A stretch of DNA of 64,000 nt from Tessaracoccus sp. SD287 (GCF_017355265.1 NZ_JADIJQ010000009.1:1-64000); one strand, 5' to 3'. Shown: positions 1-64,000, numbered from the stretch's first letter. Program-made: numbers and translations. The notes: a model not told the origin generated them from the sequence alone.

Positions 1-1
1 C

Positions 2-160
2 TGGCAACTCACCCAGCCCTCCCCGGGCACCTTCCTGTGGCGATCACCACTCGGGTTCGGCTACCTGGTCACGCCCTCGCACTCGTGGATGATCGAGGAC
101 CCCTCGGGTCAGATCCTGCCCAAGCAGCAGCACCCCGCACCGGCCGCCCTCGCCAGCTGA
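2..160 (+). CDS. C-terminal fragment of an HNH endonuclease/DUF222-type protein (partial)
   Basis: The open frame enters from the left edge and ends at TGA 158-160, leaving 52 residues. The visible part contains TQPSPGTFLWRSPLGFGY and then a VTP..SWMIEDP stretch. This resembles the region after the HNH motif in actinobacterial DUF222/HNH proteins, which often end with a W-x-T-x-P-x-PG-x-F-x-W-x-(S/T)PLG pattern. The catalytic HNH residues lie outside the window, so function cannot be tested here. It is convergent with the polyprenyl synthase gene. Family assignment is from the tail pattern only. Confidence 0.5.
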   Translation, partial: WQLTQPSPGTFLWRSPLGFGYLVTPSHSWMIEDPSGQILPKQQHPAPAALAS

Positions 161-177
161 TAACCGAACAACCAGTA

Positions 178-196
178 CCCGCCGTCACCCGGCGGG
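178..196. terminator. Hairpin after the partial HNH gene
   Basis: A perfect 7-bp stem (CCCGCCG, loop TCACC, CGGCGGG) lies 18 nt after the stop codon of the plus-strand gene. No U-tract follows, so it is a candidate terminator by position and stem only. Confidence 0.4.
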
Positions 197-284
197 CCAC
201 TGGCATGTCTGCATCACGGCTCCACGCCCAGTCGGGGCCACCTGCAGTCCAGCGCTGACCCGCTCCTGATCCCGGCTGTTGGCC

Positions 285-322
285 GCTGAGGCGGCTCACC
301 CCACCGCAGGTGGCGCCTCAGC
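285..322 (-). terminator. Two-tier hairpin over the stop codon of the polyprenyl synthase gene
   Basis: GCTGAGGCG (285-293) pairs with CGCCTCAGC (314-322), and CCACC/GGTGG forms an inner helix around a GCA loop. It covers the stop codon at 318-320 and would end the long menJ-nuo-prenyl synthase transcript. It lacks a clear U-run. Confidence 0.5.
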
Positions 323-1292
323 TCACCCGGGTGGCGATGTCGTCGCAGGCGCGCAGCAGCGCGTCCTTGGCCTGGCCTTCGGGCAGATTGGCCAGGTGAC
401 CGCGGGCCAGATCGGCGCGGCGCTGGACCTCGGCGCGCGCCTGGTCGATGACCGGGTGGTCGCGCAGTTTCGCCAGGACAGCAGCCAGTTCGGCGTCGTC
501 GTCCAGGTTGGAGTCAATGGCCGCGACCAGCTCGGCATCGGCCGGGTCGTCGGACGCGCGCAGCAACAACGTCGGTAGCGTCGCAACACCTTCGCGCAGA
601 TCGGTGCCCGGCGTCTTCCCGGTCACCTCGCTGGTGATGTCGATGACGTCATCCGAGAGCTGGAAGACCAGTCCGATCTCGTCGCCGAACCTGCGCAGCG
701 ACTCCAGGTGCTCATCGCTGACGCCGGCGACCATGCCCCCGAAGACCGCCGAGGTGGCGATCAGCGAACCCGTCTTGTCGGCAATGACCTGCAGGTAGTG
801 CTGCAGGGGATCTGCCCCGTTCAGCGGGCCAAGGGTTTCGGCGATCTGCCCCTGCACCAGGCGGGCGAAGGTCTCGGCCTGCAGCGAGACGTAGTCGACG
901 CCCAGGGTGGCGACGGTCGACGAGGCCCGTGCGAACAGGTAGTCACCCACCATGATGGCCACGCTGTTGCCGAAGCGGGCGTTGGCCGAGGCCGCCCCAC
1001 GGCGGAGGTCGGCCTCGTCCATGACGTCGTCGTGGTACAGGCTGGCCACGTGCGTCAACTCGACCACGGCAGCGGCCTTGACCAGTGCCTCCACGTCGGG
1101 CTCACCACCGAACGCGCTGGCCAGGACCACCAGCAACGGACGGAACCGTTTGCCGCCCGCCGAGATGATGTGGTTGGCCGCCTCGGTCATGAAGGGCGTG
1201 TCCGCCCCGGCGAGCTGCTCCAGGCGCTGCTCGACCAGGGCGAGACGTTCGGTCACCAGTGCCGAGAATGCCTCGTCGCCCGAAACGCTCAC
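318..1292 (-). CDS. Trans-polyprenyl diphosphate synthase (menaquinone side chain)
   Basis: This 324-aa all-alpha prenyltransferase condenses isopentenyl diphosphate units onto an allylic primer, giving the long all-trans chain that MenA joins to the naphthoquinone ring. Seen in sequence: GGKRFRP near residue 46, the first aspartate-rich motif DDVMD at 88-92, and the second, QLSDDVID, near 210, both needed for Mg2+-diphosphate binding. It starts 23 nt after the nuoN stop, so it is probably the last gene of the nuo transcript. The nearby men genes support a role in quinone-tail synthesis over carotenoids. Chain length (hepta-, octa- or nonaprenyl) cannot be read from the motifs, so no symbol is given. 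Confidence 0.9.
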   Translation of the reverse strand: MSVSGDEAFSALVTERLALVEQRLEQLAGADTPFMTEAANHIISAGGKRFRPLLVVLASAFGGEPDVEALVKAAAVVELTHVASLYHDDVMDEADLRRGAASANARFGNSVAIMVGDYLFARASSTVATLGVDYVSLQAETFARLVQGQIAETLGPLNGADPLQHYLQVIADKTGSLIATSAVFGGMVAGVSDEHLESLRRFGDEIGLVFQLSDDVIDITSEVTGKTPGTDLREGVATLPTLLLRASDDPADAELVAAIDSNLDDDAELAAVLAKLRDHPVIDQARAEVQRRADLARGHLANLPEGQAKDALLRACDDIATRVS

Positions 1293-1315
1293 GGCGATCC
1301 TTTCGAAGGGGTGGG

Positions 1316-2893
1316 TCAGCGCAGGAATTCAGCAGCGCTGATGGCCAGGTCGGCCAGTGGTCCACTCCACAGACCAAGGGCAAGCGTACCGACGGCGGCG
1401 ACGATGATCACAGTCCAGGTCATCCAGCTGGGCGAATCGACGGTCACACCCTCAGCGGCCTCACCGGGCTCGCGGAAGAACATGACCACGATCAGGCGCA
1501 GGTAGAAGAACGCTGCCACCAGGCTCATGAAGACCGCGACCAGCACCAGCCACGCGTAGCCACCCGCCCAGCCGGCCAGGAAGACCTGCAGCTTGCCGAT
1601 GAAGCCACCGGTCAGCGGAATGCCGGCGAAGCTCAGCATGAACAACGTCATCAGGGCACCAATGAACGGGTGGCGACGACCCAGACCGGTCCAGGCGGCC
1701 ATGTTGTTGGCCTCACCACCGGCCTTGCGGACCATCATCACGATCGCAAAGGCACCCAGCGTGGCCAGTGCGTAGGCGGCCAGGTAGAACAGCACCGCGT
1801 CCACCGAACCGACCGAAGCCTTCTGGTGGGTGGTCGAGGTGACGGCGCCCGCGATGGCGACCAGCAGGAAGCCTGCGTGGGCAATCGAGGAGTAGGCCAG
1901 CAGACGCTTGATGTCGGTCTGGCTCAGGGCCACGACGGAACCGACGAGCATGGTGAGCACCGCCAGCGCGGCCACGACCGGCTGCCAGTCCCAACGGATG
2001 CCGCCCAGCCCGACGTAGAGCACCCGCATCATCGCCAGCACGGCGGCTGCCTTGGTGGCGATGGCCATGTAGGCGGTGATCTGGGTCGGGGCGCCCATGT
2101 AGACGTCAGGGGTCCACGAGTGGAACGGGACGGCGCCGATCTTGAACAGCAGGCCGACCAGCACCAGCACGGTGCCGCCGTAGAGCAGCGCCGGACTGGA
2201 GTCGGGGTTGGTCTGGATCGCGGCGGCCAGGTCGCTGAGGCGCAGCGAGCCCGAGAAGCCGTAGAGCAGCGCGGTGCCGTACAGGAAGATCGCCGAGGTC
2301 AGCGACCCGAGCAGGAAGTACTTCAGCGCGGCCTCCTGGCTCAGCAGGCGACGACGACGCGCCATGCCCGAGAGCAGGTAGAGCGGCAACGAGAAGATCT
2401 CCAGCGCCACGAACATGGTGATGAAGTCATTCGCCGAGGCGAACAGCATCATGCCGAACGTGGCGAACAGCACCAGCGGGTAGACCTCGGTGTGCTCGTT
2501 GCGCACCTCGAATGCCTTGGCCTCCGCGGCCGAACCGGGCACCGACGAGGCCAGCGGGGTGAAGTTGGTGGCGCCCTTGTTCAGCTTGCGCTCGCTGACC
2601 AGCAGCATCGCCAGCAGGGTGACGACCAGCAGCAGCACCCAGATGAAGTAGGTGGGACCGTCGGTGGTGACCGAGCCCAGCGCATGCACCCCGAACTCCT
2701 CGGTGCGCCAGTTCTGGATCGCCATGGCCAGGGCACCGAGGATGCCCAATGCCGAGACGATCATCTGGGCCTCGTCGCGCAGCCCCTTCTTGATGATGCC
2801 CTCGATGAGGACACCGAACGCCGCGGCGGCGAACAGGATGATCAGGGGTGCCAGCGCTCGGTAGTCGAGCTGCACCTCGAGCAGGGTGATCAT
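1316..2893 (-). CDS. nuoN: NADH-quinone oxidoreductase subunit N
   Basis: A 525-aa antiporter-like subunit of the membrane arm of respiratory complex I, one of three proton-pumping modules with NuoL and NuoM. It has about 14 hydrophobic segments. Typical features are the conserved Lys/His-containing helices, visible as PFHSWTPDVYMGAPT and the later KRLLAYSSIAHAGF segment, which belong to the Proton_antipo_M family. It overlaps nuoM by ATGA (start 2893, nuoM stop 2890), indicating translational coupling. Length and motifs are normal. Confidence 0.95.
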   Translation of the reverse strand: MITLLEVQLDYRALAPLIILFAAAAFGVLIEGIIKKGLRDEAQMIVSALGILGALAMAIQNWRTEEFGVHALGSVTTDGPTYFIWVLLLVVTLLAMLLVSERKLNKGATNFTPLASSVPGSAAEAKAFEVRNEHTEVYPLVLFATFGMMLFASANDFITMFVALEIFSLPLYLLSGMARRRRLLSQEAALKYFLLGSLTSAIFLYGTALLYGFSGSLRLSDLAAAIQTNPDSSPALLYGGTVLVLVGLLFKIGAVPFHSWTPDVYMGAPTQITAYMAIATKAAAVLAMMRVLYVGLGGIRWDWQPVVAALAVLTMLVGSVVALSQTDIKRLLAYSSIAHAGFLLVAIAGAVTSTTHQKASVGSVDAVLFYLAAYALATLGAFAIVMMVRKAGGEANNMAAWTGLGRRHPFIGALMTLFMLSFAGIPLTGGFIGKLQVFLAGWAGGYAWLVLVAVFMSLVAAFFYLRLIVVMFFREPGEAAEGVTVDSPSWMTWTVIIVAAVGTLALGLWSGPLADLAISAAEFLR

Positions 2894-4410
2894 CGGTTGC
2901 CTCCCGTGGCGGGATCGGTCATGCCAATCTGCGACATGGTGTCCTTCGATGAGGTGTTGAGCACGTCTGTGAATGGCTTCGGGTAGAACCCGAAGAACAG
3001 CAGCAGTGCGATGAGAAGACCTGCGACGGTACGCTCACGCGCGCCGAGGTCGGTGGTGATCGTCGACTCGACCTGGTCGGTGACCGGGCCGGTCATGGTC
3101 CGCTGGTAGGCCAGCAGCACGTACAGCGCGGCCAGCACCATGCCGAGGCAGGCGACGGCGGCGTAGATCGGGTGACGCTGCCAGACCCCGGTCAGGACCA
3201 GGAACTCGCCCACGAAGCTGGCGGTGCCGGGCAGTGACAGGGCCGACAGGCCGGCCACCAGGAAGGTGCCCGCCAACAGCGGGGCCTTCTTCTGGACGCC
3301 GCCGAAGTGGCGGATGTCGGCGCTGCCGCGTCGATCAATCAGGAAGCCGATGATCAGGAACAGCGCTGCCGTCGAGAATCCGTGCGCCAACATGTAGTAG
3401 CCGGTGCCGGTGATCGAGGCGGTGGTGAAGGCAAAGATGCCGAGCACCATGAACCCGAAGTGGCTGACCGAGGTGTAGCTGATCAGGCGCAGCAGGTCCT
3501 TGGCGCCAATGGCCATCAGCGCGCCGTACAGGACGCTGACGACCGCCAGCACCAGCACCAGCGGGGTCGCCCAGGTGCTGGCCTCGGGGAAGATCTGCAG
3601 GCAGAACCGAAGCATGCCGAAGGTGCCGATCTTGTCCAGGATGCCGACCAGCAGCGTCGAGGCACCCGGACGGGCCTGCTCGGCAGTGTCCGGAAGCCAC
3701 GTGTGCACCGGCACCATGGGCGCCTTGATCGCAAACGCGATGAAGAAGCCGGCCCACAGCCACTTGCCCATGGCGGAGTCGAAGTCCAGAGCCGCGAGGT
3801 CACTGACCAGGAAGCTGACATTGCCCTGGGCGGCGGACTCGGCACCGACACCGACCACGCTGAACAGCATGATCAGGCCGCCGGCCAGGGAGTAGAGCAG
3901 GAACTTCATGGCGGCGGCGCCACGCTTGGGCCCGCCCCATCCGCCGATCAGGAAGTACATCGGGATCAGGGTGGCCTCGAAGAACAGGTAGAACAGCAAC
4001 GTGTCCACGCTCATGAAGCAGAACAGCGCGAAGCTCTCCAGCATCAGCGCCAGCGCGAAGAACGTGCCGGTGCCCCAGCTGCGGTCGCGTCCGTGGGTCA
4101 TCGTGGTCTCGCCGCCGACGCGCCACTCGGCGATCAGCACGATGGGGACGACGACCACGGTCAGCAACACCATGGTCATGGTCAGGCCGTCGTCGCCGAG
4201 GGCGTAGTAGGCGCCGATCGACCGGATCCAGCTGTAGGTCTCGGACAGGTCGGTGCCGCGGGCCGCGATGAAGGCCCAGACGCCGAGGCCGAGCGTGGCG
4301 ATCGAGAACACCAGGCCCGTCCAGCGAGCGGCCGCGCCTCGCAGCGCAAAGGTGATCAGTGACCCGACCAACGGCAGCAGCGCCAGAGCAGTCAACAAGG
4401 GGAATCCCAT
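2890..4410 (-). CDS. nuoM: NADH-quinone oxidoreductase subunit M
   Basis: Membrane-arm antiporter-like subunit, 506 aa, with about 14 transmembrane segments. The conserved pumping region is visible as FAIKAPMVPVHTWLPDTAEQ and LLRLISYTSVSHFGFM. I chose ATG 4410 because a strong purine-rich site (GGGGGAGGAAGAAGAA) directly precedes it and the protein then begins in the first membrane helix. An upstream in-frame start would add 22 residues that do not look like this family. It starts 16 nt after the nuoL stop and overlaps nuoN. Confidence 0.95.
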   Translation of the reverse strand: MGFPLLTALALLPLVGSLITFALRGAAARWTGLVFSIATLGLGVWAFIAARGTDLSETYSWIRSIGAYYALGDDGLTMTMVLLTVVVVPIVLIAEWRVGGETTMTHGRDRSWGTGTFFALALMLESFALFCFMSVDTLLFYLFFEATLIPMYFLIGGWGGPKRGAAAMKFLLYSLAGGLIMLFSVVGVGAESAAQGNVSFLVSDLAALDFDSAMGKWLWAGFFIAFAIKAPMVPVHTWLPDTAEQARPGASTLLVGILDKIGTFGMLRFCLQIFPEASTWATPLVLVLAVVSVLYGALMAIGAKDLLRLISYTSVSHFGFMVLGIFAFTTASITGTGYYMLAHGFSTAALFLIIGFLIDRRGSADIRHFGGVQKKAPLLAGTFLVAGLSALSLPGTASFVGEFLVLTGVWQRHPIYAAVACLGMVLAALYVLLAYQRTMTGPVTDQVESTITTDLGARERTVAGLLIALLLFFGFYPKPFTDVLNTSSKDTMSQIGMTDPATGGNR

Positions 4411-4426
4411 TTCTTCTTCCTCCCCC

Positions 4427-6340
4427 TCAGGCCAGGTGGCCCAGGTACATGGCGGCCGCAAGCAGCAGCACGCCAACGATGATGGTCAGGGCGTAGCTGC
4501 GCACGTACCCGTTCTGCAGGCGACGCAGCGCCATGGACATGCCGGTGAAGACACCGGCACCGCCCCGCACTGCCCCGTCGACGATGCCGTCGTCGAACGT
4601 CGCCAGCCCGCTGACGACCTTCTCGCCGGGACGCTGGAAGGCGTACAGGTTCACGTCGTCACCGAACAGGTCGCGGCGACCAGCCAGCACCAACGGGTTG
4701 CGGGTCTCGGGCTGGGTCTGCGGGATGCTGCGGCGGTGCAGGGCCCAGCCGATCAGGACTCCGGCGGCGACGGTGGCCATGGTGGCCCAGCCGATGGGGG
4801 TGATGTGCAGCAGGCCGGTGGTGTGCGGGTGGTCGTCGCCGACGGCCGGTGCCAGCCAGGTGCCGATCCAGCCGTTCATGACGATGCCGGCACCGACGCT
4901 GAGCACGGCCAGCACGATCAGCGGGACGGTCATCGTCAGCGGGGACTCGTGCGGGTGCACGTCGTCCTTCCAGCGCTTCTCACCGAAGAAGGTCATCATC
5001 ATCAGTCGCGTCATGTAGTACGCGGTGACGCCGGCGCCCAGCAGGGCCAGCAGGCCGAAGGCCAGGTGCTTGTCCCAGGCCGCCTCGATGATGTGGTCCT
5101 TGGAGTAGAAGCCGCTGGTGAGCGGGAAGCCGATGATGGCCAGGTAGCCGAGCCCGAAGGTGACGAAGGTGATCGGCATGTACTTGGCCAGACCGCCGAA
5201 GCGTCGCATGTCGACGTCGTCGTTCATGCCGTGCATCACCGAACCGGCACCCAGGAACATGTTGGCCTTGAAGAAGCCGTGGGTGACGAGGTGGAAGATG
5301 GCGAAGGCCGCACCCGCCGGGCCGATGCCGGCGGCCAGCATCATGTAGCCGATCTGGCTCATGGTCGAACCGGCCAGCACCTTCTTGATGTCGTCCTTCG
5401 AGGTACCGATCCAGGCACCGAACAGCAGGGTCACGGTGCCCACGATGGCCACCGCCAGGGCGGCCTCCGGCGCCAGCGTGTAGATCGGGTGGCTGCGCAC
5501 GACCAGGTAGACACCGGCGGTCACCATGGTGGCGGCGTGGATCAGTGCCGAGACGGGCGTGGGGCCCTCCATGGCGTCCAGCAGCCAGGACTGCAGCGGC
5601 ACCTGGGCGGACTTGCCGCAGGCGGCGAGCAGCAGCAGGAAGCCGAGCAGGACGACCCAGGTCTTGTCGACCTGGCCGATGCCGGCCGCGACCTCGGTGA
5701 ACTTCACCGAACCGATCTGCGACAGCATCACGCCCATGCCCATCACCATGCCGAGGTCGCCGACGCGGTTGACCACGAAGGCCTTCTTGGCGGCCTTGGC
5801 GGCGGAGTCACGGTGCTGCCAGAAACCGATCAGCAGGTAGGAGGCCAGACCGACGCCCTCCCAGCCGACGAACAGCAACAGGTAGTTGTCGGCCAGCACC
5901 AGGATCAGCATGGCGGCAACGAACAGGTTCAGGTAGGCGAAGAACCGGCGGCGGTTCTCGTCATGGGCCATGTAGCCCAGCGAGTACACGTGGATCAGCG
6001 AACCCACCCCGGTGATCAGCAGCACGAACACGATCGACAGCTGGTCGACCAGCAGGTTGACCCGGAAGGTCCACTCGCCGGTGGTCAGCCACTGGTAGAC
6101 GGGCACCTCGACGGCGCGCTGGGCCGCATCGCGGCCCAGCAGGTCGACGAACAGCAGTGCACCGATGACGAAGGAGGCGATTGGCGCCAGCGTGGCCAGG
6201 TAGTGGCCCCAGCCGTTGGTGGCCCTGCCACCAACGAGCAGCAGACCGGCGACCACCAGTGGAATGGCGATCATCAACCAGGCCAGGCTGAACAATCCCG
6301 AGGCAGCTACCGGCTCGGTGACGGTTTCGAGGAAATACAC
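4427..6340 (-). CDS. nuoL: NADH-quinone oxidoreductase subunit L
   Basis: The 637-aa distal antiporter-like subunit of complex I, carrying the long lateral helix at its C-terminus. Seen: the Proton_antipo_N region with [34 protein letters not shown], and the pumping core [20 protein letters not shown] followed by [14 protein letters not shown]. It starts with GTG at 6340, preceded by AAGGGGTAGGGC, 11 nt after the nuoK stop. Length is typical. Confidence 0.95.
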
Positions 6341-6351
6341 GCCCTACCCCT

Positions 6352-6651
6352 TCAGAACTTCAGCAGGTTCGCGTCGTCGACCGAGGCCGAGCGGCGGGTA
6401 CGGAAGATGGTCACGATGATGGCGAGCCCGACCACGACCTCGGCGGCCGCGACGACCATCACGAAAAAGGCAGCAACGTGTCCGTCCAGACCACCGTGGT
6501 GGTGGGCGAAGGCCACGAAGGCCAGGTTCGACGCGTTCAGCATCAACTCGATGGACATGAACGCGATGATGGCGTTGCGTCTCAGCAGGAAGCCGAGCAC
6601 CCCGATGGTGAACAGGATGGCCGACAGGATCAGGTAGGCGTCGGTGCTCAT
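6352..6651 (-). CDS. nuoK: NADH-quinone oxidoreductase subunit K
   Basis: A 99-aa, three-helix membrane subunit of complex I (the ND4L homologue) linking the quinone site region to the antiporter modules. The conserved acidic helix is visible as [17 protein letters not shown], where the glutamate is needed for proton translocation. It overlaps the nuoJ stop by four bases, so the two are likely translationally coupled. Confidence 0.95.
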
Positions 6652-7463
6652 TCCAGTTCTCCCATGTTGTTGGGCGACTTGTTGGCGCTGATGGCCGTGA
6701 AGGTGGCCTCGCTGGGTGCCTTGAGCTCGTTCGCGTCGACGAAGGCGCCGCGTTCGCTCAGGATCTTCGACACCGAGGTCTCGGCGACGCTGCCGTCAGG
6801 CAGCAGGGCCGGGGCGTGGATGGCGTTGAAGCGTGCGTAGACACCGGAGTTGGGCATCGGGCCGATGTGCTGCCCGTCCTTGGCGTAGGCGGCCATCTTC
6901 TTGGCGGCGGTCTGCTTCTGGTCCAGCTTGGGGATCATCCGCTCACCGTGGGCCAGCACCATCGCACCGACGGCGGCGATGGTGAGCAGCGCGGCCGTGG
7001 CCTCGAAGACCACCACGTAGCGACCGAAGAGCAGGTCGGCCAACGCCTGCACCGACCCGCCGGCGGGCGCGATGGCCGCGTCCAGTCCGACGGGGGCAGC
7101 AGTGACGGCGCGGCCGGCGACGGAGATCACCAGCAGGCCGAAGGCGAGTGCGGCCAGCGTCGAGGCCAGCCGGTGGCCCTTGATGGTCTCGATCACCGAG
7201 TCCGAGGTGTCGACACCGATCAGCATCACGACGAACAGGAACAGCATCATGATGGCGCCCGTGTAGACGATGATCTGGGCGACGAACAGGAACGGCGCGG
7301 CCAGCGACGCGTAGAGGGTCGCCAGGCCGATCATCATGCCGACCAGCCAGACGGCCGAGTGGACGGGCTTGCGGCTGAGCACCATGCCGAGGGCACAGAT
7401 CACCATGATCGGTGCCACGACCCAGAACGCCACCGACTGGGCGCTCGCGAGTGGGAGCAACAT
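6648..7463 (-). CDS. nuoJ: NADH-quinone oxidoreductase subunit J
   Basis: About 271 aa, with five transmembrane helices in the first ~190 residues and the family motif [10 protein letters not shown] followed by the [18 protein letters not shown] segment of the pi-bulge helix. A soluble C-terminal tail of roughly 80 residues follows, longer than in enterobacterial NuoJ but common in Actinobacteria. GTG 7466 and ATG 7463 are adjacent possible starts. I chose ATG, which overlaps the nuoI stop as TGATG with GGGAGG nine bases upstream. Confidence 0.93.
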
Positions 7464-8026
7464 CACTTGTCGCCTCCCTTCTGGGCACTCTCGTGGACCG
7501 GGGTCCGGTTGTCAGGCTTGCCGGTGGGCGGCAGGCCCAGGAAGTAGCTCTGCTCGTCGGGGCCGAGACGGCGCGCGTGCGGCGGCTCCTCCATGCCCGA
7601 CAGCAGCGGGGCCAGCAGGTCGTCCTTGGTGTAGATCAGCGACTCGCGGCTGGTGTTGGCCAACTTGAACTCGTTGGTCATCGTCAGGGCACGCGTCGGG
7701 CAGGCCTCGATGCACAGACCACAGAAGATGCAGCGCAGGTAGTTGATCTGGTAGACGTGCCCGTACCGCTCCCCCGGTGAGTAGCGGCCGTCCTCGGTGT
7801 TGTCGGCACCCTCGACGTAGATGGCGTCGGCGGGGCAGGCCCAGGCGCACAGCTCACACCCGACGCACTTCTCCAGACCGTCAGGCCAGCGGTTGAGCTG
7901 GTGGCGCCCGTGGAATCGGGGCGCGGTGACCTTTTCACCCTTGTGCGGGTAGTTCTGGGTGAACGTCTTGCGGAACATCGTCTTGAAGGTGACGCCGAAA
8001 CCGCCCCACTGCTCCATGAATCCCAT
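7463..8026 (-). CDS. nuoI: NADH-quinone oxidoreductase subunit I
   Basis: A 187-aa ferredoxin-like subunit of the peripheral arm. It carries two [4Fe-4S] clusters (N6a and N6b) that pass electrons towards NuoB. Both ligand sets are plain: [12 protein letters not shown] and [14 protein letters not shown]-terminal extension of about 60 residues follows the second cluster, as usual in Actinobacteria. Start and stop overlap nuoH and nuoJ. Confidence 0.96.
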
Positions 8027-9405
8027 CAGGACTCGTCTCCCTTCGATGACGCGGTCGCGTCGGCAGGTTCGGTTTCGGTGGCGTCATCGGTGGTGACCGA
8101 GGTCCCCGACAGCACGCCTGCCAGTTCGGGCAGGGTCTGGCCGGGCATCGGGGGCACCGGGTAGCCGCCCGCGAACGGGTCGAACGGCTCGGAGGTGTCG
8201 ACCGCACCCCGTCGGGTCTCCTCCTGGGTGCCACCGCCCCACAGGATGAGCCCCAACAGGGCCACGACGAGGACGCCGATGATGATGAAGAAGACCGGCC
8301 CCGAGAACCAGCCCTCGCGCTGGCCCACCTTGAGCAGGGCGACCGCAACGATCCAGGCCAGGGCGATCTCGATCAGCCACTTCCAGCCCAGCTTCATGAA
8401 CTGGTCGTAGCGGAAGCGTGGCAGGGTGCCGCGCAGCCACACGAAGCCGGTGATGATCAGCTGCACCTTGAGGATGAACCAGACCGGACCCATCCACGCG
8501 GAGTCGAGGAACTCGATCTGGTTGAACGGCCACGGCGCCCGGTAGCCACCCAGGAACAGGGTGGTGGCGATCGCCGAGACGGTGGCCATGTTGATGTACT
8601 CGGCCAGGAAGTACATGGCGTAACGGAAGCCGGAGTACTCGGTGAGGTAGCCCGAGACCAGCTCGGACTCACACTCGGGCAGGTCGAAGGGCGCCCGGTT
8701 GGTCTCGCCGACCATCGAGATCAGGTAGATCACGAAGGCCGGAGCCAGCAGCACGGCATTCCACTGCGGCAGGCCGGTGTCGAAGCTGCCGAAGGTGAAG
8801 GTCCGCGACTGGCTCTCGACGATGGTCGAGGTGCTCATCGAACCGGCGAACATGAACACGCCCACCAGCGACAGGCCCATGCAGGCCTCGTAGGAGATCA
8901 TCTGCGCGGCGGAACGGACCGAACCGAGCAGCGAATAGGTCGAGTTCGACGCCCAGCCGGCCAGCACGATGCCGTAGATGCCCACCGAGGCGATGGCCAG
9001 CATGAACAGCATGCCGACGGGCAGGTCGGTCAGCTGCAGCCGGGTCTCGACACCGAACATGGTGACCTGCCCGCCCAGCGGCATCACTGCCCAGGCGGTG
9101 AAGGCGGCCATGCCGGTCAGCAGCGGGGCCAGGTTGAAGATCCACTTGTCGGTCTTGGTCGGCCGGAAGTCCTCTTTGAAGATCAGCTTGGCGCCGTCGG
9201 CCAGGGCCTGCCCCAGCCCGAAGGGGCCGTTCATGATCGGTCCGAGGCGGTGCTGCATCTTGCCCACCACGCGACGCTCGAACCAGACGTTGAAGATGGT
9301 CCAGACCAGCAGCAGGACGAACAGCCCCACCACCTTGATCAGCACGATCCACCAGGGATCGGGCGGCCACACGTTCTCCAGCGGCATCAGGTCCAGGGGA
9401 TTCAT
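8026..9405 (-). CDS. nuoH: NADH-quinone oxidoreductase subunit H
   Basis: A 459-aa membrane subunit forming the quinone-access chamber with NuoB and NuoD. Conserved loops are visible: [16 protein letters not shown] near the first helix, and [20 protein letters not shown], the acidic loop at the quinone site. After the last helix there is a soluble tail of about 70 residues, rich in D, E, P and T and containing [13 protein letters not shown]. It overlaps nuoG and abuts nuoI. Confidence 0.95.
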
Positions 9406-11852
9406 GCCACACCTCCCACGAGTCGGACTCGGTCACCGGCCACAGCGCCCAGCGCGCTGGCCGTCTCGGTGCCGCTGTTCAGCGGCACCCACACCACGTC
9501 ATCGGCCATGTCCTCGACGATTTCGAGGGGCAGGGTCAACTGGCCGTTCGGCCACACCACGGTTGCCTCTGCGGCACCGGCCAGGCCGTGGGCCTGAGCG
9601 GTGGCGGCGGAGGTTCGGACGACCGCACGCGGTGCGGTGGCCATCAGGTCGATCTCATTGTCGGTCGACGCGGAGTTGTCCAGCAGCACCCGCCAGGTGG
9701 CCAGCGTCAGGTCGCCCTGGCCGACCGGCTGGTCGGGAGCGGTCGGAGCCTGGGCGAGCGCCGGACGCTCACCGTCCCAGGTGCCCAACTCGTCGATCGA
9801 GGCCAGCGCGTCACGCGAACCGCGGAAGCCGAGGTCGCTGCCCAGGGCGTCGGCCAGCGCGGCCAGCACCCGGATGTCGGTCATCGGCGCCACCTGGTGC
9901 GCGATCACGGTGTTGACCCGGCCACGACGGTGCTCCCAGTTGAGGAAGGTGCCGGCGTGCTCCTCGATCAGGGCGACCGGGAAGACGACGTCGGCGCGCT
10001 CAGCCACCGCGCTGCGGCGATTCTCGATGCTGACCACGAAGGGGGCAGCCTCCAGGGCCTCGGTGACCAACGCGGGGGTGCGGAAGTCCTCGGGCTGCAC
10101 CCCAGCCACCACCAGCGCCTGGAGGCCACCCGAGCGGGCGGCAGCGACGATGGCGTCGGCGTCCAGTCCCTCCGCGGTGGGCAGGGACTCCACGTCCCAG
10201 GCGGTGGCGACGTCGACGCGGGCGCTGGCGTCGGCGAGCGGACGTCCACCGGGGAGCAGGTTCGGCAGGCAGCCGGCCTCGACGGCGCCGACCTCACCGG
10301 CCCGACGCGGCACCCAGGCGAGCTTGGCGCCGGTCTGCTCGGCCAGGTGGGCGGCGGCGGTCAGGGCGCCCTGGGACAGGTTGGCCCGCTCCCCCACCAG
10401 CAGGATGGTCTGGTCGTCCAGCAGGCCCTCGTCCTTCAGGCTGCCGAGCACCTGGGCCTCGGTGCCGGGGACGCAGGCGACGACCCGGGCATTGAGCTTC
10501 TGGGAGCCACGCGAGGCGTAGGGCGCCAGGGTGACGACCTGCAGCTTGTTCTTGCGGTGGGCCTTGCGCAGGCGCAGGAAGACGATGGGTGATTCGTCCT
10601 CGGGCTCGAAGCTGACCAGGACGACGCGCTTGGCGTTCTCCAGGGCCTCGTAGGTGACCGAGTCCGCCAGGGTGCGACCGGCCACGGTGGCGGCCAGGAA
10701 CTGGCTCTCCTCGCCGGTGTGCGGACGCGAACGGAAGTCAATGTTGTTGGTGCCCAGCACGGCCCGCGCGAAGCGGCTGTAGGCGTAGGCGGCCTCCATG
10801 GTCAACCGCCCACCGGGCAGCACGCCGACCTGCTGGCCGGCGGCCCGCAGACCGTGCACGGCGGCGTCGATGGCCTCGTGCCAGCTCGAAGGCTGCAGGA
10901 CGCCGTCACGGCGCACCAGCGGGGTGGTCAGCCGGTCCGCACCGCGGGCCGAGACGAAGGCGAAGCGGCCCTTGTCACAGTTCCACTCCTCGTTGACCTC
11001 GGGCAGGTTCCCGGCCAGGCGACGCTTGACCTGGTAGTGGCGGTGGTCGCTGCGCAACTCGCAGCCGGCGGCGCAGTTCTCGCAGGTCGTGGTGGTGCTG
11101 ACCAGGTCGAAGGGCCGGGCCTGGAAACGGTACGAGACGCTGGTCAGCGCACCGACCGGGCAGATCTGGATGACGTTGCCCGAGAAGTAGGAGTCGTAGG
11201 GGTCTTCCTGGTACGTGCCGATCTGCTGCAGGGCGCCGCGCTCGACCAGGGCGATGAACGGGTCACCGGAGATCTGTTCGCTGAACCGGGTGCAGCGGGC
11301 GCACAGCACGCAGCGCTCGCGGTCGAGCAGGATCTGCGCCGAGATGTTGACCGGCTTCGGGAAGGTCCGCTTGATGCCCTCGTAGCGGCTCTCGCCGTAG
11401 CCGTGGCTCAATGACTGGTTCTGCAGCGGGCACTCGCCGCCCTTGTCGCAGATGGGGCAGTCGAGGGGGTGGTTGATCAGCAGCAGTTCCAGCATCCCCT
11501 CCTGCGCCTTCTTGGCGACAGGCGAGGTGAGGTGGGTGTTGATGACCATGCCGGGGGCGCACTCGATGGTGCACGAGGCCTGCGGCTTGGGGAAGCCGCG
11601 GCCGTTGCCCGCGTCGGGGATCTCGACCATGCACTGGCGGCAGGCGCCCACGGGGTCGAGCAACGGGTGGTCGCAGAACCGCGGGATGTCGATGCCGACC
11701 ACCTCGGCGGCACGGATGGCCAGGGTGCCCTTGGGCACGCTCACCTCGATGCCGTCGATGGTGAGGGTGATCAGGTCTTCGCGCTTGGCGACCTCGGCGG
11801 CCCCCTCGCCGTGGGGGGTGGCTTCGGTCCTGGACTTGGCGTCGACGCTCAT
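9402..11852 (-). CDS. nuoG: NADH-quinone oxidoreductase subunit G
   Basis: The 816-aa large peripheral-arm subunit. The N-terminal [2Fe-2S] domain has CDHPLLDPVGACRQCMVEI. Next come the His/Cys-ligated cluster region (CPICDKGGECPLQ) and a ferredoxin-like set (CVLCARCTRF). A further set, CENCAAGC with a later NCDKGRF, opens the molybdopterin-oxidoreductase-like domain, which no longer binds molybdenum in complex I. Electrons run from NuoE/F through here to NuoI. It overlaps nuoF and nuoH by four bases each. Confidence 0.96.
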   Translation of the reverse strand: MSVDAKSRTEATPHGEGAAEVAKREDLITLTIDGIEVSVPKGTLAIRAAEVVGIDIPRFCDHPLLDPVGACRQCMVEIPDAGNGRGFPKPQASCTIECAPGMVINTHLTSPVAKKAQEGMLELLLINHPLDCPICDKGGECPLQNQSLSHGYGESRYEGIKRTFPKPVNISAQILLDRERCVLCARCTRFSEQISGDPFIALVERGALQQIGTYQEDPYDSYFSGNVIQICPVGALTSVSYRFQARPFDLVSTTTTCENCAAGCELRSDHRHYQVKRRLAGNLPEVNEEWNCDKGRFAFVSARGADRLTTPLVRRDGVLQPSSWHEAIDAAVHGLRAAGQQVGVLPGGRLTMEAAYAYSRFARAVLGTNNIDFRSRPHTGEESQFLAATVAGRTLADSVTYEALENAKRVVLVSFEPEDESPIVFLRLRKAHRKNKLQVVTLAPYASRGSQKLNARVVACVPGTEAQVLGSLKDEGLLDDQTILLVGERANLSQGALTAAAHLAEQTGAKLAWVPRRAGEVGAVEAGCLPNLLPGGRPLADASARVDVATAWDVESLPTAEGLDADAIVAAARSGGLQALVVAGVQPEDFRTPALVTEALEAAPFVVSIENRRSAVAERADVVFPVALIEEHAGTFLNWEHRRGRVNTVIAHQVAPMTDIRVLAALADALGSDLGFRGSRDALASIDELGTWDGERPALAQAPTAPDQPVGQGDLTLATWRVLLDNSASTDNEIDLMATAPRAVVRTSAATAQAHGLAGAAEATVVWPNGQLTLPLEIVEDMADDVVWVPLNSGTETASALGAVAGDRVRLVGGVA

Positions 11853-13195
11853 GCGTGTGCACCTTCCTTGTCACTGGCCACGCTGGCAGCAGCGGGCCTG
11901 GCGAACAGGGCGCTCTTCTCGTAGGGGAAGAGTTCCCATGCCGGGGTCGTGTACCCGGCCTCGAATTCCTCACGGAACTCCTTGACGGCGCTGGTCACGG
12001 CAGCGACGGCACCATCGGCCAGGGCGCAGAAGGAGCGTCCGCCAATGTTGTCGCAGACGTCGAGCAGCTTGTCGACGTCGCCCTCGGTGCCCTTGCCTGC
12101 CTCGAGGTTGCGCAGTGTCTGGACCAGCCACCAGGTGCCTTCACGGCACGGGGTGCACTTGCCGCAGGACTCGTGCTTGTAGAACTCGACCCAGCGCAGG
12201 GTGGTGCGCACCACCGAGGTGGTTTCGTCGAAGATCTGCAGCGCACGGGTGCCCAGCAGCGACCCGGCGGCGGCCATCGCCTCGTAGTCCAGCGGCAGGT
12301 CGACCTTGTCGGCGGTCAGGATCTGCGTCGATGAGCCGCCGGGGGTGAAGAACTTCAGCTGGTGGCCCTCACGCATGCCCCCGCCCAGCTCGATCAGCTC
12401 GGCCAGGGTCGTGCCCAGGGGTGCCTCGAACTGGCCGGGGCTCTTGACGTGGCCGGACAGCGAGTACAGCACGAAGCCACGCGACTTCTCGGTGCCCATC
12501 GCGTTGAACCAGCCCTCGCCGTTGGCGATGATGGCCGGCACCGAGGCGATGGACTCGACGTTGTTGACCACCGTCGGGCTGGCGTACAGGCCGGCGACGG
12601 CGGGGAACGGGGGGCGCAGGCGCGGCTGGCCGCGGCGTCCCTCGAGCGAGTCGAGCAGCGCGGTCTCCTCACCGCAGATGTAGGCACCGGCACCGGCGTG
12701 GACGACGACCTCCAGGTCGCGTCCCGAGCCGAGGATGTCCTTGCCGATGTAGCCGGCGGCGTAGGCCTCGCGGACGGCCTGCTGCAGGCGGCGGATGACG
12801 TGCAGCACCTCACCGCGGACGTAGATGAAGGCGTAGACGGCCTTGGTGGCCATCGCCGAGATGATGACGCCCTCGACCAGCGTGTGCGGGCTGGCCATCA
12901 TCAGCGGGATGTCCTTGCAGGTGCCCGGCTCGGACTCGTCCGCGTTGACCACCAGGTAGGTGGGGTTCGGGTTGTCCTTGGGCAGGAAGCTCCACTTCAT
13001 GCCCGTGGGGAAGCCGGCGCCGCCGCGGCCGCGCAGGTTGGAGGCCTTGACCTCGTTGACGATCTCGTCGGGTGACATGGAGACGGCCTTGCGCAGCCCC
13101 TGGTAGCCGCCGCGGCGCTCGTAGTTCTCGAGCTTCCAGGCGCGGTCCTCACCCCAGTTGGCGCTGAGAATCGGGGTCAGCTTGTCGATGCTCAC
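11849..13195 (-). CDS. nuoF: NADH-quinone oxidoreductase subunit F (NADH- and FMN-binding)
   Basis: A 448-aa subunit that oxidises NADH and holds FMN and [4Fe-4S] cluster N3. Seen: the glycine-rich LRGRGGAGFPTGMKW loop near residue 55, the nucleotide loop GAGAYICGEETALLDSLEG, and the cluster ligands CGKCTPCREGT with a distal Cys in GRSFCALADG. Overlaps with nuoE and nuoG indicate a translationally coupled NuoEFG module. Length is normal. Confidence 0.96.
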   Translation of the reverse strand: MSIDKLTPILSANWGEDRAWKLENYERRGGYQGLRKAVSMSPDEIVNEVKASNLRGRGGAGFPTGMKWSFLPKDNPNPTYLVVNADESEPGTCKDIPLMMASPHTLVEGVIISAMATKAVYAFIYVRGEVLHVIRRLQQAVREAYAAGYIGKDILGSGRDLEVVVHAGAGAYICGEETALLDSLEGRRGQPRLRPPFPAVAGLYASPTVVNNVESIASVPAIIANGEGWFNAMGTEKSRGFVLYSLSGHVKSPGQFEAPLGTTLAELIELGGGMREGHQLKFFTPGGSSTQILTADKVDLPLDYEAMAAAGSLLGTRALQIFDETTSVVRTTLRWVEFYKHESCGKCTPCREGTWWLVQTLRNLEAGKGTEGDVDKLLDVCDNIGGRSFCALADGAVAAVTSAVKEFREEFEAGYTTPAWELFPYEKSALFARPAAASVASDKEGAHA

Positions 13196-13956
13196 TTGCC
13201 CTCCTCCTTGTGGTCGGCTTCCGGACGCACGGTGTCCGGTGCCGGGGCGGTCCAGCCCTCGCGTTCGGCAATGCGCAACCCGACCAGCGAGGCGTGTCCG
13301 GCGGTGGGGCCCTCGTCGGCGCGTCCGTCGGGGAAGCCGGCGAGCACGCGCTCGGCCTCACGCCAGGAGGTGATTCGGGCGCCGCGGGTGGAATGCACCT
13401 CGTCGTCGTTGGCCAGCTTGTCGAGCAGGTCGTCGGCCTTCTCGGGGGACATGTTGTCCATGAACTCCCAGTTGACCATCATCACCGGCGCGAAGTCGCA
13501 GGCGGCGTTGCACTCCAGGCGCTCCAGGCTGATCTTGCCGTCGGCGGTGGTCTGGTTCTCGCTGATGCCGAGCTTCTTCTCGACGTGCTCCAGCAGGATG
13601 TCGCCACCCATGACGGCGCACAGCGCGGTGGTGCAGACCCCGACGTGGTGCTGGCCGGCGGGACGACGCTTGTACATGGTGTAGAAGGTGGCCACCCCCG
13701 AGACCTGGGCGGTGGTGATCTCCAGCACCTCGGCGCACACCTCGATGCCGCGCGGCGAGATGCGGCCGTCGACGCTCTGCACCAGGTGCAGCATCGGCAG
13801 CAGCGCCGAACGCTTCTGCGGGTAGCGGGCCGCGATCTGTCGCAGTTCGGCGATGGTGGACTCATCGATGCTGGTGCTGGTGTCGGCGTAGTCGATGCCA
13901 CCCGAGCCCGGCTGCTGCGGGTCGTCGAAGTGGGACTGGAACTCGTGACCGCTCAT
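13192..13956 (-). CDS. nuoE: NADH-quinone oxidoreductase subunit E
   Basis: A 254-aa thioredoxin-fold subunit holding the off-path [2Fe-2S] cluster N1a. The ligand pairs are the cysteines of VCTTALC and the later ECNAAC. An N-terminal helical part ([20 protein letters not shown]) precedes the fold, and a tail of about 70 residues follows it, giving a protein longer than the ~165-aa E. coli form. Longer NuoE proteins are usual in Actinobacteria. Confidence 0.95.
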
Positions 13957-15347
13957 CGGTCAACACCTCCAAGAACGGGGTCGATGGAGGCCACGGCGAC
14001 CACCACGTCGGACATCATGCCGCCCTCGCACATGATCGGCGTCGCCTGCAGGTGGTGGAAACCTGGGTCGCGCAGGTGGGAGCGGTACGGACGGGTGCCC
14101 CCGTCCGAGACCAGGTGTACGGCGAGCTCGCCCTTGGGCGACTCGATGGCCTGGTAGACCTGGCCGGGGGGCACGCGGAAGCCCTCGGTGACGATCTTGA
14201 AGTGGTGGATCAGCGCCTCCATGGACTCACCCATGATGTGCTTGATGTGCTCGTTGGAGTTGCCCTGGCCGTCGGGGCCGAGCGAGAGCTGGGCGGGCCA
14301 CTTGATCTTGGGGTCCTCGATCATCACCGGCTCGCCGGTCGACTTCTCGAGGCGCTCGGCGCACTGCTTGACGATCTTCAACGACTCCCACATCTCGGCC
14401 TCGCGCACCCGGAAGGCGCCGTAGGCGTCGCTGGTGTCCCAGGTGGGCACGTCGAAGTCGTAGGTCTCGTAACCGCAGTAGGGCTCCGACTTGCGCAGGT
14501 CGTGCGGGAAGCCGGTGCCGCGCAGTCGGGGACCGGTGACGCCCATGGCCATGGCCTGGGTCAGGTCAAGGTGCCCGACGCCCATCCGGCCCAGGAAGAT
14601 CGGGTTCTCGTTGCAGAAGATGCCGTACTCGGGCAGGTACTTCTCGAGCCAGCTGATCACCCGGCGCAGGTGGTCCAGGCCGCCCTCGGGCAGGTCGTTG
14701 GCGACCCCTCCGGGACGGATGTAGGCGTGGTTCATCCGCAGGCCTGTGACGGCCTCGAAGAAGTCGAGGATCATCTCGCGCTCACGGAAGCCGATCGTCA
14801 TGACCGTCAGGGCGCCGATCTCCATGCCGCCGGTGCCGATCGCGACCAGGTGTGAGGCGATTCGGTTCAGCTCCATGAACAGCACCCGCAGCACCGTGGC
14901 GCGCTCGGGGATCGCGTCGGTGACATTGAGCAGCTTCTCGACGCCCAGACAGTAGACGGCCTCGTTGAAGATCGGGGCGACGTAGTCGGCGCGGGTCAGG
15001 AAGGTCACGCCCTGGGTCCAGGTGCGGTACTCCATGTTCTTCTCGATGCCGGTGTGCAGGAAGCCGATGCCGGGACGAAGGCTCGTCACGGTCTCGCCGT
15101 CCATCTCCAGGATCAGGCGCAGCACGCCGTGGGTCGAGGGGTGCTGGGGACCCATGTTGACCACGATGGTCTCGTCGCCGCGTTCGGCCTGCTCGGCGAC
15201 GATCTCGTCCCAGTCACCACCCTGGGACAGGTAGACCTTGTCGACGTCCCCGTCGCCGATGCTGGCGAAGCCCTGGTTCATGGCCTCGGTCGAGCTGGAC
15301 GGGATGGCGCGCTCAGCGTCGTGCTCGTGGATGTTCTGGGTGCTCAT
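13953..15347 (-). CDS. nuoD: NADH-quinone oxidoreductase subunit D
   Basis: A 464-aa 49-kDa-type subunit related to [NiFe]-hydrogenase large subunits. It forms the quinone head-group pocket with NuoB. The N-terminal signature [15 protein letters not shown] contains the pocket histidine, and [19 protein letters not shown] and [17 protein letters not shown] follow. Its start overlaps the nuoC stop by one base (TGATG). NuoC and NuoD are separate here, unlike the E. coli fusion. Confidence 0.96.
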
Positions 15348-16171
15348 CAGGAGTAGCTCCTACGCTCGTGCGGCGGCGGGACGACGGCGCCCTTGTACTC
15401 GACATCGACGCCACCGAGCGGGTAGTCCTTGCGCTGCGGGTGGCCGTGCCAGTCATCGGGCATCAGGATGCGGGTGAGGGCATGGTGGCCATCGAAGATG
15501 ATGCCGAACATGTCCCAGGTCTCACGCTCGTGCCAGTCGACGTGCGGGTAGACGCTGATCAGCGACGGGGTGTGCGGGTCAGCGTCGGGCAGGCCGACCT
15601 CGAGGCGGATGCGACGGTTGTGGGTGATCGAGAGCAGGTGGTAGACCACGTGCAGTTCCTCACCGACCGAGTACGGGTAGTGCACCCCGGACACGCTGGG
15701 GCACATCTCGAAGCGCAGCTGGGCGTCGTCGCGCAGGGCGCGGGCCAGCTCCACCATCTTGGCGGGGCGCACGTGGAAGGTGATCTCGCCGCGGTCGACG
15801 ATGGTGCGTCCGGTCGAGAAGCCGGGAACCAGCGCCTCCATCCGGTCGGCCACCTGGTCAAACCAGCCGCCGTAGGGACGCTGGGCCGACTCGGGCATGG
15901 TGATGGTGCGGGCGATCTCGCCGTAGCCGGAGGTGTCGGTGGAACGCTGGCCACCCCACATGCCCTCGCGCACCCGCAGCACCTGCGGGTCGCCGGCCTG
16001 CGGCGTCTGCGGGGCCAGGTGGACGGTGCCGGTGGTCTCCGACGCCCGCGCGTCCTCGCGTTCGACGCCCGCCTTCGGGTTGGGCTCGGCAGAGCCCTGC
16101 TTCTCATGGGCGGGGGCATCGGGGGCCGGGGTGTTCGGCGAGTTGTTGTCCTGCTTGTTCTGCTCGCTCAT
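15347..16171 (-). CDS. nuoC: NADH-quinone oxidoreductase subunit C
   Basis: The 30-kDa-type subunit of the peripheral arm, 274 aa. The conserved core is [20 protein letters not shown] followed by [18 protein letters not shown] near the C-terminus. The first ~70 residues are an unusually hydrophilic, low-complexity segment rich in N, D, P, A and E, probably disordered. It overlaps nuoB by four bases and touches nuoD. Confidence 0.95.
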
Positions 16172-16725
16172 CGCATGAGTCCCTTCATCTCCATCGTGGA
16201 GGGCGCTTCCAGCGCTTCGGCCTCGCGGGTCTCGATCTGCTCGACCATGTTGGGGCCGATGGGGGTCTTGGCGACGATGCCCTTCTTCAGCTTGAAGACG
16301 GCGTCAATGAGCATGTCGGGGCGCGGCGGGCAGCCGGGCAGGTAGATGTCGACGGGCAGGAAGTGGTCGCAGCCCTGGACGATCGCGTAGTTGTTGAACA
16401 TGCCGCCGGAACTGGCGCAGGCGCCCATCGAAATGACCCACTTGGGGTTCGGCATCTGGTCGTAGACCTGGCGGATGACCGGGGCCATCTTCTGGCTGAC
16501 CCGGCCCGAGACGATCAGCAGGTCGGCCTGGCGCGGGGAGGCGCGGAAGACTTCCTGGCCCCAGCGGCCGGCGTCGAAGCGGGGTGCACCGAATGACATC
16601 ATCTCGATGGCGCAGCATGCCAGGCCCATCGTGGCCGGCCAGAACGACGCCTGCCGCATCCAGCCGGCGATGGCCTCGATGCTGGTGAGAATGACGCCAC
16701 TGGGGAGCTGTTCTTCAATACCCAT
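16168..16725 (-). CDS. nuoB: NADH-quinone oxidoreductase subunit B
   Basis: A 185-aa subunit holding terminal cluster N2, which hands electrons to menaquinone. The four ligands are visible: the adjacent cysteines in [10 protein letters not shown], one in [10 protein letters not shown] and one in [25 protein letters not shown] precedes ATG 16725, 25 nt after the nuoA stop. Confidence 0.96.
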
Positions 16726-16750
16726 GATTGTTTCCTTCCTGGGTTTCTGG

Positions 16751-17110
16751 TCAGTCCCAGTCCAGGCCGCCGCGGCGCAGGACGTAGAAGTAGGGGATGA
16801 ACACGGTGACGATGAACAGGAGCATCGCGAGCACCGGGAAAAGGGTCATCTGGTTGAACGCCACGGCCCACGGGTAGAGGAAGACGATCTCGATGTCGAA
16901 GATGATGAACATCATCGCGGTGATGTAGTACTTCACCGGGAACCGGCCGCCGCCGACGGGCTGGGGGGTCGGCTGGATGCCGCACTCGTAGGAGTCGTAC
17001 TTCGCCCGGTTGTACCGCTGCGGGCCCACGTGGCCGCTGAGGTTGATCGAGACGATGATGAACAGCGAAGCCAGCGCAAAAATCCCGAGAATGGGAATGT
17101 AGGCGTTCAC
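16751..17110 (-). CDS. nuoA: NADH-quinone oxidoreductase subunit A
   Basis: A 119-aa, three-helix membrane subunit of complex I. The conserved [21 protein letters not shown] loop lies between helices one and two, and contains the cysteine that reports the active/deactive state in other species. I chose GTG 17110, preceded by GGGGGAGGACTCGC, because translation then enters the first helix at once. An upstream TTG would add 27 His/Arg-rich residues with no family support. It begins 64 nt after the menJ-like gene. Confidence 0.93.
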
Positions 17111-17174
17111 GCGAGTCCTCCCCCGAGCCGACGAGGCTCTGATGTGGTGGTGCAGTGGGTGTGGCGGATCGCGG

Positions 17175-18485
17175 TCATGCCGACGGAGCAATCCGGGTCA
17201 GGGTGTTGATCAGGCGGTCGACGACGTCCCCGTCGTGCTGGTCGGTGAGGTTGGCCAGCAGCTTGTGGACAATCTTCATCAGGCTCTTGCGGGGCAGCCC
17301 GTAGCGCACGCAGACCTTCATCACCTCAGGATGGCCGATCAGCTTGGCAAAGATGGTGCCCAGGCGGAAGTACCCGCCCATGTCGGCCCTCAGGCGGGTG
17401 ACGTAGCCCTGCAGCGCCTGCTCGGCGTTCGGGGTGCCCCAGCCGCGGGAGCGGGCCTCGGCGATGGCCTCGGCGGCGATCTCGGCAGCCTCCAGGGCGT
17501 AGTCGATGCCCTCACCGTTGAACGGGTTGACCATGCCGCCGGCGTCGCCGACCAGCAGCAGGCCGCGGGCGTAGGCCGGCTGGCGGTTGAACGCCATCGG
17601 CAGCGGGGCGCTGCGGATCTCGCTGATCCGGTTGTCCTCGGTGAAGCCCCACTCGGGCGGGGTGGCCGCGAGCCAGCGCAGCATCAGGTCCTTGTAGTCG
17701 GTCCTGGCGAAGGCCGGCGAGGTGCTCAGCATGCCGAGGCCGACATTGCTGATGCCGTTGCCGCTGGGAAAGGCCCAGCCGTAGCCGGGCAGCAGCGCCG
17801 ACTGGTGGGGTTTGCCGTCCCACAGTTCCAGCCAGGACTCCATCCAGTCGCCCTCGCCCCGTTCGCACTCGTAGTAGGCGCGAGCGGCCACACCCATGGG
17901 ACGGTCGTCGCGCTTGGTGATGCCCATCTGCACCGACAGGCGCGAGGAGGGACCGTCGCAGGCCACGACGATGGGAGCGCGGAACTGGCGGCCGTCCTTG
18001 CTGGTCACCCCAACGATGCGGTCGGTGCGCTCGTCGATGATGGGGGTCTTGACGGTGCATCCGGTGATCAGGGTGGCGCCGAGTGCTTCGGCGTGCCGAG
18101 CCAACAGTTCGTCGAAGTCCTGGCGCCGGCGCACCAGTCCGTAGTTCGGGAAGTCGGACAGTTCCGGCCAGGGCATGTCGAAGGGTTCCACCCGGCCGCC
18201 GTAGACGCGCAGGCCCTTGTTGCGGTGCCAACCCTCGGCGGTGGTGTCGATGCCCAGGTTGACCAACTGCTTGACGGCGCGCGGGGTCAGTCCGTCGCCG
18301 CAGATCTTGTCGCGGGGGAAGGTCGCCTTCTCGAGCAGCAGTACCTGCAGCCCGCGGCGCGCCAGATGGGCCGCGGTGGCCGCACCGGCGGGGCCGGCGC
18401 CCACGACGATGGCGTCTGCCTGCAGCACCTCGACTGACTCGGAGGTGTCGTCACGCGGGGTCTGGTCGACCGCGACGTCACTCAT
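17175..18485 (-). CDS. menJ: Geranylgeranyl-reductase-family flavoprotein, probable menaquinone reductase MenJ
   Basis: About 436 aa. An FAD-binding GxGxxG motif (VVGAGPAGAATAAHLARRG) lies near the N-terminus, VACDGPSSRLS in the middle, and LLVGDAGGMVNPFNGEGI forms the second FAD contact. Family members saturate isoprenoid double bonds. In Mycobacterium, MenJ reduces one bond of the menaquinone tail and sits near a prenyl synthase and menG, as here. I prefer ATG 18485 (AGGAAGTAGGAAAG upstream) over ATG 18509. It is the likely first gene of the nuo unit. A role on archaeal-type or chlorophyll prenyl chains is less likely. Confidence 0.78.
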   Translation of the reverse strand: MSDVAVDQTPRDDTSESVEVLQADAIVVGAGPAGAATAAHLARRGLQVLLLEKATFPRDKICGDGLTPRAVKQLVNLGIDTTAEGWHRNKGLRVYGGRVEPFDMPWPELSDFPNYGLVRRRQDFDELLARHAEALGATLITGCTVKTPIIDERTDRIVGVTSKDGRQFRAPIVVACDGPSSRLSVQMGITKRDDRPMGVAARAYYECERGEGDWMESWLELWDGKPHQSALLPGYGWAFPSGNGISNVGLGMLSTSPAFARTDYKDLMLRWLAATPPEWGFTEDNRISEIRSAPLPMAFNRQPAYARGLLLVGDAGGMVNPFNGEGIDYALEAAEIAAEAIAEARSRGWGTPNAEQALQGYVTRLRADMGGYFRLGTIFAKLIGHPEVMKVCVRYGLPRKSLMKIVHKLLANLTDQHDGDVVDRLINTLTRIAPSA

Positions 18486-18631
18486 CTTTCCTACTTCCTG
18501 AGGGCTCATTCCTCTGGGAGTCTAGGCACTTTTTTCACGAGCGGCGAACCGGCGTCCCACGAGGGATTTCGGCAACATCGGGCTACTCAAATTGGGGCAC
18601 CCGGCCTGCCCGACCCGTGCGGTGGGTCGGC

Positions 18632-18637
18632 TAGGCT
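18632..18637 (+). promoter_or_regulatory. -10 element TAGGCT of menF
   Basis: TAGGCT ends six bases before the GTG start of menF at 18644, so transcription should begin at or next to the start codon, giving a leaderless mRNA. Confidence 0.6.
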
Positions 18638-18643
18638 GCCCCA

Positions 18644-19894
18644 GTGACAAGGAGCGACCGCCGCGGCCGCCTGCGCGCGCGCACGGTTGCCATCCCTGAC
18701 CCCGGGCCGCTGGAGGCCTACCTGCCGACCGGTGCTGCCACCGCTTTCCTGCGGCGGGGTGACGGCATCATCGGGTTGGGTGAGGTGCACCGCGTCGAGG
18801 TTCGGACGGCCTCCCAGGCTGACGCCGCCTGGTCGGAGTTCATCGCCGACGTCGAGCACGAAACCGAACTGATGGGCCATTTCGGCACCGGCCCGCTGGC
18901 CTTTGGCTCGTTCCTGTTTGACCCCGACAACAGCGCCGCCACGTCGGTCCTGGTCGTGCCCGAGCTGCTGGTCGGACGCCGCAAGGGCGTCAGCTGGATG
19001 ACCCTGGTCGGCTACGACACCCTGCCGGACCTGTTGCCGATCCCCCAGCCGGCCCCGATGCCCCATGGTCGGGTCACCTGGCGCGAGGGTGCCATGGCTG
19101 GTGAGGCGTGGAGTGAGCTGGTGGCCACCGCCATCCGGGCCATCGACGCCCACGAGGTCGACAAGGTGGTCCTGGCCCGCGACGTGGTGGCCACTGCTGT
19201 TGACCCCATCGACCCCCGGTCCCTGGTCAACTACCTGACCGCCGAGTACCCCACCACCTGGACCTACCTGGTCGACGGCATGGTGGGCGCCACCCCCGAG
19301 ATGCTGGTGCGACGCGAGGGCGGTCTGGCGACCTCGCGGGTGCTGGCCGGAACCATCCGCCGTCATGGTGTCGGGCCCGAGGACGCCGCCCTACTGGCCG
19401 ATGCGCTGAGTTCCTCGTCGAAGGACCTGCGCGAGCACGAGTTCGCGGTCACCTCGGTGGCCGAGGCCCTGGAGCCGTTCTGCTCGGGCATGAACGTGCC
19501 CGACGCCCCCTACGTCCTGGAACTTCCGAACGTGCTGCACCTGGCCACCGACATCACCGGTGTCGCCCGTCCCGGGGCGACGTCGCTGGCCATGGCGGCG
19601 GCGCTGCACCCGTCGGCGGCCGTCTGCGGCACCCCCACCGACGTGGCCCGGTCGCTGATCGCCCGCATCGAGGGCATGGACCGGGAGCGCTACGCCGGCC
19701 CGGTGGGCTGGATGGACGCCGACGGCAATGGCGAATGGGCGATCGCGTTGCGCGGCGGCCAGCTGAACCGGGCCAACCCCCGCGAGATCCGCCTGTTCGC
19801 CGGTGGTGGCATCGTCGCCGACTCCGACCCGGTCGCCGAACTCGCCGAGACCCGGGCGAAGCTGTTGCCCATGCGGGCGGCCGTCGGCGACTAG
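18644..19894 (+). CDS. menF: Isochorismate synthase
   Basis: A 416-aa chorismate-binding enzyme that turns chorismate into isochorismate, the first committed step of menaquinone synthesis. Family features: GATPEMLVRREGG, LAGTIRRHG, SSKDLREHEFAV, HLATDITGV, HPSAAVCGTP and YAGPVGWMDADGNGEWA, with FAGGGIVADSDP near the C-terminus. The GTG start at 18644 has a -10 element six bases upstream and no ribosome-binding site, suggesting leaderless translation. A salicylate or siderophore synthase is the alternative, but menD, menC, menE, menA and menG nearby favour MenF. Confidence 0.88.
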   Translation: MTRSDRRGRLRARTVAIPDPGPLEAYLPTGAATAFLRRGDGIIGLGEVHRVEVRTASQADAAWSEFIADVEHETELMGHFGTGPLAFGSFLFDPDNSAATSVLVVPELLVGRRKGVSWMTLVGYDTLPDLLPIPQPAPMPHGRVTWREGAMAGEAWSELVATAIRAIDAHEVDKVVLARDVVATAVDPIDPRSLVNYLTAEYPTTWTYLVDGMVGATPEMLVRREGGLATSRVLAGTIRRHGVGPEDAALLADALSSSSKDLREHEFAVTSVAEALEPFCSGMNVPDAPYVLELPNVLHLATDITGVARPGATSLAMAAALHPSAAVCGTPTDVARSLIARIEGMDRERYAGPVGWMDADGNGEWAIALRGGQLNRANPREIRLFAGGGIVADSDPVAELAETRAKLLPMRAAVGD

Positions 19895-19905
19895 GGCCCC
19901 GACCA

Positions 19906-19925
19906 GACCCGGGTGCGCCCGGGTC
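19906..19925. terminator. Bidirectional hairpin between menF and the ABC permease gene
   Basis: GACCCGGG (19906-19913), loop TGCG, CCCGGGTC (19918-19925) form a perfect 8-bp stem between two convergent genes. It overlaps the permease stop codon. Confidence 0.55.
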
Positions 19926-21708
19926 AGCGTCCGCGGGTGACCTTGATCTTCTGACCCGGTGTGGCGTTGGGCGTGGACCCGGGCTTGCCGCCCTTGGTGG
20001 TGGCCCGCGCCTGCTCCATCTGCTTGCGGTTCTCCTCCTGCATGGCGGCCAGTTCCTCCTGGTCGATGCCGCCCATCCGCAGCACCGAGAAGCAGATGAC
20101 GGCCAGCACAATGCTGATCCACACCGACCAGCCCAGCAGGGCGGGCAGGGTGATGATGGCGACCATGTCGAAGCCCCGCACCAGGTTGAAGATCATCCCC
20201 GGCGGCAGCGCCCCCATCTGGGTGGACACCATGGGCGCCTGGTAGTTGGCCGGCTTGGCGCTGACCCAGCGAATGGCACCGACGAAGCCGGCCGCGGCGG
20301 TGACGACGGCGATCATGGCCGTCTCCAGTGGACCCGCGCCGATCATCGGGGCATCGGCGACGCCCATGATGGCCGGGGTGATCAGGATTGCCCACAGCAG
20401 CGCCAGCACCGCCGGGACGACCGAGGCAGCGGTGCGGATCTGGCTGGTGGTGAACGGCAGCATCCGGGCCAGGCCGTTGCTGCGCGACAGCACCCGCAGC
20501 GTGTTGAAGAACGGCACCAGCGCAGCCAGCAGCACCAGCGCCGAGATCGGGATGGTCAACCGGCCCAGGCCGAGGGCCTGCATGGCGTAGGGCACGATCG
20601 CGCTGGCCAGCAGGGTGAGCAGTGGCCGCGGGAAGCGGTGCAGGCGCTGCACGTCGCGCATCACCAGCGCCTGCAGGCCCGTGGACCGGCCGCGGGTCGG
20701 CTTCACGTGCCCGCGCTCGTTGGCCTCGCGGGTCACCAGGATGTCGCGCATCAGGGCGAAGTCGAGCGCGAAGGCAGCGCCCTGCATGCCGCTGACCAGG
20801 TTGCCGCCAGCGACCAGCCGGGCGCGCCGGATGCGGTCGATGCGGTGGTTGGCGATGATCGACGAGGCGATCAGCATCACCAGTCCGATGCCAGCCACCA
20901 CCAGGGCCAGCAGTTCGGTGACGTCGCGGCCGAGCACCGGGTGCAGCCAGCCGGCGGCGGTGGCGACGACCAGCAGCAGGGCAGCCATCGCGGCCAGGGC
21001 CATCACCGAGTGGATGAGCTTGACCCGCCAGGTGCGCTCGGCGCCCTGTTCGGCGGCGGCCAGCGCGGTCAGTCCGCCGGCACCCAGGCCACAGGCCAGG
21101 GTCCAGGCCACGATCGCCCCGGGTGCCGAGCCGGTCAGGGTGGCCACCAGCGCGCCCAGCACCGCCCCGCTGACCAGTGCGATCAGCACGGCAGCGAGCA
21201 GGCGACGGCCCAGCAGGCGGCGGCGCGACACCGGCGCCTCCATCAGCCAGAAGCCCTCGGCGGCCGAGGCCAGCACCGGGCCGAACATCCGGGCGATGGC
21301 CAGGGTGAAGGCGAGCACCCCGAAGGTGGCGGCCCACGGCAGCAGCCCACGACCCGAACTGCAGGCGTCGGTGCTGCAGTCGGCGGCCAGTGACTGGGCA
21401 CGGATCAGCGAGCTGACCACCATGGCCACGATCATCACGATGGCGAAGACGGCGATGTAGGCGTCGCTGAGCGCCTGCCACAGGTTCTTGGTGGCGCGGC
21501 CCTTGCGCCAGTCGTCCATCAGGCCGAGCAGGGCGCGTTCGTCGACGACGTGCTGCTCGAAGGCGTTGACGTCGTGGGTGAGCACCAGTGCCGGTTCGGG
21601 CACCTCAACCGGGACCGGCTGCTGGGGCGCGTCGGGCTGGGGCTGGGCCGCGGACTGCGCCTTCTGGGCGCTGCGACCGACCCGTCGGTTGCGTCGGGGC
21701 TGGCTCAT
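19924..21708 (-). CDS. Large ABC transporter permease, DUF6297-like
   Basis: About 594 aa. A basic, Q/P-rich N-terminus of some 70 residues is followed by 12 or so hydrophobic segments, and the protein ends in a basic cytosolic tail (MEQARATTKGGKPGS). I chose ATG 21708 because it overlaps the stop of the ABC ATPase as ATGA. The pair is therefore a two-gene ABC transporter, and no substrate-binding protein is visible, which fits an exporter. The substrate is unknown. The DUF6297 label rests on general resemblance to actinobacterial permeases with such an ATPase partner. Confidence 0.75.
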   Translation of the reverse strand: MSQPRRNRRVGRSAQKAQSAAQPQPDAPQQPVPVEVPEPALVLTHDVNAFEQHVVDERALLGLMDDWRKGRATKNLWQALSDAYIAVFAIVMIVAMVVSSLIRAQSLAADCSTDACSSGRGLLPWAATFGVLAFTLAIARMFGPVLASAAEGFWLMEAPVSRRRLLGRRLLAAVLIALVSGAVLGALVATLTGSAPGAIVAWTLACGLGAGGLTALAAAEQGAERTWRVKLIHSVMALAAMAALLLVVATAAGWLHPVLGRDVTELLALVVAGIGLVMLIASSIIANHRIDRIRRARLVAGGNLVSGMQGAAFALDFALMRDILVTREANERGHVKPTRGRSTGLQALVMRDVQRLHRFPRPLLTLLASAIVPYAMQALGLGRLTIPISALVLLAALVPFFNTLRVLSRSNGLARMLPFTTSQIRTAASVVPAVLALLWAILITPAIMGVADAPMIGAGPLETAMIAVVTAAAGFVGAIRWVSAKPANYQAPMVSTQMGALPPGMIFNLVRGFDMVAIITLPALLGWSVWISIVLAVICFSVLRMGGIDQEELAAMQEENRKQMEQARATTKGGKPGSTPNATPGQKIKVTRGR

Positions 21709-22361
21709 CGGGTGCCGACCTCGACCACGCGGGCGTTGAGCGCCTCGACCAGGGAAGGCTCGTGGGAGGCCATCAGGATCGCCAGCCCGTTCTGCTTCTC
21801 CACGGCCAGGCGCTTGCCGAGCCAGGCCACGCCCTCGACGTCGAGGCGCTGCTCCGGCTCGTCCAGCACCAGCAGTTTGCGGGGCCGGACCAGGGCGGTG
21901 GCCAGGGCCAGACGGCGGCGCTGGCCCGAGGACAGGGTGCCGGGGAGCTGGCCCGACTGGGGCACCAGCTGCACCTCCTCCAGCACCTCGTCGACGAGCG
22001 CGTCGACGTCGTCCAGGCCGTGCGCGCGGGCCAGCAGGTCGAGGTGCTCGACGACCGACAGGTCGGGGAAGAAGTCGAGGTCGTCGATGACGGTGGCCAC
22101 GTTGCGGCGGATCTCGGGGTTGGTCTCGGCAACCTTCATGCCCAGCACCTCGACGGTTCCCTCGGTGGGACGGTCGGCACCGACGATGCACCGCAGGATG
22201 GTCGACTTGCCGGCACCGTTGCGTCCGGTCAGCGCCACCGCCTCGCCCTCACTGATGGTGAGGCTGAACTTGTCGACGATGGTGTGGTCCCCGTATCGCT
22301 TGACGAGGTTGTCCACGCTGAGCACGGTCTTCGCTTTGGCCATGGACACATTGTTCACCAT
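21705..22361 (-). CDS. ABC transporter ATP-binding protein
   Basis: A 218-aa ATPase with all core motifs: Walker A GRNGAGKST, signature LSSGQRRRLALA, Walker B LLVLDEPEQRLD and a switch histidine in MASHEPSL. It powers the permease encoded immediately downstream, which overlaps it by four bases. Neither ATG 22361 nor ATG 22343 (MAKAKTVL) has a good ribosome-binding site. It is divergent from menG, with the start regions about 90 nt apart. Confidence 0.9.
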   Translation of the reverse strand: MVNNVSMAKAKTVLSVDNLVKRYGDHTIVDKFSLTISEGEAVALTGRNGAGKSTILRCIVGADRPTEGTVEVLGMKVAETNPEIRRNVATVIDDLDFFPDLSVVEHLDLLARAHGLDDVDALVDEVLEEVQLVPQSGQLPGTLSSGQRRRLALATALVRPRKLLVLDEPEQRLDVEGVAWLGKRLAVEKQNGLAILMASHEPSLVEALNARVVEVGTR

Positions 22362-22450
22362 CGACCAAGGTGCTCCGACACCCGTCGGCGCCTCACTGCT
22401 CGGACGTGGGCCTGCACGTGCTGTCGGCGGCTTGTGGGAAGATTGGTGGC

Positions 22451-23173
22451 ATGTCCCAGACCCGTGCCACCCTCGCCAAGCGTCGCGCTGACGTGGCCGC
22501 CATGTTCGACTCGGTGGCCACCCGGTACGACCTGATGAACTCGCTGATGACCTTCGGCGTGGTCGAGCGGTGGCGCAAGGACGTGCTCGAGGCAGTCGAC
22601 CCGAAGGCGGGCATGAAGATCCTCGACCTGGCCGCCGGCACCGGTGCCTCGTCGGCCCCCCTGGCCGCCACCGGCGCCCACGTCTTCCCCACCGACATGA
22701 GCCTGGGCATGCTGCGGGTCGGCAAGCAGAAGCTGCCCACCCTGAACTTCATTGCTGGCGACGCCCTGTCGCTGCCCTACGCCGACAACTCCTTCGACGT
22801 GGTCACCATCAGCTACGGACTGCGCAACATCGAGGACACCGCCGCCGGCCTGCAGGAGTTGTTGCGGGTGACCCGGCCGGGCGGCCAGATCGTCATCGCC
22901 GAGTTCTCGACGCCGACCAACCGGCTGTTCCGCAGCGCCTACGGCTTCGTGCTGGGCACTGTCATCCCGACCCTGTCCAAGGGATTCGCCAGCAACAGCC
23001 CGGCCTACTCCTACCTCACCGAGTCGATCCGGGCCTGGCCCGACCAGCAGGGACTGGCCGAGTTGATGTCGGGGGCCGGCTGGAAGGCGGTCGGCTGGAT
23101 GAACCTGACCGGCGGCATCGTGGCCCTGCACCGTGGCTGGAAGGCCGGCCCCGACCCTCGTCGGGCAGAATGA
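22451..23173 (+). CDS. menG: Demethylmenaquinone methyltransferase
   Basis: A 240-aa class I SAM-dependent methyltransferase that C-methylates demethylmenaquinone, the last ring step of menaquinone synthesis. It has the UbiE/MenG signature YDLMNSLMTFGVVERWRKDV, SAM motif I (ILDLAAGTGASSAPLA) and the later VVTISYGLRNIEDTAAGL. I chose ATG 22451, where the conserved region begins. An in-frame start upstream would add 27 unrelated residues. It overlaps the nuclease gene by ATGA. Confidence 0.92.
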   Translation: MSQTRATLAKRRADVAAMFDSVATRYDLMNSLMTFGVVERWRKDVLEAVDPKAGMKILDLAAGTGASSAPLAATGAHVFPTDMSLGMLRVGKQKLPTLNFIAGDALSLPYADNSFDVVTISYGLRNIEDTAAGLQELLRVTRPGGQIVIAEFSTPTNRLFRSAYGFVLGTVIPTLSKGFASNSPAYSYLTESIRAWPDQQGLAELMSGAGWKAVGWMNLTGGIVALHRGWKAGPDPRRAE

Positions 23174-24885
23174 TCCTGCTCGACGCGTACGCCGCGCGCA
23201 GTTGCCCGGTCAAGACGCAGAACCAGTTCGACCCGACCATCGCTGCGCCAGGCGAGGGCGCCGACGCAGAACTGCAGGAGATCTTTGCCGGGTCCCAGCA
23301 GTACAAGGACCTGGTGCTGGGCCGGTTGGCGGGTGCACCAGGCGCCGTGGACCTGCGCACCCAGCGCGAGGGTCGGGCCGAGGCCACCGTCGCTGCCGTC
23401 GCGTCGGGGGCGGCCGTCATCATCGGTCCCTGGCTGCCCCTGGACGCCGGCGGTCACCGCCGCGGCAACCCGGACGCTCTGGTGCGCGGCCAGGACCGAC
23501 CCGATGGTCGTCCCGGCTACCACCCGGTGCAGGTCAAACGCAAGCTGCTGGTCGAGAAGCGCCGCCCGACCGAGGTGTTCTGCTGGACGACCCCGCTGGA
23601 ACAGCCCTTCGCGGCCGCGCTGCAGCCACTCAACGAGCACTCCTTCCGCACCTCGCGCGACGCCGAGTTGATCCAGATGGCCCACTACGTGCGCGCCCTG
23701 GAGAACCTGGGTTGGGCCGCCGAGCGGGAGGTGGCCGGCCTGATCGGCACCGACCAGTTGATCGGGCTGGAGGACGAGCGGGCAGCAGATCATGGCATCG
23801 TCTTCGTCGACCTGCGGCATCGTTTCCTGCGGACCTTTTCGCGCACCGCCGAGACCCATTGGCGGATGCGCTCGGCGCTGGAGCGCTACGACCATGAGTT
23901 CGGGTTCCGCCTCACCGTCGCCCAGACCGCCCAGGGCCATCGTCCCGACGAGCCCTACCACCCGCGGGTCACCCCGATCGTGGTGCGCGAGTGCGCCTCA
24001 TGCCCGTGGTGGCAGCGGTGCGAACCGCTGCTGGACGCCGACGACCTGAGCCTGCGGATCACCAAGACACCGCTGGACGTCCGCGAAATCTCGGTGCTGC
24101 GCAAGCTGGGCATCTCCACCCTGGACGACCTGGCCGACGCCAGCCTGGAGGCGCTGCTGCCGCAGTACCTGCCCGAAGTCGCCCACCGCAACCAGGCCGA
24201 ACGACGATTGCGCACCGCCGCCCAGCGGGCGCAGATGATGCGGGCCGGGGTGGCCCTCAGCCGGGTGGGCAACGACCCGATCGCCCTGCCGGCCGGTGAC
24301 ATCGAGGTCGACCTGGACATCGAGACCAGCAGCAATGACGAGATCTACCTGTGGGGGCTGCTGGTCAGCGCCGACGGGCAGCCGCCGACCTACCATGCCT
24401 TCGTCCACTGGGGTCCGATGACCACCGAGGCGCAGGTGGGCCTGGCCCGCCAGGCCATGTCCTTCCTGGAGGACCTCTTCGCCACCGGACGTCGGGTCCG
24501 GGTCTACCACTACTCCGACTACGAGCCGCGCCACCTGCGTGAACTGTCCTCGGCCGACAAGAGCCCTGACGACCTGTTGGGACGGGCACTGGGACGCGTC
24601 GGCCAGCACTGGGTCGACCTCTACACCGTGATGGAGACCCACTTCTTCGGGGTGCAGGGACTCGGCCTGAAGGTGGTCGCCCACGAGGGCGCCGGGTTCC
24701 AGTGGCGCGACGACGAGGCCGGCGGGTTGAACTCGCAGGGCTGGTTCGCCGACGCCATCGACCCGTCCTTGTCGACCGAGGAGCGCGACGCAGCCCGGCA
24801 GCGGGTGCTGGCCTACAACGAGGACGACGTCCGGGCGACCCAGGTGCTGCGGGCGTGGTTGCGCACCGAGCACGGGGCTCGTTGA
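23170..24885 (+). CDS. TM0106-family RecB-like nuclease with Fe-S and RNase H-like domains
   Basis: 571 aa. The N-terminal half looks like a Cas4/AddB-type PD-(D/E)XK nuclease: NPDALV and then VQVKRK give the metal-site pattern. Cys12 with C275-x2-C278-x5-C284 match the 'iron-staple' arrangement of one N-terminal and three C-terminal cysteines around the nuclease core. A helix-hairpin-helix-like stretch (LRKLGISTLDDLADAS) follows. The last ~180 residues are RNase H/DEDD-like, with DLDIETS near 378 and YNEDDVRAT near the end. Length fits COG2251 nucleases without a helicase. It starts inside the menG stop, but no functional link is known. The role in DNA repair or processing is inferred. Confidence 0.8.
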   Translation: MILLDAYAARSCPVKTQNQFDPTIAAPGEGADAELQEIFAGSQQYKDLVLGRLAGAPGAVDLRTQREGRAEATVAAVASGAAVIIGPWLPLDAGGHRRGNPDALVRGQDRPDGRPGYHPVQVKRKLLVEKRRPTEVFCWTTPLEQPFAAALQPLNEHSFRTSRDAELIQMAHYVRALENLGWAAEREVAGLIGTDQLIGLEDERAADHGIVFVDLRHRFLRTFSRTAETHWRMRSALERYDHEFGFRLTVAQTAQGHRPDEPYHPRVTPIVVRECASCPWWQRCEPLLDADDLSLRITKTPLDVREISVLRKLGISTLDDLADASLEALLPQYLPEVAHRNQAERRLRTAAQRAQMMRAGVALSRVGNDPIALPAGDIEVDLDIETSSNDEIYLWGLLVSADGQPPTYHAFVHWGPMTTEAQVGLARQAMSFLEDLFATGRRVRVYHYSDYEPRHLRELSSADKSPDDLLGRALGRVGQHWVDLYTVMETHFFGVQGLGLKVVAHEGAGFQWRDDEAGGLNSQGWFADAIDPSLSTEERDAARQRVLAYNEDDVRATQVLRAWLRTEHGAR

Positions 24886-24892
24886 GGCCAGG

Positions 24893-25039
24893 CGGCACAT
24901 CGTTCACCAAGTGCCGGTCCTGACCGAGCCAGGCGGCACATCGTTCACGAAGTGCCGGTCCAGGCAACCCCAGACGGCACATCGTTCACAAAGTGCCGGG
25001 CCAGACCAACCCAGACGGCACATCGTTCACGAAGTGCCG
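24893..25039. repeat. Four palindromic 24-mers on an exact 41-bp period
   Basis: Near-identical 24-mers start at 24893, 24934, 24975 and 25016. Each begins CGGCACATCGTTCAC and ends AAGTGCCG, with one variable base between. CGGCAC/GTGCCG form a 6-bp stem. In copies 2 and 4, TCG/CGA extends it after an A:A mismatch, leaving a TTCA loop. The 17-bp spacers are related to one another. The array fills the gap between convergent genes (nuclease and menD). It may act as a terminator or protein-binding array; there are no cas genes and the spacers are short. Confidence 0.85.
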
Positions 25040-25086
25040 GCGGAGAACTGACGCCCTGCCAGGCGCTGCACCTGAACCGCGGCGGG

Positions 25087-26682
25087 CTACCCGGCTCGGC
25101 GGGCACTCCGGTCCACCTGCACCACCACGACCTCGACACCTGCCGGGGGCCGCGCCAGCGCCGCGGCCAGGTCATCGACCGCGCTGACCTGGGTCACCGT
25201 GGCACCGAACCCGGCGGCGACCATTGCCAGGTCAACGCGTTGCGGGGTGGCGAAGACCCGTTCGAAATGCCGCTGGTAGTCGGCGGCACCCTGCTCCAGG
25301 CCATGGAAGATGGAGCCCCCATGATCGTCCAGGACGACCACCCGCAGGTCGGGACGCCGCTCCAGGTCACCGATGCCGAGAGCACTGACGTCATGCAGGA
25401 AGGTGAGGTCCCCGACCACCACGGTCACCGGACGACCTGAGCCCAGGGCCAGGCCGATGCCGGTGCTGATCGTGCCGTCGATGCCGGCCAGCCCGCGATT
25501 GGCATGCACCACCGGGCCCGAGTCCATGATCGGCAACAGGTCGGCGTCCCTGATCGGGTTGGACGAGCCGAGCATGACCAGGTCGTCGGCGCCGAACCCC
25601 GCCCACACCGTCCGGGTCGCGAGCCGCGGCGACAGCACGCCGTCCACGTCGTCCCCGAGGCTGGTGCAGGACTCGAGCTCGCGGTCGGCGGCCAGCCATT
25701 CCTGAAGCCACTCCTCCGAGCCGCGGTCCTCGGTGGTGACGCCATCGACGACGCTGCTGGCGCCATGGCCCGGATCGATCCAGTCGGCACCTGCCGACAC
25801 CATGATCAACTCCACGTCGTGGCGGGCGAGCAGCGCCGAGACGGGACGCGACAGGGTGGGCCGTCCAAAGACCACGACGCGCTCGACCCGGTCGGCCAAG
25901 CGCGGCAACAGCAGCCGGTACCCGGCGATGGCGTGGGCGCCGCGACGGGCATTGCTGGACGGTTCGGCCAGCAGCGGTGCCCCGGCCTCGGCCGCGAAGG
26001 CCACGGCCCGGGCGCCCACCGCGGGCGGGGCGTCGCCGGCGACGACCACGGTGCGCGGGCGACCGTCGAGCAGCAGCGGCGAGGCGGGCATCGGCTCCCG
26101 GACGGCCAGCACCGCCGCCGGTTCGACTGGCTCCAGCAGCTCCGGGCCGACCAGGGGCGCGGCGAGTTCGACGTTCAACTGGACCGGTCCCGGCTGGCGG
26201 GTCCTCGCCCCGGAAGCCAGCAGCACGGCCCGCCGGACCAGGTGGCGCCAGTCCTCGACGCCACCAGAGTCCGAGGCCACCCGCAGGCACTCCAGGGCAT
26301 GCTCACCGAGCAGTCGGTCCTGTCGGGTGGTCTGGTTCGCCCCGGAGTTGATCATGGACGAGGGCCGGTCAGCGCTGAGCACCAGCAGGGGCACCCCGGC
26401 ATGACGTGCCTCCATCACGGCCGGCAGCAGGTTTCCCACGGCGGTGCCCGAGGTGGTCACCACCGCTGCCACCTCGCCGGTGGCGCGCGCCAGCCCCAGT
26501 GCGATGAACCCGGCGCTGCGCTCATCCACCCGCACGTGCAATGACAGCTGCCCTGCCTGTTCGGCGGCCGCCAGGGCCAGCGCCAGGGGGGCGTTGCGGG
26601 ACCCGGGGGCCAGCACCACCTGCCGCACCCCCTGGGCCAGCAACGTGGCCACCACGGTCCGGGCCAGGTCGACCGAGCTCAC
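25087..26682 (-). CDS. menD: 2-succinyl-5-enolpyruvyl-6-hydroxy-3-cyclohexene-1-carboxylate synthase
   Basis: A 531-aa thiamine-diphosphate enzyme joining isochorismate and 2-oxoglutarate. Seen: the cofactor-activating glutamate region RVDERSAGFIALGLARA, VVTTSGTAVGNLLPAVMEA, LSADRPSSMINSGANQT, and the metal/diphosphate-binding LDDHGGSIFHGLEQGA. It starts with GTG 26682 overlapping the menC stop as GTGA. Convergent with the nuclease gene across the 41-bp repeat array. Length is normal. Confidence 0.94.
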   Translation of the reverse strand: MSSVDLARTVVATLLAQGVRQVVLAPGSRNAPLALALAAAEQAGQLSLHVRVDERSAGFIALGLARATGEVAAVVTTSGTAVGNLLPAVMEARHAGVPLLVLSADRPSSMINSGANQTTRQDRLLGEHALECLRVASDSGGVEDWRHLVRRAVLLASGARTRQPGPVQLNVELAAPLVGPELLEPVEPAAVLAVREPMPASPLLLDGRPRTVVVAGDAPPAVGARAVAFAAEAGAPLLAEPSSNARRGAHAIAGYRLLLPRLADRVERVVVFGRPTLSRPVSALLARHDVELIMVSAGADWIDPGHGASSVVDGVTTEDRGSEEWLQEWLAADRELESCTSLGDDVDGVLSPRLATRTVWAGFGADDLVMLGSSNPIRDADLLPIMDSGPVVHANRGLAGIDGTISTGIGLALGSGRPVTVVVGDLTFLHDVSALGIGDLERRPDLRVVVLDDHGGSIFHGLEQGAADYQRHFERVFATPQRVDLAMVAAGFGATVTQVSAVDDLAAALARPPAGVEVVVVQVDRSARRAG

Positions 26683-27683
26683 GCGTCGGCCTCGACCAGG
26701 TGGTGCAGCACCCCGTCCAGACGTTCCAGCCAGCGTTCGGTGACCCTCTCGTCAGCGGCAAACCGGGTCAGCGCCTCGGCATCGACGTCCAGCTCGCCGA
26801 CCTGCAGCACACCGTCAACCTCGCGCAACGAGGTGGTGGTCAGGTCGCCATCCAACAGAGCGGCGGTGTTCAACCCGCACGCGAACGGCAGGTCGGGCAG
26901 GGCGGCGGCCAGCGCCAGACCAGCCCGCAGCCCGATGGACGTCTCCAACGCCGAGGAGACCACCAGCGGCAGCCCGAGCCGCTCCCCCAGTTCGAGGCAG
27001 GCCTGCACTCCACCCAGGGGCTGCACCTTGATCACGGCCACGTCAGCGGCCTCGAGTTCGACGACCCGTTCGGGGTCACCGACCCGCCTGATCGACTCGT
27101 CGGCGGCAATGGGCACATTCCACCCGCGGCGGGCCAGTTCCCGGCGCAGCCGGGCCAGTTCCTCAGTGGTGCGGCAGGGCTGTTCGACGTACTCCAGGTC
27201 GAATCGGCGCAACTGGTTGATCATGGTCAGCGCCTGGCTCGGCGTCCAGGCGCCATTGGCGTCGATTCGCACCCGACCCTGGGCGCCGAGTGCGTCACGG
27301 ACCGCCTCGACCCGGGCGATGTCGTCGGCCGGGCCCTGGTTCGTCTCGGCGACCTTGACCTTGGCGGTGCGACATCCCGAGGCCGCCACCCGGGCGTGGG
27401 CGGAGGCGGCGTCCTCGGCGGGCACCGTCACGTTGACCGGCACCTGGTCGCGGACCGGCTCGGGGAAACCGCTGGTCGCGGCGGATTGCGCTGCCAACCA
27501 CCAGCGGGAGGCCTCGGCGATGCCGTACTCCTCGAAGGGGCTCCACTCGACCCAGCCGAGGGGGGTGCGCACCACCATGCCGCGGCGGGCGGTGATGCCA
27601 CGAAAACGGGTGGGCAGGGCAATGTCGTAGACGACCAGGTCGTCGATCCACTCCACGTCACGAACGCGCGCGGGCCAGTCCAT
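26679..27683 (-). CDS. menC: o-Succinylbenzoate synthase
   Basis: A 334-aa enolase-superfamily enzyme that dehydrates the MenD/MenH product to o-succinylbenzoate. The barrel residues are in order: the KxK pair in AKVKVAE, the metal ligands in RIDANGAW, EQPCR and AADES, and the second-face lysine in VIKVQPLGG. I chose ATG 27683, one base after the upstream S41-like gene ends. Any earlier in-frame start would run deep into that gene. It overlaps menD. Confidence 0.93.
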   Translation of the reverse strand: MDWPARVRDVEWIDDLVVYDIALPTRFRGITARRGMVVRTPLGWVEWSPFEEYGIAEASRWWLAAQSAATSGFPEPVRDQVPVNVTVPAEDAASAHARVAASGCRTAKVKVAETNQGPADDIARVEAVRDALGAQGRVRIDANGAWTPSQALTMINQLRRFDLEYVEQPCRTTEELARLRRELARRGWNVPIAADESIRRVGDPERVVELEAADVAVIKVQPLGGVQACLELGERLGLPLVVSSALETSIGLRAGLALAAALPDLPFACGLNTAALLDGDLTTTSLREVDGVLQVGELDVDAEALTRFAADERVTERWLERLDGVLHHLVEADA

Positions 27684-27684
27684 C

Positions 27685-29088
27685 TCAGGCCAACGCCGCT
27701 TCGAGCAGGCGGTCACGTCCGGCCAGGTAGTCCCGCCAGGAGTTCTGGACGTCCACGTCGGGACGGAACTCGCCGATGCCCTGCAACAGGAACTTGTCGG
27801 GCAACCACACGTCGCTCCACGGCCCCGGTTCGGAGCCGACGTCGTGCCAGTCGTGGCAGAGCTGGACGACCAGTCTGCTGTGCGGCAGGGTGATCGTCCG
27901 GCCCTGGGCACGGCTGCGCAGCCGGTCGCCGACGTCATTGCCCAGCACCGTGGTGCGCTCGGGGGCGTGGGCCAGAAACTGCGAGGCGCTGATCAGTCCG
28001 CCGCCGATGGTGTTGGGGCCGACCAGCACCTTGATCGGCACGTGCCCGGCGCGGGCTGCCCTGGCGATGGCCTTGACCAGCGGAAGGGTCACCCGGTAGT
28101 CCCCGCCGCAGTGGTAGCGCACGTCGACGACGTAGCGCGCGTGGCCGCCGGCGCCAATCACGCCCAGTGCCTCGTCGACGGCGTCCTGGTCGGGGTCATC
28201 GCCGTCCGGGTTGCCCATCAGGCGCAGGTAGAGGGCGTGCTGGTCGCTGCCGGGCAGCGGCACCTGGACGGTCCGCAGCAACGCATCCCAGTGCTGCAGG
28301 TAGAGCGGGCTGGGCGCCTCGGGGCTGTCGGGGTCCTCCCCCGGGTCGAGCAGCGCCGTGCGCCACCCGCGGGTCCCCAGCCCCTCATCACCGGGGAAGC
28401 GGTCCCTGAAGTCGGCCATCGGACCACCGGGCATCGGCTCGGACGAGGCGGTCAGGCTGACGTGGCTCAGGGTTCCGTCCGCTGCCTCCAGTTCGAGGGC
28501 GACGATGCCGCCGTGCACCCCCATCCCGATCTGGCGCAGCGCCTCGGGGACGGTGAAGAACCAGGCCGAACGGTTGCGCAGCCAGGCCGGGGTGCCTCCG
28601 CCGACGAAGCGGGCGAACAGGGGCCAGGTCACGTCCGGTGCCCCGCCGGCGATGGACAGCACCCGCTGCCCGGCGAGGTGGGCATGGTCAGGGGCCGCCT
28701 TGGCGACCACCAGTGAGTCCCTCATCCAGGCGAAGCGCACCGGCAACCGGTGGGCCTGGGTGATCAGCACGGTGGTGGCAGCGTTGTCGAAATGGGCCAG
28801 CGCCTCGCAGCAGGCCAGCGTCAGTTCGTCCAGGGTGCGCACCGGACGGTTCGCGAGCACGTCGTCGAAGGCCTCGCGCTGGTCGGCGCTGATGCCGAAC
28901 TCGTGCCAGCGCACCGCATCGCGCAGGAACTGCACGTCGCCCCCGTAACCGACCAGCCCGCCCCGAGGACGACGCATGGGCAGCCACGTGCGGAACAGCG
29001 ACCCCTGGTCGACCGAACTGGCGACCACGGTGCCCGCAGCACCGGCGATGGCCGCGCCCAACGCCCACTTCGTGCGACGGCTGACCAT
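27685..29088 (-). CDS. Exported S41-like (tail-specific protease fold) protein
   Basis: 467 aa. The N-terminus (WALGAAIAGAAGTVVASS) looks like a signal anchor. The C-terminal ~200 residues resemble the crotonase-like core of S41 peptidases: YVVDVRYHCGGDYRVTLPL, then VLVGPNTIGGGLISASQFL, where the serine of ISA sits where the nucleophile is expected, then TTVLGNDVGDRLRS. I cannot confirm the Ser/Lys dyad, so it may be inactive or a different hydrolase. It lies between the MarR gene (29 nt upstream) and menC (1 nt downstream), so it is probably co-transcribed with them. A link to quinone synthesis is unproven. Confidence 0.5.
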   Translation of the reverse strand: MVSRRTKWALGAAIAGAAGTVVASSVDQGSLFRTWLPMRRPRGGLVGYGGDVQFLRDAVRWHEFGISADQREAFDDVLANRPVRTLDELTLACCEALAHFDNAATTVLITQAHRLPVRFAWMRDSLVVAKAAPDHAHLAGQRVLSIAGGAPDVTWPLFARFVGGGTPAWLRNRSAWFFTVPEALRQIGMGVHGGIVALELEAADGTLSHVSLTASSEPMPGGPMADFRDRFPGDEGLGTRGWRTALLDPGEDPDSPEAPSPLYLQHWDALLRTVQVPLPGSDQHALYLRLMGNPDGDDPDQDAVDEALGVIGAGGHARYVVDVRYHCGGDYRVTLPLVKAIARAARAGHVPIKVLVGPNTIGGGLISASQFLAHAPERTTVLGNDVGDRLRSRAQGRTITLPHSRLVVQLCHDWHDVGSEPGPWSDVWLPDKFLLQGIGEFRPDVDVQNSWRDYLAGRDRLLEAALA

Positions 29089-29114
29089 GATGACTCCCCT
29101 CGACTGGTGTGGCC

Positions 29115-29120
29115 AGCCTA
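29115..29120 (-). promoter_or_regulatory. Possible internal -10 element TAGGCT before the S41-like gene
   Basis: Minus-strand TAGGCT overlaps the MarR stop codon and lies 26 nt before ATG 29088, leaving room for the GAGGGGAG ribosome-binding site. It would give the S41-menC-menD genes their own promoter. Confidence 0.4.
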
Positions 29121-29576
29121 GCGGGATGCCTCCTCGTCACCGGTGAGGACCTGCAGGTCCAGCAGGGAGCGACGCAGGGCGTCGAGCCGCCGGCTGCCCA
29201 GGACCTGGCGCCAGTCGTCCTCGATGCGGGCTTCCTCGGCGCGGGCATGGGGGATGATGGCGCGTCCCCGCTCGGTCAGTCGGACCAGGCGAGCTCGACC
29301 GTCGGCTGGGTCGGGCAGGCGTTCGACGTACCCGTCGGCCTCGAGCCGGTCCACCAGGGGGACGGCTGTCTGCTTGGCGATGCGGGCGCGCTCAGCCAGG
29401 ACGACCAGACGCGTGCCGTCCGGGTCAATGCCGGCCAGCAGGCGCGCCTGGGCCCTGGAGATGTCATCAAACCCCGCCTCGGCGATGGCACCCACGATGC
29501 GGTCCTCGGCCGCCCGGAAGGACGTGAACAGCAGCAACACCGTGGGCCACTCCCATGGCTCATCTGGCAACGACAC
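29118..29576 (-). CDS. MarR-family transcriptional regulator
   Basis: 152 aa. A winged-helix MarR fold: the recognition-helix region is LAERARIAKQTAVPLVDRLE and the wing is DPADGRARLVRLTERGRAI. I chose GTG 29576, preceded by AGGAG with a five-base spacer. No good start lies upstream. It is divergent from the mycothiol-type enzyme gene. A short dyad sits over the -10 elements of both promoters, suggesting auto-repression and control of the divergent operon. The ligand is unknown. Confidence 0.85.
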   Translation of the reverse strand: MSLPDEPWEWPTVLLLFTSFRAAEDRIVGAIAEAGFDDISRAQARLLAGIDPDGTRLVVLAERARIAKQTAVPLVDRLEADGYVERLPDPADGRARLVRLTERGRAIIPHARAEEARIEDDWRQVLGSRRLDALRRSLLDLQVLTGDEEASR

Positions 29577-29609
29577 GATTTCTCCTGGGGACGGGGGCAC
29601 GGACCACTC

Positions 29610-29638
29610 TTGTCCACCAGCCAGAATAGTCCTATTAT
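29610..29638 (+). promoter_or_regulatory. Promoter of the mycothiol-type enzyme gene
   Basis: TTGTCC (29610-29615) and TATTAT (29633-29638) are separated by exactly 17 bases, a good sigma-70-like promoter 31 nt before ATG 29670. On the other strand TATTCT (29628-29623) could be the -10 of the MarR gene. Confidence 0.6.
29625..29636. promoter_or_regulatory. Candidate MarR operator dyad
   Basis: AATAG-TC-CTATT is a perfect 5-bp dyad overlapping the -10 regions of both divergent promoters. That position suits an auto-regulating MarR repressor, but half-sites this short need testing. Confidence 0.45.
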
Positions 29639-29669
29639 CGAACCATCTGCACGACGGGAGGGGACTCCG

Positions 29670-30407
29670 ATGGACGACGAACAGGTGTGGGCCGCCGTGG
29701 ATGCACGGCGAGCAGGGCTGGTCGAGTTGTTGTCCGGCCTGGCCCAGCGCGACTGGGAACTCACCTCGGTCTGCCCGGAATGGACGATCAAGGACGTCGC
29801 CGCCCACCTGACGATGCCGTCGCTGGGCCTCCGCACGATGCTCGGCCTGGCCCTGCGCCACCGGCGCGGCACGAACACCTTGATCCGGGAGGGCTCGCGG
29901 GAACTGGCCAGACGGCACTCCCCCGACCAGATCATCGAGCAACTGCGGGCCATGATTGGCTACCACCGCCACTTCCCCACGCTCACCTGCCGGGAGGCGC
30001 TGATCGACATTCTGGGCCACAGCCTGGACATCGCGATCCCGCTGGCTGCGGCCGGCTCCACCCCTGCGGCCCAGCTGGCGTGCGGCCTGCCCGCCGAGCA
30101 GGTGGCGGAGGCGGCCGATCACGTCCTGTCCTACCGCGGCAATCGCAAGTCCAAGGTCTTCGCCCCCGTCCCCCTGGATGGCCTGCTGCTGCGGGCCACC
30201 GACCACCCATGGAGTGCTGGCGCCGGACGTGAGGTCAGCGGGACCATGACCGACCTGTTCCTGCTGCTGATCGGCCGGGACGTGCACCTGGACCGACTGG
30301 TGGGTCCGGGGTGCCGCAGGTGCAGGACGACTCAGGGCGGCTCAGTACGGGTTGAGGACGACGGAGACGATCATGGCTGCGAATGTCCGAATAGGGTGGC
30401 GAGGTGA
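29670..30407 (+). CDS. Maleylpyruvate-isomerase-family mycothiol-dependent (DinB-like) enzyme
   Basis: 245 aa. The N-terminal four-helix MDMPI fold shows TSVCPEWTIKDVAAHLTM, where the histidine is a metal ligand, and ILGHSLDIAIPL, with the second His/Asp pair. Such proteins use mycothiol in actinobacterial isomerisation or detoxification; the substrate is unknown. ATG 29670 has GGGAGGGGACTCCG upstream. The last ~30 residues, after LDRLVGPG, are Cys/Arg/Asp-rich and unlike the family. One more G in the GGGG at 30308-30311 would instead give GPGV and a stop at 30353-30355, so a frameshift or sequencing error is possible. As read, it overlaps menE by GTGA. Confidence 0.75.
   Translation: MDDEQVWAAVDARRAGLVELLSGLAQRDWELTSVCPEWTIKDVAAHLTMPSLGLRTMLGLALRHRRGTNTLIREGSRELARRHSPDQIIEQLRAMIGYHRHFPTLTCREALIDILGHSLDIAIPLAAAGSTPAAQLACGLPAEQVAEAADHVLSYRGNRKSKVFAPVPLDGLLLRATDHPWSAGAGREVSGTMTDLFLLLIGRDVHLDRLVGPGCRRCRTTQGGSVRVEDDGDDHGCECPNRVAR
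30392..30397 (+). promoter_or_regulatory. -10 element TAGGGT of menE
   Basis: TAGGGT ends six bases before GTG 30404, the spacing expected for a leaderless mRNA. It implies menE-menA can be transcribed independently of the upstream gene. Confidence 0.5.
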
Positions 30408-31501
30408 TCCCCACCGTCTGCCGCCCCGACGAGATCTTGCGCCTGCTTCCCGACGCGCTGGCCGGACGAGCCGTCCTGCTGCCTGTCAAGGATTCCCGCG
30501 ACGCTGAGCCGCTCCGGCCAGACCTTCCGGTCATCGAGCCCGGTGCCGCGGTGATCGTGACCACGTCCGGGTCGACCGGTACCCCCAAGGGTGTCGTGCT
30601 GTCGGCCGCTGCCCTGCTGGCCTCGGCCGGCGCCACGCGTGAGCGGCTCGGTGCCGCGATGCGCTGGTACTCCCCGCTGCCGCAGCACTACGTCGCCGGG
30701 TTGATGGTGCTCGTGCGTTCCCTGGAGGCCGGCACCGAGCCGGTGCTGCTGGCCAGTGACCTGTCCGACCTGCCGCCGGCCGACCTGGCCGAACCCCGGG
30801 CGCTGTCGATCGTCCCGACCCACCTGCACCGCGCCCTCGACGACCCGGAGACTACCGGCCGACTGGCGGCTTTCGACGCCGTCCTGCTGGGCGGGGCACC
30901 CGCGCGTCCCGACCTGCTCGACCGCGCCCGCGCCGCCGGCATCCGAGTGGTGACCACCTATGGCATGAGTGAGACCAGCGGCGGGTGCGTCTATGACGGC
31001 GTCCCCCTCGACGGTGTCGACGTCCTGGTCGACCCCAACGATGGACGCATCAGCCTGGCCGGGCCGACGCTGTTCAGCGGCTACCGCCTCGACCCCGGAC
31101 TCACCGCCGAGACGTTGGTGGGGGGACGCCTGCTGACCCACGACCGCGGCGTGTGGCAGGACGGTCGACTGCACGTCACCGGACGCATCGACGACGTCGT
31201 GATCAGCGGCGGGGTCAATGTCGACCTGGCCGAGGTGCAGCGCCACCTGGCCCTGGTCGACCCGCACCCCGGTGTCGTCGTCGGGGTGCCCGACCAGGAG
31301 TGGGGCACCCGCATCGTCCTGGTCACCGAATCGGGCGAGACCGACCTGGCGCTGTGGCGCCAGCGCCTGGCCGGCGCCGGCCTGGCCCGCCCGGCGCTGC
31401 CCCGCCAGGTGGTCACGGTCTTTCGACTGCCGCGCACCGTCTCTGGCAAGATCGATCGGCAGGCCCTGGTCGCGGCCGTGACCCGCACCTCGACCAGTTG
31501 A
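30404..31501 (+). CDS. menE: o-Succinylbenzoate-CoA ligase, short actinobacterial form
   Basis: 365 aa, an AMP-forming acyl-CoA synthetase that activates o-succinylbenzoate for ring closure by MenB. Seen: P-loop TTSGSTGTPKGVVLS near residue 50, the aromatic TTYGMSE motif, the hinge GRIDDVVISGGVNV, and the catalytic lysine in TVSGKIDRQAL near the C-terminus. It lacks about 100 N-terminal residues of the E. coli-type enzyme, as is normal for actinobacterial MenE. menA follows 25 nt downstream. Confidence 0.9.
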   Translation: MIPTVCRPDEILRLLPDALAGRAVLLPVKDSRDAEPLRPDLPVIEPGAAVIVTTSGSTGTPKGVVLSAAALLASAGATRERLGAAMRWYSPLPQHYVAGLMVLVRSLEAGTEPVLLASDLSDLPPADLAEPRALSIVPTHLHRALDDPETTGRLAAFDAVLLGGAPARPDLLDRARAAGIRVVTTYGMSETSGGCVYDGVPLDGVDVLVDPNDGRISLAGPTLFSGYRLDPGLTAETLVGGRLLTHDRGVWQDGRLHVTGRIDDVVISGGVNVDLAEVQRHLALVDPHPGVVVGVPDQEWGTRIVLVTESGETDLALWRQRLAGAGLARPALPRQVVTVFRLPRTVSGKIDRQALVAAVTRTSTS

Positions 31502-31526
31502 ACACCCACCCACCCCAGGAGGAACC

Positions 31527-32423
31527 GTGGCCACCAGGCAGCAATGGGTCGAAGGCGCCCGTCCGCGCACCCTGCCCGCCGCCACGGCACCGGTGATGGC
31601 CGGCACCGCCACCGCCTGGCATGCGCTGGGCGAACTCACCGGTCGCGGGTTGCTGCTGGCGCTGCTCGCGGCCGTGGTGGCCCTGGCCCTGCAGGTGGGC
31701 GTGAACTACGCCAACGACTACTCCGACGGCATCCGCGGCACCGACGACGACCGGGTCGGCCCGATGCGCCTGGTCGGCTCCGGAGCCGCCGAACCCCGAC
31801 AGGTCAAGCGGGCCGCCTTCTTCTGTTTCGCCCTGGCCGCCGTGGCCGGTCTGCTCGTCGTCCTGTTGACCCAGGCCTGGTGGCTGCTGGCGGTGGGGGC
31901 GGCGTCGATCCTGGCCGCCTGGTTCTACACCGGCGGCAAGAACCCCTACGGCTATGCCGGGTGGGGTGAGGTCTTCGTCTTCGTCTTCTTCGGCCTGGTG
32001 GCCGTCTGCGGCACCCACTACATCCTGACCGGGGGCCTCACTATCGCCTCCGTGGTGGCCGCCGTCGGTGTCGGGGCGCTGGCGTGCGCCCTGCTGGTGA
32101 CCAACAACCTGCGTGACATTGCTTCCGACATCGCCTCGGGCAAGCGCACCCTGGCCACCCGTCTGGGCGAGCGCGGCACCCGCACCTTCTTCGTCGCGCT
32201 GGTGGTGGTGGCGGCCCTGGGTGTTGTCCTGGTGGCCGCACTGACCACCTGGTGGGCGCTGCTGGGCCTGCTCATGGTCCCGTCGGCTGCCATGTCCATC
32301 CAGGTGGTGGCCTCCGGCGCCCGGGGGCGCGAGCTGGTGCCGGCGCTGAAGTCCACCGGCCTGGCCGAACTGCGGATGGGTCTGGGACTGCTGGCCGGGG
32401 TGGCCGCCACCCATCTGTTCTGA
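31527..32423 (+). CDS. menA: 1,4-Dihydroxy-2-naphthoate polyprenyltransferase
   Basis: A 298-aa integral membrane UbiA-superfamily enzyme with eight to nine hydrophobic helices. It joins the polyprenyl chain to dihydroxynaphthoate. The first aspartate-rich motif is NYANDYSDGIRGTDDDR near residue 68 and the second is NNLRDIASDIASGKRTLA near 192. The GTG start at 31527 has a near-perfect AGGAGGAACC ribosome-binding site. The diphosphate substrate is presumably made by the prenyl synthase at the other end of the nuo cluster. Confidence 0.94.
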   Translation: MATRQQWVEGARPRTLPAATAPVMAGTATAWHALGELTGRGLLLALLAAVVALALQVGVNYANDYSDGIRGTDDDRVGPMRLVGSGAAEPRQVKRAAFFCFALAAVAGLLVVLLTQAWWLLAVGAASILAAWFYTGGKNPYGYAGWGEVFVFVFFGLVAVCGTHYILTGGLTIASVVAAVGVGALACALLVTNNLRDIASDIASGKRTLATRLGERGTRTFFVALVVVAALGVVLVAALTTWWALLGLLMVPSAAMSIQVVASGARGRELVPALKSTGLAELRMGLGLLAGVAATHLF

Positions 32424-32470
32424 CAGGCTGCGGCGTCCGGCACCGACTGGCCCCGGCCCGTCCGCGGGGA

Positions 32471-32476
32471 TATCGT
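32471..32476 (+). promoter_or_regulatory. -10 element TATCGT of the second MarR gene
   Basis: TATCGT ends seven bases before GTG 32484. No ribosome-binding site is visible there, which fits a leaderless transcript. Confidence 0.45.
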
Positions 32477-32483
32477 TAGCTGA

Positions 32484-32978
32484 GTGAAGCATCTGTCGCC
32501 CCTCGGCGGCCCGATGCCCTGCAACGCCAGCCCCGAGGACCCCGCCCAGATGACATCCACTGCTGAACCGACCGTCCAACAGGTCGCCCATGAGTTGCGC
32601 GCCGCGTGCATGCGGATCACCCGCAAGGTCCGCTACGAGGCCTCCCACCTGCCACCCCACCAGGTGGCGGTGCTCTCGCACCTGAACCAGCGTCCCCGCA
32701 CCGCCGCCGAACTGGCCGACGCCGAGTCGGTCAGCGCCCCCAGCATGTCCCGCACGGTCGGTGAGCTCGAAGCCGCCGGGCTGATTTCGCGCGAGGTCTC
32801 GGCCACCGACCGCCGCCAGCGCATTTGCACCGTCACCGACCATGGCCACGCCATGATCGAGGCCATTCGCTCCAGTCGGGACACCTGGATGGTCGAACGC
32901 CTGATCGCCTGCACCGACGAGGAACGCGACACCCTGGTCGAGGCAACCCGACTGCTGAATCGAATGCTCCACCAATGA
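32484..32978 (+). CDS. MarR-family transcriptional regulator
   Basis: 164 aa with a clear MarR winged helix: VLSHLNQRPRTAAELADAE leads into the recognition helix VSAPSMSRTVGELEAAGLI, then the wing VSATDRRQRICTVTDHG. GTG 32484 fits a leaderless start; ATG 32550 is the main alternative and removes 22 poorly structured residues. It overlaps the MFS transporter gene by ATGA, and regulating that exporter is the obvious role. Confidence 0.85.
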   Translation: MKHLSPLGGPMPCNASPEDPAQMTSTAEPTVQQVAHELRAACMRITRKVRYEASHLPPHQVAVLSHLNQRPRTAAELADAESVSAPSMSRTVGELEAAGLISREVSATDRRQRICTVTDHGHAMIEAIRSSRDTWMVERLIACTDEERDTLVEATRLLNRMLHQ

Positions 32979-34264
32979 ACTCGACGTTTGCGAGCCTGCG
33001 TGTTCGCAACTACCGGCTGTGGTTCATCGGTGTCACCACCAGCAACGTGGGCCAGTGGATGTCGCGCACCGCCGCCAGTTGGCTGGTCCTGGTCACCCTG
33101 ACCGACGGCAACGCCCGCGCCCTGGGCTGGGTGACCAGCCTCAACTTCCTGCCCACCCTGCTGCTCGTCCCGATCGCCGGTTCCATCGCCGACCGCTACA
33201 GCAAGCGGCTGGTGATGAACTGCGCCCAGGTCGTGCTCGCCATCGACGCCCTGGTGCTGGCGCTCCTGGTCATCACCGGACGGGTGGAACTGTGGCACGT
33301 CTACGCCCTGGCCCTGGTCGACGGCATCGCCGCGGCGATTGACCAGCCCGCCCGCCAGTCCATGGCCGCCGAACTGGTGCCCAAGGAACTGCTGACCAAT
33401 GCCATCAGCCTCAACTCCGCCTCGTTCAACATGGCCCGCCTGGTCGGTCCCGGCATCGCCGGGTTCCTGATCGCGGCCATCGACACCGGCCCCGTCCTGG
33501 CGGTCAGCGTGTTCACCTTCGCGGCGCTGATCAGTTCGCTGTTGCTGATGGACCGCTCGAAGATGAGCAACACCCGCGCCAAGCGGGGACAGGGCGGCAT
33601 GGTGCAGGGCGTGAGGTACGTGGCCCGGCGCGTCGACCTGCTGGTGTTGCTGGTGATCGCCTTCGTGATGGGCGCCTTCGGCTTCAACTTCGCCATCAGC
33701 AACGCGGTGATGGCCACCGAGGCCTTCGGCCGTGGTGCCAGCGAGTACGGCCTGCTGGGCTCGGTGATGGGCATCGGCTCGTTGACCGCCGCCCTCACCG
33801 CCGCGCGCCGGGAGCGGCCCCGGTTCCGGTTCATCCTGGCGGCCATGGGAGGCTTCGCGGTCTGCATGATCGCCTCGTCCTTCGCCCCCAACTACTACGT
33901 CTTCGCGCTGCTGATGATCCCCATCGGCTACTGCGCGGTCACCACGCTGATCAGCGCCAACGCCCTGGTGCAGACCAGTGTCAGCCCCGAGATGCGCGGT
34001 CGGGTGATGAGTGTGTGGGGTGCGGTCATCCTGGGCGGCACCCCGATCGTCTCCCCCATCGTGGGCTGGATGGGTGACGTCATCGGCCCCCGGTGGACGG
34101 TACTGGGCCCGGCCATTCCGGTGCTGCTCACCTTCGTCGGGGTCACCGCCTGGATCATGCGCCACGACCGGCTCTCGGTGCGCTTCGACCGCGCCAAGAA
34201 GGCGCCCTGGTTGACGCTGGTGCACGGCAGGGTGACCGAGGACATGCCCCATCCGCTGCGCTGA
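32975..34264 (+). CDS. MFS transporter
   Basis: 429 aa with about 12 transmembrane helices. Family features include the loop 2-3 motif GSIADRYSKRLVM and the central cytosolic loop NTRAKRGQGGMVQGVRY between the two six-helix halves. It resembles the MFS_3/EntS-type drug or siderophore exporters. I chose ATG 32975, which overlaps the MarR stop, because the first helix (LRVRNYRLWFIGVTTSN) starts directly after it. The substrate is unknown. Control by the upstream MarR protein suggests a toxic small molecule. Confidence 0.88.
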   Translation: MNSTFASLRVRNYRLWFIGVTTSNVGQWMSRTAASWLVLVTLTDGNARALGWVTSLNFLPTLLLVPIAGSIADRYSKRLVMNCAQVVLAIDALVLALLVITGRVELWHVYALALVDGIAAAIDQPARQSMAAELVPKELLTNAISLNSASFNMARLVGPGIAGFLIAAIDTGPVLAVSVFTFAALISSLLLMDRSKMSNTRAKRGQGGMVQGVRYVARRVDLLVLLVIAFVMGAFGFNFAISNAVMATEAFGRGASEYGLLGSVMGIGSLTAALTAARRERPRFRFILAAMGGFAVCMIASSFAPNYYVFALLMIPIGYCAVTTLISANALVQTSVSPEMRGRVMSVWGAVILGGTPIVSPIVGWMGDVIGPRWTVLGPAIPVLLTFVGVTAWIMRHDRLSVRFDRAKKAPWLTLVHGRVTEDMPHPLR

Positions 34265-34265
34265 A

Positions 34266-34271
34266 TAGGAT
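34266..34271 (+). promoter_or_regulatory. -10 element TAGGAT of the GDPD/IMPase fusion gene
   Basis: TAGGAT ends seven bases before GTG 34279. The alternative ATG at 34270 lies inside this hexamer, so both cannot be used together. Confidence 0.5.
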
Positions 34272-34278
34272 GGGGCCC

Positions 34279-35838
34279 GTGTCTGCCAACGTCGCCGCCC
34301 CCGAGTCCCCCACCGCCGTCCGCATCATTGCCCGCGGCGGTGACGCCGAGTCGGCCCGCGAGAACACCCTGGCCGCCATCCTGGCTGCGATCGACGCCAA
34401 GGCCACCGACGTCCAGGTCGACGTGCGCACCAGTGCCGACGGCATCACCATGGTCATTGGCGATGCCACCACCCTGCGCCTGTGGGGCCACGCCGCCCCC
34501 GTCGCCCGCCAAACCGCGGACGATCTGGCGGCCCTCGGCACCGAGGGCACCCGCATCCCCACCCTGGGCCAGGTCCTTGACCTGCTGGCCGACACCGACC
34601 AGGCGCCCCGCCTGGTCATCAACACCCCCGCCGCCGACGCCGCCGCCGCCTGGACCACGCTGCGCCAGCACCCCGCCGGCCGCCACCTCGACGTTGTCTG
34701 GCGCGGCGACACCGCCGCGATGGGCACCATTCGCCGCCTGGACGCCGACGCCAGCCTCCACCTGCCCCACCCCGGCGGCGACCTGGACGAGTCGGCGATC
34801 GCGGCGCTGCGACCCGAGGCCATCGACGTCGACTTCGCGCTGCTCAGCCCCGAGCTGGTTCGCGCCGCGCGCGCCCTGGGCCTGCAGACGCTGGTGGGCA
34901 CCCTGTCGGATGCCGAACAGATGAGTTGGGCCATCGACGTCGGTGCCGACCAGATCGTCACCGACCGTCCCCGCCTGCTGCGCCAACTGGCGACCACGGG
35001 CTACAGCCCGCTGGCATTGGCCTGGGCAGGGGCCGACCGGGTGGCCGAACGCCTCGGACTGGGCGACGAGCTGGCCACGTGGCTGCAGGTGGCCCGCCAG
35101 GTCGCCGAGTGGACCATCCACTACACCCGCACGGCTGCGCTGGGCACCATCGAGACCAAGGGCCACCCCGCCGACGTGGTGACGGCCGTCGACCGGGCCG
35201 TGGAACAGCACGTCCGCTCGGTGATCGCCCACGAACTGCCCGACCACGTGGTGGTCGGTGAGGAGTTCGGCGGCGCGGCCGACACCGGCCGGCCGACCTG
35301 GTTCCTCGACCCGGTCGACGGCACCAACAACCTGGGCAGCCACCTGCCCTGGACCTCGATGAGCCTGGCGCTGGCCATCGACGGCCAGCCGGTAGTCGCC
35401 GTCGTCGCCCAACCGTGGACTGGCGAGATCTTCCTGGCGGCCCGCGGTTTCGGCGCCGTCCTCAACGGACGGCCGCTGCAACTGGGCCGGGTCAACGCCC
35501 TGGCCGGTCGCACCGTGATGACCGAACTCCACGTCCACGAGTTCCACCCCGGCCAGGACGACTTCATCCGGCGCCTGGGCGAGCACCATGTGGTCACCCG
35601 GATCATGGGTTCGGGCACGCTCACCCTGGCCCGGATCGCCGCCGGGGACTCGGTGGCGGGCATCGTGGAACGCTTCCACCCGGTCGACCACCTGGCCGGC
35701 GCCCTGATCGCCCACGAGGCGGGCGCCCGGGTGGTCAACTCCGATGGCGACGACAACCTGTTCCCCGACGGCGGTGGCATGATGGTCGCCGCCCCGGGGG
35801 CAGCCGAAAGACTGTGGCCCTTGTGGCAGCCGCAGTAG
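34279..35838 (+). CDS. Degenerate GDPD domain fused to an inositol-monophosphatase domain
   Basis: About 519 aa in two parts. Residues 1-240 follow the glycerophosphodiester phosphodiesterase barrel (ENTLAAILAAID, then DVQVDVRTSADG, GADQIVTDRP), but the catalytic histidines are gone: the usual HRG is ARG (IIARGG) and the usual HD is GD (MVIGDATTLR). Residues ~250-519 are an inositol-monophosphatase-type phosphatase with intact metal motifs VVGEEFGG, FLDPVDGTNN and HPVDHLAGALIAHEAGA. The phosphatase half is therefore probably active on a sugar or inositol phosphate. The N-terminal half may be a binding or regulatory pseudoenzyme. GTG 34279 fits a leaderless start. Confidence 0.82.
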   Translation: MSANVAAPESPTAVRIIARGGDAESARENTLAAILAAIDAKATDVQVDVRTSADGITMVIGDATTLRLWGHAAPVARQTADDLAALGTEGTRIPTLGQVLDLLADTDQAPRLVINTPAADAAAAWTTLRQHPAGRHLDVVWRGDTAAMGTIRRLDADASLHLPHPGGDLDESAIAALRPEAIDVDFALLSPELVRAARALGLQTLVGTLSDAEQMSWAIDVGADQIVTDRPRLLRQLATTGYSPLALAWAGADRVAERLGLGDELATWLQVARQVAEWTIHYTRTAALGTIETKGHPADVVTAVDRAVEQHVRSVIAHELPDHVVVGEEFGGAADTGRPTWFLDPVDGTNNLGSHLPWTSMSLALAIDGQPVVAVVAQPWTGEIFLAARGFGAVLNGRPLQLGRVNALAGRTVMTELHVHEFHPGQDDFIRRLGEHHVVTRIMGSGTLTLARIAAGDSVAGIVERFHPVDHLAGALIAHEAGARVVNSDGDDNLFPDGGGMMVAAPGAAERLWPLWQPQ

Positions 35839-35899
35839 GCGCAGCGATAGCATTTCCCACACCCGTTGTTGAATCCACCACCGCAGTTGGAGATTTGTG

Positions 35900-38209
35900 A
35901 TGATTGGCATCGTCGTCGTGTCACACAGTCGGGCACTCGCCGAGGCAGCCCTGGCCCTGGCCCTGGAAATGACCCCCGACCCGCCGCAGGTTGCCATCGC
36001 CGCGGGCCTGGACGACGGGTCCTTCGGTACCGATGCCGCCGCCATCAGCGAGGCGATCACCCAGGTCGATTCCCCCGACGGCGTGCTGGTGATGCTCGAC
36101 CTGGGTAGCGCCATCCTCAGCGGCGAGATGGCCTGCGAGTTCCTCGACCCCGACACCGCCGACCGGGTGCTGCTCAGCCCCGCGCCGCTGGTCGAGGGTC
36201 TGGTCGCCGCCCTGGTGACCGCGGCGTCCGGCGGGTCCCTGCAGGAGGTGGCCGAGGAGGCCGCCGCCGGCTGCCAGGCCAAGCAGGAGCACCTGGGCGG
36301 TACCGACGCCGCCCCGACCACCACCACGGCCCTGGCCGCACCGGCTGCTGACGCCCTCGACTTCGAGTGGACGATCCTGAACCCCCACGGCCTGCACGCC
36401 CGCCCGGCCGCGGCCTTCGTCCGTGCCCTGCGCGACGTCGACGCCGTGGTGCAGGTGTCCAACGCCACCACCGGCGCCGGGCCCGTGACCGGCACCAGCC
36501 TGTCCCGGATCGCCACCCTCGGCCTGCGCAAGGACGACGTGATGCGCGCCACCATCAGCGGCCCCGAGGCCGCCCGCGCGCTGAACAACATCACCCGCCT
36601 GGCCGAGGCCGGCTTCGGTGAGGACGTCACCGGCTCCACCCCCGTCGAGGCCCCGAAGCCGCTCACCGCCACCGCCGGGGGGCCGGCCAGGTCCGGCAGC
36701 CAGGTCGTCATCGGCACCGCCTTTGTCACCGGGGGTGAGGTCGACACCCGCGGCTACGTCCCGAGCCCCGACGAGCGGGGACGTCTGCGCACCGCCATCA
36801 GCGTCGTCCAGTCCCGCCTGACGGGCGCTGACGACATCCTGATGATGCAGGCCTCGCTGCTGGACGACCCGTCCCTGGTCGACGCACTGACCGAGGACAT
36901 GCTGTCGGGCCACCCGGCGCCGGCCTCGGTCGACTGCGTCTTCACCCGCGTCGCCGAGCAGTTCCAGGCCCTGGACGACCCCTACCAGGCCGAACGCGCC
37001 CAGGACGTCCGCTCGTTGCGGCGGCTGCTGCTGGCCGAACTCATGGGCCAGAAGCCTGAGGAGCTGCCCACCGGGGAGCACGTCCTGGTCGTCCCCGAAC
37101 TCGACGCCGCCACCGCCGCCCAGCTCGACCCGGTGGCCTGCCTGGGGGTGGTGACCACCACCGGCGGCGCCACCGGCCACGGCGTCATCATCGCCACCGG
37201 ACGCGGCATCCCGGTGCTGACCGGACGCGCCGACGCCGCCGGGCTGCAGACCGGCCAGCGGGTCGCCTTCGACCCGGTCGCCGGCCAGTTGTGGTGTGAC
37301 CCGGACGAGGCCACCATTGCCGAGATCGGCCAGCGCGCCCAGGCTCGGCAGGCCGAGGAGGCCCAGGCCGAGGCACTTGCCCAGGAGCCGGCGCTGACCC
37401 TGGCCGGCAAGCGCATCACCGTCGAGGCCAATGTGGGCTCGGTCGAGGACGCGGTGCGCGGTGCCGCCGGCGGCGCCGAGGGCTCCGGCCTGGTGCGCAC
37501 CGAACTGCTCTTCGGTCACCTGAACGTGGCGCCCACGGCCCAGCAGCAGGCCGCGGTGCTGGTCGAGATCGGCCAGGCGATGGCACCGCACCCCATCACG
37601 GTGCGCACCTGGGACGTCGGCGGCGACAAGCCACTTCCCTACCTCAAGCAGGACAAGGAACTGAACCCGTTCCTCGGCGAGCGTGGCCTGCGGACCATGC
37701 GACGGGTGCCGGAGTTCTTCGCCGAGCAGTTGCGCGGTATCGCGCTGGCCTCCCGACAGGTTCCGGTGCGGGTGATGTTCCCCATGGTGACCGAACCCGA
37801 AGAGATGGCCTGGGCCCGCGAGATGGCCCTGCGGGCGATCGCCGAGGTGGGCGCGGAGCCCTTCCCGATCGGCATGATGGTCGAGGTTCCCGCGGCCGCG
37901 CTGCGGGCCGCGGAGTTCGCCGGGCTGACCGACTTCGTCAGCATTGGCACCAACGACCTGACCCAGTACACGACGGCCACCGACCGCTCGAACGGGGTGG
38001 TGGCAGGCCTGGCCAAGTCCGATTCGGCCGGTGTGCTGGAACTGATGAGGATCACCTGCGAGCGACTGCCCGGGGTGCCGGTGGCCGTCTGCGGCGACCT
38101 GGCCTCCAAGCCGGGGTTGACCGCCACCCTGGTCGCGATGGGCGTGAGCGAGCTGAGTTGCCGCCCGCCGCTGGTCGGACAGATCAAGCAGGCCGTGCGC
38201 GCCAGCTGA
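35900..38209 (+). CDS. dhaM: PTS multiphosphoryl protein: DhaM(EIIA-like)-HPr-Enzyme I fusion
   Basis: 769 aa. Residues 1-125 are the EIIA-Man-type DhaM domain, with phospho-acceptor His9 in VVVSHSRAL. A linker leads to HPr (about 154-240) with active-site NPHGLHARPAA. From ~255 to the end is a full-length Enzyme I: phosphohistidine loop TTGGATGHGVIIA near 427, PEP site VRTWDVGGDKPLPYL, GMMVEVPAA, and the catalytic cysteine in VAVCGDLAS near 730. It should carry phosphate from PEP down the chain, classically to dihydroxyacetone kinase, but no dhaK or dhaL is in the window. ATG 35900 has GGAG seven bases upstream. E. coli DhaM has only a partial EI domain. Confidence 0.88.
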   Translation: MIGIVVVSHSRALAEAALALALEMTPDPPQVAIAAGLDDGSFGTDAAAISEAITQVDSPDGVLVMLDLGSAILSGEMACEFLDPDTADRVLLSPAPLVEGLVAALVTAASGGSLQEVAEEAAAGCQAKQEHLGGTDAAPTTTTALAAPAADALDFEWTILNPHGLHARPAAAFVRALRDVDAVVQVSNATTGAGPVTGTSLSRIATLGLRKDDVMRATISGPEAARALNNITRLAEAGFGEDVTGSTPVEAPKPLTATAGGPARSGSQVVIGTAFVTGGEVDTRGYVPSPDERGRLRTAISVVQSRLTGADDILMMQASLLDDPSLVDALTEDMLSGHPAPASVDCVFTRVAEQFQALDDPYQAERAQDVRSLRRLLLAELMGQKPEELPTGEHVLVVPELDAATAAQLDPVACLGVVTTTGGATGHGVIIATGRGIPVLTGRADAAGLQTGQRVAFDPVAGQLWCDPDEATIAEIGQRAQARQAEEAQAEALAQEPALTLAGKRITVEANVGSVEDAVRGAAGGAEGSGLVRTELLFGHLNVAPTAQQQAAVLVEIGQAMAPHPITVRTWDVGGDKPLPYLKQDKELNPFLGERGLRTMRRVPEFFAEQLRGIALASRQVPVRVMFPMVTEPEEMAWAREMALRAIAEVGAEPFPIGMMVEVPAAALRAAEFAGLTDFVSIGTNDLTQYTTATDRSNGVVAGLAKSDSAGVLELMRITCERLPGVPVAVCGDLASKPGLTATLVAMGVSELSCRPPLVGQIKQAVRAS

Positions 38210-38254
38210 GCAGGCCCCGTCGACGACTCGGGCCGCCGCAGCAGACGAGTGGTC

Positions 38255-38327
38255 CCAGTAACGTGCAGCCAGTGGGCCACATCGGGCCCCGGCGGGCGAT
38301 GTTGGCCCACTGGGTGCACGTTGCTGG
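38255..38327. repeat. Long near-perfect inverted repeat (about 30-bp arms)
   Basis: The arm at 38255-38284 pairs with that at 38297-38327, with a few mismatches and one unpaired base, around a 12-base GC-rich loop. It lies 45 nt after the PTS gene and about 95 nt before the PRC-barrel gene. No U-run follows. It is far longer than a usual intrinsic terminator; a strong RNA hairpin, a REP-like element or a protein-binding dyad are all possible. Confidence 0.85.
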
Positions 38328-38410
38328 GCGAATCCCTTGACCCACTCGGCGATCCGGGCACGGTGGGGTGAAGTTTGCTCGATCAGCCCTCACCCGACAG
38401 TTCCGGGCGC

Positions 38411-38416
38411 TAGTTT
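38411..38416 (+). promoter_or_regulatory. -10 element TAGTTT of the PRC-barrel gene
   Basis: TAGTTT ends seven bases before ATG 38424, again at the spacing expected for a leaderless mRNA. Confidence 0.45.
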
Positions 38417-38423
38417 CACTGGC

Positions 38424-38978
38424 ATGACTGAGTTCAACCTCGATGAGTACTACGACGCCGTGGTCTTTGACATCAACGGCGAAAAGGTCGGCGGCGTCGG
38501 CCAGGTGTTCCTGGACGAGGAGTCCGGCCAGCCGTCGTGGGTGACGGTCCGCACCGGTCTGTTCGGTCTCAAGGAGAGCTTCGTGCCGCTCGTCGAGGCA
38601 CGCCTCGAGGACGGCGTGCTGCACGTGGCCTTCAGCAAGGAGTTCATCAAGGACGCCCCCCGACAGGATCCTGAGACGCCGATGACGGTCGCCGAGGAGG
38701 ATGCCCTGCAGGCCTACTACGGCACCGAGGACGAACCCGAGAAGGTGTCGGCCAACCTGAAGGCGCAGCAGGAGGCCATCGCGTCGGGGCAGGCACCGGC
38801 CGACCGGGAGGAGTTCCAGGACGCCGACCAGGAACGTGCCCGCGAGGAGGCCGACGACACCGAGCCGCTGGCCCCCGACGCCGACCGGCCGGTCGCCGAC
38901 ACCGATCCGCTGGTCGCCGACACCGATCCGCTGGCCCCCGACGCCGACCGCCGCGTGCCACTCGACGACGAGCGGTGA
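38424..38978 (+). CDS. PRC-barrel domain protein with acidic repeat tail
   Basis: 184 aa. The first ~75 residues form a PRC-barrel-like fold (YYDAVVFDINGEKVGGVGQVF, then PSWVTVRTGLFGLKESFVPL), known from photosynthetic H subunits, RimM and actinobacterial stress proteins. The rest is highly acidic, and the end is made of short near-repeats around VADTDPL and APDAD, probably disordered. No signal peptide is seen, so it is likely cytosolic. I chose ATG 38424, at leaderless spacing from a -10 element. Its job is unknown. Confidence 0.78.
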   Translation: MTEFNLDEYYDAVVFDINGEKVGGVGQVFLDEESGQPSWVTVRTGLFGLKESFVPLVEARLEDGVLHVAFSKEFIKDAPRQDPETPMTVAEEDALQAYYGTEDEPEKVSANLKAQQEAIASGQAPADREEFQDADQERAREEADDTEPLAPDADRPVADTDPLVADTDPLAPDADRRVPLDDER

Positions 38979-39030
38979 GCGAGCGCTCATCGCACCGGCC
39001 CCCGCGGCGTCGCTGGCGCGCCTGAGTCCC

Positions 39031-39036
39031 TAGGAT
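39031..39036 (+). promoter_or_regulatory. -10 element TAGGAT of the nucleotidyltransferase operon
   Basis: TAGGAT ends seven bases before ATG 39044, suggesting a leaderless two-gene mRNA. Confidence 0.5.
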
Positions 39037-39043
39037 CAACGTC

Positions 39044-39874
39044 ATGAGCCATTCACCAGCAGCACCGCCGCCGCACCGCGCCATCGTGATGTCGCGGGGC
39101 CTGGGCACCCGCATGCGCGCCGAGGCAGACGGCGTCGAACTCACCAGCGGCCAGCAGGCGGTCGCCGACACCGGGGTGAAGGGCATGGTCTCGGTGGGTC
39201 GTCCCTTCCTGGACCACGTCATCAGCGACCTGGCCGACGCCGGCTTCGACGAGGTGTGCCTGGTCATCGGCCCCGAGCACCACCTGGTGCGCGACTACTA
39301 CGACTCGCTGAGCACTGATCGGGTGAAGGTCTCCTACGCCGTCCAGGAGCAACCGCTGGGGACGGCGAACGCTGTCTGGGCAGCCCGCCAGTTCGCCGGT
39401 GACGAGCGGGTGCTGGTGATCAACGCCGACAACCACTACCCGTCCTACGCGGTGGCCAAGCTGCGCGCCATCCCCGGCGCCGGCACGCTGGGATTCGACC
39501 GGCGGGCGCTGGTGGAGGGTTCCAACATCACCGCGGAGAGGGTCGCCAAGTTCGCGCTGCTCACCCGCGACGCGGACAACCAGTTGACGGGCATCCACGA
39601 GAAGCCCGATGCCGAGACCTTGGCCGCCCTGGGCGAGGACGCCCTGGTCTCGATGAACTGCTGGCTGTTCACCCCGGCCATCGTGGCCGCCTGCGGCACG
39701 GTGGCACCTTCACCGCGTGGCGAACTCGAGATCGTCGACGCCGTCCGCGACGCGATGGCCGCCGGTGTCCGGGTGGAGGTGGTCCCGGTCAAGGCCGGGG
39801 TGCTGGACCTGTCCACCAAGCTCGACATCGGCGCGGTGGCCGCGCTGCTCGTGGGCCGGGAGCCGCACCTGTGA
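39044..39874 (+). CDS. Sugar-phosphate nucleotidyltransferase-like protein
   Basis: 276 aa with a Rossmann-like NTP-transferase fold. The nucleotide loop is RAIVMSRGLGTRMR, where the usual A-A-G before GxGTRM is S-R-G. Next come EVCLVIGPEHH, EQPLGTANAVWAA and VLVINADNHYP, the last matching the metal-binding aspartate region. It should transfer a nucleotide to a sugar-1-phosphate. It overlaps a galactokinase-like gene by GTGA, so the two probably form a kinase-plus-nucleotidyltransferase route to an NDP-sugar. The sugar is not known. Confidence 0.78.
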   Translation: MSHSPAAPPPHRAIVMSRGLGTRMRAEADGVELTSGQQAVADTGVKGMVSVGRPFLDHVISDLADAGFDEVCLVIGPEHHLVRDYYDSLSTDRVKVSYAVQEQPLGTANAVWAARQFAGDERVLVINADNHYPSYAVAKLRAIPGAGTLGFDRRALVEGSNITAERVAKFALLTRDADNQLTGIHEKPDAETLAALGEDALVSMNCWLFTPAIVAACGTVAPSPRGELEIVDAVRDAMAAGVRVEVVPVKAGVLDLSTKLDIGAVAALLVGREPHL

Positions 39875-41109
39875 GCCTGACCAATGTCGTCGACGCGCGA
39901 CCCCTGGGCCAACCGGTCGCGTGGTTCTCACCGGGCCGCATCGAGGTGCTGGGCAAGCACACCGACTATGCCGGTGGCCGCTCATTGTTGGCGGCCGTCG
40001 ACCGGGGGGTCACCGTCAGCCTCATCCCCGCCAAGCAAGGCATCACCGCCCGCACCGCCGCCCTGGCCGGTGACCTGAGAGTCGTGCCGGGCCAGGCTCT
40101 TGACCTGGCCGGCGGGCACTGGGGGCACTACCTGCAGACCGTCGCCGACCGCCTGTTCCACAACTTCGGTCCCCTGGCCCCCGTCGACATCACCATTGAC
40201 TCGAACCTGCCCCTGGCCAGTGGCATGAGCAGCAGTTCGGCGCTGGTGGTGGCGCTGGCGCTCAGCCTGGCCGAGTACAACGGCTTCACCGGCACCGAGC
40301 GCTGGCGCCGCCACATCGCCGCCCCCGCCGACCTGGCCGGCTACCTGGCCTGCATCGAGAACGGGATGAGCTTCGGCCAGTTGGCCGGGCATCGTGGGGT
40401 GGGCACCTTCGGCGGCTCCGAGGACCACACCGCGATGATCTGCTGCGAGCCCGACCACCTGGGCCTGTTCGGGTTCAACCCGATCCGTCGCGAGCTCAGC
40501 ATCCCCATGCCCGACGACCTGACGTTCGTGGTGGCGGTCAGCGGGGTCGCGGCCGAGAAGACCGGCCCGGCGCGCGAGTTGTACAACCGAGCGGCCCTGG
40601 GCGTCGGGGACATCCTGGCCCGCTGGAACGCCGACCCCGACCTGCCGGACCGACGGAGCCTGGCCGAGGCGGTGCGCTCCTCGGACGACGCGGTGACGCG
40701 GCTGCGCGCCCTGGTGTCCGACGACGACTACTTGCAGCGACGCCTGGAGCACTTCCTCGCCGAGTCCGAGGTCATCATTCCCGAGGCCGCCGAGGCGCTC
40801 GTCACCGGCGACCTGGACCGCTTCGGTGAGGCCGTCGAGGCGTCCCAGCAGCAGGCGTCGTCCGCGCTGGGCAACCAGGTGCCCGAGACGGAGTTCCTGG
40901 CCGGCCAGGCGCGGAAACTGGGCGCGATCGCCGCCACCAGTTTCGGGGCCGGGTTCGGGGGCAGCGTATGGGCGATGGTGCCCAGCAGTGACGCCGAGGC
41001 CTTCGCCGAGGACTGGCTGCAGCGCTACACCGTCCAGTACCCGATGGTCGCGACGATGGCGTCGGTGCTCATCGCCCGCCCCGGGGGCCCGGTGCGTCCA
41101 GTCGTCTGA
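39871..41109 (+). CDS. Galactokinase-like GHMP-family sugar kinase
   Basis: 412 aa. Seen: the sugar-binding signature GRIEVLGKHTDYAGGRSL near the N-terminus (GKHTDY where classical galactokinases have GEHTDY), the ATP loop LPLASGMSSSSALVVALAL near residue 115, GTFGGSEDHTAM, and the C-terminal GAGFGGSVWAMVP motif. It phosphorylates C1 of a hexose or pentose by homology. The coupled nucleotidyltransferase suggests salvage into an activated sugar rather than the Leloir route, since no galT or galE is in the window. Convergent with the CDF gene. Confidence 0.82.
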   Translation: MSLTNVVDARPLGQPVAWFSPGRIEVLGKHTDYAGGRSLLAAVDRGVTVSLIPAKQGITARTAALAGDLRVVPGQALDLAGGHWGHYLQTVADRLFHNFGPLAPVDITIDSNLPLASGMSSSSALVVALALSLAEYNGFTGTERWRRHIAAPADLAGYLACIENGMSFGQLAGHRGVGTFGGSEDHTAMICCEPDHLGLFGFNPIRRELSIPMPDDLTFVVAVSGVAAEKTGPARELYNRAALGVGDILARWNADPDLPDRRSLAEAVRSSDDAVTRLRALVSDDDYLQRRLEHFLAESEVIIPEAAEALVTGDLDRFGEAVEASQQQASSALGNQVPETEFLAGQARKLGAIAATSFGAGFGGSVWAMVPSSDAEAFAEDWLQRYTVQYPMVATMASVLIARPGGPVRPVV

Positions 41110-41123
41110 GCGCCGACCAGCGC

Positions 41124-42068
41124 TCAGACCTCGATGTCCTCGTAGCTGCGGGGGTCCTCGATGGGCTCCAGGTGGATCAGCACCCGCAGTTCGGGCATCA
41201 CCTCGTGCAGGGCGTCGGTGATGTCCTCGATCGCGTCGTGGCCCTGCTGCACCGTCCACTCCCCCGGCACCAGCATGTGGCATTCCATGAACCGGCGGTG
41301 GCCGGACTCCCGGGTGCGGTAGGCGTGGAAGTCGATCTCCTCGCTGCGGAAGCGGTCGAGGGTGTCCCGCAGCAGGGCGTTCTGCTCCTTGGGCAGCGAG
41401 ATGTCCATCAGGCCCTCGGTCGAGTCACGCAGCAACTTCCAGCCGGTGAACAGGATGTTGATGGCCACCGCAAAGGCGACGATCGCGTCCAGCCGGTCCC
41501 ACTTGGTGACCCACACGAGTCCGACGCCGATGATCACCCCGATCGAGGTGACCACATCGGTCCACAGGTGCTTGCCGTCGGCGACCAGGGTCATTGAGCG
41601 ATGGGCCCGACCCACCCGGATCAGGACCATCCCGACCAGTCCGTTGATGACCGAGGCGACCACCGAGATCAGCAGGCCGACGCCAACCTGCTCCAGGGGC
41701 TGCGGCGCCAGGAAGCGCTGCACCGAACTGACAATGATGACACCGGCCGCGACGATGATCATCAGGCCCTCGGTGCCGGCCGAGAAGTACTCCGCCTTCG
41801 AATGGCCGAAGTGGTGGTTCTTGTCCGGCGGACGCATCGCCACCGTGAGTGCGATCAGCGCGACCACGGCGGCGACCAGGTTCACCAGCGACTCGGCGGC
41901 GTCCGAGAGGAGTCCCACCGACCCGGTGATCTGCCAGGCGGCGCCCTTGAGGAAGATGGTGGCCAGCGCCGCCGCGATCGACAACCACGCGTACTTGCGC
42001 AGGTCCACCGGGGCGGCCACCCTGGTGGCGGCCTTGGTCTCGGGGGCTACATGGGTCACATGTTCCAT
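41124..42068 (-). CDS. Cation diffusion facilitator (CDF) family metal exporter
   Basis: About 314 aa. Six transmembrane helices precede a cytosolic metal-binding C-terminal domain. Motifs: SDAAESLVNL in helix two, HFGHSKAEYFSAG, and the HxxxD of KHLWTDVVTS in helix five. The C-terminal domain has the usual GHRRFMECHMLVPGEWTV segment. It probably exports Zn2+, Co2+, Mn2+ or Fe2+ against the proton gradient. I chose ATG 42068 because the region upstream is Gly/Arg/Pro-rich and overlaps the divergent patatin promoter. Confidence 0.9.
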   Translation of the reverse strand: MEHVTHVAPETKAATRVAAPVDLRKYAWLSIAAALATIFLKGAAWQITGSVGLLSDAAESLVNLVAAVVALIALTVAMRPPDKNHHFGHSKAEYFSAGTEGLMIIVAAGVIIVSSVQRFLAPQPLEQVGVGLLISVVASVINGLVGMVLIRVGRAHRSMTLVADGKHLWTDVVTSIGVIIGVGLVWVTKWDRLDAIVAFAVAINILFTGWKLLRDSTEGLMDISLPKEQNALLRDTLDRFRSEEIDFHAYRTRESGHRRFMECHMLVPGEWTVQQGHDAIEDITDALHEVMPELRVLIHLEPIEDPRSYEDIEV

Positions 42069-42115
42069 TCTCGCAGGTGGCCACCCGGGCCCACGACCAC
42101 GGCCCACCCACCAAC

Positions 42116-42121
42116 TAGGCT
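42116..42121 (+). promoter_or_regulatory. -10 element TAGGCT of the patatin gene
   Basis: TAGGCT ends six bases before ATG 42128, the leaderless spacing. Confidence 0.55.
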
Positions 42122-42127
42122 GGCCGC

Positions 42128-43636
42128 ATGGCACGTCGACTGTGGAGCGGTTTCCCCTCACTGTCCTGGGTCAACCGGCTCGCCCCCGACAGGGACGAGG
42201 TCGAGGGACTCGTGCTCAGCGGCGGCGGTTCGCGGGCCAGTTTCCAGACCGGTGCCCTGCGCTACCTGTACGACCGCGCGAACATCTCCCCCAGCGTCAT
42301 GGTGGGCACCTCGGCCGGCTCGGTGCTGGCAGCGGCCCTGTCCCAGTCGCTGGACCGCCAGGGACAGATCGAGGTGCTGGACCGCATCGAGGAGCTGTGG
42401 CTGTCGATGACCCACAGCGACCAGATGTTCGCCCCCCGCCCGTGGTTCCAGCGTCTGCAGGATCGTGGCGGTGAGTGGATGGCACTGATCCAGCAGGAGA
42501 GCCAGCGCCCGCCCCCGTCCTTCACGCTGCCCAAGATCACGCTGCCGCACCTGCGCACACCGTCGGTCCCCGAACCGTCGGTCGACGAACAGGCGGTCGA
42601 CCCCGCTGAGTTGAGCGGCGCCGAACTCACCCTGCACATCGCCATGAGCGAGCCCAGGCCGACCGGTCAGGCACTGGGCCCGGGGGCGGTGCTGCCGCTG
42701 CTGTCAATGCTGCCGCGGCTGCGCACCGCCGGGGGGGACCTGTCGCTGATCCTGCGCGGCGCCGACGCCTCGCGCTCGATGTTCCACCCGGGAGAGATCC
42801 TGATGCGGTTGCTCGACGGCGAGATCTTCCGCTCCGACCGCACCCGCGACTCGGGGGTGACGGTGCGCATCTCGATGGTGGCCCTGGAGTCGGGGGAACT
42901 GCGCTTCATGACCGAGGACGGCACCATGGTCGACCGCGAGAACAACCCGCTGCCCGACATCCCTGCCGCCGACCTCAGCCTGGGGGCGCTGGCCTCGTGC
43001 GCCATCCCGGGGGTCTTCGCCCCCGTGCGGATCGGGGACGAGTGGTACGTCGATGGCGGCACCCGGGAGGCGACACCCGCCGAAATGGCCCTCGGACCGC
43101 TGGACGTCGACCGCTGCTACGTCGTGGTCTCCTCGCCGGTGGAGAACCCGCGCGCCGAGTCGTTCGCCTCCAAGTCGATGCTGCACATCCTGATGCGCTC
43201 GGCCGAGATCCTCACCGACGAGGCCGAACGGGACGAGGTGGCAATGGCGCGCAGCAGCGGCGCCCTGGTGATCGAACCGGACCTGTTCGTCCACGACGCC
43301 ATCACCGTCGACCCGGGACTGCTGCGGATCAATCGTGACTACGGCTGGTTGCGCGCCGCCGAGGCACACCTGGGGCTGCCGGTGAGCGTGGCCGACGTCC
43401 ACCGCAAGGTGATCGAGTTGCGTCTTGAGGCCCTGTCCCTGGAGCGGCGGGTGCTGGCCGACCCCACCGTCGAGGCCGACCTGCTGGACCTGGCCAGGCT
43501 GAAGTGGTCAATCCGCGACCAGGTCGACTTGTTGGACGCCAATCGGCTGCCCGCCGGGTCGCAGCGGTGGTGGGCCGACTGGGAATCCCACCCCGAGCCG
43601 GTGACGCTGCCACCCACCTGGCGCAGCGTGCCGTGA
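42128..43636 (+). CDS. Patatin-like phospholipase
   Basis: 502 aa. The oxyanion loop is LSGGGSRASFQTGAL near residue 28, the nucleophile elbow is VGTSAGSVLAA near 58, and the dyad aspartate is in YVDGGTREATP near 305. An insertion of about 100 residues between nucleophile and aspartate (PPPSFTLPKITLPHL onward) is longer than in simple patatins. No signal peptide is seen, so it is probably a cytosolic or membrane-associated lipid hydrolase. It ends 4 nt from the convergent HAD gene. Confidence 0.87.
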   Translation: MARRLWSGFPSLSWVNRLAPDRDEVEGLVLSGGGSRASFQTGALRYLYDRANISPSVMVGTSAGSVLAAALSQSLDRQGQIEVLDRIEELWLSMTHSDQMFAPRPWFQRLQDRGGEWMALIQQESQRPPPSFTLPKITLPHLRTPSVPEPSVDEQAVDPAELSGAELTLHIAMSEPRPTGQALGPGAVLPLLSMLPRLRTAGGDLSLILRGADASRSMFHPGEILMRLLDGEIFRSDRTRDSGVTVRISMVALESGELRFMTEDGTMVDRENNPLPDIPAADLSLGALASCAIPGVFAPVRIGDEWYVDGGTREATPAEMALGPLDVDRCYVVVSSPVENPRAESFASKSMLHILMRSAEILTDEAERDEVAMARSSGALVIEPDLFVHDAITVDPGLLRINRDYGWLRAAEAHLGLPVSVADVHRKVIELRLEALSLERRVLADPTVEADLLDLARLKWSIRDQVDLLDANRLPAGSQRWWADWESHPEPVTLPPTWRSVP

Positions 43637-43640
43637 CTCC

Positions 43641-44420
43641 TCAGATGAGGGAGTGGAGTTCGGCCACCGATTCCAGCACCAGGTCTGGACGGTAGGGGTA
43701 GCGCTCGATGTCCTTGCGGCTGGTGATACCGGTCAGCACGAGGATGGTGAACAGCCCGGCCTCCATGCCGGCGATGATGTCGGTGTCCATCCGGTCGCCG
43801 ATCATCGCCGTGGTCTCGGAATGCGCCTCGATCTTGTTCAACGCCGAGCGGAACATCATCGGGTTCGGCTTGCCGACGATGTAGGGGCGTCGACCGGTCG
43901 CCGCGGTGATCATGGCGGAGACGGCACCGGTCGCCGGCAGCAGTCCGTCGGCGCTGGGCCCGGTGACGTCCGGGTTGGTGGCGATGAACTTGGCGCCCCG
44001 GTCAATGTGGCGAATGGCGTTGGTGATCGCTTCGAAGGAGTAGGTGCGGGTTTCGCCCAGCACCACGTAGTCCGGGTCGGTGTCGGTCATGATGAACCCC
44101 GCCGCGTGCAGCGCCGTGGTCAGGCCGGCCTCGCCGATCACCGACAGCTTGGCGCCGTGCTGCTGGTTCGCCAGGAAGTCGGCCGTGGCCATCGCCGAGG
44201 TCCACAAGTTCTCCTCGGGCACCGTGATGCCCGACGATTCGAGCCGTGCCGACAGGTCACGGGGGGTGAAGATCGAGTTGTTGGTCAGGACCAGGAACCG
44301 GTGGGAGGTGTCCACCCAGCGGTTGAGCAGCTCTGTGGCTCCGGGCAGCGCGCTGCTCTCGTGGACGAGGACGCCATCCATGTCGGTGAGCCAGCATTCG
44401 ATATCACGTGGGGTACGCAC
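43641..44420 (-). CDS. HAD-IIA family phosphatase (NagD-like)
   Basis: 259 aa. All HAD motifs are present: nucleophile LTDMDGVLVHE, motif II VLTNNSIF, the lysine in GKPNPMMF, and MIGDRMDTDIIAGMEAGL. The cap type and length match NagD/NMP-phosphatase-like enzymes acting on phosphosugars or nucleotides. It starts with GTG 44420, six bases after a TAGTCT -10 element, indicating a leaderless mRNA. The substrate is unknown. Confidence 0.88.
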   Translation of the reverse strand: MRTPRDIECWLTDMDGVLVHESSALPGATELLNRWVDTSHRFLVLTNNSIFTPRDLSARLESSGITVPEENLWTSAMATADFLANQQHGAKLSVIGEAGLTTALHAAGFIMTDTDPDYVVLGETRTYSFEAITNAIRHIDRGAKFIATNPDVTGPSADGLLPATGAVSAMITAATGRRPYIVGKPNPMMFRSALNKIEAHSETTAMIGDRMDTDIIAGMEAGLFTILVLTGITSRKDIERYPYRPDLVLESVAELHSLI

Positions 44421-44426
44421 GTGCCC

Positions 44427-44432
44427 AGACTA
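44427..44432 (-). promoter_or_regulatory. -10 element TAGTCT of the HAD phosphatase gene
   Basis: Minus-strand TAGTCT ends six bases before GTG 44420. Confidence 0.5.
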
Positions 44433-44511
44433 TGTCCCCTGCCACGGGTGCGGGGCATCGGGGGTCGACGTGCAGGCGCGCAGCGACTGTCGGCACAGGT
44501 GTGCACCCCGC

Positions 44512-44517
44512 TAGGAT
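44512..44517 (+). promoter_or_regulatory. -10 element TAGGAT of tRNA-Lys
   Basis: TAGGAT ends seven bases before the first base of the tRNA, so transcription would start at or very near the mature 5' end. Confidence 0.45.
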
Positions 44518-44524
44518 GTGGCCC

Positions 44525-44597
44525 GCCCCCATAGCTCAGTCGGCAGAGCAAGGGACTTTTAATCCTTGGGTCGCGGGTTCGAGCCCCGCTGGGGGCA
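44525..44597 (+). tRNA. tRNA-Lys (anticodon TTT)
   Basis: A 73-nt cloverleaf. GCCCCCA pairs with TGGGGGC in the acceptor stem, with discriminator A and an encoded CC after it. The anticodon loop CTTTTAA sits on the AGGGA/TCCTT stem. The T-arm is GCGGG-TTCGAGC-CCCGC. A classic D-loop (AGCTCAGTCGGCAGAGC) is present. Confidence 0.96.
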
Positions 44598-44696
44598 CCG
44601 ACCAATCTGCTGGTTCCTCTGGACAAACCGGCCCGTGGTGTGGGTACGGTGGCTGTGGTTTCGCCAACCGAACAGACCAGCTGAGGGGCAAGGACT

Positions 44697-45938
44697 GTGG
44701 AACGAACACCAGGACGTCTGCGGGTACGCGCCGCCCTGATGTCCTGCCTGCTCGTCCTGGGCGGCGTCCTGCTGCCGGCACCCCCGGCCCGCGCGGTCGA
44801 GCGCGCCCCATGCCTGGAGGCCGGCAATGTCTGGGTGGTCGTCCAGCCCGACCAGGATTCCTCGTGGACGGGCTGCGCCACCGAGTTCTCCACCGGACTG
44901 GCGGCACTGACCAGCGCCGGCTTCAGCACCGACGGCGAGCCGGTGTTCACCAGGATCAATGGCCACCCGGCCACCGCCGACGGCTTGCACTACTGGTCCT
45001 ACTGGCATGCCACTCCCGACGCCCGGGGCACGTTCACCGGGTTCGTCTACTCCCAGGACAATCCCAGCGTGTCGCGTCCCGAGCCGGGCAGCATCCAGGT
45101 GTGGACCTACGCCAGCCTCGAGGCGTCGGCGACCGACGCGATGCCGACGGTCACCCTGCCGAGCCCCCGACCGCCGACGACCTTCGGTGACCAGGACGGC
45201 AACGGGCAGGCCGACCTGATGGCGATGACCAGGTCGGGGGCGTTGCTGCAGTACGGCGTCCGCGGGGGTCACCTGTCGGAGCCCTTCACCGCCGGCCGGG
45301 GCTGGCAGGACTACGACTGGGTCGCCAACGTTCCCGACCTGGACGGGGACGACGTCACCGAACTCGCCGGACGCCGCAAGGACGGCTCCCTGTGGTTGCT
45401 GCGTGGTCTGACCGGCGGCGCCTATGCCGCGGCGGTGCAGGTCGGTGCCGGCTGGGACGACCTGTCACTGCTGACCGTGCTCGACGACATCACCGGCGAC
45501 GGACTGCCCGAACTGGTGGCCCGCGACAGCGACGGTGAACTGATCCGCTACTCCTTCACCGCCGACAGTCTTGGGGGCCGATACCTGGTGGGTGCGGCCG
45601 TGATCGGCAGGAACTGGACGGGCATCCGGATGGCCGCGACCGTCGGTGACTGCAGCGGCGACCAGGTGCCCGACCTGCTCGCCGTCGACCAGCACGGCGC
45701 CCTGCCGCGCTACAGCATTGCCGGTGGCCGGATCGTCGCGGTCCACCGGGTCGGACGCAACTGGCAGGGCATGGGCATCCTGACCTCGCCCGGTGACCTG
45801 ACCCGGGACGGCCGCCGCGACCTGGTCGCGCTGCGCAGCGACGGCACCGTGTGGGCCTACCCGCACCAGGGGAATGCCAGGTGGGGCGCGATCCGGCAAC
45901 TCGGCGTCGGCCTGACCGACGTCGTCGGGCTCGCCTGA
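44697..45938 (+). CDS. Exported FG-GAP/VCBS-like beta-propeller protein
   Basis: 413 aa. A signal peptide (ALMSCLLVLGGVLLPAPPARA) ends near residue 34. A Cys-containing domain follows (GNVWVVVQPDQ, GCATEFSTGLAALTSAGF), then from ~165 five repeats of about 50 residues, each with a DxDGxxDL-type calcium-binding-like turn (DQDGNGQADLMA, DLDGDDVTELAG, DITGDGLPELVA, DCSGDQVPDLLA, DLTRDGRRDLVA). Such repeats build beta-propellers found in surface adhesins and hydrolases. There is no cell-wall anchor, so it is probably secreted. GTG 44697 has GAGGGGCAAGGACT upstream. Role unknown. Confidence 0.75.
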   Translation: MERTPGRLRVRAALMSCLLVLGGVLLPAPPARAVERAPCLEAGNVWVVVQPDQDSSWTGCATEFSTGLAALTSAGFSTDGEPVFTRINGHPATADGLHYWSYWHATPDARGTFTGFVYSQDNPSVSRPEPGSIQVWTYASLEASATDAMPTVTLPSPRPPTTFGDQDGNGQADLMAMTRSGALLQYGVRGGHLSEPFTAGRGWQDYDWVANVPDLDGDDVTELAGRRKDGSLWLLRGLTGGAYAAAVQVGAGWDDLSLLTVLDDITGDGLPELVARDSDGELIRYSFTADSLGGRYLVGAAVIGRNWTGIRMAATVGDCSGDQVPDLLAVDQHGALPRYSIAGGRIVAVHRVGRNWQGMGILTSPGDLTRDGRRDLVALRSDGTVWAYPHQGNARWGAIRQLGVGLTDVVGLA

Positions 45939-45947
45939 GCCACGTGG

Positions 45948-45953
45948 CAGGCT
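45948..45953 (+). promoter_or_regulatory. -10-like element CAGGCT before the GroEL-apical-like gene
   Basis: CAGGCT ends six bases before ATG 45960, matching the spacing of the leaderless genes here, but its first base differs from the TANNNT consensus. Confidence 0.35.
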
Positions 45954-45959
45954 GGTGTC

Positions 45960-46634
45960 ATGGACGGCACACTCGGGGTGGTCATCATCTTGGTCGTCGG
46001 CATCACCCTGCTGGTGGTCGCGGCCCTGGCGGACTGGCGCTCCCGGCGACGGCTGGACGCCGCCCTGCAGCAGGCTCCCGACCGTGGCCCCGCCATGGCC
46101 GATGCGCCCGTCCCGCGCTACCTGCCCGAACCCAGCCCCGATGAGCGGCCCCGCCTTCATCCGCTGACCAGCCAGGAGCAGGCCGACCTCAACGCCGAGC
46201 TGGCCACCGACCAGTTGCGCACCGTGGCGGCCACCCTGGCCGATGCTCGGCTCGCCACCACCACCGACCCCCAGCGCGCGATCATCCGCGGCCCCCTGGT
46301 GATGGTCTGCCCCGAGGGCGTCGGCAGCCTGCGCGAAGTCCTCGACACGCTGAATCGCGCCTCCCAGCAGAAGTCGGGAATCGTCCTGGTCGCCCCCAGC
46401 TTCGACGCCGAGGTACTGGACGTGATGAGCATCAACGTCGACCGGGGCATCCTGGAGGCGCTGCCGCTGCGCGCCGACGAGGACACCTGCGCCCAGATCG
46501 CCGGATTGACCGGCGCCACCGGGGTGCCGCGGGCCGACCTGCAGGCCGGCTACCTGCCGCACTCCGTCTACGGACGGGCCCTGCTGGTGGTCGCCGGGCT
46601 GGACCAGACCGTCCTGGTCGCACCCCCCGCCTGA
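45960..46634 (+). CDS. Membrane-anchored protein with a GroEL apical-domain-like fold
   Basis: 224 aa. Residues 5-25 form one transmembrane helix followed by RSRRR, so the body is probably cytosolic. A Pro-rich linker and a helix reach to about 108. Residues ~112-220 run parallel to the chaperonin apical domain: GPLVMVCPEGVGSLREVL corresponds to the PLLIIAEDVEGEAL region, GIVLVAPSF and later ILEALPLR to the V.AVK.PGF strands, DTCAQIAGLTGA to the DIAxLTGG helix, and YGRALLVVAGLDQTVLV to the LGxAKxVxxxKDxTxI end. The equatorial ATPase and intermediate domains are absent. This is similarity by eye and unconfirmed. It could tether or bind unfolded clients at the membrane, which is speculation. 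Confidence 0.55.
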   Translation: MDGTLGVVIILVVGITLLVVAALADWRSRRRLDAALQQAPDRGPAMADAPVPRYLPEPSPDERPRLHPLTSQEQADLNAELATDQLRTVAATLADARLATTTDPQRAIIRGPLVMVCPEGVGSLREVLDTLNRASQQKSGIVLVAPSFDAEVLDVMSINVDRGILEALPLRADEDTCAQIAGLTGATGVPRADLQAGYLPHSVYGRALLVVAGLDQTVLVAPPA

Positions 46635-46656
46635 GTGCGCAACTGTGAATGCGCAC
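46635..46656 (+). terminator. Hairpin after the GroEL-apical-like gene
   Basis: GTGCGCA (46635-46641) pairs perfectly with TGCGCAC (46650-46656) directly after the stop codon. No U-run follows, so termination is plausible only. Confidence 0.5.
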
Positions 46657-46898
46657 CTGAACTGTCAAGTGAGGGTTCAGGGCTGGCGCACACATTCTGA
46701 GAAGGCCTGCTCAGGAATGCCACGTCGCCTGCTTGGTGGCGTGCGACCCAGTGGCTTGTGAAGCCACTCACATCACTGTTTTGGCTTGTCACGGCCGGTT
46801 CCACGAAGGCTCGACACTACTCAATGGCATCCACGTAATTTCACCCATGGCATTTTCGGAAATGCTTGGCAAACCCGGTCGTCGCCCAGTCACTGGTC
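46657..46898. other. Intergenic region with a perfect 8-bp dyad
   Basis: No gene is seen in this relatively AT-rich stretch upstream of the SH3/M15 gene. It contains the dyad AGTGGCTT-GTG-AAGCCACT at 46750-46768, about 130 nt before the promoter, which could be an operator or a small hairpin. Confidence 0.4.
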
Positions 46899-46927
46899 TT
46901 GAAGCGGTTCCCGGACGCGCCTAGATT
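46899..46927 (+). promoter_or_regulatory. Promoter of the SH3/M15 cell-wall gene
   Basis: TTGAAG (46899-46904) and TAGATT (46922-46927) are 17 bases apart. Transcription should start near 46934, giving a leader of about 114 nt. Confidence 0.65.
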
Positions 46928-46933
46928 CCCCAC

Positions 46934-47047
46934 GTCGGCGGACTGCCGCGCAGGCGTGGGGGCAACCCCGGGGAAGACGCCTGGCGGTCCGCCCGACACA
47001 TCCATCCATGTGTGGGGCCCGGGAAGGCCCCCAACCCGGGAGAAGCT
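46934..47047 (+). ncRNA. Structured 5' leader, candidate cis-regulatory RNA
   Basis: The predicted leader starts with GTCGGCGGAC, which pairs with GTCCGCCCGAC (46987-46997, one bulge) to close a domain. Inside, CCGC-g-CAGGCGT pairs with ACGCCTG-GCGG, and GGGG-GCAA-CCCC caps it with a GNRA tetraloop. Next is CACAT/ATGTG (46997-47012). Then GGGGCC (47014-47019) can pair with GGCCCC (47026-47031), or instead CCCGGG (47018-47023) can pair with CCCGGG (47035-47040), which contains the GGG of the ribosome-binding site. The two pairings exclude each other, as in a riboswitch. The cell-wall target recalls c-di-AMP (ydaO) switches, but I cannot match that consensus. Confidence 0.5.
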
Positions 47048-48439
47048 GTGAAATTCACCAGGAGGATGCAAGTAGGTGCTGCCGCCGTCGCGGTCACCAG
47101 CTCGCTGGCCATCGGTACCATCGCGTTGAGCCCCTCGGCCATCGCCAACTACGGGGCGGTGACCGCCACCACCGCCGTGAACATCCGCACGTCACCGAAC
47201 ACCGGGTCATCGATCCTCGGCGTCCTGCACAAGGGCCAGCGCCTGACCCAGGTCGGTGCCATGAAGTACGGCTTCGTCCCGGTGAAATTTGGTTCGACCA
47301 CCGCCTACGTCTCGGCCAATTACCTGGCTGGCGCCAAGGCCAGCGACGCCAGCACTGGTACCGCCCCGGGGGCCAAGGGCGACGTGTTCACCTCCGAGCC
47401 GCTGAACGTCCGTAGCGGCCCGGGCATCAAGTACTCCATCCACGCCACCCTGGCCAAGGGCTCAAAGGTCGAGCGCACCGGCCTGGTCTCGGGCGGGTTC
47501 ACCCAGATCTTCTTCTCCACCGGACGCGCCTGGGTCTCCACGACCTACCTGAGCGCCGCGCAGCCCTCGACCAAGACCATCGCCACCACGGGTTCGGTCA
47601 AGTCCAGTGCCAGCCTGATGGTGCGCAACCAGACCGGGCGAGGCATCGCCAGCATGGGTGACATCCCGCCCGGCAGCGTGCTGCCCAGCACCGGCAACAA
47701 GGCCGGCTACCTGACCGAGGTCGTCTGGCGTGGACAGCGCGTGTGGGTGACCACCGCCTACATCCACAAGGTCGGGCAGGTCCCGACCGCAGAGCCCGAG
47801 GCCCTGCCCCAGGAGATCGGCACCCGGTACGCCACCGAGACCGTCAACGTCCGCTCTGGCCCCGGAACCTCGTACTCGACGGTCGCCAGCTTGGCCAAGG
47901 ACTCCGCCGTGCGGATCACCGGCACCATCACCAGCGGGTTCGCCCAGATCAACTTCAACGGCGCCACCCGCTGGGTCTCGGCCGCCTACCTGTCCAGCAC
48001 CCAGGGCGGCGCGGACACCGGTGGCGGCAGCACCGGTGGTGGGAACACCGGCGGCAGCGGACCCATTGACCTGACCGGCTCCATCGGGCTGAACGGGCTC
48101 AACGCGTCGACCCGCAACATCGTCAACGTGGTGGCCTCGCGCTTTGGAGTGACCACCTTCTACGGTGTGCGCCCCGACTCACTGCCCGACCACCCGAGCG
48201 GCCACGCCGTCGACATCATGCTGCCGAAGTGGAACACCGCCGCCGGCAAGGCCAGGGGCTGGGACATCGCCAACTACCTTCGGGCCAACGCCTCCTCGCT
48301 GAACATCCAGTACCTGATCTTCGACCAGAAGATCTGGAACGTGTCCCGCGACAAGGAGGGGTGGCGGGCGATGGCTGACCGCGGCAACTCCACGGCCAAC
48401 CACAAGGACCACGTCCACGTCACCACCAAGGGGCTGTGA
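47048..48439 (+). CDS. Secreted SH3-repeat protein with M15-like peptidase domain
   Basis: 463 aa. A signal peptide (MQVGAAAVAVTSSLAIGTIALS...) ends near residue 35. Bacterial SH3 domains start at ~42 (AVNIRTSPNTGSSILG) and ~117 (LNVRSGPGIKYSIHA). A diverged one follows at ~182 (SLMVRNQTGRG) and another at ~265 (VNVRSGPGTSYSTVA). A Gly/Thr linker leads to a C-terminal M15/ARB_07466-type domain with zinc-site motifs SGHAVDIM and HKDHVHV. It probably binds and cleaves peptidoglycan peptides. GTG 47048 has GGGAG five bases upstream, and that site can be hidden by the leader RNA. Transcription is probably from the promoter at 46899-46927. Confidence 0.85.
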   Translation: MKFTRRMQVGAAAVAVTSSLAIGTIALSPSAIANYGAVTATTAVNIRTSPNTGSSILGVLHKGQRLTQVGAMKYGFVPVKFGSTTAYVSANYLAGAKASDASTGTAPGAKGDVFTSEPLNVRSGPGIKYSIHATLAKGSKVERTGLVSGGFTQIFFSTGRAWVSTTYLSAAQPSTKTIATTGSVKSSASLMVRNQTGRGIASMGDIPPGSVLPSTGNKAGYLTEVVWRGQRVWVTTAYIHKVGQVPTAEPEALPQEIGTRYATETVNVRSGPGTSYSTVASLAKDSAVRITGTITSGFAQINFNGATRWVSAAYLSSTQGGADTGGGSTGGGNTGGSGPIDLTGSIGLNGLNASTRNIVNVVASRFGVTTFYGVRPDSLPDHPSGHAVDIMLPKWNTAAGKARGWDIANYLRANASSLNIQYLIFDQKIWNVSRDKEGWRAMADRGNSTANHKDHVHVTTKGL

Positions 48440-48464
48440 CCTGGCCTGGTGGCACCAGGGGCGC

Positions 48465-48660
48465 AATGTCCGGTCGCCGCGACGGTTCGAGCGCACATCG
48501 TGGCGCTGCGGGCACAATGTCCGGTCGCCGCGACGTTTCGAGCGCACATCCTGGCGCTGCGGGCAGAATGTCCGGTCGGTCGGCGGTTCGCGAGGTACTT
48601 CGTGACGCTGCGGGCACAATGTCCGGTCGGCCGGCGTTTTGGGGGGCGGGCCGGATGTCC
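48465..48660. repeat. Tandem repeat, 51-bp period, about 3.8 copies
   Basis: The phrase AATGTCCGGTCG recurs at 48465, 48516, 48567 and 48618, exactly 51 bases apart. Copies 1 and 2 are nearly identical across the whole unit; copies 3 and 4 diverge after the first 13-20 bases. The array fills the space between the SH3/M15 gene and tRNA-Glu. Because 51 is divisible by three, open frames run through it on both strands, but with no start signal or family likeness. I read it as a non-coding VNTR/MIRU-like array. Confidence 0.85.
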
Positions 48661-48679
48661 ACTATGCTTCTGCAGTCGC

Positions 48680-48752
48680 GTCCCCATCGTTTAGCGGCCT
48701 AGGACACCGCCCTTTCAAGGCGGCAGCGCGGGTTCGAATCCCGTTGGGGATA
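48680..48752 (+). tRNA. tRNA-Glu (anticodon TTC)
   Basis: 73 nt. GTCCCCA pairs with TGGGGAT in the acceptor (one G:T at the end), discriminator A. The anticodon loop CTTTCAA sits on CCGCC/GGCGG, and the T-arm is GCGGG-TTCGAAT-CCCGT. It precedes tRNA-Asp and tRNA-Phe, the usual actinobacterial Glu-Asp-Phe order. Confidence 0.96.
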
Positions 48753-48759
48753 CCACGGC

Positions 48760-48792
48760 AACTGCCGGAACCAGTCACTGGTTCCGGCAGTT
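48760..48792 (+). terminator. 16-bp perfect palindrome after tRNA-Glu
   Basis: AACTGCCGGAACCAGT (48760-48775) is mirrored exactly at 48777-48792 around one base, 8 nt after the tRNA. A strong hairpin with only a short T-rich follow-up (TTCTG), it is a likely terminator for tRNA-Glu. Confidence 0.7.
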
Positions 48793-48872
48793 CTGCCTCT
48801 CGGGCAGGACGGTCGCCACTCACCTTCCAAACCGGGTGCGACAAGGCATTACACCGGGTCGATGGGCTCGAT

Positions 48873-48901
48873 TTCACAACCACGGGCAATGTCGGTATAG
48901 T
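48873..48901 (+). promoter_or_regulatory. Promoter of tRNA-Asp(-Phe)
   Basis: TTCACA (48873-48878) and TATAGT (48896-48901) are separated by exactly 17 bases, 44 nt before tRNA-Asp. Confidence 0.6.
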
Positions 48902-48945
48902 TTCTCAAGCTGCCTCACAGAGACAGCAAGCCTCTGGGCCCACAA

Positions 48946-49019
48946 GGCCCCGTAGCGCAGTTGGTTAGCGCGCCGCCCTGTCACGGCGGAGGTCGCGGGT
49001 TCGAGTCCCGTCGGGGTCG
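48946..49019 (+). tRNA. tRNA-Asp (anticodon GTC)
   Basis: 74 nt. GGCCCCG pairs with CGGGGTC, discriminator G. The anticodon loop is CTGTCAC on the CCGCC/GGCGG stem, and the T-arm is GCGGG-TTCGAGT-CCCGT. Confidence 0.96.
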
Positions 49020-49022
49020 CTG

Positions 49023-49050
49023 AAGCGGTGATGGTCACATCACCGCTTTT
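49023..49050 (+). terminator. Intrinsic terminator after tRNA-Asp
   Basis: AAGCGGTGATG (49023-49033), loop GTCA, CATCACCGCTT (49038-49048) continues into a TTTT run: a classic rho-independent terminator only 4 nt after the tRNA. Confidence 0.85.
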
Positions 49051-49077
49051 GTGTTGGATCATCCAACACAGCAGCAC

Positions 49078-49151
49078 GGCCAGGTAGCTCAGTTGGTAGT
49101 AGCGTTCGCCTGAAAAGTGAAAGGTCGCCGGTTCGAGCCCGGCCCTGGCCA
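49078..49151 (+). tRNA. tRNA-Phe (anticodon GAA)
   Basis: 74 nt. GGCCAGG pairs with CCTGGCC, discriminator A. The anticodon loop CTGAAAA sits on TTCGC/GTGAA (one G:T), and the T-arm is GCCGG-TTCGAGC-CCGGC. The D-stem is weaker than usual (AGCTCAGTTGGTAGTAGC, three good pairs). Confidence 0.93.
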
Positions 49152-49159
49152 CAGGCAGC

Positions 49160-49291
49160 AGCCCCGGTTCGCCGGGGCTGTTTCGCGTTCTGCCCCGGTT
49201 CGCCGGGGCTGTTTCGCGTTCTGCCCCGGTTCGCCGGGGCTGTTTCGCGTTCTGCCCCGGTTCGCCGGGGGCTCTTTCGCGTTCTGCCCCG
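49160..49291 (+). repeat. Tandemly duplicated terminator-like hairpins, 31-bp period
   Basis: Starting 8 nt after tRNA-Phe, the unit GCCCCGGTTCGCCGGGGC plus CTGTTTCGC recurs at 49161, 49192, 49223 and 49254 (31-bp steps), with a broken fifth copy at 49286. Each is a 7-8-bp G/C stem (CCCCGG, TTCG loop, CCGGGG) followed by a short T-run, so each resembles a weak intrinsic terminator. The fourth copy has one extra G. Repeated stacking of terminators is unusual. Confidence 0.85.
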
Positions 49292-49306
49292 GGTCTCGAC
49301 GGGCCT

Positions 49307-49358
49307 GCCGGTGCCGTACGCTGACGAGGCCCGCCGGTGCCGTACGCTGACGAGGCCC
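49307..49358 (+). repeat. Exact 26-bp direct duplication upstream of the Q/W-rich gene
   Basis: A 26-mer (49307-49332) is repeated without change at 49333-49358. Each copy holds TACGCT (49317 and 49343), which could serve as a -10 element. The gene starts 24 nt later. Confidence 0.7.
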
Positions 49359-49381
49359 GTCCGCGCACGTGAGGAGCACCC

Positions 49382-49978
49382 ATGTCCCAGAACATGAACG
49401 ACCAGTGGGGCCAGCAGCCCGGCCCGTGGCAGCAGCAGCCTGCTCCGTGGGGCCAGCAGCCCGTGGGCCAGCCACAGGCCCAGTCGGCTCCCACGGCCGC
49501 GCCAGCTGCCCGCAACGACCTGATCAAGTCGCTGGTCATTGGTCTGGCGATGATTGTCTTCGCCGTGGTGATGCTGGTCTGGTTCGACCGACTCTTCTAC
49601 GTGCTGCCGATCTTCGGCGTGGTCATCATCATCCAGGGGCTGGTGAAGTTCCTCAAGGCGCGCAAGGACCCGGCGCCGGGCCTGGCCGCCTGGGGGGCCC
49701 AGCAGTCCTACCCCCACCAGTCGGGTCAGCAGCAGTCCCCTGCCCAGTCGGGCCAGCAGCAGTCCGGGGGCCAGGCGTGGCAGCAGCAGCCGGCCGCCCA
49801 GCCCTGGCAGCCGCCGTCCGCCGGTCAGCCCTGGCAGCCGCCGTCAGCTGGCCAGGCGTGGCAGCAGCAGCCGGCCGCCCAGCCCCAGTCAGCGGACCAG
49901 CCCTGGCAGCCGCCGTCCGCCGGCCAGCCCTGGCAGCCCCAGCACCAGCAGCCCCAGCCACCCCAGCAGTGGAACTGA
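49382..49978 (+). CDS. Q/W/P-rich small membrane protein
   Basis: 198 aa. A low-complexity N-terminus of about 45 residues (WGQQPGPWQQQPAPWGQQ) precedes two hydrophobic helices at roughly 48-88 (SLVIGLAMIVFAVVMLVWF, then VLPIFGVVIIIQGLVKFL). A tail of about 100 residues follows, built from near-repeats of QPWQPPSAG and AWQQQPAAQ. Such tails are typical of actinobacterial membrane proteins with disordered cytosolic ends. GTGAGGAGCACCC precedes ATG 49382. No known family or function is recognised. Confidence 0.75.
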   Translation: MSQNMNDQWGQQPGPWQQQPAPWGQQPVGQPQAQSAPTAAPAARNDLIKSLVIGLAMIVFAVVMLVWFDRLFYVLPIFGVVIIIQGLVKFLKARKDPAPGLAAWGAQQSYPHQSGQQQSPAQSGQQQSGGQAWQQQPAAQPWQPPSAGQPWQPPSAGQAWQQQPAAQPQSADQPWQPPSAGQPWQPQHQQPQPPQQWN

Positions 49979-50063
49979 CCGGCTGACCCCGTACACAGCG
50001 CAGCCGCCCAGACCACGATGGTCTGGGCGGCTGTGTGCTTCTGCGCCTCGAGGAGGGCCTGGG

Positions 50064-51395
50064 TCAGTCGGCGTCGGCCTCGTCGGCCTGGATGGCGGTG
50101 CGCCCCCCGCTGCGGGCCAGCATGGCAGGCGAATCGGTGACGTCGCCCTGAATACCGGTCGCCGACTTGGGCCAGGTCAGGTACCGGAAGCCCATGTTGA
50201 TCATGGCCTGAAGACGGTTGCGTCCGCCCAGCAGGCTGCGCAGGTGGACGACCACCCAGGTCAGCCAGCCGATGAAGCCGGTGATCTTCAGTTCGGGCAG
50301 CGGCCCCATGGGGGCGAGTTGGACCACGGCCGCATTGCGGGCGATGGTGGCCATGGTGCCCTGGTCAAAGTAGGCGAACGGCTCGGTGGGCTCGCCGTTG
50401 CGCACGTGGGCAATCTGCTTGGCCACGTGCTCGCCCTGCTGCAGCGCGGGCTGGGCCAGCTGCGGCAGCGGGTTCTTCTCGATCAAGGCTGCGTCGCCAA
50501 TGGCGAAGACGTCGGTGAACCCCTGGACGCGCAGGTCCTCGTCCACCAGGATGCGGCCGCCGCGACCCTGGGGCATGCCCCAGTCGGCGACGATGGGGTG
50601 GGCCCCCACCCCGGCCGCCCAGATGACCAGGTCGACGTCCATGGTGCCACCGCCCTTGAAGGTGACCTTGTCGGGTTCGACCCTCTCGATGGCGGTGCTC
50701 AGCCGCACGTCCACCCCGCGCAGGCGCAGTTCGTCAATGGTGTAGTCGCGCAGCTTCGCGTCAAAGGGTGCCAGCAGCGTGTCGCCCATTTCGACCATGA
50801 CCACCCGGAAGGCGTCAATGTGCAGCTCGGGGTACAACACGGGAAGTCCCTCGGACTTCATCTCGGCCAGGGCACCGGCCATCTCGACGCCCGTCGGGCC
50901 GCCGCCGACGATGGCCACCGTGAAGCGGCGGTCGGGGTCCTTGGCGCTGGCCAGGTGCTCCAGCCCGCTGAAGATGATGTCGCGCACCTCGATCGCGGCG
51001 GCGCGGGTGTAGATGGATCGGGTGTGCTCGGCCGCCCCCTCGATGCCGAAGTACCCGGCGCCCACGCCCTGGGACAGCACCAGGTAGTCGTAGGGCAGGT
51101 CATCGCCGCGGCTGACCTGGACGGTCTTGTTCTGGGTGTCGATCCCGGTCACGGTGCCACGGCGGAAGTGTCCGAGGTGGTGCTTCTTGTTGCTGACGAA
51201 CCTGCGCAGGGCGTAGGTGATGTCGCCGGGGTTCAGACCCCCGGTGGCCACCTGGTACAGCAATGGCTGGAAGGTCGTGTACGGGTGCCGGTCCACGAGG
51301 GTGACGTGGAATCCGGCATCGGTCAGCTTCGTCGTCGCGCTCAGGCCGGCGAAACCGCCCCCGACCACGACAACGCGTCCCAAATTGTTCGGCAT
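50064..51395 (-). CDS. ndh: Type II NADH dehydrogenase (NDH-2)
   Basis: 443 aa, a single-subunit, non-pumping FAD enzyme that passes electrons from NADH to menaquinone at the inner membrane face. Seen: the FAD site VVVVGGGFAGLSATTKL at the N-terminus, HPYTTFQPLLYQVATGGL, the NADH site VAIVGGGPTGVEMAGAL near 165, and VFAIGDAALI with the quinone-site segment after it. A C-terminal amphipathic or hydrophobic stretch (FIGWLTWVVVHLRSLLGG) anchors it. It starts six bases after GATAAT, probably leaderless. NDH-1 and NDH-2 in the same region give a pumping/non-pumping choice. Confidence 0.92.
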   Translation of the reverse strand: MPNNLGRVVVVGGGFAGLSATTKLTDAGFHVTLVDRHPYTTFQPLLYQVATGGLNPGDITYALRRFVSNKKHHLGHFRRGTVTGIDTQNKTVQVSRGDDLPYDYLVLSQGVGAGYFGIEGAAEHTRSIYTRAAAIEVRDIIFSGLEHLASAKDPDRRFTVAIVGGGPTGVEMAGALAEMKSEGLPVLYPELHIDAFRVVMVEMGDTLLAPFDAKLRDYTIDELRLRGVDVRLSTAIERVEPDKVTFKGGGTMDVDLVIWAAGVGAHPIVADWGMPQGRGGRILVDEDLRVQGFTDVFAIGDAALIEKNPLPQLAQPALQQGEHVAKQIAHVRNGEPTEPFAYFDQGTMATIARNAAVVQLAPMGPLPELKITGFIGWLTWVVVHLRSLLGGRNRLQAMINMGFRYLTWPKSATGIQGDVTDSPAMLARSGGRTAIQADEADAD

Positions 51396-51401
51396 GAGTG
51401 A

Positions 51402-51407
51402 ATTATC
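51402..51407 (-). promoter_or_regulatory. -10 element GATAAT of ndh
   Basis: Minus-strand GATAAT ends six bases before ATG 51395. Confidence 0.5.
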
Positions 51408-52411
51408 TCACGGCGAGCCGGGTGGAGGCTGATCGCGCAACCATGCGGCCATCCAACGGGTCATCGTGTCCCAGACGACGTCGCGCACGTCAGCGCGGGA
51501 CAGCACCAGGTCGTGCAGCCCGTCGTTGATGCGCACGATCGTCACGTGGGGGCCCAATTGGTGCCCTCTGCGGGCGACCTTGTCGACGTCGAGCACCGTG
51601 TCGGCAGTCATCTGGCCGGGTGCCAGGTGCGCTTGAAGTCGGAACGACGGCTGATCATGGTCAGGACGGGGGTATCGATCGCCAGGCCGGCCCGCACCCG
51701 CTCGTGGCCGGTGGCGATGGCCGTCAGCCAGCCGGCCCGCAGCATGAACGACGGGTGGCGCTTCAGGCCCAGGTCGAAGTTCCACTCACCGTCCAGGGAG
51801 TCATGGATCGAGCGCAGGTAGGTGTCGGAATCGCGCTGCGGAATGGTCCGGGCCGCCCGGTGGGCGTCCTTGCCGACGTTCTTGGCCAGCAGGGCGACCC
51901 CGGAGCGGATCAGCGGGGAGCCCTGGAAGTCGAGCCATGGCGAGTTCAGGATCAGCCCGTGGGCCCGGCCGGGGCGGTCATGGGCCCACAGCGTGGCCAC
52001 CAGCCCGCCCGTCGAGTGGCCCATCAGGGTCACGCTGTCATGGTCGAGCCCGAGCACGTCGAAGGCCGCATCCAGTTCCTGGTAGTAGTCGGACAGGTCG
52101 GTCGTGAAACCGCCCAGTTGGCCCTCGGCCAGGTTGCGCCCGTAGCGGCGCAGTTCGAGGGCGTAGAAGTCATAGCCCTGCGCGTCGAAGTAGTCGGCCA
52201 ACCAGGTCTGGAAGAAGTAGTCGCTCCAGCCATGCAGGTAGAGCACCGCACGCTGGTGCGTCGGGGTGTTGCGACGCACCAGACCTGCGGTGATGAGCGT
52301 GTCCTCGGGCTCGCCGGCGGCCGGGGCCGGTTCGGCGAGGTCGAGGGTCGCGTACTGGTACCCGGGCAGGATTCGATCGGGCGACCACTGCAGACTGCCG
52401 GACCCGTTCAT
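51408..52411 (-). pseudogene. Alpha/beta hydrolase (S33/lipase-like), frameshifted
   Basis: Frame one (52411 down to 51608, 267 aa) has the oxyanion and nucleophile regions AVLYLHGWSDYF and LMGHSTGGLVATLW, ending SRRSDFKRTWHPAR then stop. The rest of the fold is in the next frame, directly after: TADTVLDVDKVARRGHQLGP and VRINDGLHDLVLSR, down to 51408, with the catalytic Asp and His. One base missing near 51613-51620 (GGCC before AGATG) would join them. Either the gene is broken or there is a sequencing/assembly error; the open downstream frame and intact motifs favour a recent event or an error. Frame one alone lacks two triad residues. Confidence 0.8.
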
Positions 52412-52487
52412 GGGCTCGACAGTATCCTGCGTGGTCCTACCTACCAGCCAGGGTGGGACAGAGCGGAGGGCGGATGCCCGTCACCGC

Positions 52488-52712
52488 TCAGCGAGGATCA
52501 TCCTCGTCGTCATCGACGACGTCGGCGGACTGACTTCCGTAGACCTCTGCGAGGCCGTTGTAGTCCGGTTCGTCGTAGAAGCCACTTGATGCGGCAGACG
52601 ATTCACTGTTGCGGAGCTCTCGCTCCAAGGAAGCAAAGTCCGTGTCGACAGTTCGATACTTGAGATCTCGTGCGACTTTGGTCTGCTTCGCCTTTGCACG
52701 GCCGCGCCCCAT
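52488..52712 (-). CDS. DUF3073 family small protein
   Basis: 74 aa. It opens MGRGRAKAKQTKVARDLKY, the near-invariant start of the actinobacterial DUF3073 family, and ends in a very acidic tail (DVVDDDEDD). The family's function is unknown. Its position next to purM/purF is conserved in many Actinobacteria. ATG 52712 has a GAGGGGG-type ribosome-binding site. A basic head with an acidic tail suggests a nucleic-acid or ribosome contact, but that is speculation. Confidence 0.92.
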   Translation of the reverse strand: MGRGRAKAKQTKVARDLKYRTVDTDFASLERELRNSESSAASSGFYDEPDYNGLAEVYGSQSADVVDDDEDDPR

Positions 52713-52813
52713 TGGGTCGACCCCCTCGCTGTGTCATCGCGGTAAACGCGGAATTGGTAGTCCTATTCGTGAGTGCAAGGGTACTAGAGCCGAGCCGCGC
52801 AGCCAAAGCTGAC

Positions 52814-52832
52814 CCGTCAGGCGATATGACGG
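52814..52832 (-). terminator. Hairpin after purM
   Basis: CCGTCA (52814-52819) and TGACGG (52827-52832) form a 6-bp stem 24 nt past the purM stop, without a U-run. Confidence 0.4.
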
Positions 52833-52855
52833 TGTTCGCCACCGGCGCAGACTGC

Positions 52856-53920
52856 TCAGTGGTGGTCGCCGACCAGCTGCACGTGCTGCTCGCCACGGGC
52901 ATGCACCCGACCACAGACCCATGAGGCCAACCCGTCGGCCCGCAGCGAGGCCTGGGCAGCGTCCGCGCTGGCCTCGGGCAGGACCACGGCCATCCCGACA
53001 CCCTGGTTCAGGGTCGCCTCGACATCGGCCCGGGACAGGCCGCCCACCTGCGCCACCAGCTCGAAAATGGCCGGCGGACTCCAACTGGCGCGCTCGATCG
53101 TGACCGAGTACTGCTCGGGAATGACGCGGGCCAGGTTGTTGGCGAAGCCGCCGCCGGTGATGTGGCTCATGGTGTGCACGCCCGCGGGGCCGCCGACGGC
53201 CTGGATCATGGACAGGATCGCCTTGGCGTAGATCTGGGTGGGCACCAGCAGCGCCTCACCGAGGGTGGTGCCGAGCTCGGCCACGTCACGGTCCAGCGCC
53301 CAGCCGGCGTCGTTCAGCAGCACCTTGCGCACCAGCGAGTAGCCGTTGGAGTGCAGACCTGAACTCGCGACGGCCAGCACGACCTCGTCGCCCTGCACCA
53401 GATGAGCACCCAGGATCTGGTCCTTCTCGACGACGCCGGTGGTGGCACCGGCGATGTCGTACTCGTCGGGCTCGAGCAACCCCGGGTGCTCGGCCGTCTC
53501 GCCACCGAGCAGCGCCGCTCCGGCCGCTTGGCAGCCGGCCGCGATACCCTTGACGATGTCGGCGATGCGTTCGGGGACGACCTTGCCGGTGGCGATGTAG
53601 TCGGTGACGAACAGGGGTTCGGCGCCACTGACGACCAAGTCGTCGACGAGCATGCCGATCAGGTCGATGCCGATGGTGTCGTGGACGTCCATCGCCTGCG
53701 CGATGGCGACCTTGGTGCCGACCCCGTCGGTGGAGGTGGCCAGCACCGGGTGGCGGTAGCCCTGCAACGCCTGGGCGTCGAAGAAGCCGGCGAAGCCGCC
53801 CAGTCCCCCCATCACCTCGGGGCGTCGGGTCCTGGTGACGTGCTGTTTCATCAGCTCGACGGCGCGGTCACCCGCGTCGATGTCGACTCCGGCGGCGGCG
53901 TAGGCGGACTGCTCGGTCAT
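52856..53920 (-). CDS. purM: Phosphoribosylformylglycinamidine cyclo-ligase (AIR synthetase)
   Basis: 354 aa, step five of purine synthesis: ATP-dependent ring closure of FGAM to AIR. Seen: GLGGFAGFFD, the substrate/ATP loops STDGVGTKVAIA and LLGGETAEHPGL, VASSGLHSNGYSLVRK, and MSHITGGGFANNLAR near 260. I chose ATG 53920, which overlaps the purF stop as ATGA. The frame stays open well upstream inside purF, but that extension is not PurM-like. Confidence 0.95.
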   Translation of the reverse strand: MTEQSAYAAAGVDIDAGDRAVELMKQHVTRTRRPEVMGGLGGFAGFFDAQALQGYRHPVLATSTDGVGTKVAIAQAMDVHDTIGIDLIGMLVDDLVVSGAEPLFVTDYIATGKVVPERIADIVKGIAAGCQAAGAALLGGETAEHPGLLEPDEYDIAGATTGVVEKDQILGAHLVQGDEVVLAVASSGLHSNGYSLVRKVLLNDAGWALDRDVAELGTTLGEALLVPTQIYAKAILSMIQAVGGPAGVHTMSHITGGGFANNLARVIPEQYSVTIERASWSPPAIFELVAQVGGLSRADVEATLNQGVGMAVVLPEASADAAQASLRADGLASWVCGRVHARGEQHVQLVGDHH

Positions 53921-55401
53921 TCGGTCGGCTCCTGGGTCGGGGTCAGGCCAAGTTCGGTGGCACCTGCCGGCACCTGGACGGGGTAGACGCCATCGAAGCA
54001 GGCGCGGCACAGGTTGTCCTTGGGGACGTGGGTGGCGCGGATGAGGCCGTCGAGGCTGATGTAGCCCAACGAGTCGGCGCCGATGGAGCGACAGATCTCG
54101 TCGTTCTCGAGACCGGCGGCGATCAGCTCCGCGCGAGTGGAGAAGTCGATGCCGTAGAAGCAGGGCCACTCGACCGGGGGCGACGAGATGCGCACGTGCA
54201 CCTCGGCCGCGCCGGCCTCGCGCAGCATGGCGATCAGTTGGCGCTGGGTGTTGCCGCGGACGATCGAGTCGTCGACCACCACCAGCCGCTTGCCCTTGAT
54301 CACGTCGCGCAGCGGGTTCAGCTTCAACCGGATGCCCATCTTGCGCATGGTGTCCGACGGCTGGATGAAGGTGCGTCCGACGTAGTTGTTCTTGACCAGC
54401 CCCTGGCCGAAAGGGATGCCGGACTCGGCGGCGTAGCCGATCGCGGCGGGGGTTCCCGACTCGGGCACGGGGATGACCAGGTCGGCCTCGACGGGGGCCT
54501 CCTCGGCGAGGATCTTGCCGACCTTCACCCGCACGTTGTGGATGCGGCGTCCGGCGATGATGGTGTCGGGGCGGGCCAGGTAGACGTACTCGAACAGGCA
54601 GCCCTTGGGCCGGGCCTGCGCGAATCGCTCGGACCGCAGCCCGGCGGCGTCGACCACGACCATCTCGCCGGGTTCGATCTCGCGGATGAAGCTGGCACCG
54701 ACGATGTCGAGCGCCGCGGTCTCGCTGGCCACCACCCAGCCCTGCTCGAGGCGTCCGAGCACCAGCGGACGGATGCCTTGCGGGTCGCGGGCCGCGACCA
54801 GGGTGTGCTCGTTCATCATCACCAGGCAGAAGGCCCCCTTGAGTCGCGGCAACACCTCGCGGGCCGCATCCTCCAGCGGGGCGTCGTAGGTCGACAGCAG
54901 GGCGGTCACCAGGGAGGTGTCGTTGGTGGAGTCCATGCTGACCTTGTGCGGCACGTCGGCGATGCCGCGCTCGGCCAGCATCTGCTCGAGTTCGTGGGTG
55001 TTGGTCAGGTTGCCGTTGTGGCCCAGGGCGATGCCACCGCGCGGGCCAGAACGAAAGGTCGGCTGGGCGTTGTTCCACACCGACGCCCCAGTGGTGGAGT
55101 AACGGGTGTGCCCGATCGCCAGGTGGCCCTTGAGCGAACTCAGCGTGCCCTCGTCAAAGACCTGGCTGACCAGACCCATGTCCTTGAAGACCATGATGCG
55201 CTTGCCATTGCTGACCGCGATGCCGGCGGACTCCTGGCCGCGGTGCTGCAGTGCGTACATGCCGAAGAAGCTGAGCCGGGCGGCCTCCTCCCCGGGGGCG
55301 TAGACACCGAAGACGCCGCAGGCATCCTGGGGACCCTGGTCCTGGGGGTCCAGTTCCTGGGTCAGACGGCCGTCACCTGGGCGAGAGGAGCTGAAAAGCA
55401 C
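53917..55401 (-). CDS. purF: Amidophosphoribosyltransferase
   Basis: 494 aa, the first committed enzyme of purine synthesis. The N-terminal glutamine amidotransferase domain begins at DACGVFGVYAPG, whose Cys becomes the N-terminal nucleophile after removal of a propeptide of about 27 residues. HRGQESAGIA and HTRYSTTGAS follow. The C-terminal PRTase domain has RLVVVDDSIVRGNTQ and VHVRISSPP. Cysteines for a [4Fe-4S] cluster, as in B. subtilis PurF, are seen at CFYGIDF and NLCRACFDGVY. It starts with GTG 55401, six bases after TAGTCT (leaderless), and overlaps purM. Confidence 0.95.
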   Translation of the reverse strand: MLFSSSRPGDGRLTQELDPQDQGPQDACGVFGVYAPGEEAARLSFFGMYALQHRGQESAGIAVSNGKRIMVFKDMGLVSQVFDEGTLSSLKGHLAIGHTRYSTTGASVWNNAQPTFRSGPRGGIALGHNGNLTNTHELEQMLAERGIADVPHKVSMDSTNDTSLVTALLSTYDAPLEDAAREVLPRLKGAFCLVMMNEHTLVAARDPQGIRPLVLGRLEQGWVVASETAALDIVGASFIREIEPGEMVVVDAAGLRSERFAQARPKGCLFEYVYLARPDTIIAGRRIHNVRVKVGKILAEEAPVEADLVIPVPESGTPAAIGYAAESGIPFGQGLVKNNYVGRTFIQPSDTMRKMGIRLKLNPLRDVIKGKRLVVVDDSIVRGNTQRQLIAMLREAGAAEVHVRISSPPVEWPCFYGIDFSTRAELIAAGLENDEICRSIGADSLGYISLDGLIRATHVPKDNLCRACFDGVYPVQVPAGATELGLTPTQEPTE

Positions 55402-55407
55402 CCCGCC

Positions 55408-55413
55408 AGACTA
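55408..55413 (-). promoter_or_regulatory. -10 element TAGTCT of purF
   Basis: Minus-strand TAGTCT ends six bases before GTG 55401, so no leader is available for an attenuator or purine riboswitch. Confidence 0.5.
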
Positions 55414-55468
55414 CTCCCGCGGTGCCGGCGAGCCCGCCACTGTTCAGCGGCGGGCCGGTGCGGACGCA

Positions 55469-55507
55469 GCGGTCCCCGCAGCCGGGGGCACCGGCTGCGG
55501 GGACCGC
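55469..55507. terminator. 17-bp perfect hairpin after the DUF4397 gene
   Basis: A 17-base arm at 55469-55485 (beginning GCGGTCCCC) is mirrored exactly at 55491-55507 around the loop GGGCA, 14 nt past the DUF4397 stop. There is no U-run, but its strength and position support termination. Confidence 0.7.
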
Positions 55508-55520
55508 GGTGTGGTGTGGG

Positions 55521-56330
55521 TCAGGAACGGACAGCGGCGACCTTGCGGGTGGCCACCACCGCACCCACGGCTGCGATGACGCCCAGCACGCCCAGGCCGA
55601 GCGGCAGGGTGAGGTCGGAGTCGGCAGTGGCGACGCCGGTGTCCGGCATGCCCTTGCCGCCGAGCGCGACCTGCTGGACAGCGAGCTTCAGGTTGTTGCC
55701 CTCGGCAGAGCCCCAGGCGTAGACGATGGTGTTCATGTTCTGGGTCAGGGTGACGTCGGCGGGGCCGATCGCCACGGTGTCGGTGTCGGCCAGGACGACG
55801 TCAGCCGAAACCTTGCCGGGAGCGAGGTCCAGCTTGGCCTCCTTGGGGTTGGTCAGTCCGGGGACCACGACCGTGCCACCGGCGCGGATGTCGACAGCAG
55901 GAGCCGCGGCGAGGTGGCGCACGGTCAACCGCGAGCCCTTGGCCGAGGCGGAGGTGTCATTGGCGAAGGCGGCCAGGGCCGGCTTGCCAGCGGCGTCCAG
56001 GTGGGCCGCCAGGGTCAGGTTGGCGCCGGCGGGGACCTTGAGGCCCTTGGCCTCGATGACGGCGGCACCATCGGCCCCGTCGCCGGCCTTGACGATCTTG
56101 ATGTCGTAGGAACCGGCCGGCAGCATCTGGGGTTCGGTCAGGGTGCCGGGGGCGAAGTTGGTCAACAGCGGCTTGCCGTTGGCCCAGACGTCGACGGTGG
56201 CGTCAGGCACCGCGTGCAGGATGCTGACGGCCGAAGTGTGGTTGTCGGCCTGGGCGGCGGGAGCCGAGAGGCCCACCACGGTGAGCAGGGCTGCGGACAT
56301 CACTGCCGCAGCGCGTCGGATCGTGAACAT
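55521..56330 (-). CDS. Surface-exposed DUF4397-domain protein with sortase-like tail
   Basis: 269 aa. The signal peptide (AAAVMSAALLTVVGLSAPAAQA) ends near residue 28. Two DUF4397-type beta domains follow (VSILHAVPDATVDVWANGKPLL near 33; LTVRHLAAAPAVDIRAGG near 130). The C-terminus has MPDTG, a hydrophobic helix (LPLGLGVLGVIAAVGAVV) and basic ATRKVAAVRS. This is the layout of a sortase signal, although MPDTG departs from LPXTG. ATG 56330 has AGGAGCAACC upstream. It is divergent from the CarH-like regulator and may be its target. Role unknown. Confidence 0.82.
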   Translation of the reverse strand: MFTIRRAAAVMSAALLTVVGLSAPAAQADNHTSAVSILHAVPDATVDVWANGKPLLTNFAPGTLTEPQMLPAGSYDIKIVKAGDGADGAAVIEAKGLKVPAGANLTLAAHLDAAGKPALAAFANDTSASAKGSRLTVRHLAAAPAVDIRAGGTVVVPGLTNPKEAKLDLAPGKVSADVVLADTDTVAIGPADVTLTQNMNTIVYAWGSAEGNNLKLAVQQVALGGKGMPDTGVATADSDLTLPLGLGVLGVIAAVGAVVATRKVAAVRS

Positions 56331-56401
56331 GGTTGCTCCTTCACTGGTGGCGAGGGTCCGAGGAGTTCGGTCCCGGTGCCGGGGGATGTCTCCATGGTGC
56401 G

Positions 56402-56446
56402 GATATCTAGACAGTCCGTCGAGATAACTGGACAGTTTGTATAGGT
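56402..56446. promoter_or_regulatory. Direct-repeat operator region in the carH-like/DUF4397 divergent promoter
   Basis: GATATCTAGACAGT (56402-56415) and GATAACTGGACAGT (56423-56436) are 14-mers with two differences, 21 bp apart, which puts them on the same face of the helix. Each holds a TnnACAG core (TAGACAG, TGGACAG). A weaker TCGAGA sits between them and TATAGG follows at 56440, giving roughly 11-bp steps. CarH-type regulators are known to bind direct repeats of about 11 bp. This is the best candidate for the regulator's own operator. Confidence 0.6.
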
Positions 56447-56496
56447 TTTTGTGAAGATCGACCCGTAGGCGGTTCCGGACGAGGAAGGGATCCACC

Positions 56497-57348
56497 ATGG
56501 CTGAGGCACCTCATTCCATTGGCGACGTGTCGCGGCTGACTGGTCTGGGCATTGCCACGCTGCGCGCCTGGGAGACCCGGTACGAAGTGGTCAGCCCGCA
56601 CCGCAGCGGCAATGGCATCCGCCGCTATGACGACGACCAGGTCGCCCGACTGACGCGCATGCGTGAACTGGTGGAGGCCGGCATCCCGCCGCGCCGGGCC
56701 GCCGCCATGGTCGACTCCTCCAGGCAGAATGAGAACGTGTCACCGCTCCACGACCATGAGGCGCTGCTGCGTGCCCGCACCGAGCGTGGGCAGGTCGAGT
56801 CGTTGCTGTCCGAAACGTTCGCCCTGGCGTCCCTGGAAACGGTCATCGACCAGTGGTTGATGCCCTCCTTGCACCGGGTCGGTGAGGCCTGGTCCACCGG
56901 CCAGATCGACGTGGCCGAGGAGCACCTGATCAGTGCTGCGGTAATGCACCGTCTGGCCGCCACCTTCACCGCTGGTCGGGCCAGCGGCCCCCGGGTGGTG
57001 GTGGGCCTGCCGGCAGGGTCGCGCCATGAGCTGCCCGCGCTCGCGCTGGCCGTCTGCCTGCGTCGCCAGAACGTGGACGTGGTCTACCTGGGCGCCGACG
57101 TCCCGGCGACCAGCTGGCCGGTGGTGCTGCACCGGTTCCGTCCGCCGGCGGCCGTGGTGGGCGTGACAACCCGCGCCGACGTCGGCGCCGCCCAGGCCGC
57201 GGTGCGCTCCTGCGTCGGGGCCGGGACCCCGCACGTGTTCGTCGGCGGCCGCGCCGCCGGCGAGGTCAGCGGCGCGGTGGTGCTGCCCGGCACGCTGTCG
57301 GGGGCAGCCGCGGTGGTGGCCGCCGCCGTCGGCGCCGGCCGACGATGA
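56497..57348 (+). CDS. carH: CarH/LitR-type B12-binding MerR regulator, probable photoreceptor
   Basis: 283 aa. Residues ~7-73 are a MerR winged helix (SIGDVSRLTGLGIATLRAWE, then GIRRYDDDQVARL). Residues ~90-160 form a four-helix bundle with W132-x9-E142-H143, the light-sensing cap signature; Thermus CarH has W131, E141 and H142. The Rossmann-like cobalamin domain follows, with His177 in GSRHELPAL at the position of the lower cobalt ligand, and VDVVYLGADVP. In the dark, adenosylcobalamin-bound CarH tetramers repress; light breaks the Co-C bond and releases DNA. Here the operator-like repeats lie 50-95 nt upstream. The radical SAM and HemY genes are convergent and nearby. Light sensing is inferred from motifs. 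Confidence 0.82.
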   Translation: MAEAPHSIGDVSRLTGLGIATLRAWETRYEVVSPHRSGNGIRRYDDDQVARLTRMRELVEAGIPPRRAAAMVDSSRQNENVSPLHDHEALLRARTERGQVESLLSETFALASLETVIDQWLMPSLHRVGEAWSTGQIDVAEEHLISAAVMHRLAATFTAGRASGPRVVVGLPAGSRHELPALALAVCLRRQNVDVVYLGADVPATSWPVVLHRFRPPAAVVGVTTRADVGAAQAAVRSCVGAGTPHVFVGGRAAGEVSGAVVLPGTLSGAAAVVAAAVGAGRR

Positions 57349-57358
57349 CCCCGCGTGC

Positions 57359-58540
57359 TCAGCCCTGGGACCACCCGGCCGGGACGTGCGGACAGGTGGG
57401 GTCGGAGGCCAACGGGTCACCGGTCAGCGCATAGGCGTGGGACCGGGACCCGCCGCACACGGTGTTGAACTCACACGACCCGCACTTCCCGCCGAACTGG
57501 TCGGGGCGCCGCAGCTTCTTCATGAGGTCGGCGTCGCGGTAGATCTGCCGGAAGGATTCGCGGGTCACGTTGCCGCACACGAAGGGCAGGAACCCGCTGG
57601 GATAGACGTCACCGATGTGGTCGATGAAGGCGAACCCATTGCCGGAGTTCACCGCCATGGGTGCCCGCGGCACCCTGGGCCGCTGCGCGGCGGCGCCGAG
57701 CAGCCCGGTGGTCTGCTCGGTCAGCCAGTGCCACAGCTCGCCGCGCTCGGGCAGCGGCTCACCGGCCTGCCGCAGGGCGTCACGCTGCAGGGCCACCCGG
57801 CGGTACTGGGGTGCCTCGGTGGTCTTGATGGCGATCCGGTCGGAGACGTCGTGCAACCAGTGCAGGACGTCCTCCTTGTCGTGGGGCGACAGCGACTGCA
57901 ACTGGGCCCCGCGGCCGGTCGGGACCAGGAAGAACAGGTACCACATCTTGGCGCCCATGCCGATGACGTCTGCCAGCAGCAGTGGCAGTTCGCGCACGTT
58001 GCCGCGGGTGATGGTGGTGTTGACCTGCAGCCGGAACCCCTCGTCAGTGATCATCCGCGCCGCATTGACGGTGCTGGCGAAGGTGCCCTCGATGCCGCGG
58101 AAGGCGTCGTGGGTGGTGGCGACCGCGCCGTCAAGGGAGACCGACATGGCCTTGCCCCCGGCCTCGTGCAGGGCGGCGACCCGGTCACGGGTGAGTCGGG
58201 GGGTCACCGACGGCGACAGCGACATGGCCAGCCCCGCCCGGCTGCCGTGGCGGACCAGGTCGTCCAGGTCGGACCGTTCGAACGGGTCCCCTCCGGTGAG
58301 GACGACGATGGGCTGGGGCCGCCCGAAGGCGGCGATCTCGTCCAGCAGGGCCTTGCCCTGGGCCGTGGTCAGCTGGTCGGGGTGCGCACGGTGCTGGGCG
58401 TCGGCCCGGCAGTGCCGGCAGACCAGGGCGCAGGCGCGGGTGACCTCCCAGATCACGATGAACGGCCGGTCATGGGGGTCGTGGTGACCCATCCGGACGA
58501 CAGGTCCGCGGTGGGCGGCGGTGGCATGGCTGGTAGTCAT
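57359..58540 (-). CDS. Radical SAM/SPASM protein, heme-pathway type (TIGR04053/AhbD-like)
   Basis: 393 aa. The radical SAM cluster is C37-x3-C41-x2-C44 (ACALVCRHC), followed by VVLTGGDPFER for SAM binding. The C-terminal SPASM region has cysteines in FVCGN, KCGSCEFNTVC and PTCPH, enough for one or two auxiliary clusters. Relatives include AhbD, NirJ and PqqE. AhbD decarboxylates Fe-coproporphyrin III to heme. Overlap with the HemY-type gene by ATGA suggests work on a porphyrin, but peptide modification cannot be excluded. It is convergent with the CarH-like gene, 11 nt away. Confidence 0.8.
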   Translation of the reverse strand: MTTSHATAAHRGPVVRMGHHDPHDRPFIVIWEVTRACALVCRHCRADAQHRAHPDQLTTAQGKALLDEIAAFGRPQPIVVLTGGDPFERSDLDDLVRHGSRAGLAMSLSPSVTPRLTRDRVAALHEAGGKAMSVSLDGAVATTHDAFRGIEGTFASTVNAARMITDEGFRLQVNTTITRGNVRELPLLLADVIGMGAKMWYLFFLVPTGRGAQLQSLSPHDKEDVLHWLHDVSDRIAIKTTEAPQYRRVALQRDALRQAGEPLPERGELWHWLTEQTTGLLGAAAQRPRVPRAPMAVNSGNGFAFIDHIGDVYPSGFLPFVCGNVTRESFRQIYRDADLMKKLRRPDQFGGKCGSCEFNTVCGGSRSHAYALTGDPLASDPTCPHVPAGWSQG

Positions 58541-59889
58541 CTTTCCTCGTCCATGGTGTTGAGTTCGTGGGCTCGGGCCTCGGCGGAGGCAATGGTCGAG
58601 CCCACGCCGATTCCGTCGTAGGGGGCCCCGACCAGCACCACCGGGGGCAGCCCGGCCAGGCCGGCGCGCACCCGGCCGATGCGTTCGCCGTGGCCAACCT
58701 CCAGTTGCGGCATGGCCCCGGGCCAGCGCACCACGCGGCTGTCGGTCACCCCCGCGGGCAGTCCGGCCAGCTCGTGCAGTTCAGCGACCACCTGGCGCAC
58801 GACCTCGGCGTCGGTGAGCCGGGCCAGCTCGTCGTGACCGGCGCGCCCCACCGACGCCCGGACGAGGTGGAGGTCGGGGTGACCCACCTGGGGCCACTTG
58901 CGTGACAGGTTGGTGAACGCCTTGGTCAGGTGGCCGGATCGGGAATGCAGCAGCAACCCGTTGTGTGACTGGAGCACTCCGCCGACCGGCTTCGGGTAGG
59001 CCAGCACGACGGTGGCGACGTCGGCGGTGCGTCCGGCAGCCAACTGCTCGCCGATCCCGGCACGCAGCGGCTCCAGCAGCGCCCCGGCAACCCCGGCCGG
59101 ACAGGCCAGCGCCACCGCGTCGACCCTGTCAACGCCTGCCCGGGTGCGCACCAGCCAGCCGTCGGCCTCGGGGGCCAGTGCCAGCACCGGGGAGTCCAGG
59201 CGCAGGTCCAGACCGAGGACGAGCGCGGCAATGAACTCCTCGAGCCCACAGGGCAACGACCCAAACTGGGCGCCGGCGACCCGGTGGGGTCGTCTGGTCA
59301 GCGGGTTGGGCAGCAGTGAGCGTCCATCCCGGGCCCGGGGCACCAGTTGGCGGGCGGTCGAGCGCAGGGACAGGGAGTCGATGTCGCCCGAGTGCAGGTT
59401 GCCGAGCAGCGGGTCGACGAACTGGTCGGCCACCTCGTCGCCGAACCGGCTGCGGATGAAGGCACCCACGGAGATGTCCTGGTCCACCCGGCGGCGGGCG
59501 AGGATCGGCTCCAGACCGGCGCGGGCCAGCCCACGGACACTCAGGATTCCCGACGAGAGGACGGGGCCGATCCGGGTGGGCCCGACGGGCCCGACCCCCG
59601 CGGGCAGCGGCTGCAGTCCCCTGCGGGTGACCAGCAACGACGCCCCCGGCGAGGCGTGGACGAGGCGCCCGGTGAGTCCGAGGTCGTCCAGCAGGCGACT
59701 GACCGACGGTGTGCCCAGGTGCAGCGCCTCGGCGCCCACGTCGACGGGGCATCCCCACAGCGACAGGGTGCGGACCTGCCCGCCCGGCCGGGACGACGAC
59801 TCCCACACGGTGGTCGCGTGTCCGTCGGCCTGCAGCCTTCGGGCCAGCACCAGACCGGCGATGCCGGCACCCACCACCCCCACGCGCAC
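58537..59889 (-). CDS. hemY: Protoporphyrinogen/coproporphyrinogen oxidase (HemY type)
   Basis: About 450 aa. The FAD site VGVVGAGIAGLVLARRLQADG is at the N-terminus, with ESSSRPGGQVRT after it. FGDEVADQFVDPLLGNLHSGD and a C-terminal LVGAPYDGIGVGSTIASA match the HemY/HemG flavoprotein family. In Actinobacteria such enzymes generally oxidise coproporphyrinogen III in the coproporphyrin-dependent heme route. GTG 59889 is preceded by GGAGGG; GTG 59901 is an alternative adding four residues. No hemH, hemQ or hemE is in the window. It overlaps the radical SAM gene. Confidence 0.87.
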   Translation of the reverse strand: MRVGVVGAGIAGLVLARRLQADGHATTVWESSSRPGGQVRTLSLWGCPVDVGAEALHLGTPSVSRLLDDLGLTGRLVHASPGASLLVTRRGLQPLPAGVGPVGPTRIGPVLSSGILSVRGLARAGLEPILARRRVDQDISVGAFIRSRFGDEVADQFVDPLLGNLHSGDIDSLSLRSTARQLVPRARDGRSLLPNPLTRRPHRVAGAQFGSLPCGLEEFIAALVLGLDLRLDSPVLALAPEADGWLVRTRAGVDRVDAVALACPAGVAGALLEPLRAGIGEQLAAGRTADVATVVLAYPKPVGGVLQSHNGLLLHSRSGHLTKAFTNLSRKWPQVGHPDLHLVRASVGRAGHDELARLTDAEVVRQVVAELHELAGLPAGVTDSRVVRWPGAMPQLEVGHGERIGRVRAGLAGLPPVVLVGAPYDGIGVGSTIASAEARAHELNTMDEER

Positions 59890-60000
59890 GACGCCCTCCA
59901 CTGTTCACCGGCCACGGGCGTGCCGGCTAGGAGACGAGCGTAGGACTGCTGCTGGTCGATGATTTCGGGGGGCAGACCGCTCAGGTCTCGACGCGATGCG

Positions 60001-60741
60001 CTAGCAGGTGACGGCGACGGAGCGCTCGGCATCCTCGATGACCCGCAACAGATCGGCGGTGAACCGGGAGGGCTGGGTCAGGTTCACCAGATGGGTGCCG
60101 TAGGGCAGGGTCACGACCCGTCCGCGGGGGGCGGCACGGGCGAATGACCTGGTCTGCAGTCGCAACTGGTCGAAGCGCCCGTTCAGCAGGGTCACCGGCG
60201 CGGGAATCCGGGCCAGGTCGGCGCGCAGGTCGAGGCCGGCCACCGCCCGCATGGCGGGTTCGACGACTTGGACCCCGGCCCGCCCGCCCCCCAGGTAGGC
60301 CGCGGCACCTTCGGCACCCAGCAGGTGGTCGAACATCCGGCGGGTGCGGGTGGGGGTGGCACCGGGAAGGTGGTCGACCAGCACCATGGCCCGGCCGTAG
60401 AGCCGGGCGGTGGTGGCGGTGGGCTGCACCGACCCGCCGCAGACCACCAGGGAGGCCAGCAGATCGGGATGCTCGGCCGCGGCGCGGATCGACAGCATGG
60501 CGCCCAGCGACGAGCCGACCAGGTGCGCTCTGCCCTCACCCATCGCCGCGGCACGGGCCAAGGCGTCGGCGATCGTGCGCAGCGCCCCGGCCAGGGTGAA
60601 CGGCTCGTCGCGTCGGGTGCCGTGCCCGGGCAGGTCGGGGGTGACCCAACCGCGCCCGGCCGCCTGCAGCAGCGGCAGTTGCTGGTTCCACTGGCTGTGC
60701 GAGGTGCGGGTGCCGTGCACCAGGACGAGCGGCACGGCCAT
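60001..60741 (-). CDS. Alpha/beta hydrolase
   Basis: 246 aa. The oxyanion region is LVLVHGTRTSHSQW, the nucleophile elbow LVGSSLGAMLSI (Ser near 95), the acid FDQL in LNGRFDQLRL, and the catalytic His in YGTHLVNL near the C-terminus. It may hydrolyse an ester or act in a MenH-like way, and MenH is otherwise missing from the window; I see no MenH-specific feature. Its start overlaps the M20 peptidase stop by one base, so the two are co-translated. Confidence 0.85.
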   Translation of the reverse strand: MAVPLVLVHGTRTSHSQWNQQLPLLQAAGRGWVTPDLPGHGTRRDEPFTLAGALRTIADALARAAAMGEGRAHLVGSSLGAMLSIRAAAEHPDLLASLVVCGGSVQPTATTARLYGRAMVLVDHLPGATPTRTRRMFDHLLGAEGAAAYLGGGRAGVQVVEPAMRAVAGLDLRADLARIPAPVTLLNGRFDQLRLQTRSFARAAPRGRVVTLPYGTHLVNLTQPSRFTADLLRVIEDAERSVAVTC

Positions 60742-62096
60742 CAGCGGGCCAGGTTCACCAGCAGCAGCGCCTCGGCGAGCGCGGCACGTCCCACTTCGGC
60801 CAGGTCGACCGACTCGTCGGTGCCATGCATGGCCGAGTCGGGATCGGTGACGGCGCTGACCAGCACGGTCGCCTCGGGGAAGGCCCGCTGGAAGTCGGCG
60901 ACCATGGGAATGGACCCGCCAATGCCGACCAGCACCGGGGCGGTGCCCCATGCCTCGGTCCAGGCCCGGCGCGCGACCTCGGCGACGGGCCCCTCGAAGG
61001 CCACCACCCCCGGCTGACCAGTGGTCTCTGCCCCGAAACTCACCTGGGCACCGTAGGGGGCGTGGCTGCTCAGGTGGGCCTTGAGTGCCGCCAGCGCGGA
61101 GGCGGCGTCGTCCCCGGGAGCGACCCGCAGGCTGACCTTGGCCCGAGCCGTGGGCAGCAGCACGTTGGATGCCTGCGACACCGACGGGGCGTCGATGGCG
61201 AGCACGGTGACCGCGGGCTGGGTCCACATCCGGTCGACCAGCGGCCCGGTGCCGACGAAGTCCACCCCGTCGAGCATCCCCGCCTCGGCGCGCAGGCGGT
61301 CCTCGGGGTAGCTGAGGTCGCCGGCGCTGCCGCGGTGCAATCCCGTGACGGCGCAGCTTCCGTCCTGGTCGGTGAGCGAGTCGAGCATCCGGATGAGCGC
61401 CCCCAGCGCATCGGGCACGGTGCCGCCGAACTGGCCCGAGTGCAGCGGCTGCCGGGCGGTCGAGACCTCGACGACAACGTCGGCGATGCCACGCAGCGTG
61501 GTGCTGAAGGCGGGTTGGCCGACGGCCCAGTTCACCGAGTCGGCGATCACGTAGACGTCGGCCCGCAGCAGGTCGGCGTGGCGTTCCAGCATGGCGGCCA
61601 GGGTCGGCGAACCGATCTCCTCCTCACCCTCGATGAACAGGGTGACGCCCACCGGCGGGGCGCCGTCCAGGGCGCGCAGCGCAGCCAGGTGGGCAGCGAA
61701 ACCGCCCTTGTCGTCGGCGCTGCCCCGGGCGTACATCCGGTGGTCGCGCACCTGCGGCTGGAAGGGGTCGCTGGCCCAGGCCTCGGCGTTGCCGGGGGGC
61801 TGCACGTCGTGGTGCGCGTACAGGCAGACCGTCGGCTGCCCGGGGGGCGCCGGGTAGCGGGCGATGACCGCCGGCGCGCCGCCCTCGGCGACGATCCGCA
61901 CATCGGGACAGTGCGCCTCACGCAGCAGCTGGGCGACCGCCTCGGCGCTGGCAAGCACCTGGTCGGCATGGTCGGGCCAGGCGCTCACCGACGGGATCCT
62001 CACCAGCCGGGCCAGGTCCTCGACGGTCTGCGGACGCACGGCGTCCACCCGCTCACGCAGGTCAGCAACCGAGGGGATGTTCACGACGTTGTCCAT
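60741..62096 (-). CDS. M20-family metallopeptidase (dipeptidase)
   Basis: 451 aa. Di-zinc site motifs: LYAHHDVQPPG near residue 84, RGSADDKGGFAAHL near 118 with the bridging Asp, and EGEEEIGSPTL with the catalytic Glu near 150. A lid/dimerisation domain (PLHSGQFGGTVPDALGAL) interrupts the catalytic one. It resembles the PepV/CNDP-type Xaa-His dipeptidase group, cytosolic and broad in specificity. ATG 62096 lies seven bases after TAGGGT (leaderless); an upstream GTG adds three residues. Coupled to the alpha/beta hydrolase gene. Confidence 0.9.
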   Translation of the reverse strand: MDNVVNIPSVADLRERVDAVRPQTVEDLARLVRIPSVSAWPDHADQVLASAEAVAQLLREAHCPDVRIVAEGGAPAVIARYPAPPGQPTVCLYAHHDVQPPGNAEAWASDPFQPQVRDHRMYARGSADDKGGFAAHLAALRALDGAPPVGVTLFIEGEEEIGSPTLAAMLERHADLLRADVYVIADSVNWAVGQPAFSTTLRGIADVVVEVSTARQPLHSGQFGGTVPDALGALIRMLDSLTDQDGSCAVTGLHRGSAGDLSYPEDRLRAEAGMLDGVDFVGTGPLVDRMWTQPAVTVLAIDAPSVSQASNVLLPTARAKVSLRVAPGDDAASALAALKAHLSSHAPYGAQVSFGAETTGQPGVVAFEGPVAEVARRAWTEAWGTAPVLVGIGGSIPMVADFQRAFPEATVLVSAVTDPDSAMHGTDESVDLAEVGRAALAEALLLVNLAR

Positions 62097-62103
62097 GGCT
62101 CCC

Positions 62104-62109
62104 ACCCTA
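62104..62109 (-). promoter_or_regulatory. -10 element TAGGGT of the M20 dipeptidase operon
   Basis: Minus-strand TAGGGT ends seven bases before ATG 62096. Confidence 0.5.
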
Positions 62110-62259
62110 GACGTGGAGCGGTAGCCTCACCGGAATGACCCCAGCGTCCCCTGCCGTCGCGATGTCACCGCGGCCTCGCCCAGCGGGCCCTGGATTCGCG
62201 ACACAATTCGGGCGGCGCTCATCCCCGTGAGGAGTGGTCGGTTGGAGGCCCGGGCGGGT

Positions 62260-62265
62260 TAGGCT
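62260..62265 (+). promoter_or_regulatory. -10 element TAGGCT of the subtilase gene
   Basis: TAGGCT lies 24 nt before ATG 62290, leaving a short leader with a GGAG ribosome-binding site. No good -35 is seen. Confidence 0.4.
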
Positions 62266-62289
62266 GACGCCGACGATCGGAGCACCGCC

Positions 62290-63999
62290 ATGAACTTTCC
62301 CCTGATTCACAACTGGTTGGTGCTCCCGAGCGTCCTGGCGATCCTGGCGCCCGTCTGGGGTTCAGTCCCGATCGGTCTGCCGCCCTCGCCAGTGCCTCCG
62401 GTGGTGGCTGCAACACCGTCGGTGACCGCTGGTCCCACGCAGCCGGCGAGCCCACCTGTTCCAGCGAGGCCGAACCCGGCCACCAGCCCGGCCGCGTCGC
62501 CGGTGCCGCAGCCATCGTCGGCCGCGTCCACCGCTGGGACGCCCACGGCGTCCGCGCCGCGGGCCGCGGTGATCGTCCGCTTCACCTCGCACGACGCCGC
62601 CGTGCGTCTGCAGGTGCTGGGCGAGGCTGCTGCGGTCGCGGGGGTGACCGATCCGCGGGTGGTGCGGGAACTGGCCACCGGCGCGCTGCTGGTCCATGCC
62701 ACGGGTGGAACCCAGGCGTACCTGGCCGCCCTGCGCGCCCAACCGGGCGTGGTGGCCGCCAGCCCGAACAGCACCGTGACCCGGGCCGCGACCGCCACGG
62801 ACCCGTACTTCAGCAGCCAATGGGCCCTGCAGCCCAGCGGCGGCGGGGCCGGCTTCACCAGCGTCTGGGATCGCACCCGCGGGACCGGTGCCCGGGTCGC
62901 GGTGATCGACACCGGCAAGACCAATCATCCGGACCTGACCGGCCAATGGCTGGGTGGCTACGACTTCGTCAGTGATCCGACGGCTGGCGGTGACGGCAAC
63001 GGCCGCGACGGGGATGCCAGCGACACCGGCGACTACTGCGACCCCGACCTCTCGTCGTGGCACGGCACCCACGTGGCCGGCATCATTGCCGCCAGGCGCA
63101 ACAATGGCCGCGGCATCGCCGGCGCGGCACCGGACGCCAAGGTCGTGCCGGTGCGGGTGCTGGCCCGTTGCGGTGGCGAGATGGCCGACCTCATCGACGC
63201 CATCGTCTGGTCGGCCGGCGGCAAGGTGCCGGGCATGGCCGCCAATCCGTACCCGGTGCGGGTGATCAACATGTCGCTGAGCTCGAGGGAATCGTGTTCC
63301 CGCGAACTGCAGACCGCCCTGTCGATGGCCCGCCGCCTGGGTGCCGTCTCGGTGGTCGCCGCCGGAAATGACTACGGCCAGCCTGCTTCGGAGTATGCCC
63401 CCGGCAACTGCTCCGGGGTGGTGACCGTGGCCGCCAGCACGGCGGCGCGCACCCTGGCGTCCTACTCGAACTCCGGTGCCGGGGTGAACCTGGCGGCCCC
63501 CGGCGGGGACGGCACCGCGGGCACCGCCATCCTCAGCACCCTGCTGACCGACTCGGCGACCAACGCCGGCGGGTACTCCTACGGCTGGATGGCGGGCACG
63601 TCAATGGCGGCCCCGCACGTGGCTGCCACGGCCGCACTGCTGCTGTCGCTGAAGCCGACCCTGACCGTGCGCCAGGTCGAGCAAATCCTGACCAGCACCG
63701 CCGTCAGTTCCAGCGGCTGCGCCGGGTGCGGGGCCGGCATCCTGGATGCCGCCGCGGCGATCGCCCAAGTGCCTGTCCTGGATGCTGCCTCCGTCAGCGG
63801 ACGCCAGCTCACGGTGACCGGTTCAGGCTTCAGCCGGGCCACCCGTGTGGGGGTGGGCACCCACACCCTGACCTTCACCCGCAGCGGCGACGGCACCATC
63901 ACCGCGACGATCCCATCGGGCGTGGCGGTCGGCACCCACGCGGTCACGGTCTTCACCGATGACATCAGTTCAGCCAGCAGGCTCGTCACCGTGCGCTGA
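62290..63999 (+). CDS. Secreted subtilisin-family (S8) serine protease
   Basis: 569 aa, complete two bases before the window edge. A hydrophobic N-terminus (LPSVLAILAPVWGSV) serves as signal peptide or anchor, then a Pro/Ala/Thr-rich stretch to ~85 and an inhibitor-like propeptide (AAVIVRFTSHDAAVRLQVL). The catalytic triad is Asp in AVIDTGKTNHPDL, His in WHGTHVAGIIAAR and Ser in AGTSMAAPHVAAT. After ~500 a short IPT/TIG-like beta domain (ASVSGRQLTVTGSGFSRAT) ends the protein. Asn in AAGNDYG is the oxyanion residue. It probably degrades extracellular protein or processes surface proteins. GGAG lies seven bases before ATG 62290. Confidence 0.92.
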   Translation: MNFPLIHNWLVLPSVLAILAPVWGSVPIGLPPSPVPPVVAATPSVTAGPTQPASPPVPARPNPATSPAASPVPQPSSAASTAGTPTASAPRAAVIVRFTSHDAAVRLQVLGEAAAVAGVTDPRVVRELATGALLVHATGGTQAYLAALRAQPGVVAASPNSTVTRAATATDPYFSSQWALQPSGGGAGFTSVWDRTRGTGARVAVIDTGKTNHPDLTGQWLGGYDFVSDPTAGGDGNGRDGDASDTGDYCDPDLSSWHGTHVAGIIAARRNNGRGIAGAAPDAKVVPVRVLARCGGEMADLIDAIVWSAGGKVPGMAANPYPVRVINMSLSSRESCSRELQTALSMARRLGAVSVVAAGNDYGQPASEYAPGNCSGVVTVAASTAARTLASYSNSGAGVNLAAPGGDGTAGTAILSTLLTDSATNAGGYSYGWMAGTSMAAPHVAATAALLLSLKPTLTVRQVEQILTSTAVSSSGCAGCGAGILDAAAAIAQVPVLDAASVSGRQLTVTGSGFSRATRVGVGTHTLTFTRSGDGTITATIPSGVAVGTHAVTVFTDDISSASRLVTVR

Positions 64000-64000
64000 T

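Follow-up and report, generated by a model that had tools for sequence, protein, structure and literature searches.

Results

The window, by which we mean the whole 64,000-nucleotide stretch of DNA that was analysed, comes from a soil-type actinobacterium and carries on its plus strand an open reading frame of 283 amino acids for a CarH/LitR-type MerR regulator with a cobalamin-binding domain (56497..57348). A divergent promoter of 166 bp separates it from a minus-strand gene for a secreted cell-surface protein of the DUF4397 family (55521..56330; PF14344, 9e-29), whose likely start is 56330 versus 56498 for the longest open reading frame. This protein has a signal peptide and an MPDTG sorting-type C-terminus, and our search of the literature on DUF4397 turned up no link to light or to CarH. 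On the other side of the regulator, two minus-strand genes are convergent with it and encode a TIGR04053 radical SAM/SPASM enzyme (57359..58540; 521 bits versus a cutoff of 395) and a HemY-type protoporphyrinogen/coproporphyrinogen oxidase (58537..59901; TIGR00562 above cutoff). The profile matches confirm the gene neighbourhood as it had been described in the first-pass annotation, but we judge the two convergent genes to lie outside the system.

Their proximity had suggested a porphyrin link, that is, a regulator serving as a light switch for the neighbouring porphyrin or haem steps (hemY and the radical SAM gene). Proximity is the only point in favour of such a switch: the stop codon of the radical SAM gene lies about 10 bp from that of the regulator. 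However, both genes are convergent, no family-type CarH site (described below) precedes hemY, and neither gene is linked to CarH in relatives. We compared 197 genomes of the family, including one congener, Aestuariimicrobium kwangyangense DSM 21549, in which the radical SAM gene is found at 336 kb, CarH at 353 kb and hemY at 529 kb, so that they lie about 16 kb and 176 kb from the congener's CarH/DUF4397 pair. In two further genomes, G020 and G061, hemY and the radical SAM gene adjoin each other away from CarH, as a conserved pair independent of it. We attribute the apparent porphyrin link to chance adjacency; synteny and convergent orientation speak against control of these genes by the regulator, which we rejected as very improbable.

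The regulator gives Pfam matches to MerR_1 and B12-binding_2, with an N-terminal MerR winged helix followed by a C-terminal four-helix bundle and a Rossmann cobalamin domain. Its best NCBIfam model is that of CarH (NF052513, the TransRegCarH equivalog; 132 bits, 2e-38), although the score is below the curated cut-off of 400 bits, so that the protein is not called a CarH equivalog despite this being its top MerR model. CarH of Thermus thermophilus (TtCarH) aligns to residues 5-256 (E = 3e-30), and an AlphaFold2 model built with 37 homologues (mean pLDDT 95.4) has full-length Thermus CarH (5c8d) as its best match among solved structures. A published cobalamin light-response signature consists of GxxW, EH, GxxH and GxxxP (PMC11796333). 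All four elements are present in the regulator as G129-x2-W132, E142-H143, G174-x2-H177 and G199-x3-P203, and include the adenosyl cap W-x9-EH (W132, E142 and H143) and, in the GxxH element, the lower axial ligand His177. W132, E142, H143, H177, G199 and P203 are invariant across the 37 aligned homologues, and the congener regulator has Lys in place of G174. The reading of the protein as a CarH-type photoreceptor is supported by profile, structure model and residue signature. Moreover, an adenosyltransferase (PF01923) is encoded in the genome, and adenosylcobalamin (AdoCbl) can thus be made.

W131, H132, E141, H142 and H177 are the TtCarH counterparts of the residues considered here, and the bis-His feature of TtCarH is absent: Ser133 stands at the position of the upper light-state ligand His132, which makes the dissociation step of the regulator uncertain. 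It could therefore be argued that the protein, while binding AdoCbl, senses cobalamin levels or represses regardless of light, because Ser in place of His132 cannot drive dissociation. In one study, the H132A variant of TtCarH stayed mostly tetrameric in light and His132 was needed for tetramer dissociation (PMC10442372), whereas an earlier report, as quoted in that paper, found that H132A does dissociate. The His132 position also varies among validated light-responsive cobalamin proteins, being Arg in CtMerR, Gln in SasPcob and Tyr in AbDPcob; CtMerR still photolyses, although the monomerising step may differ. Most crt-linked relatives within the family carry Glu, Ala or Gln at this position, which makes the lack of His characteristic of the family rather than evidence of decay. 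A bis-His upper ligand is thus not defining for class I CarH/LitR proteins, and we consider a regulator that only senses cobalamin levels or is blind to light unlikely.

The divergent promoter contains a set of candidate half-sites, which we compared with the literature consensus of CarH operators, nnnnTnnACAn (PMC9304148). On the plus strand, half-site 1 (TATCTAGACAG, 56404..56414; CTAGACA core at 56407-56413) fits this consensus and is followed by an imperfect half-way copy (TCCGTCGAGAT, 56415..56425; one-mismatch TCGAGA at 56419-56424) and by half-site 2 (TAACTGGACAG, 56425..56435; CTGGACA core at 56428-56434). An inverted half-site on the minus strand (ACCTATACAAA, 56436..56446; CTATACA at 56438-56444) comes closer than any other word of the promoter to the operator unit of the family. 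Measured against a tandem 11-bp layout, there are thus two perfect TnnACA words 21 bp apart, one imperfect word between them and one inverted. The 14-mers at 56403-56416 and 56424-56437 are identical at 11 of 14 positions. Since 21 bp corresponds to two 11-bp units minus one base, the perfect copies are out of exact tandem register; the 21-bp pair and half-way copy noted in the first-pass annotation are confirmed. Within the window the exact half-site pair has a single occurrence, and a search of the 3.0-Mb genome likewise gave one instance of the three-element arrangement, with none in the controls. CTNGACA is over-represented in this intergenic region (p ~0.001) and in that of the congener (p = 5e-5). 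A consensus scan detected neither a sigma-70 promoter nor a terminator.

Conservation in the congener marks out a candidate operator block (56391..56453) with a gap-free match to the corresponding intergenic region; the best gap-free 56-mer match has 36 of 56 identical positions, a value reached by none of 2000 shuffles. The congener has CTAGACA at the position aligned with the half-way copy and AGCTAGACAAA at that of the inverted half-site. Its layout differs (CTCGACA, CTAGACA and an inverted CTAGACA), and hence the half-site and the block are conserved in this relative but the 21-bp spacing is not. In the family at large, the operator consists of two tandem 11-mers, CATTAGACAAA-CATTGGACAAA (CATTRGACAAA type), which also fit nnnnTnnACAn. 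A matrix for this operator, learned only from the promoters of other CarH genes, fails on the promoters of both the window (best 22-mer, -4.1) and the congener, so that we base the operator call there on the enrichment of half-sites together with uniqueness and conservation. The DNA-recognition wing of the two regulators reads NGIRRY and SGIRRY, versus GGYRLY in the family, and this changed wing agrees with what appears to be a changed operator.

Half-sites or operators of both types were also seen at photolyase genes. The photolyase promoter in the genome of the window contains a lone genus-type half-site, CTCTCGACAAGGTTTT (L136:100-140), and is a possible further target. In A. kwangyangense, a family-type CarH operator (23.1; L135:629-650) immediately precedes the start of the photolyase gene.

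Homologues of the regulator are present in 64 of the 197 family genomes. Most of them show the usual carotenoid arrangement, with CarH transcribed divergently from an idi-crtE fusion, crtI, crtB and additional genes of the amine-oxidase type. DUF4397 takes this divergent place in the window and in A. kwangyangense. The A. kwangyangense DUF4397 orthologue is 72% identical, occupies the same position beside the regulator and has LPHTG as its sorting-type motif. In a phylogenetic tree the two DUF4397-linked regulators group together (99/94), with the crt-linked CarH of G020 as their next neighbour (99/99), and a second A. kwangyangense CarH, located at crt genes, falls within the main crt clade. 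The placement of both A. kwangyangense proteins makes the DUF4397-linked gene a separate CarH lineage. In the promoter of the G020 CarH gene (L037, ~6700-6868) we observed repeated GCARAAATCT-like words and no family operator, which suggests another change of DNA specificity.

The usual carotenoid arrangement and the crt linkage of the sister lineage in G020 would favour an ordinary carotenoid CarH that acts in trans on an unlinked crt cluster, with DUF4397 as a bystander. However, the crt cluster of this genome, on contig C56, comes with a MarR CrtR-like gene of its own in divergent orientation, as known from Corynebacterium glutamicum (PMC6739363), and the family-type scan found no CarH site there. 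Moreover, the congener has a main-clade CarH at its crt genes and yet retains the DUF4397-linked one. Trans control of crt by the regulator was therefore rejected, and we regard it as very unlikely. A strict pattern search of the whole genome found no family-type tandem site.

The crt cluster itself (L106:4552-14497; contig C56, ~98.5-108.5 kb) also includes an MmpL-like transporter gene and a split lycopene cyclase. The same contig encodes a second CarH-like protein (L035:7679-8581; C56:80720-81577) that has lost the Trp, the Glu-His and His177, and a strong family-type operator (25.8) is located about 160 bp upstream of its gene. This protein may be a CarA-like repressor that works without B12.

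We found DUF4397 homologues in 36 of the 197 family genomes. When the regions upstream of these genes were searched with the family matrix, strong sites appeared in G061 (27.0), G081 (26.1), G083 (25.7) and G109 (20.6 and 19.6), as well as a site of 25.2 in G046 between TspO and an SRPBCC-DUF4397 operon. These five genomes belong to three other genera, and no site scoring at least 19 was found in 5800 shuffled DUF4397 upstream regions. The DUF4397 gene of G061 lies about 3.5 kb from carH, and a photolyase gene is found near the site in G109 and G046. A weaker site (18.6) precedes DUF4397 in G243 (L152), an 8.9-Mb genome from another family of the order. Operators before DUF4397 were found in 5 of 16 genomes with CarH versus 0 of 12 without it (one-sided p = 0.044), a borderline value that makes the overall association of operator and CarH only suggestive, though the single sites are strong. 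An isolated site of 21.4 outside the window, at C66:70879 (L074:10880-10901), among 363,326 null positions indicates that single strong matches can occur outside expected promoters.

Most other DUF4397 genes have an ECF-type promoter, TGCATCC-N15/16-CG(G)AAGTA, and no CarH site; this promoter type is widespread before DUF4397 (L078-L105, L143-L156), with sortase or ECF sigma factor genes nearby. Its use by most DUF4397 relatives could mean that the operator in the window controls only carH and that DUF4397 has an independent promoter, and the half-sites, which lie between both genes, are indeed somewhat closer to the regulator start. Against such autoregulation alone, neither the window nor the congener has the ECF-type motif (TGCATCC-N16-CGAAGTA) in its DUF4397 promoter, and CarH operators are also present before DUF4397 genes that do not adjoin carH. 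We consider it quite unlikely. In G081, G083 and G243, the CarH-type site is located directly before the -35 element of the ECF-type promoter.

Discussion

Our analysis points to a CarH-type AdoCbl/light repressor whose probable targets are its own gene and the DUF4397 gene for a cell-surface protein. We infer from its residues that it binds cobalamin and responds to light, and from comparative genomics and the make-up of the operator that it represses and which genes it acts on. DUF4397 is the most likely target, and the proposal that the operator serves DUF4397 and autoregulation gains support from the linkage kept in the congener and from the CarH-type operators before DUF4397 genes elsewhere. 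In the proposed mechanism, the regulator would bind adenosylcobalamin via His177, with Trp132, Glu142 and His143 capping its adenosyl group. In darkness, an oligomer of the holo-regulator would occupy the half-sites at 56404-56446 and repress both the divergent DUF4397 gene and its own gene. Green or blue light would break the Co-C bond, the regulator would lose its affinity for DNA, and both genes would be expressed. The regulator of this genus is a CarH lineage apart from the main carotenoid clade, with a changed wing and what appears to be a changed operator, and it no longer faces carotenoid genes.

A broader view, which we advance tentatively and consider possible rather than probable, is that across the Propionibacteriales light might gate a cell-envelope module via AdoCbl and CarH. 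This module would comprise the sortase-type DUF4397 protein and, in many relatives, sortase and an ECF sigma factor, and in Aestuariimicrobium a CarH lineage dedicated to this purpose, with an operator code of its own, would have been split off from carotenoid control. To our knowledge, nearly all work on CarH has dealt with it as a carotenoid switch. If our interpretation is correct, the cell envelope is also under the control of B12-based light sensing, through a CarH lineage that is dedicated to a wall-anchored protein and whose wing and operator have changed together. It would also provide a first physiological context, light stress, for the uncharacterised DUF4397 family, near which photolyase and TspO genes are found in relatives. 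Moreover, the lineage would offer an orthogonal CarH/operator pair with a possible use in optogenetics.

Among known systems, CrtR of Corynebacterium, a MarR protein, resembles the type of crt cluster found in the genome of the window but is unrelated to the regulator studied here. The class II LitR proteins of Pseudomonas (PplR/PmlR) belong to the LitR family as well and control photolyase and other non-carotenoid genes; however, they have an incomplete cobalamin domain and partner with LOV proteins (PMC9758184), whereas the regulator of the window has a full cobalamin domain. CarH/LitR of Thermus thermophilus (5c8d, 5c8e) shares with it the domain order, full-length similarity, W-x9-EH, His177 and TnnACA half-sites. 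It differs in having His132 instead of Ser, three tandem 11-mers instead of a 21-bp spacing with an inverted half-site, and carotenoid genes as targets instead of the predicted DUF4397. The crt-linked CarH proteins of other Propionibacteriaceae (such as L036 and L041) are of the same family, with about 40% identity and the same cobalamin residues, but face idi-crtE/crtI, have CATTRGACAAA tandem 11-mers and carry the wing GGYRLY, in contrast to the NGIRRY/SGIRRY wings and nCTNGACAn half-sites of the window and its congener.
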